A stretch of DNA of 20,746 bases, taken from positions 1 through 20,746 of IMG/VR virus record IMGVR_UViG_3300025769_009985, one strand, 5' to 3'. The position numbers and the translations under genes are program-made. Shown here in pieces: positions 1 to 20,746 of the stretch (position 1 is its first letter; each line of letters begins with the position of its first letter). The notes under the pieces were generated by a model. The model worked only from the letters and a program-made list of their open reading frames with translations, had not been told where the DNA came from and did no database searches. Source of the stretch: a virus.

Positions 1-1
1 C

Positions 2-1927
2 GCACCTCCTAAGGATAGAGTCAAGGGCAGTAAGAAAAACCCAGAGGGCAGCGCTAGTGGATCACGTGGTAGTATCTCCATATCTGATAAAACAGAGAAA
101 GCTTTAGTTAACTTACGTAACAAGCACAATGATAAATATAAGTCACCTAAAAAGCGTGTAGACTTAGGCATGTTAAAAGCTGTGTATAGACGTGGGGCGG
201 GGGCTTATAGTGTATCCCATAGGCCTAATGTAACGAGTCGTGATCAGTGGGCACTAGGGCGCGTTAAGGCATTCTTAAAGCTTGTAGCTACAGGTGAAAG
301 AAAGAAAGCTTATACGGGTGATTTAGATTTATTGCCTAAGGGGCATCCTCAGAAGTCAGACGCTAAAACAGAGGCCACGGCACTAGCTACACCTCAAAAG
401 TATTCACATATCAATTTTACTCCACCCAAGGGCGCACAGGACGCAGCGGCTAGAGCTCTAAAGAAAAGAGCAGAGAAGCCACCATCACAGCGGGGCATGA
501 CTTCCGTAGGCTTAGCGCGTGCGCGTGATCTTGCTAACGGGCGTGAGCTCTCACCCAATACAGTACGCAGAATGCTTGCTTATTTCACACGCCATGAAGT
601 GGACAAAAAAGGTAGCACTTGGGATGACTACGGTAAAGGGCGTCAAGCATGGGATGGATGGGGCGGTGATGCGGGCTTCTCTTTTGCTAGAAAAGTGGTT
701 AAACAAATGAATGCAGCAGATAATAAAACGCAATCCCTTAGAGCCTATGGTGAAGCTATCCTTTTAAGTGATAGCTCATCTTATGATGTGCCAGAGGGGT
801 TAACAGTAGGCAAGCCGTTTAAGACATTATCACTAGGTCAAGTATCAAGTAGACTCAGTGGTGACAAGGTAGGCAAGCCCATAGATCAAGATTTACTAAC
901 AGAATTAGTGCGGGTGTTTAATGAGCATAAAGCTGAGTCACCAGTCATTATAGACTGGCAGCATGCTACTAGCCCTTTTCAAGGTGGCACACCTGCGCCC
1001 CCTGAGAGTGGCAACGCACTAGGCATGATAGTAGATCTAGAGATTAAAGATGATGGTCTTTACGCTATACCCGCTTATAATGAGCGTGGGCTAGAGGTCG
1101 TTAAAAATGCGGGCGGTGTGCTGTGGTCAAGCCCTGAGTATATCCATGGTGACATATTCAGTAGGGGAGATGGCAGCAAGTTAGGTGAGGCTCAGCTTTT
1201 AGCTATCACGCTTACACCACGCCCCGCACAATCCCATAATACCATTGATAGGATCACTTTAACTGAGGAGTTAAATATGGATGATCAAGTTAAAGAGTTA
1301 ATGGCTAAGCTTGAAGCTAAAGATGCTTTAGTTAAAGAGCTTGAAGCACAACTCGCAGACATGAAGTCTGAAAATGAATCTAAGCTCATGACAGAAGATG
1401 AGAAAGATAAAGAGCTAAAAGAGCATTATGATGATGAAAAGTCTAAGATGGCTGAGCATGATGATAGTGAAAAGAAAGCGGAAGATGAAGAGGATGAAGA
1501 CAAAGTTAAAAAAATGTCTGAGTCATTTAGTACATCTAACGTAGCTCTACTTAATGAAGTGCAAGCACTTAAAGAACAGCTTAACACTGTAGTTAAAGAG
1601 AATAATGCTATTAAGTGTGACAAAGCAGTCAATCAACTTCTTAGTGAGGGCAAAATCACACCAGCAGAGCGTAAGTTTGCTGTAGATGCTTTTAACATGA
1701 AAGAGCTACAACCTACATTTTGGCAGATGTTTAGTGAACGTCCATCAAATCAAGCTGTACCACTTCAAGAAGTGGGCCATGGCGCAAGCGGTCAAGAGAT
1801 ATCTAAAGCTACTTTGAGTGAGAAGATTAAAGCTTTAGCTACTGAGAAACAAATCACATTTAGTGAAGCTTTAAATATTGTACGTGATCAAGATCCTATG
1901 TCTTATCGCAAAGCTTATGGAGTTTAA
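2..1927 (+). CDS. Prohead protease/scaffold polyprotein, Mu gpI-like (5' partial)
   Basis: The reading frame is open to the left edge, so the gene begins upstream. The ATG at 170 is internal: it lacks a good Shine-Dalgarno, and the codons before it already read as conserved-looking protein. Visible modules, in order: a basic segment with YRRGAGAYS (about 185-211); a second small module with RHEVDKK and WGGDAGFSFARK (about 500-715); a protease domain (about 740-1260); and a charged, helical scaffold (1277-1927). The protease assignment rests on IDWQHAT (His codon 962-964), WSSPEY (likely Ser at 1130-1132) and LLAITLTPRPA, the pattern of Mu gpI-type head maturation proteases, which cleave scaffold and themselves inside the procapsid. 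The scaffold is rich in Glu, Lys and Asp with coiled-coil character. The role of the two N-terminal modules is unknown; I recall similar ones on phage head proteins but cannot assign a function. Confidence 0.8.
   Translation, partial: APPKDRVKGSKKNPEGSASGSRGSISISDKTEKALVNLRNKHNDKYKSPKKRVDLGMLKAVYRRGAGAYSVSHRPNVTSRDQWALGRVKAFLKLVATGERKKAYTGDLDLLPKGHPQKSDAKTEATALATPQKYSHINFTPPKGAQDAAARALKKRAEKPPSQRGMTSVGLARARDLANGRELSPNTVRRMLAYFTRHEVDKKGSTWDDYGKGRQAWDGWGGDAGFSFARKVVKQMNAADNKTQSLRAYGEAILLSDSSSYDVPEGLTVGKPFKTLSLGQVSSRLSGDKVGKPIDQDLLTELVRVFNEHKAESPVIIDWQHATSPFQGGTPAPPESGNALGMIVDLEIKDDGLYAIPAYNERGLEVVKNAGGVLWSSPEYIHGDIFSRGDGSKLGEAQLLAITLTPRPAQSHNTIDRITLTEELNMDDQVKELMAKLEAKDALVKELEAQLADMKSENESKLMTEDEKDKELKEHYDDEKSKMAEHDDSEKKAEDEEDEDKVKKMSESFSTSNVALLNEVQALKEQLNTVVKENNAIKCDKAVNQLLSEGKITPAERKFAVDAFNMKELQPTFWQMFSERPSNQAVPLQEVGHGASGQEISKATLSEKIKALATEKQITFSEALNIVRDQDPMSYRKAYGV
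1265..1270 (+). promoter_or_regulatory. Internal ribosome binding site for scaffold start
   Basis: GAGGAG sits 6 bases upstream of the in-frame ATG at 1277, at the domain boundary inside the protease/scaffold gene. The motif is part of the codons for TEEL, so it could partly reflect protein sequence, but its spacing and position fit a working start site. Confidence 0.65.
1277..1927 (+). CDS. Nested in-frame capsid scaffold protein (internal start)
   Basis: This is the C-terminal 216 codons of the protease gene, read from an internal ATG in the same frame. The ATG is preceded by GAGGAG (1265-1270) with a 6-base spacer, one of the strongest ribosome-binding sites in the window, although the position is inside a gene. 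It falls exactly where the protease domain ends and the charged scaffold begins. The predicted protein is helical with a coiled-coil start, a very acidic middle (about 1435-1515) and a compact C-terminal segment, where scaffolds usually bind coat protein. The same layout is known for Mu I/Z and lambda C/Nu3, where an internal start makes excess free scaffold. That the product is made here is inferred from the RBS and position. Confidence 0.7.
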   Translation: MDDQVKELMAKLEAKDALVKELEAQLADMKSENESKLMTEDEKDKELKEHYDDEKSKMAEHDDSEKKAEDEEDEDKVKKMSESFSTSNVALLNEVQALKEQLNTVVKENNAIKCDKAVNQLLSEGKITPAERKFAVDAFNMKELQPTFWQMFSERPSNQAVPLQEVGHGASGQEISKATLSEKIKALATEKQITFSEALNIVRDQDPMSYRKAYGV

Positions 1928-1930
1928 TAT

Positions 1931-2320
1931 ATGAATAATCAAATACATTCTTTTATTTGTGCTAGTGCTGTTACTGAGTACTCACTAGTAAGTATTGATA
2001 GTAACGGCAAAGTAGCCCCCACTACTTTACCTACAGACGTAGCTTGTATTGGTGTAGCACAGCGTGCGGCATCTGCGGGCGAAGCTGTGGACGTTGTAAC
2101 AAGTGGTGAAACTAAAGTAATTGCAGGTGAGGCGGTCGCAGACTTTAGCGCTATCCCTCGTTTTTCTGCTATGGCAGGTGGTAAGGTTCAACCCGCAGAG
2201 GCTACAGACTCTACGTTTTTCCCTACTTGCTTTGTAACCCCTAACGTAAACCAAGCAAGCGCGGCGGTTAATGATCAGATTCTTGTAGAATTTAGACGCC
2301 CTTGCACACCATTAGCATAA
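1931..2320 (+). CDS. Putative capsid decoration (head stabilisation) protein
   Basis: A 129-residue protein between the scaffold and the major capsid gene, the usual place for head decoration proteins. The sequence is beta-rich with short Gly-containing turns. It shows a pattern typical of small phage decoration proteins (DUF2190-like): SLVSIDSNGKV near the N-terminus, IGVAQRAASAGEAVDVVTSG in the middle and ILVEFRRP near the end. Such proteins bind the outside of the mature capsid and stabilise it. GGAG at 1919-1922 lies 8 bases before the ATG, which follows the protease stop by 3 bases. The assignment rests on position and pattern only. Confidence 0.6.
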   Translation: MNNQIHSFICASAVTEYSLVSIDSNGKVAPTTLPTDVACIGVAQRAASAGEAVDVVTSGETKVIAGEAVADFSAIPRFSAMAGGKVQPAEATDSTFFPTCFVTPNVNQASAAVNDQILVEFRRPCTPLA

Positions 2321-2334
2321 TAGGAGTAGGATAA

Positions 2335-3354
2335 ATGGCAAGTTCATATAGTAATATCCATCCAGTAGACGAGATCTTAACAAGCCTAGTAAGTGAAGTA
2401 ATCCCTAGTGATTCCCAGCTTATCGCAGGTCAAGTATTCGAAAATGTAAAAGTCCCAGAGCGTAGCGGTACATTCTTACTAGAAAACACACGTAACTTTA
2501 TGGGATCACCAGAGTTAGACTTAGAGCGCGCACCAGGTGCGGGCCGTGCTAACATTGGCTCATTTGATAGAACATCTTTAACTTTCAAAGCTAAAATCTA
2601 CTCTGCACAAGATAGTATCGCTATGGAAGATATTATTGATAGTCAATATCCAGGCAGTGAAGAGCAACGTATCGCGCGCAAAGTAAGACGCACTATGATG
2701 CTAGCTAAAGAAAAGCGTGCCGCAGATTTGTTATTTGATACAACATCATTTAGTAATGATTCATGTGCTAATGTGATGGGTGGTCAAGTTGACGCTGCGG
2801 GCACAGATGCACTCACAGGCTTAGATAAGCTTAAGGATCTAGTATTTGCGGCGGCCCATGGCATCAACCCAGATACTATTATCTTAGGCCGTGGTGTAGC
2901 GCGTGCTTTAGCGCGTAACCCTGAATTTAGATCTTACTTATCGGTGGGTGACTTCACAGACGCAGGTGTAGGCATTGCCGCAGGTGGTAGCTTAGTGCTT
3001 AATGATAGTGCAGTTCAAGCAATCATTAGAGACGTTCTAAATATTCCTAATGTATACGTGGGTCAAGCTAGACGTGAGACTGCTGTACCTGGCGCGACAT
3101 CCTCAGAAGCTCAGATTTGGAATGATGAGACTATCTTCTGTGGTATCCTTAAGGGCTCAGATGCTATCGTACAAAAGAGCGGTAACGTTAAAGGTATGCC
3201 TGTGGCTGCTCTTAACTTTGACTTTGGCAATATGGTTGCGGGCCAATATGATTCACTAGACGCTACTAGACGCTATGTATATGCTGAAGAAGTACAACAG
3301 TATAAAGCGATTGATTCCACATTAGGCTATATCGTAACTGACTGCTTAGCATAG
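2335..3354 (+). CDS. Major capsid protein (HK97 fold)
   Basis: A 339-residue protein preceded by a strong AGGAG, as expected for the most abundant virion protein. It follows the protease, scaffold and decoration genes in canonical order. Features typical of an HK97-fold coat protein: an N-terminal arm; a long-helix region rich in charged residues (about residues 105-130, including RKVRRTMMLAKEKRAADLLFD); a core with a GINPDTIILGRGVARALARNP segment resembling the P-domain helix and strand found in many coat proteins; and a C-terminal beta segment with RRYVYAEEVQQYK. The N-terminus (ILTSLVSEVIP) carries no obvious long delta domain, in keeping with the separate scaffold. The gene ends in tandem in-frame stops TAG TGA (3352-3357). 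Exact subfamily not assigned. Confidence 0.85.
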   Translation: MASSYSNIHPVDEILTSLVSEVIPSDSQLIAGQVFENVKVPERSGTFLLENTRNFMGSPELDLERAPGAGRANIGSFDRTSLTFKAKIYSAQDSIAMEDIIDSQYPGSEEQRIARKVRRTMMLAKEKRAADLLFDTTSFSNDSCANVMGGQVDAAGTDALTGLDKLKDLVFAAAHGINPDTIILGRGVARALARNPEFRSYLSVGDFTDAGVGIAAGGSLVLNDSAVQAIIRDVLNIPNVYVGQARRETAVPGATSSEAQIWNDETIFCGILKGSDAIVQKSGNVKGMPVAALNFDFGNMVAGQYDSLDATRRYVYAEEVQQYKAIDSTLGYIVTDCLA

Positions 3355-3363
3355 TGAGTGCCC

Positions 3364-4272
3364 ATGTGTGACAGTGCAACCCCTACATTATTAAGTGAAG
3401 TTGACGCAGATAAGAAAGCAATAGCTGACTTACAGGCGCAGCTATCCAAGCAAAGTGGGGCGCGTGCTGAGATCACAAAAGCTAAGATAAATGAATTAAA
3501 AACGATTATCAAAGCTGAGAATAAAATGAAAGCATCTCTAGCACGTGCCAGGGGTAGCTTTTTAAAAACTTTAGAGACTGCTATAGATGCCACTAATCCA
3601 CTAACCTTGTTATCTCTAAATAGAGATCAGTTAGTAGACTTTATTCTTAAAGGGGGCATGGGTATAGCAGTGGATGACTTTATTAATCAAGCTGATAAAA
3701 TTACTCAGTCTGTTAATAAGACCATGGGGAAGATACAACCAGGCTTAGGCATTACGGACACTATACAAAGTGAGCTAGATATTATGCAAGCCGCCGCAGT
3801 AGAGGGGGTATTTGATGATGTTATTTTACCCACCATCACAGCGGGCGTGCGTGATGCACTTACAGCTATAAGTGTGGATGTGCCCGTTAGCTCTGCTATC
3901 TCTGCGCTATCTCTCAAGATGGAGAAAGCACAGGGGAGACAACTAACAGAGATCAATACTAAGCTTAGTATGTATGGGCGCAGTGTGACTGCGGCAGTAG
4001 CTGAGAGTGCGGGCATTAAATACTATTTATATACAGGGCCTATAGATAGCTTGACTCGTAAATTTTGCCTACCTTTAGTAGATAAAGTGGTGAGTGAGTC
4101 ACAGATGAGGCGCTTAAATAATAGGCAGGGCCTAAGCGTAAAGACTGCGGGCGGGGGTTATAATTGTAGGCATTCGTGGAGTCCTGTGACAGAGGGCTTT
4201 ATGAAAGCAGCACAGCTAGACAAAGCTACTACTAAAAATATATCAGATGCTAATAAAGGGGCTAGAAAATGA
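3364..4272 (+). CDS. Minor head protein with Mu gpF-like C-terminal motif
   Basis: About 302 residues. The N-terminal third is helical and Lys/Ala-rich (coiled-coil-like), the middle is helical, and the C-terminus carries a compact Cys/His motif: YTGPIDSLTRKFC (about 4033-4068), then GGGYNCRHSW (4150-4179). That pattern (YxGxxDxxTRxxC ... NCRH) is the hallmark of the Mu gpF / SPP1 gp7 minor head family, whose members bind the portal or enter the head and aid DNA packaging or ejection. Here it lies downstream of the capsid gene, not next to the portal. I prefer the ATG at 3364; a GTG at 3358 is two codons upstream in frame, and neither has a strong Shine-Dalgarno. The last bases overlap the next start (ATGA). 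Confidence 0.7.
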   Translation: MCDSATPTLLSEVDADKKAIADLQAQLSKQSGARAEITKAKINELKTIIKAENKMKASLARARGSFLKTLETAIDATNPLTLLSLNRDQLVDFILKGGMGIAVDDFINQADKITQSVNKTMGKIQPGLGITDTIQSELDIMQAAAVEGVFDDVILPTITAGVRDALTAISVDVPVSSAISALSLKMEKAQGRQLTEINTKLSMYGRSVTAAVAESAGIKYYLYTGPIDSLTRKFCLPLVDKVVSESQMRRLNNRQGLSVKTAGGGYNCRHSWSPVTEGFMKAAQLDKATTKNISDANKGARK

Positions 4273-5219
4273 AGAAAGCCGTTACAGGTCAAGACTACAC
4301 TTTTACATGGAACAGCGCGGCCCCTGTGAGCGGCACGCCTAGCGTAACTTTTAAAGCGTCTAGCACAGTCACTAGTAATCTTACACACTCACGCGCAGAT
4401 ATTAGCGTAACTGCATTAGCTAATGATAGGCGTACACTCACTATAGCTAGTAGTGCTAGTCTAGAACGTGATCAAGAGCTATGCTTTTTAAAGACAGATG
4501 GGGACGCTTGGTATAGTGTAAAAGTAGTAAGGATAGTGGGCACTACAGCTTTATTAGCTGAGCCCCTCCCTCGTGAGATAGACTTATCTAGTGCAGCCTC
4601 ATTAGAGTTTTCTACTTGGTATGTGACAGCATCATCTAGTAATGTTACTAGTGCAAGCGGGACATATCAATATGAGATAAGTTACATAGTAGACTATGGA
4701 CAGAATACACAAAACAAACTAGACAAGGGTGTAATTAAAGTTACCCCGCGACCTTTTGACACTGGCTTAGATCATGAATCATTAGTGAATAAATTTGCTT
4801 CACTTGCTGACTTAGTGCCCAGGCGTCAAAGTGATTTTAGCCCACAGATTAAAGCGGCTTTAGATGAGCTATCTTTAATGCTTAGAAATAGGCTTATAGA
4901 TTCTGATGTCACAGAAGATGAAATCTTTAACGCTACTGACTTTGAGCTATGCCACGCATACTGCACAGCGGCACGTATCTATGAGATGAATTTACAGCTT
5001 GACGCCGCAGACGCCATGCGGGCACGTTGCATGGAATTGCTAGACCTGGCGCTTAGGACTGTAGACTTAGATCTAGATGGTGATGGGGTACTAGATGAGG
5101 GTGAGCTTAATCTAGAAAAGTCAGGCGGCAAGAGTACAGACTTTAGAGCGTCATGGCGTACTTATAATAAATCTACTTATGATGCTACCTTTAACCCCGC
5201 TAGGGGCATGAGGCACTAG
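4269..5219 (+). CDS. Head-tail connector candidate with EF-hand loop
   Basis: A 316-residue protein that starts in an ATGA overlap with the minor head gene. Residues 1 to about 160 are beta-rich with Ser/Thr-rich strands. Residues about 165-255 are helical (SDVTEDEIFNATDFELCHAY and the following helices), resembling the helical-bundle head-completion or adaptor proteins that dock under the portal. A canonical 12-residue EF-hand loop follows: DLDGDGVLDEGE (5070-5105, residues 268-279), with Asp at positions 1, 3 and 5, Gly at 6, Leu at 8 and Glu at 12. The loop should bind calcium. Position between the capsid genes and tail-completion genes supports a connector role, but I do not recognise the family, and a fused beta domain of this size is unusual for a small adaptor. 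Confidence 0.55.
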   Translation: MKKAVTGQDYTFTWNSAAPVSGTPSVTFKASSTVTSNLTHSRADISVTALANDRRTLTIASSASLERDQELCFLKTDGDAWYSVKVVRIVGTTALLAEPLPREIDLSSAASLEFSTWYVTASSSNVTSASGTYQYEISYIVDYGQNTQNKLDKGVIKVTPRPFDTGLDHESLVNKFASLADLVPRRQSDFSPQIKAALDELSLMLRNRLIDSDVTEDEIFNATDFELCHAYCTAARIYEMNLQLDAADAMRARCMELLDLALRTVDLDLDGDGVLDEGELNLEKSGGKSTDFRASWRTYNKSTYDATFNPARGMRH

Positions 5220-5221
5220 TC

Positions 5222-5761
5222 ATGGGTGTTAAGATCAATCTAGATTTACCCGTCTCAGTATGGGAAGTGCAAGACACTAAGCGCATAGCTCTTAATACTG
5301 TAGCTACTGTCAAAAGACGCACAGCAAGCGGCATAAGCTCAGAGGGTAGAACTTTTAAAGAGTACTCTAGAAAGCCGCTTTATGTAGCTTACAAGGGGGC
5401 ACGCCTTAAACCTAAAGGAGGGCGGGTATCTCGTACAGGTAAGAGCGTATATTATGCGGGAGGCTATGAGCAATATAAGCATGACTCACGTAAACGCTCT
5501 AGGACTAATCAAAATGTAGGCGGGCGCACTCAGAGTGCAGAGGTAGACTTAGTGCTTAGCGGGCAGCTTATGAATAATCTAGTGGTACTAGAGGCTAGCT
5601 TAACTAGATTTAGAATAGGCCTTACTAAGCATGTACGCCATTATGGTTATCATGTGCATCAAGAGAGGCCATACATAGGCTTGACAGATGACGAGATAAA
5701 TATTTTAGTAGATGCTGTGGCATATGATATTAGTCAGAAGTTAAGGGGGCGCAAAATATGA
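5222..5761 (+). CDS. Tail completion / neck protein (gpG/HK97 gp10-like)
   Basis: A 179-residue basic protein with the signature of phage virion-morphogenesis or tail-completion proteins (Mu gpG, P2 gpS, HK97 gp10-like). It has EGRTFKEYSRKPLYVAYK near the N-terminus, a central VDLVLSGQLMNNL segment, and YGYHVHQERPYIGLTDDEI near the C-terminus. The 'LSG.M.N' and 'Y...HQ...P.IGL' elements are the recurrent marks of this family, which joins or stabilises the head-tail interface or completes the tail. The central Lys/Arg/Gly-rich stretch (about residues 60-95) is probably a flexible insertion. It sits between the connector candidate and the terminator candidate and overlaps the next gene by ATGA. 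Confidence 0.7.
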   Translation: MGVKINLDLPVSVWEVQDTKRIALNTVATVKRRTASGISSEGRTFKEYSRKPLYVAYKGARLKPKGGRVSRTGKSVYYAGGYEQYKHDSRKRSRTNQNVGGRTQSAEVDLVLSGQLMNNLVVLEASLTRFRIGLTKHVRHYGYHVHQERPYIGLTDDEINILVDAVAYDISQKLRGRKI

Positions 5762-6222
5762 GCCGTGGTATATTTGAATCTTTAGATTATATTAAGGATA
5801 TGATTCAAGACATCCTACCCAAAACAGATACCCACCATGGCTTTATCTGCATAAATGATGGTAGCGGCTTGACCACTTCATTAAATGATAGGTTTGAGGG
5901 TCAAAGACAATTTACACTAGAGCTGCTAGGGTTGCCCCTAGATGATGGATCAAGCGGGCTTAGTGGGCGTAAGCGAGTTACTGTAGAAGTGCATATTAGG
6001 TATGCAATACCTAAGGAAGAGGGCTTTAAAATTCGCATTATGACTGAAGACGCTAGTAAGATTATAGACACCATAAAAGGCCCACAGTATAATTTTAACA
6101 CCACGGGCATTATAAGTGTAATACCTAGCACGTCACGTGCTGAGATAATTACTGATAATGTGGGTGATACTATAGGCCACCTGCTTATAGTTCCTTTTGA
6201 TTTGCTTTATTTGGAGAGTTAA
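5758..6222 (+). CDS. Putative tail terminator protein
   Basis: A 154-residue mixed alpha/beta protein. The N-terminal helix (IFESLDYIKDMIQDIL) is followed by strands, including RKRVTVEVHIRYAI, and a C-terminal beta strand (HLLIVPFDLLYLES). Tail terminators such as lambda gpU have this size, an N-terminal helix and edge strands, and are encoded just upstream of the tube protein, as here. The sequence itself shows no diagnostic motif, so the call rests on position, size and predicted fold. The start overlaps the previous stop (ATGA). Confidence 0.5.
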   Translation: MSRGIFESLDYIKDMIQDILPKTDTHHGFICINDGSGLTTSLNDRFEGQRQFTLELLGLPLDDGSSGLSGRKRVTVEVHIRYAIPKEEGFKIRIMTEDASKIIDTIKGPQYNFNTTGIISVIPSTSRAEIITDNVGDTIGHLLIVPFDLLYLES

Positions 6223-6225
6223 ACA

Positions 6226-7524
6226 ATGAGCGTAACACATAGAACATTAGGCGTAGCTGAAGAAACTACTTTCGGCTCGCTATCACCTACTACTAATTTA
6301 CCTATCCCTGCGGCTAGTTATGTTTCTATACCTTGCGAGATGGACCCCATTCTTATTTATGGTGAGCCTGTGGCTAGTGAGCGCAATGATGCTAGAGATG
6401 GTAATTACTTTAACCAACCTGAGCCTGACACTGTATATAACTCAAGTGGTGATAGAGTGCGCCGCCGTACGGGTCAAGTACAGTTAAGAGTAGACTTAAC
6501 CACCATAGGCACCGCGGCTAATGATTATGACTCTAACTATTTAGGTTACCTCTTAAATGGTGGCTTTTTAAATAGAGCTAGTGGCGTAACATCTGCGACA
6601 GTAGCAACCATCACAGACGTTAACAGCTTTACAGTATCAAGTGGCGGCCCTACTGCTAGTGACGTGGGTACACTCATTAGTACCATTCTCAACGGTAAAG
6701 TAGAGTACTCAGCTATCACAGATGATAGTGACGCATCTAGTGACATTACAGTTAGCCCCGCTTTTAGCGCAGGCTTTACAGGTACCCCCACCATTAGAGG
6801 TACACAAACATACTACTTAGGTAGCCGCACATTTACAGGCACATATACTAATTCACTTACTTTTAGAGTGGATGGCGTAAACTTTAGAAGCTATGCCTAT
6901 GGCTGTGTGCTTGAATCTTTAGCTATTAGCTTAGATAATGGGCGCTTGATGGGTGACTTTACTTATCAGTCTGCTTGTATTCAAGATGATCATGGTAGCG
7001 CAGTGGGGCCTATTGAGCCACTCTATAATACAGGTGCACCCCCATTCTTTAGAAATAGCTATGTGGTAGTCTCAGACGCTGCCCCCTCATCTCGCGTAAA
7101 TGCTACCACAGGTGACAAGCTAGGGCGTATTGAGTTAGATTGTGAAGACTTTAGTTTAACAGTGACTAATACATTAACACCACTGGGCACTAGTGAGAGC
7201 ATTCTAGCTATGTCAAACATGGACATTAGCGGAGTAGATGTAGAGTTAAGCCTTACACTATCCACTGTTAATACTACTATCGCTAACGATTATTTCAATA
7301 AAACCTTGCGTCAAGTGTTAGTAGGTACAGGACCTAGTGGAGATGGGCAGGGTTGCGCTATTATGTTACCCGCTGCCATGCTTACTAATGACCCTAGTGC
7401 CTATGATGTAAGCGGCAACGATATTGTTAGACAAACACTTACATATAAACAAGCACGTTACGCAGGTGATGTATCTGAAGTTAACGCAGCTAACTCACCC
7501 TTTAGATTAGCACTAGGTATTTAA
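6226..7524 (+). CDS. Major tail (tube) protein
   Basis: A 432-residue beta-rich protein directly before the tail chaperone, the conserved place of the tube protein. GGAG upstream provides a Shine-Dalgarno. The N-terminus (TLGVAEETTFGSL...) and the strand LTFRVDGVNFRSYAYGCVLESLAI, followed by a 'MGDFTYQ' strand and later paired strands, resemble long tube proteins built from two tube-like halves. An inserted Ser/Thr/Gly-rich beta module lies at about 6580-6810. At 432 residues it is larger than a simple tube subunit (about 150-250 residues), consistent with a two-domain tube subunit or added surface domain. It forms the hexameric rings of the tail tube. Confidence 0.7.
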   Translation: MSVTHRTLGVAEETTFGSLSPTTNLPIPAASYVSIPCEMDPILIYGEPVASERNDARDGNYFNQPEPDTVYNSSGDRVRRRTGQVQLRVDLTTIGTAANDYDSNYLGYLLNGGFLNRASGVTSATVATITDVNSFTVSSGGPTASDVGTLISTILNGKVEYSAITDDSDASSDITVSPAFSAGFTGTPTIRGTQTYYLGSRTFTGTYTNSLTFRVDGVNFRSYAYGCVLESLAISLDNGRLMGDFTYQSACIQDDHGSAVGPIEPLYNTGAPPFFRNSYVVVSDAAPSSRVNATTGDKLGRIELDCEDFSLTVTNTLTPLGTSESILAMSNMDISGVDVELSLTLSTVNTTIANDYFNKTLRQVLVGTGPSGDGQGCAIMLPAAMLTNDPSAYDVSGNDIVRQTLTYKQARYAGDVSEVNAANSPFRLALGI

Positions 7525-7525
7525 T

Positions 7526-8035
7526 ATGGCTCTTCACTTCTCTACGTCTACTAATGATCATTTTACTATAGTTGTTACTTGTGATTCTGCGGTTAACTTT
7601 ACAGATGAAAGTAAAGCGGAATACTTTAATACAGGTGACTTATCACTATTAGATGTAGGTGAAGATGCTACGCGCTTTACATTAAAACCCCTAGGGCCAC
7701 AGGATAGAGAACGCGCAGAGATTAGAGCGGGTGCCTTTACTCGCAGTGAGCTAGGGAAGTTACTGTGGGCTGAGTCTCCTAATGACACGCGGGCGCATGC
7801 GCGGTGGCATCATGCACTAACAGAGGATGAGAGAGAAGCTTTAGCTAGTTATGAAGCTTATATATCTAAGTCTTATATAGAGTATGTGAGGGAGTCACTT
7901 ATTAGTATAAATGATGAGCCCGCTACTATGGACATGATAGACTCTATTAGGCCAGAGCATATGCGTATCACCACTATCACTGAAATAGTGCTACATCTGC
8001 AAAGAGTGAGCTTACTAGGTGACGTGGGAAAATAG
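7526..8035 (+). CDS. Tail assembly chaperone, short form (lambda gpG-like)
   Basis: A 169-residue protein encoded between the tube and tape measure genes, the fixed position of tail assembly chaperones in long-tailed phages. The N-terminal part is beta/charged (TLKPLGPQDRERAEIR) and the rest is helical (ALTEDEREALASYEAYISKS), as in other chaperones of this class, which coat the tape measure and recruit tube subunits but are absent from the virion. The last codons are GAC GTG GGA AAA TAG, so the stop comes immediately after a G_GGA_AAA slippery heptamer. Sequence similarity to lambda gpG cannot be claimed; the role follows from position plus the frameshift arrangement. Confidence 0.75.
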   Translation: MALHFSTSTNDHFTIVVTCDSAVNFTDESKAEYFNTGDLSLLDVGEDATRFTLKPLGPQDRERAEIRAGAFTRSELGKLLWAESPNDTRAHARWHHALTEDEREALASYEAYISKSYIEYVRESLISINDEPATMDMIDSIRPEHMRITTITEIVLHLQRVSLLGDVGK

Positions 8036-8448
8036 CACTCGCCTCTGCCATATGGATACCGTTTAGTAATAGCAGGGGCTGGGATTGTGAGCAGTGTAAA
8101 AAGAGCCCAAGCATTAGGCGCCTGCGGGGTAATTGTGGGGGCACGTTTAAAAAAGGCCTGCCTCAGGCTCTAGAGGATGAGCACGGCTTATATATGCCAG
8201 GCTATAGAATAGCGCCTAACAGTGGTGAAGCTTATAGTGATCTTAAAATTAGATCATGCCCTATAAGTAACATGAATAGACTAGCTTTGATAGTAAGCAA
8301 TTACTCTAAAATAAAAAACAAGCTTTTATCATTTAGTGAACTATACCCCCATCCCACATGCGCTATAGTTGAAAGCATAGAAATTTTAGACTATAATCAT
8401 GAACAAATGAATTATAGAAGACATGCGCAAGCTTTACAGGAGTCTTAA
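7526..8448 (+). CDS. Tail assembly chaperone, -1 frameshift long form (GT-like)
   Basis: A predicted fusion made by -1 ribosomal slippage at 8026-8032: codons 1-169 of the short form continue at 8032 in the -1 frame for 138 more codons to TAA 8446-8448, giving about 307 residues. The -1 frame has a stop at 8020-8022, just upstream of the slippery site, and is then open to 8448. It has no ATG, GTG or TTG before 8194, so slippage is the natural way to enter it. The extension starts IALASAIWIPFSNSRGWDCE and contains a CxxC plus two further Cys (codons 8086, 8095, 8134, 8257), a possible metal site. In lambda the T part of GT binds the tube protein; the same role is inferred. It ends 1 base before the tape measure ATG. 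Confidence 0.8.
8026..8032 (+). promoter_or_regulatory. -1 programmed ribosomal frameshift slippery site GGGAAAA
   Basis: G_GGA_AAA fits X_XXY_YYZ in the zero frame (GGA 8027-8029, AAA 8030-8032). Both tRNAs can re-pair on GGG AAA. The stop TAG follows directly (8033-8035), a common slippage enhancer. The lambda G/GT site is the closely similar GGGAAAG, in the same gene context. Confidence 0.85.
8041..8079 (+). promoter_or_regulatory. Candidate frameshift-stimulating stem-loop
   Basis: GCCTCTGC (8041-8048) can pair with GCAGGGGC (8072-8079) to give an 8-bp stem with a single U-G wobble and a 23-base loop. It begins 8 bases after the slippery heptamer, the usual spacing for a -1 stimulator. 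Stability was not computed and the loop is large, so its effect is uncertain. Confidence 0.5.
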
Positions 8449-8449
8449 T

Positions 8450-10537
8450 ATGGCTAAAGGTGGCACAATAGAAATAGATGTAGAGCTACAAGGGGCGCAG
8501 GATATTAAAGAGGGCCTAGGCTCTATAGGCACAGCGGGCAAGGCATTAGCAGCTAACATGGGGGTAGCTAATGAGAAACTAGGGGAGGGATTAGAGAATG
8601 TAGGGGAGTCTGTCTTTGGTGTAGTAGATTCCTTTGCAGAATTAAAGACAGGCATAGGGAATATGTCAGGCGCAGGCATCAAGGGCTTTACAGCATTACT
8701 AGGGCCCATAGGCATGGTAGTTACTGCGGGCTTTACGCTATACGAAACATTTAAACTTATAAGCGGGGCAGCGCAAGAGGCAGAAGAGAATACTAGCGCA
8801 ATGTCCGCGGCAGCTTCTGATCTACAAAGTAAATTAGAGGCACTTAGTGAAAAAGGCGTTTTACCTCTTGGTAAAGAATTAGAAGAATTGTCTTTAGGTA
8901 TAATGCGCTCACAATTTGCTAAAGAGAAACTACAGTTACAAGAGGAAAAACTAACACAAGCTTTTAGAAAGCAACATGAGGCACAGCTTGAAGTTAAAAG
9001 GGTGGAAGCTGAAAATGCAAAAGTTACACAAAAAAGCTATGGACAAATATTAGAATTAACTAAAGCAAGAGAAGCTGAGCGCAAGGCCACTGAGGAAGTA
9101 AGAAAGCAATATAAAAAACTAGAGCCAATACAAAAAAAAGTTTCTAAAGATTTAGCTGAGCAAGCTAAGAGATATAAAGAGATTGAGGAGACAAGCGCAG
9201 AGTTTTTAAAAGCTAAGATCTTAGAAAATGCAGAGATATTAAAAGCATTACAATTAAAAGAAGCTGAGAATAACTTAACTAATGAAGCTTTAGAGAAGCG
9301 TAAAATAGAAATAGAGAATATCAATCAACTAGCTAAGATTAAAGCTAAAGCTAATGAAGAGGATCAAAAAAAGTTAGCTCTTCAACATAAAGCTATTGAA
9401 GATGAGATTAAAGGAATTGATCAAGTAGCACTAGCCAATGAGGATGCTGAAAGAAAGAAAGCAAACTTAATACTAAAAGCTTTTGAGCGTGAGCAAGCAG
9501 AGCGAGCTAAAAGACGTGAGAATGAGTTAAAAGCACAGCGTGAGAGAGAAGCACAGGCACAGAGGGATCAAGCCGCGGCTATGCGTTTATTTGCTGAGCA
9601 AACACGCATTAAGCAGTTAGAGTTAGAAGCGGAAGAGGATAGCACACAGAAGCAAATTAACTTAGCTACCCATAGGTATGTTACACAATTACAACTAGCT
9701 AAAGATAATCAGAATTTACAAAAGATAGCTATCTTAGAATTTAATGCTTCACTTAAAGCCATACGAGATAAGGAAGCTCAAGAAGTATTAAAAGCTGAGC
9801 AAGAAAGATTTAAGCAAGCGCAAGCTTTTAGTTATGATACTGCCATCTTTAATGCACAGCAAATAGAGAATAGTTTTGAGCGTGAGAATGAATTACTTAG
9901 ATTAAAGTATGAGAAGCAAATTGAGCTAGCTAGAGATAATCAGTTACAAGTAACAGAGCTCACTAGGCGCTATGGCGTAGAGAGAAATAATTTAGTAGCT
10001 AATGAAGCTGCTAAATCTGCGCAAAAAATAGAGGACTTCTTTGGTAATCTTGGCAAAGGTATGGCGCAAGTGGCAGTTAATAGTATATTGATGGGTAAAT
10101 CATTTAAGGAAGCTACAGGCCAGCTCTTAATGTCATTAGCTCAACAGGCAGGGGTAGAGGCCTTGATGGAGACGGCACGCGGGGTGGCTACAGCTCTTAA
10201 CCCCATCACTGCGCCACTCTCAGCAGCCCACTTTAAAGCTGCGGGTATATTCACCGCGGCAGCTGTAGCCGCGGGCACAGCGGGGGCGGCATTGGGAGGC
10301 GGGGGCGGTGCGAGTGTAGGCGGGGGCGGGGGTGCTATGTCCTCCCCTATGGGTAGTCCTCAAACATCTAGCGCCCCTGAGCGTGAAGATGCCACTAATA
10401 GTAGCATGGTTTTTAATATTAACTTTAGTGGGGCCGTAGTTTATGACACACGTAAAGCCGCAGAGATGGCACTAGCTGATAGAGTAACTAGAGCAATGAA
10501 CACACAGCGCCGCGGTGCACCCCGCAGGAGGTCTTAA
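8450..10537 (+). CDS. Tail tape measure protein
   Basis: A 695-residue protein following the tail chaperones. I choose the ATG at 8450 (MAKGGTIEIDVELQG) because CAGGAG (8437-8442) lies 7 bases upstream; an in-frame ATG at 8423 lacks this and overlaps the chaperone extension. Residues about 79-104 form a hydrophobic, membrane-segment-like stretch. Residues about 115-530 are a long Lys/Glu/Ala/Gln-rich coiled coil. Residues about 530-620 form a conserved-type C-terminal domain (GKSFKEATGQLLMSLAQQAG), followed by a Gly-rich linker and a short basic tail. Tape measures set tail length and fill the tube before DNA ejection. At about 0.15 nm per helical residue, 695 residues predict a tail near 100 nm, a modest siphovirus tail. 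Confidence 0.88.
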   Translation: MAKGGTIEIDVELQGAQDIKEGLGSIGTAGKALAANMGVANEKLGEGLENVGESVFGVVDSFAELKTGIGNMSGAGIKGFTALLGPIGMVVTAGFTLYETFKLISGAAQEAEENTSAMSAAASDLQSKLEALSEKGVLPLGKELEELSLGIMRSQFAKEKLQLQEEKLTQAFRKQHEAQLEVKRVEAENAKVTQKSYGQILELTKAREAERKATEEVRKQYKKLEPIQKKVSKDLAEQAKRYKEIEETSAEFLKAKILENAEILKALQLKEAENNLTNEALEKRKIEIENINQLAKIKAKANEEDQKKLALQHKAIEDEIKGIDQVALANEDAERKKANLILKAFEREQAERAKRRENELKAQREREAQAQRDQAAAMRLFAEQTRIKQLELEAEEDSTQKQINLATHRYVTQLQLAKDNQNLQKIAILEFNASLKAIRDKEAQEVLKAEQERFKQAQAFSYDTAIFNAQQIENSFERENELLRLKYEKQIELARDNQLQVTELTRRYGVERNNLVANEAAKSAQKIEDFFGNLGKGMAQVAVNSILMGKSFKEATGQLLMSLAQQAGVEALMETARGVATALNPITAPLSAAHFKAAGIFTAAAVAAGTAGAALGGGGGASVGGGGGAMSSPMGSPQTSSAPEREDATNSSMVFNINFSGAVVYDTRKAAEMALADRVTRAMNTQRRGAPRRRS

Positions 10538-11757
10538 TGAATCCCTCTCCCTCTCCAGATTTTGCGCTATTAAGTGCAGTAGATATTACAGCTTTTAGCG
10601 GTGACTTTTATACACGCTCTAATACAGTCAAAGCTACATTATTTACTAATAAGATCTTTGAAGATATGATTAGTTTTCTAAATGGGCGCGGCATGTCAAG
10701 TGGCTTAGATTTATCATCACAGCTATTAGCATCTTCTAACTTTGGCACCGCGTGGCATGTCGGTATAGATGCTAATGATAAATTAGAAGTAAGTAGCAGT
10801 CATGCTTTTAAAATTAAGTTTAACACATCATCTACACTAACGAGTGTGACAGATGTTTTAGGTATTGGTGATAGCTTTGTATTATATAGCGGTAACGCTA
10901 CAATAGGGAGCCCACGTTTAACTTATGCGGCCACCGCGCCCAATGAGTGGCTACGCGGTGAGATTGTAAGCTTCTCATATATTATAGAAGAAGTGGGCGG
11001 GGGTGCTAATACTTTTACATGGAATTTTGCAGGAGGCGCACAGGATTTAATAGTAGCATGTAGAGCGCGGGGGAACGGTGATATAGATGATAGTATAGAA
11101 TGCTTAGAAGCTGAGGACATACTAGCTAACTCAGGGACAGACATCAGATGGTTTATAAATAATGATGGGCACGTTAAATGCTCATATGTAGTAGTCCCAG
11201 ATATCACATGGAATAATGATGAATTCAAGGCCCGCTTGGGCTTCACAGGTTTTGAGACTGTAGAAACAATTAACTTATACTCAGTCATCACAGCTACTCA
11301 CCCATGCCCAGGCGTGCTAAAACCTACGCGCCCTTATCAATCATCTCACTTATCAGTAGATAATGTGAGTCAAGCCAGGCGTAAAATAGACGGTAGTTAT
11401 ACGTCTAATTATGTAGGTACTTATATCTATACTAATCTAGTGTATGATTTAGATGCTCGCTTAGATACGATAGATCTATATAGACATTTTACTAATAAAT
11501 TTATTAACTTTATTAGCGAGGGTGAGCGCGTAAATTTCTATCAAGTCTGGGGAGATTCAAGGCGCACTATCATAACAGAAGACACAAGCACTAATCCTAA
11601 TAGTGATCAGCCCGCCCATGACTTAGTATTCACTAGCTCGCGTAATGGATATGAGGGCAGAATTAGAGGGAGTTTATTAACTAAAGATTATGATTTATCT
11701 TATCCCTCTAATCTGCGCCGCCGTGTGCCTGTGAGAATGAGGATAGCGCACTTATGA
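10537..11757 (+). CDS. Unknown tail-tip protein following the tape measure
   Basis: A 406-residue protein that begins in a TAATG overlap with the tape measure stop. It has no motif I recognise. The composition is beta-rich (many Ser/Thr/Asn/Val strands) with a basic C-terminus (RRRVPVRMRIAHL). Around 11460-11560 it contains a run of charged and aromatic residues (DTIDLYRHFTNKF). The gene directly after the tape measure in siphoviruses often encodes the distal tail protein (Dit) that opens the tail tip, so this is the best positional candidate. Its length exceeds a minimal Dit (about 220-300 residues), which would allow an added domain. Function is not shown by the sequence. Confidence 0.5.
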   Translation: MNPSPSPDFALLSAVDITAFSGDFYTRSNTVKATLFTNKIFEDMISFLNGRGMSSGLDLSSQLLASSNFGTAWHVGIDANDKLEVSSSHAFKIKFNTSSTLTSVTDVLGIGDSFVLYSGNATIGSPRLTYAATAPNEWLRGEIVSFSYIIEEVGGGANTFTWNFAGGAQDLIVACRARGNGDIDDSIECLEAEDILANSGTDIRWFINNDGHVKCSYVVVPDITWNNDEFKARLGFTGFETVETINLYSVITATHPCPGVLKPTRPYQSSHLSVDNVSQARRKIDGSYTSNYVGTYIYTNLVYDLDARLDTIDLYRHFTNKFINFISEGERVNFYQVWGDSRRTIITEDTSTNPNSDQPAHDLVFTSSRNGYEGRIRGSLLTKDYDLSYPSNLRRRVPVRMRIAHL

Positions 11758-12899
11758 GTAATAGTTATAATACAAGTACTTTACTTGCTGATCCATCATC
11801 TGTAGTAGCGGGGCGTAAGATTGAATATCAAACACCACAAAGAATCGCTAATGCTAATAACTATAGCTTTGCAGTGGGTGCTTGTCATAATGTGATAAGT
11901 CAATCTTATAGTGATATTACATTTATACAAGATAGCGGCTCATTTACTGAAATGTGTGAATGGCGCATTCCTTTAGCATCTTTACAACATAGTACACTAG
12001 AGATAGTAGTTAACTATAAAATACATGGCACAGCGTCACCGCTGGCATCTAATATAAGATTTACTTTAGATGTGGATGGGGGCACGGCTAACGTAACTAT
12101 TAACTTGCCTAACTCTAGCAACGGCATAGCTAATGATGATCTTACTATCACTATGCCCAGCCCTAGCACTTCACAAGTTTACTATGCTACTCTTACGTGT
12201 GAAGTACAAGCTGATAGTGCTAGTAGCTCAGAAGTGGAAATTAAAAGTATCATGGCGAGATGGAAGCCCTTAAACTCTCCACTGTCCACAGGATCACTAT
12301 ATCAATATGATTCTGACTCAATATTTTATGGCAAGGGCACCACACGCACTGGGCACAATCAAGCCCTTACGTCTAGATTTGCACATCAAGTGATAGATAA
12401 TATAGAGCTCACAAGGCAAAGATTAAAATCTTATCTTGCATGGTCTCCTGTTTATAATAGCTCATCATCCATATTTACTAATCCCGCAGATGGGGCCGCG
12501 CCTGAGGTCTTTTTAAGCGTGGGTCATATTGATAGTTTAATTAGTCAAGTGCTCATAAGCGGGGGGTGGGATAATATAACTACTCGAAAGCTAGAGCTAC
12601 ACTTTAGATATATCAGATCTACAGTAGCTAAAAGCTTTGATTTCTTTGGTAACAATATAGATTTAGCCACAGGCACAGGCGGCACTACCACATGGGACAC
12701 ATACACACTAGAGCTAGACTATAGTGCACTATCTACCATGGGAGATACTAACTTATCTTACTATACTGCTATGCTAGATAACACTAATAATAATTTTAAT
12801 ACACTCGCAGGCTTAGCTAATTTACCTAGTGCGAGATATCCCACGCCCTCTAGTGATACGTGGGGCTTTATTATTGGCTTAACTGTCATGGGGGTCTAA
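11754..12899 (+). CDS. Unknown beta-rich tail-tip protein
   Basis: A 381-residue protein overlapping its upstream neighbour by ATGA. It is strongly beta-rich, with many Ser/Thr/Asn residues and alternating hydrophobic strands (for example TLEIVVNYKIHG, NVTINLPNSSN, SFDFFGNNIDLATG), resembling a jelly-roll or beta-sandwich virion protein. No catalytic motif or signal peptide is visible. A central part (about 12385-12440) looks helical. Position between the tape measure and the large hub protein argues for a baseplate or tail-tip structural component, possibly a carbohydrate-binding module. I do not recognise a family. Confidence 0.5.
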   Translation: MSNSYNTSTLLADPSSVVAGRKIEYQTPQRIANANNYSFAVGACHNVISQSYSDITFIQDSGSFTEMCEWRIPLASLQHSTLEIVVNYKIHGTASPLASNIRFTLDVDGGTANVTINLPNSSNGIANDDLTITMPSPSTSQVYYATLTCEVQADSASSSEVEIKSIMARWKPLNSPLSTGSLYQYDSDSIFYGKGTTRTGHNQALTSRFAHQVIDNIELTRQRLKSYLAWSPVYNSSSSIFTNPADGAAPEVFLSVGHIDSLISQVLISGGWDNITTRKLELHFRYIRSTVAKSFDFFGNNIDLATGTGGTTTWDTYTLELDYSALSTMGDTNLSYYTAMLDNTNNNFNTLAGLANLPSARYPTPSSDTWGFIIGLTVMGV

Positions 12900-13603
12900 T
12901 GTTAATACAAACTTCTTATAATCCACTGCCTAGCAAGCTAGCATGTAATAATGGCGCGGTGCTTTTAGGCTCATCAGTATCTAGTATGTGTGCGGCTTTA
13001 TCACAATTAACGCATGTTAAATTCTTAGGCATGGCTAACTACCCCATTATGAGAAGTACTTATTTAAACTTTGGTACAGTGCCTAATCCAGGTGTACTAA
13101 TATCATCTAGTGTAGGGGGCATTAACAAGGGCTATACTGAGAGTCACAAATTGTTTTATGCAAGCACTCCATTAAGTACCTGGCTATGTGTAATAATTGC
13201 ATATGAAAGCGGTACAAGTGACCAAGAGCCGTCTAGTAACTTATACTCACCTGTAATAGAGATAGATGTAAAGGCGCTTAATGATAGTGGCAGTGGATAT
13301 ACAGAAGTAGCCACCGCAGACTACGGTATAAGATTAGATAGCTCTAATTCAGTATTGTTACAAAGCTCAGAAGTAGGGGCGGGGGTGAGTACATATGTGC
13401 ATCTAGTAGAGAGTGGTATTAACATACCCCCCACAGCTCCTACTAGTACTAGTTTTGATGCACCGCGCCCACTGTATTTACCCCTCACTGCGGGGGGGTA
13501 TGATGTGCGGGGGGAAGTGGTAGCTGTCAATATTAATACAGAAGACTGTAAAATTAGGCATGTGACGATACTAGATATTTATGAGCCTGAGGTACAAGCA
13601 TGA
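12899..13603 (+). CDS. Unknown beta-rich tail-tip protein
   Basis: A 234-residue protein. I take the ATG at 12899 (MLIQTSYNPLPSKLACNNG) because it forms a TAATG overlap with the previous stop and has a G-rich stretch just upstream. An in-frame ATG at 12860 would give a 13-residue extension lying wholly inside the previous gene. The protein is beta-rich with scattered Cys and a C-terminal strand pair (KIRHVTILDIYEPEVQA). It overlaps the next gene by ATGA, so the four genes from 10537 to 16641 appear translationally coupled. No family recognised; a small tail-tip component is likely from context. Confidence 0.5.
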   Translation: MLIQTSYNPLPSKLACNNGAVLLGSSVSSMCAALSQLTHVKFLGMANYPIMRSTYLNFGTVPNPGVLISSSVGGINKGYTESHKLFYASTPLSTWLCVIIAYESGTSDQEPSSNLYSPVIEIDVKALNDSGSGYTEVATADYGIRLDSSNSVLLQSSEVGAGVSTYVHLVESGINIPPTAPTSTSFDAPRPLYLPLTAGGYDVRGEVVAVNINTEDCKIRHVTILDIYEPEVQA

Positions 13604-16600
13604 TAACTAATGATTTAGGCCGCCGCGTCTTTTGCTTACAAGTGGCAGGCTTGCCATATCGCTACCACAGCATAAACCCGCCCACTAATACTAACTTAGA
13701 TGCAAATATAGCCACGGGTATAGCATATACAGATGTGCAGGGAATTATAAGCGTAGGATCTTTTAATAGCTCGATAGATCCTAGCGGAGGCTTAGCTAGT
13801 TACTCGCCTCTATCTATAGAGTTATCTATTTTAAAAGATGGCTCAGCTAGTGATCCAGGTATTATCTTTGGGCGCGTGGGTAAAAGATCTAGTAGTGTGA
13901 CGCAATGTAATTTAGAGGAGGTGCTTAATTTTGATGCGCTACCTCAAACAATAGATATAGATAAAGACTTATCATCATTATCCACCCCTAGCTTAGTACA
14001 TATAGGGAGTGAGACATTTAGAGCTAGTGCATTTACATCTAGCACGGTTACAGTAGATCAGCGAGCCGTGGGAGATAGTGAGTATCAATATCACGCTATT
14101 AGCTTGCAAGGGTCTAGCGTGCCTATCTTATCCACAGAGATAACTATATTCAGGGGGCGCAGGTGTAAGCTGTTTATAGCATATCAAGACGCCAGCGGTA
14201 ATGTTTCAGACTATGAATGTATTATCAATGGGTTTATAGAGTCTTCACCTAGCATAGAAGACGGTGACGCGGTGGCCTTAAGTATCTTGCCTCTTGTAAG
14301 TCTTATAGATGGTGAGTTAGCAGATAATAAAAAAGGTATCTCGTATTTATTACAAGGATATCATTATTATCACAGTCGCTCTAATGTTTTAGAATACGGC
14401 AGCGCATGGGGTAATGATTACTTTATGCTACTGAGTAATGCGACAGTAATTAGCGGTACTCAGACAACTATAGAAGTGGATGCGCCAGAGTACTACTTAC
14501 AAGCTATCTTTGATATCAATAGGCCTAAAGGTCAAGGCTTTAGTAATCCCCATCCACGTTACCCCCTACTACTAATTGGTGCCATAGGCTATACGACTTT
14601 TCCCACTTCATTTAGTGTAGTAAGTGGTACCCCTGTAATTACAATAGATCACAGTATTCCAGGCTCAGCTAGTCAAGCCACTATTACTACATACTTTAGT
14701 GGCACTGCTAGGGGATATGGCGTAATACCTAAGCGAGGGGAAATTAAGCGCGTAACAGTGGGCACCAATGAGCTTAAGCTATGGCCAGATGCTTTAAACA
14801 GTGCGCTATCTAGTCAAGTGTCTACTACATTACACACGGGCACAGATGGCGTAAATCATGCGCTTAGCTTCAATGGCAGTTTAGCAAATACATCACTTAG
14901 AGCTACGCCCTTGTCAGATCAGCGGGGGCACTCCCCAGGGCATAACGGCAAAGTGCACTTATGGTATAGCTCATACTGGTACAGAAATAGCCGTAACTTT
15001 AAGTATGCGTACTGGCCTAGTGATGACTTGGAAGACACTAGCCCACTCAGTAATGAGCGTAGATTATTCTATCCGCTTGACTATTGGAATGACGGCACTA
15101 AGCCTAACTTTGCGGGCTCATCTCGTAAAGTGCGCACTATAGAGCTAGCTAATAGACGCAGTGAAAGTATAGAGATAGATGTTAATATAGCGCGGGCTTA
15201 TCATCAAGCTAACGAATATAGTATACTACTTGAAAGCTCACTAGGCTTACCCACGTCTGCCACTGCTAACACATACTATGGCATACAAGTACAAACTTAT
15301 GATTACTTTGAAAAGCGCACAAAAGCATTAGTTTATGAAGCTACACATGAGGAAACTGTAAGTTATGGGGGGAGTGTTGTAGGTTATCTAGTGCACTTAA
15401 GACGCTCATCATATAATGTAAATAATGGTCACTTTGGAGACTGGCAAGGGGAAGATAGGACACAAGTAACTAGGGGAGTGCTTGCATATGAAGTTACACC
15501 AGGTGAGTTAATGCTCATGATTTTACAAAGTGGGGGCGGTGGGAATAATGGTACATATGATAAGCTAGGCGTGGGGCTTAGTATTCATCAAGATAATATT
15601 GATGTAAACTCGTTTATACAGAATGGCACTAGCACAGTAGCTGCTTTAAATAGTAACTTTTCAGTAGATGACTTTAACCCACGTGACTTTATGAATAGCT
15701 TACTTAAATCTATTGCTTGTATTGTTACAATGAAACGCACAGCGGGGGGCGTCCCTAAGATCACGCTACAGCCCCTTGCTTCTGAGAATGATAGGTTTGT
15801 GAGTGCTACGATTGATGCGGGTGATTGGCTTAGTGATCCTGTTCCCACATGGTCTATCTATGAGGATATTGTCACACAGATAGATATTAAATATGGATGG
15901 GATAACGACACAAACGAATTTAGAGATAATGTGATTTATAATAATCAAGAAGCTATCAATAGATACGGGGGGGAGAAAAGCAAGATAAGCCTAGAGCTTT
16001 ACGGAGTAAATACTGACGAAGTGGGCGCAGGTGCGGGGGATGCTTATAATTACTTTCTCCCCATAGCTGCCCGCATGTTTAATATATTAAGTGATCCTCT
16101 TCGATTATGGGCGGGAGATGTGGGCACAGGTAAATCCATTTACTTAGATGTAGGTACATATGTTAAGTGTAGCTCACCACACTTAAAAGGCTTATCTGAT
16201 AGCTACGGCATAACTGATGAAATCGGTATGATAAAGAGTATCAATCAAGAGCTCATGTCAGAGGGATGTAGCTTAGAGATTGTGAAAAGTGGGATAAGCG
16301 CGGTGAACTGGAATAGCACATTAAAAGTAACTTTTATTACATCCACCACAGCATTAACAGTCTCTAGTAATACATTTAGTGATGATGATCTTAGCTTTTT
16401 TGATGTAGGGGATGTAGTCGACTTCTTGCCCTATGGTAATGAAGATGGCGCTATCACAGGCTTAACTATTCAAAGTATAACGGGGTCACTCGTAACATTT
16501 ACAGCGGCCCATGGCGTAAGCACACTAGGCACACTAGAGCCCACTGTTTATACATCTGCGAGTGACACACATAAAGTAGATGCGTATCTAGCGGATAATG

Positions 16601-16641
16601 GTATACTTGGCACATCAGATGAAGCTCAGGAGTATAACTAA
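13600..16641 (+). CDS. Large tail hub / tip protein (putative baseplate hub)
   Basis: A 1013-residue protein, the largest in the window and the last of the coupled tail-tip genes. The N-terminal part (FCLQVAGLPYRYHS) resembles the openings of large phage tail-tip proteins. The middle is rich in Tyr and Trp (about 14950-15015). The region around 15660-16310 looks like a hub domain: strands with TWSIYEDIVTQIDIKYGWDN, then a region ending in MIKSINQELMSEGCSLEIVK, a pattern typical of tail hub or lambda gpJ-core proteins that cap the tube. The C-terminal 110 residues (about 16315-16641) form a separate small beta domain. A GDVGTGKS string (16114-16137) matches Walker A by chance. Likely role: closing the tail tube and carrying fibres; specific family unproven. 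Confidence 0.6.
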   Translation: MITNDLGRRVFCLQVAGLPYRYHSINPPTNTNLDANIATGIAYTDVQGIISVGSFNSSIDPSGGLASYSPLSIELSILKDGSASDPGIIFGRVGKRSSSVTQCNLEEVLNFDALPQTIDIDKDLSSLSTPSLVHIGSETFRASAFTSSTVTVDQRAVGDSEYQYHAISLQGSSVPILSTEITIFRGRRCKLFIAYQDASGNVSDYECIINGFIESSPSIEDGDAVALSILPLVSLIDGELADNKKGISYLLQGYHYYHSRSNVLEYGSAWGNDYFMLLSNATVISGTQTTIEVDAPEYYLQAIFDINRPKGQGFSNPHPRYPLLLIGAIGYTTFPTSFSVVSGTPVITIDHSIPGSASQATITTYFSGTARGYGVIPKRGEIKRVTVGTNELKLWPDALNSALSSQVSTTLHTGTDGVNHALSFNGSLANTSLRATPLSDQRGHSPGHNGKVHLWYSSYWYRNSRNFKYAYWPSDDLEDTSPLSNERRLFYPLDYWNDGTKPNFAGSSRKVRTIELANRRSESIEIDVNIARAYHQANEYSILLESSLGLPTSATANTYYGIQVQTYDYFEKRTKALVYEATHEETVSYGGSVVGYLVHLRRSSYNVNNGHFGDWQGEDRTQVTRGVLAYEVTPGELMLMILQSGGGGNNGTYDKLGVGLSIHQDNIDVNSFIQNGTSTVAALNSNFSVDDFNPRDFMNSLLKSIACIVTMKRTAGGVPKITLQPLASENDRFVSATIDAGDWLSDPVPTWSIYEDIVTQIDIKYGWDNDTNEFRDNVIYNNQEAINRYGGEKSKISLELYGVNTDEVGAGAGDAYNYFLPIAARMFNILSDPLRLWAGDVGTGKSIYLDVGTYVKCSSPHLKGLSDSYGITDEIGMIKSINQELMSEGCSLEIVKSGISAVNWNSTLKVTFITSTTALTVSSNTFSDDDLSFFDVGDVVDFLPYGNEDGAITGLTIQSITGSLVTFTAAHGVSTLGTLEPTVYTSASDTHKVDAYLADNGILGTSDEAQEYN

Positions 16642-17322
16642 ATGAAACATCTTACTAAAGCACAAATCATAGAACGTCTAAATAATGTGAGTGATGAATT
16701 GAGAAGATCTAAACGCGCTATCAATCAATTAAGAATTGATCTAGAGCCCCGTGATTTTATCATTAAAGACTTCGATCATGTAGCTACATTTAATGATAAA
16801 GTAGATGATGTGCTTACACGTGCTAATAATGAATTTAATTTAAATGTCACAGAGCCGGGCTTAGGCGGTGACAGCTCACGCATTAACACATATATTAAAA
16901 GTGTAGAGGGTATTGGGTGGGATTGGGAAAAAGACTATACACGTAATGGGCAGTTTGCCTGGTGCGGTGCTTTCGCTGCATTTTGTTATAACTCAGCACG
17001 CTATAACATACGCCATAAGATATTCCCATCTTGTTATAGAATGTATAACGCCTGGGGTAATACTACCCGCAAAGTAAAAGACATGTACACAGGTGATATA
17101 GTAGTAGTATTTACATCAGATGAGAGAGGCCCCACTTATGGTAATCATATTACAATAGCACTTAGCCCACCTGATAAAGAGGGCTTTTTTGAAACTGTAG
17201 AGGGTAACGCTAAGGGCTATGGCCCAGACGGTCAATATAGAGAGGGCGTATCTAAGCGCACTCGTAATATTAAAGACGTTGCTCACATTTATAGATTAGC
17301 TTCAGAGGATTATGATGAGTAG
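16642..17322 (+). CDS. CHAP-domain peptidoglycan hydrolase (endolysin candidate)
   Basis: A 226-residue protein with CAGGAG 9 bases before its ATG. Residues 1 to about 45 are a helical, coiled-coil-like segment. The remainder is a CHAP-type NlpC/P60-like amidase/endopeptidase: catalytic Cys108 in FAWCGAFAAFCY (codon 16963-16965), His169 in YGNHITIALS (codon 17146-17148), and the third polar residue at Glu187/Asn189 in ETVEGNAKG. These enzymes cut peptide or amide bonds in peptidoglycan. No signal peptide is seen, so release needs a holin, and the next gene fits one. It follows the hub gene directly, so a virion-associated cell-wall hydrolase is the alternative; the adjacent membrane protein makes endolysin more likely. 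Confidence 0.8.
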   Translation: MKHLTKAQIIERLNNVSDELRRSKRAINQLRIDLEPRDFIIKDFDHVATFNDKVDDVLTRANNEFNLNVTEPGLGGDSSRINTYIKSVEGIGWDWEKDYTRNGQFAWCGAFAAFCYNSARYNIRHKIFPSCYRMYNAWGNTTRKVKDMYTGDIVVVFTSDERGPTYGNHITIALSPPDKEGFFETVEGNAKGYGPDGQYREGVSKRTRNIKDVAHIYRLASEDYDE

Positions 17323-17509
17323 TTTAATTAAGTCATTAGGTGGGCGTAAGTCTGCTATGTTTGTGCTAACATTGCTAGCGAGTGTTATGCTTGCTATATT
17401 TAATAAAGCTAATACTGAGATCTTAGGGCTTATTGATACGCTCTATCTAGTCTATGCGGGTGCTAACGTATCCGCTAAAAAGAAAACAGGAGTAAAAGAA
17501 GATGGGTAA
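17315..17509 (+). CDS. Small membrane protein, holin candidate
   Basis: A 64-residue protein overlapping the hydrolase stop. The ATG at 17315 has AGAGG about 6 bases upstream; an adjacent ATG at 17312 is possible but its spacing is shorter. One clear membrane segment (SAMFVLTLLASVMLAIF) is followed by a second amphipathic or hydrophobic segment (ILGLIDTLYLVYAGANV) and a Lys-rich tail (SAKKKTGVKEDG), a hairpin layout common in small phage holins. Position next to the CHAP hydrolase supports a lysis role: it would form lesions in the inner membrane to release the endolysin. No spanin gene was recognised nearby. Confidence 0.6.
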   Translation: MSSLIKSLGGRKSAMFVLTLLASVMLAIFNKANTEILGLIDTLYLVYAGANVSAKKKTGVKEDG

Positions 17510-17888
17510 TAAATATCTAGTTAGTAACCCCGCGTCTGCGGGTCAAGTGTTCGCTACTTATGATGCAACATCACAAGCAGATACTGATTGGCATAGCTTG
17601 GCAAGTGATAACTTTTACGATACTACCACAGGCACACAGCTAGACGCTGGCTTAAAGTTCGCTTTTGTAGGTGTAGCTAGTGACAACACAACAGCTAAAA
17701 CATTTATTAAGCTACGTGCCGCATCAGGGGCAGGTGATAGCACGGCTAATAGTGGCGGGGTTATCCCTGTGCTATCTACTTTTAATGTAGATAGTCAAGC
17801 ACTAGCTAACTCTAATGTCACAAGCATAGCTTATAAAAAAGCGGCGGGCTCAGATATTGTAGTTTTATACTGTGGCTTTAATAGATAG
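17502..17888 (+). CDS. Unknown small beta-rich protein
   Basis: A 128-residue protein overlapping the holin candidate by 8 bases, with CAGGAG 9 bases upstream of the ATG. It is Ala/Ser/Thr/Asp-rich with alternating strands (LKFAFVGVAS, TFIKLRAAS, DIVVLYCGF) and lacks a signal peptide or membrane segment. The overall look is of a small structural beta protein. Lying between the lysis pair and the tail fibre, it may be a fibre-associated or virion surface protein, but nothing in the sequence proves this. I do not recognise a family. Confidence 0.5.
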   Translation: MGNKYLVSNPASAGQVFATYDATSQADTDWHSLASDNFYDTTTGTQLDAGLKFAFVGVASDNTTAKTFIKLRAASGAGDSTANSGGVIPVLSTFNVDSQALANSNVTSIAYKKAAGSDIVVLYCGFNR

Positions 17889-17898
17889 GGGTGCATAG

Positions 17899-19767
17899 AT
17901 GGCTATTAAATTTGATACGTTTAAAACTGGCGGGGGCTCAGCACCTACAGGGGGCTTAGTCTATAAGGGGCCATATAATGCAACCACGCAGAGCCCTAAC
18001 TTGACCTCATCTTTAAAAGGTGATTTCTATATTGTAGATGTAGAAGGAACACTAGCAGGCGTACAGCTTAATGTAGGTGATCATATAGTGTTTAGTCAAA
18101 ATGCGTCTAGCCCCATCACTAGTGCTATGTTTGATGTGATTGATAATACGGATGCGGTAGCTAGTGTGAATTCCCAAACTGGCGTAGTAGTATTAGATAG
18201 TGACAATATAGCAGAGGGCTCCACTAATCAATACTTCACGTCTGCGCGTTTTACTTCTGAGTTTAATACTAAGGATAGTGATGATTTAACAGAGGGCTCT
18301 ACTAATTTATTTTATACAGATGCGAGATTTGATACACAGCTAGGCACTAAGACTACTACAGATTTAGCAGAGGGGTCTAACTTATATCACACTAATGCTA
18401 GAGTAGATGCGCGTATAGCTGCGGCCACTGCTAATGATTTAAGTGATGTAAGCTACACAGCGGGTGCGCCCATTGATGGCTATGTACTAAAGTATAATAA
18501 CACAAGTGGAAACTGGGAAGCTGCGGCGGAAGCTGCGGGCGCAGTGGGTACACTACAGCAAGTGACAGACCAGGGCGCTACTACTACCACTAATATTAGT
18601 ACAGCTCAGATAACTTTAGGGGGTGACCTCTTAGCAGATGGTGTATTGACCCGCACTATAGGTGATGAGACTAATAGATTTATTACATCTTATAGTGATC
18701 TAAATGGGGCTGTTAGATTCAAAGCTAAAGCAGGTGTGGCACTATCTAAAGGTGATGTAGTCTATATTAGCGGTGTTAGTGGTGGCGTGCCCACTGTACT
18801 TAAAGCGCAAGCTAATAGCGCAAGCACTATGCCCGCTTTTGGCTTATGCTATGCTAGTGCCTCACTAAATGCAGATGTGCAAATAGTCACATTAGGTAAT
18901 TTAGATGGCATTAACACGGGATCATTTAGCTTAGGTGATACGCTATACGTAAGTGAAACCACTGCGGGCGCGCTCACTAACTCAGCGCCTACAGGTGAAA
19001 GTAACTTAATACAGAATATTGCTAAAATCATTAAAGTGGATGGCACGGGTAATAGTGGCATTTATAAAGTAGGTGGTGCAGGTCGCACAGCGGCTACCCC
19101 TAACTTAGATAGTAATAAAATCTTTTTAGGTAATGGCTCTAATCAAGCTGTGAGTACTGCATTATCAAGCGTTAATCTGAGCTCATTTAATCAAGATCTG
19201 ACTACTGATAATGTAAGTGAAGCATCTAATCTATACTATACTAATGCGAGATTTGACACCCAGCTAGGCACTAAGACTACTACAGATTTAACAGAGGGTA
19301 GTAACTTATATCACACTAATGCAAGAGTAGACGCACGTATAGCACTAGCTACTGCTAATGACTTAAGTGATGTGTCTTATACTGCGGGTGCCCCTATAGA
19401 TGGTCAAGTATTAACTTATGTACATGCCAATAATAGATGGGAAGCGCAAGCGGCTAGCGGGGGCGGGGGCGGTGGCTTTACTTATGATGGCACGCAAGGG
19501 GCGGCTTCATTTAATGCAGTGCTTAGCTATCACTATGCAGTTAACACAAGTGGCGCAAGTGGTAATATTACTATGACATTACCCGCAGCATCCAGTGGAG
19601 GCAGTGAGATTAGAGTAAAGCTTTTAGATGCTACACACTCTGTTATTGTAGCTGTGCAAACAGGCGAGACGCTAGACACTACCACTAATGGGACTACTAC
19701 TTTAAGTGTAGCTAATCAATCCATTACTCTTGTAGACAATGGTAGCACAGGGTGGGAGATTGTATAA
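17899..19767 (+). CDS. Tail fibre protein with EGSxNLYxTxAR repeats
   Basis: A 622-residue protein built of short modules. Five copies of a 25-26-residue unit with the core EGS(T)N(L/Q)(Y/F)(Y/F/H)T(N/D/S)AR are visible. Three are in tandem (18211-18441) and two follow a separate domain (19216-19365). Units 3 and 5 each lead into DLSDVSYTAGAPIDG. Between the blocks lies a beta domain (about 18709-19080, KGDVVYISGVSGGVP to GDTLYVSETTAGALT). The C-terminus (about 19455-19767) begins with a Gly-rich hinge, then a compact beta domain. Such repeats form trimeric fibre shafts in aquatic phages; the end probably attaches to a tip. The N-terminus (KFDTFKTGGGSAPTG) likely docks to the tail. Confidence 0.75.
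   Translation: MAIKFDTFKTGGGSAPTGGLVYKGPYNATTQSPNLTSSLKGDFYIVDVEGTLAGVQLNVGDHIVFSQNASSPITSAMFDVIDNTDAVASVNSQTGVVVLDSDNIAEGSTNQYFTSARFTSEFNTKDSDDLTEGSTNLFYTDARFDTQLGTKTTTDLAEGSNLYHTNARVDARIAAATANDLSDVSYTAGAPIDGYVLKYNNTSGNWEAAAEAAGAVGTLQQVTDQGATTTTNISTAQITLGGDLLADGVLTRTIGDETNRFITSYSDLNGAVRFKAKAGVALSKGDVVYISGVSGGVPTVLKAQANSASTMPAFGLCYASASLNADVQIVTLGNLDGINTGSFSLGDTLYVSETTAGALTNSAPTGESNLIQNIAKIIKVDGTGNSGIYKVGGAGRTAATPNLDSNKIFLGNGSNQAVSTALSSVNLSSFNQDLTTDNVSEASNLYYTNARFDTQLGTKTTTDLTEGSNLYHTNARVDARIALATANDLSDVSYTAGAPIDGQVLTYVHANNRWEAQAASGGGGGGFTYDGTQGAASFNAVLSYHYAVNTSGASGNITMTLPAASSGGSEIRVKLLDATHSVIVAVQTGETLDTTTNGTTTLSVANQSITLVDNGSTGWEIV
18321..18480 (+). repeat. Direct repeat copy A in tail fibre gene
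   Basis: This 160-base segment recurs at 19245-19404, offset by 924 bases (308 codons), in the same frame and without gaps. I count about 25 mismatches by hand, roughly 84% identity. It spans parts of fibre repeat units 2 and 3 and the following DLSDVSYTAGAPIDG segment. Several blocks of 10-20 bases are identical. Confidence 0.85.
19245..19404 (+). repeat. Direct repeat copy B in tail fibre gene
   Basis: Second copy of the 160-base direct repeat that starts at 18321. It covers most of fibre repeat units 4 and 5. The two copies flank a separate beta domain, so recombination between them could delete or duplicate that domain without breaking the frame. Confidence 0.85.
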
Positions 19768-20402
19768 TGAGTCATAATAAAATAACGGTAGCAAATCAGA
19801 ACCCAGATTCAAGCGGTAATATTTCAGTTAATGTCTCTGATATGTCTGACGTTAATATTAGTACACCTGCAGATAATCAAGTTTTACAATATAGCACTAG
19901 TGCTAGTGAGTGGCAGAATCAAACATTATCTTTAGGTTCGGGATTACTTGTTCTAGGGCAGGGTGATGCAGACGCATATAGTAATAGTGGAGCTTCTTCG
20001 ATGAGTGGAGCAGTTTATTTATATGCTCCATCTGCATCAATCGTTAACACCTTTGGAGCAACCATCACAAAATATCTAGCCACGGATTGGGTGACTTCTA
20101 TCACATTACCCGCGGGGAATTATCAAGCAATGATCACTTATCGAGTTGAGTTTAGTTCAAGTGGATATTTTAATTTTGGGTTGACTAATACAGCAGGAAC
20201 TATCGAGTATACATCAAGAGCATATATTGGAGAAGATAGAACAACTATCGACAACGCAGCATCTACAGCATTAGGATATTTTGAATTAACAACAGATACA
20301 ACAGTGATTATTCACAACAGTGTCTCATCTGGAGTTAATACAGTATCAAACCAAGGAAATACTCCATCAGAGTTTAGCACATTAATGATTCGAAAGGTGT
20401 AA
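19767..20402 (+). CDS. Putative receptor-binding / fibre tip protein
   Basis: A 211-residue protein. I take the ATG at 19767 (MSHNKITVANQNPDSSGNI), which overlaps the fibre stop (TAATG) and has GGGAG upstream; an in-frame ATG at 19752 lies inside the fibre gene. The N-terminal part carries the same MSDVNI...PADNQVLQY...EWQ motif as the fibre (LSDVSY...PIDGQVLTY...RWE), a shared fibre-linker module. The C-terminal 130 residues look like a jelly-roll of C1q/TNF type: ITLPAGNYQAMITYRVEF, GYFNFGL, and a final strand FSTLMIRKV. That fold often serves as a trimeric receptor-binding head. Base composition changes within this gene: 20101-20400 is about 36% GC by hand count, lower than most of the window. 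Confidence 0.6.
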   Translation: MSHNKITVANQNPDSSGNISVNVSDMSDVNISTPADNQVLQYSTSASEWQNQTLSLGSGLLVLGQGDADAYSNSGASSMSGAVYLYAPSASIVNTFGATITKYLATDWVTSITLPAGNYQAMITYRVEFSSSGYFNFGLTNTAGTIEYTSRAYIGEDRTTIDNAASTALGYFELTTDTTVIIHNSVSSGVNTVSNQGNTPSEFSTLMIRKV

Positions 20403-20404
20403 TC

Positions 20405-20746
20405 ATGTCTCATTTGTTAAACTCTGTGAATAATGTAAAAAGCTCAACAGATGCAAATATTAATTTAGGATTATCTAGTTTAATAAGTTCACCCTCTAAT
20501 GATGATGTTGTGGGTATTGATGCAAGCGGAGACGCTAAGAAATTAAGCGCAGGATCAAGTGTAGGAACTCCCGTATTATCATATGTTACACAGCTAGGGG
20601 GCTGGGGTGGTAGTCCAACAGTAACAGAAGGATATAATATCTTTTTAAGAGGTGCAAGCTGTACAATCGAAGAGAATTCAGCACTTGTAACAAAACACAC
20701 CGTGGGGAGCCCGCAGTGGTTAAGCGGTTGGACTCTTGTAGCAGGC
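20405..20746 (+). CDS. Fibre-like protein, 3' partial
   Basis: An ATG at 20405 opens a frame with no stop through the right edge, 114 codons visible. AAAGG lies about 9 bases upstream. The start (MSHLLNSVNNVKSSTDANIN) has the same MSH opening as the previous protein, followed by a Ser/Asn/Asp-rich linker (GIDASGDAKKLSAGSSVG) and a Gly/Trp-rich segment (TQLGGWGGSPTVTEGYNIF). Composition resembles fibre or receptor-binding modules. It is probably a second adsorption protein in tandem, but the fold cannot be judged from the visible part. Confidence 0.6.
   Translation, partial: MSHLLNSVNNVKSSTDANINLGLSSLISSPSNDDVVGIDASGDAKKLSAGSSVGTPVLSYVTQLGGWGGSPTVTEGYNIFLRGASCTIEENSALVTKHTVGSPQWLSGWTLVAG

Follow-up and report, generated by a model that had tools for sequence, protein, structure and literature searches.

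A conserved slippery heptamer, abutting stop codon and covarying hairpin point to a frameshifted two-form tail assembly chaperone in uncultured phages

Results and discussion

Organization of the locus

The window, i.e. the whole stretch of 20,746 nucleotides that was analysed (IMG/VR virus record IMGVR_UViG_3300025769_009985, positions 1 to 20,746), contains on its plus strand, as for the other features of the locus, a gene for a putative short, G-like tail assembly chaperone at 7526-8035 (169 codons; ATG 7526 to TAG 8033-8035). The 3' end of this frame-0 gene reads GTG GGA AAA TAG. It holds the slippery heptamer G_GGA_AAA (GGGAAAA, 8026-8032) in the X_XXY_YYZ register of the 0 frame, and the UAG stop (8033-8035) follows immediately as the intercodon. 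A TGA at 8020-8022 closes the -1 frame just 5' of the heptamer; from 8023 onward this frame has no stop until the TAA at 8446-8448. Post-slip codons start at ATA 8032, and the T-like extension (8032-8448) comprises 138 codons followed by the TAA. An earlier note on the window had proposed a programmed -1 frameshift from the in-frame heptamer before TAG, the closure at 8020-8022 with 138 open codons to 8448, and the lack of any ATG, GTG or TTG in the -1 frame before 8194; all of these were confirmed with their coordinates. The predicted fusion has 169 + 138 = 307 residues with the junction ...LLGDVGK-IALASA..., and its junction peptide is expected to contain LLGDVGKIALASAIW.

The earliest start codon of the -1 frame, at 8194, opens a mechanical ORF of 84 residues, separated from the 0-frame stop by 158 nt (8036-8193). 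The computed gap agrees with the prediction that a conventional gene caller would leave a 158-base gap plus a spurious 84-residue ORF, which also fits an 84-residue protein present in BFVD.

The gene had further been placed between tube and tape measure genes. The tape measure part of this claim stands: the gene at 8450-10537 matches phrog_1538 'tail length tape measure' in four of eight relatives (best E 5.5e-9; the window's own match has E=0.015). The tube part depends on one weak match, since the conserved tail gene at 6226-7524, proposed from its position to encode the tube, matches phrog_290 'minor tail protein' in one relative (1.4e-5) and nothing otherwise.

Among approximately 6,670 codons, the window has 16 in-frame XXXYYYZ heptamers, of which a single one abuts a stop codon; GGGAAARTAG is found once against 0.07 expected from shuffles. 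Taken alone, a heptamer next to a stop in a single genome would be suggestive only, and a single contig also leaves room for a sequencing error or for gene decay through a frameshift mutation.

Conservation of the junction among relatives

Relatives were collected from IMG/VR, part of them with the frame-0 protein alone and hence blind to the heptamer and the extension, and the 147 unique frame-0 genes were grouped for profile analysis into 91 clusters below 90% nucleotide identity, here called lineages. The relatives retrieved by the frame-0 protein alone gave the same heptamer/extension picture. INPHARED contained no relative of the chaperone, the extension or the upstream gene, and the GTDB genomes contained no relative of the extension.

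The two-form coding architecture was kept across the 91 lineages. In every one of them the extension lies in the -1 phase, and stop readthrough was rejected on this ground. The extension is uninterrupted for 138-148 codons in all 85 lineages that are not cut by a contig end, and no -1 frame stop was found in relatives between the positions equivalent to 8032 and 8194, where the earlier note had regarded such stops as evidence against its reading. A canonical slippery heptamer is present at the junction in 90 of the 91 lineages, being GGGAAAR (GGGAAAA or GGGAAAG) in 88 and AAAAAAC or AAAAAAT in two; the remaining lineage (L113/L236) has A_GCA_AAG instead, in which A_AAG is still able to slip. 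Since it is kept in 90 of 91 lineages, the junction arrangement is far beyond chance. The same arrangement in 91 lineages, together with the purifying selection at the junction described below, refutes a sequencing error or gene decay, the probability of which we consider negligible.

Among the 90 lineages with a slippery heptamer, the 0-frame stop abuts the heptamer in 83, follows 6 nt later in six, and is preceded by an earlier nonsense codon in one. It is mostly TAG, with some TGA or TAA. The one with the earlier nonsense codon is L115, a GGGAAAR lineage, in which this codon is located near 4487, shortly 5' of an intact GGGAAAATAG; it reflects a sequencing error, or else the gene is broken.

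In two divergent lineages the residues G-K are replaced by K-N via A_AAA_AAC or A_AAA_AAT, so that slipperiness is kept with changed amino acids. These two, L170 and L008/L248, are the most divergent relatives; in place of GGGAAAR they have about ten consecutive A followed by C or T and then TAG, and transcriptional slippage is also possible there. Extending this explanation to the whole group, with the polymerase rather than the ribosome joining the frames, appears most improbable: the window and 88 lineages carry just GGGAAAR, a run too short for polymerase slippage, and a downstream hairpin sits at the spacing typical of -1 programmed ribosomal frameshifting (PRF).

Upstream of the heptamer, the -1 frame is open for merely 0-3 nt in 68 of 90 lineages and offers a start codon in one of 90. 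The extension might nevertheless be a separate gene with its own start, either at ATG 8194 or by reinitiation at the stop. Such a reading would account for the ATG-started 84-residue ORF and for the public 84-residue viral protein that resembles it, and lineages with GGGAAAATGA do have a -1 frame ATG overlapping the stop (L129 4001-4507, and similarly L130, L133, L136, L141, L149, L150 and L151). In these GGGAAAATGA relatives a free extension protein could arise in addition, by termination-reinitiation. On the other hand, the distance to the first start in the frame varies between 6 and 297 nt among relatives, whereas homology, with invariant Trp and Cys residues, begins at the heptamer, and a separate gene would leave both the fixed heptamer and the hairpin unexplained. 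ATG 8194 indeed has no well-placed Shine-Dalgarno sequence, as the earlier note had argued, but this was a weak point of its case, because some genes of the window also lack a GGAG/AGGAG-like sequence, though most have it. The stronger argument is that the extension has no conserved start in the relatives, the first one varying over the 6-297 nt given above. We therefore regard a separate gene as very unlikely.

Constraint on the heptamer codons

Synonymous divergence was calculated from codon alignments of 90 lineages relative to expectation. Both coding parts are near saturation (about 0.95 along the gene, mostly 0.85-1.0), in contrast to 0.01, 0.00 and 0.14 of expectation at codons 167, 168 and 169. 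In the GGGAAAR lineages codon 167 specifies E, S, Q, A, R, V or L, yet its third base is invariably G, and codon 168 is GGA without exception, although GGA makes up 18% of the Gly codons elsewhere in the gene. Constraint on the 0-frame protein cannot explain these fixed codons, and -1 frame translation across them is not expected because that frame is closed 0-3 nt upstream in the 68 lineages mentioned above. The alignment of relatives, which had been suggested as a check of the frameshift, thus revealed conservation of both the heptamer and the open -1 frame, for the heptamer beyond what the protein demands.

A sequence complementary to the 3' end of 16S rRNA, AGGTG/GGTGA (8017-8022 in the window), lies 3-4 nt 5' of the heptamer in about half of the lineages, and Gly at codon 165 is enriched for GGT (65 of 79 Gly codons, versus 41% elsewhere). 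Shine-Dalgarno-like -1 stimulators usually act at a spacing of 9-14 nt; as the spacing here differs, we do not claim this sequence as a frameshift stimulator.

A covarying hairpin downstream of the heptamer

A hairpin, which had not been mentioned in the earlier note, was identified by covariation and recovered unprompted by RNAalifold. Its 5' arm (GCCTCTGC, 8041-8048) starts 8 nt after the heptamer and pairs with a 3' arm at 8072-8079 (GCAGGGGC). The position of the 5' arm is fixed, whereas three registers, offset by 3 nt, are seen for the 3' arm. Inside each register group 92-98% of cells are paired, a percentage favoured by the assignment of registers by best pairing. The covariation score was reached by none of 500 shuffles, and all slid controls were lower. 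When the same best-pairing search was performed at control positions of the same extensions, the median stem score was 22.4 for the hairpin versus 11.0 for the control, and the hairpin exceeded the control 95th percentile in 83% of 90 lineages. The spacing of 8 nt lies in the 5-9 nt range of downstream stimulatory structures in -1 PRF signals, and a stimulatory role is predicted.

Folded alone, the window RNA downstream of the heptamer was not unusually stable (z -0.26), the energy of a single sequence being uninformative. No obvious stem was seen at the hairpin position in the divergent L008, and no known RNA family was matched in Rfam.

Identity of the two proteins

Neither protein piece gave a convincing HMM match in Pfam, PHROGs or NCBIfam, TAC families included, and hhalign against lambda G and T detected no similarity in sequence. 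The AlphaFold model of the frame-0 protein is mostly helical (pLDDT 89). None of its fold matches reaches significance by E-value (best BFVD E 3.8e-3), but the functional names among the top 50 in BFVD are mostly 'Tail assembly chaperone' (E from 9.6e-3 upward) and include both the short and the long chaperones of Arthrobacter phage Molivia. In the PDB list HK97 gp13 (2ob9) appears with E=2.7 and TMt 0.38, and YqbN with E 7.6.

The extension contains four invariant cysteines (residues 21, 24, 37 and 78, numbered from the GGG codon; 88-90 of 88-90), and this part is possibly zinc-binding. Its only significant fold match is the unnamed 84-residue viral protein in BFVD, with 46% identity.

The missing family match and the marginal fold similarity would also be consistent with genuine recoding of some other two-form tail protein that is not a chaperone. 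This seems unlikely, as the gene is found directly before the tape measure gene, has the two-form architecture, and gives named fold matches enriched for 'Tail assembly chaperone'. The earlier claim of a two-form tail assembly chaperone made by -1 frameshifting is supported, its chaperone part by position, recoding and fold matches below significance.

Comparison with known systems and proposed mechanism

In phage lambda, G and GT are made by -1 frameshifting at G_GGA_AAG (Xu, Hendrix and Duda; reviewed in PMC5009743). The present locus resembles G/GT in its place before the tape measure gene, in its short and frameshift-extended products (here predicted), in the G_GGA_AA[A/G] heptamer, with three lineages carrying lambda's own GGGAAAG, and in the size of the extension (138 residues, compared with about 144 in lambda). 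It differs in that the proteins have no detectable sequence similarity and in that the 0-frame stop, located 15 nt after the heptamer in lambda, is abutting here; in addition, the present locus has a demonstrated covarying hairpin 8 nt after the heptamer, and the extension has four invariant cysteines. Architecture and genomic neighbourhood are likewise shared with P2 gpE/E+E' and HK97 gp13/gp14, both annotated -1 frameshifts, although P2 uses a T_TTT_TTG heptamer with the stop 18 nt downstream, and HK97 gp13 (2ob9), compared by fold only, was a weak match to the frame-0 model with a score that is not significant.

Mean heptamer-stop distances of 26 and 36 nt were reported for two phage sets with PRFect (PMC10885494). 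A stop directly after the heptamer is known from Rous sarcoma virus and barley yellow dwarf virus (PMC4373837), which share the order of heptamer, intercodon stop and downstream structure; these are, however, eukaryotic viruses expressing polymerases, in contrast to the tail gene of a bacterial virus studied here. Our comparison of the stop-adjacent layout covers lambda, P2 and the PRFect means, and we do not claim that it is unprecedented in phages.

The heptamer, the open -1 frame, the conserved covarying hairpin, the lack of an independent start and the gene order can all be read from the nucleotide sequences, and programmed -1 frameshifting very probably produces a G/GT-type pair of 169 and 307 residues. 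We infer that slippage occurs, as well as the ratio of the products, the chaperone role and the metal binding. The majority of ribosomes would stop at UAG 8033 and release the 169-residue G-like protein. A minority would be paused by the hairpin 8 nt downstream, possibly also by the stop codon, and tRNAGly and tRNALys would slip from GGA-AAA to GGG-AAA, after which the slipped ribosomes would read on in the -1 frame to give the 307-residue GT-like fusion. By analogy with lambda, the G-like and GT-like proteins may coat the tape measure protein encoded directly downstream, and the T part with its four cysteines may recruit tail tube subunits.

The mechanism as such is already known; the variants here are a slip site that the stop abuts in nearly every lineage, and a "T" part with four cysteines. 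If the reading is right, the lambda-type two-form tail chaperone extends, on sequence alone, to a large group of uncultured phages without protein similarity to that of lambda and with no named relatives in Pfam, PHROGs or INPHARED. The group offers a clean, evolutionarily sampled -1 signal, with a fixed heptamer, an abutting stop and a hairpin that covaries in three registers. In many viral contigs this gene is probably split by ORF callers.

A more tentative suggestion, which we consider doubtful, is that the stop abutting the slip site is itself functional, so that a release factor (RF1 at UAG, RF2 at UGA) competes with -1 slippage while the stop occupies the A site. Release-factor supply, in addition to the hairpin, would in that case determine the short-to-long chaperone ratio, and the site would represent a natural bacterial stop-intercodon -1 frameshift. 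In bacteria such competition was demonstrated only for an engineered HIV-1 site with an adjoining stop, where release factor modulated slippage (PMC4373837, citing earlier work). The stop-adjacent layout provides a natural bacterial test case for competition between release factor and -1 slippage.

Other genes of the window

Two further genes of the window deserve mention. At 2-1927 a Mu-like I protease/scaffold (PF10123) is located behind a long N-terminal region that resembles phrog_2859 (unknown function), an unusual-looking fusion. The structural protein encoded at 17899-19767 contains recurring ATANDLSDVSYTAGAPIDG-type segments and matches phrog_32934 and phrog_697.
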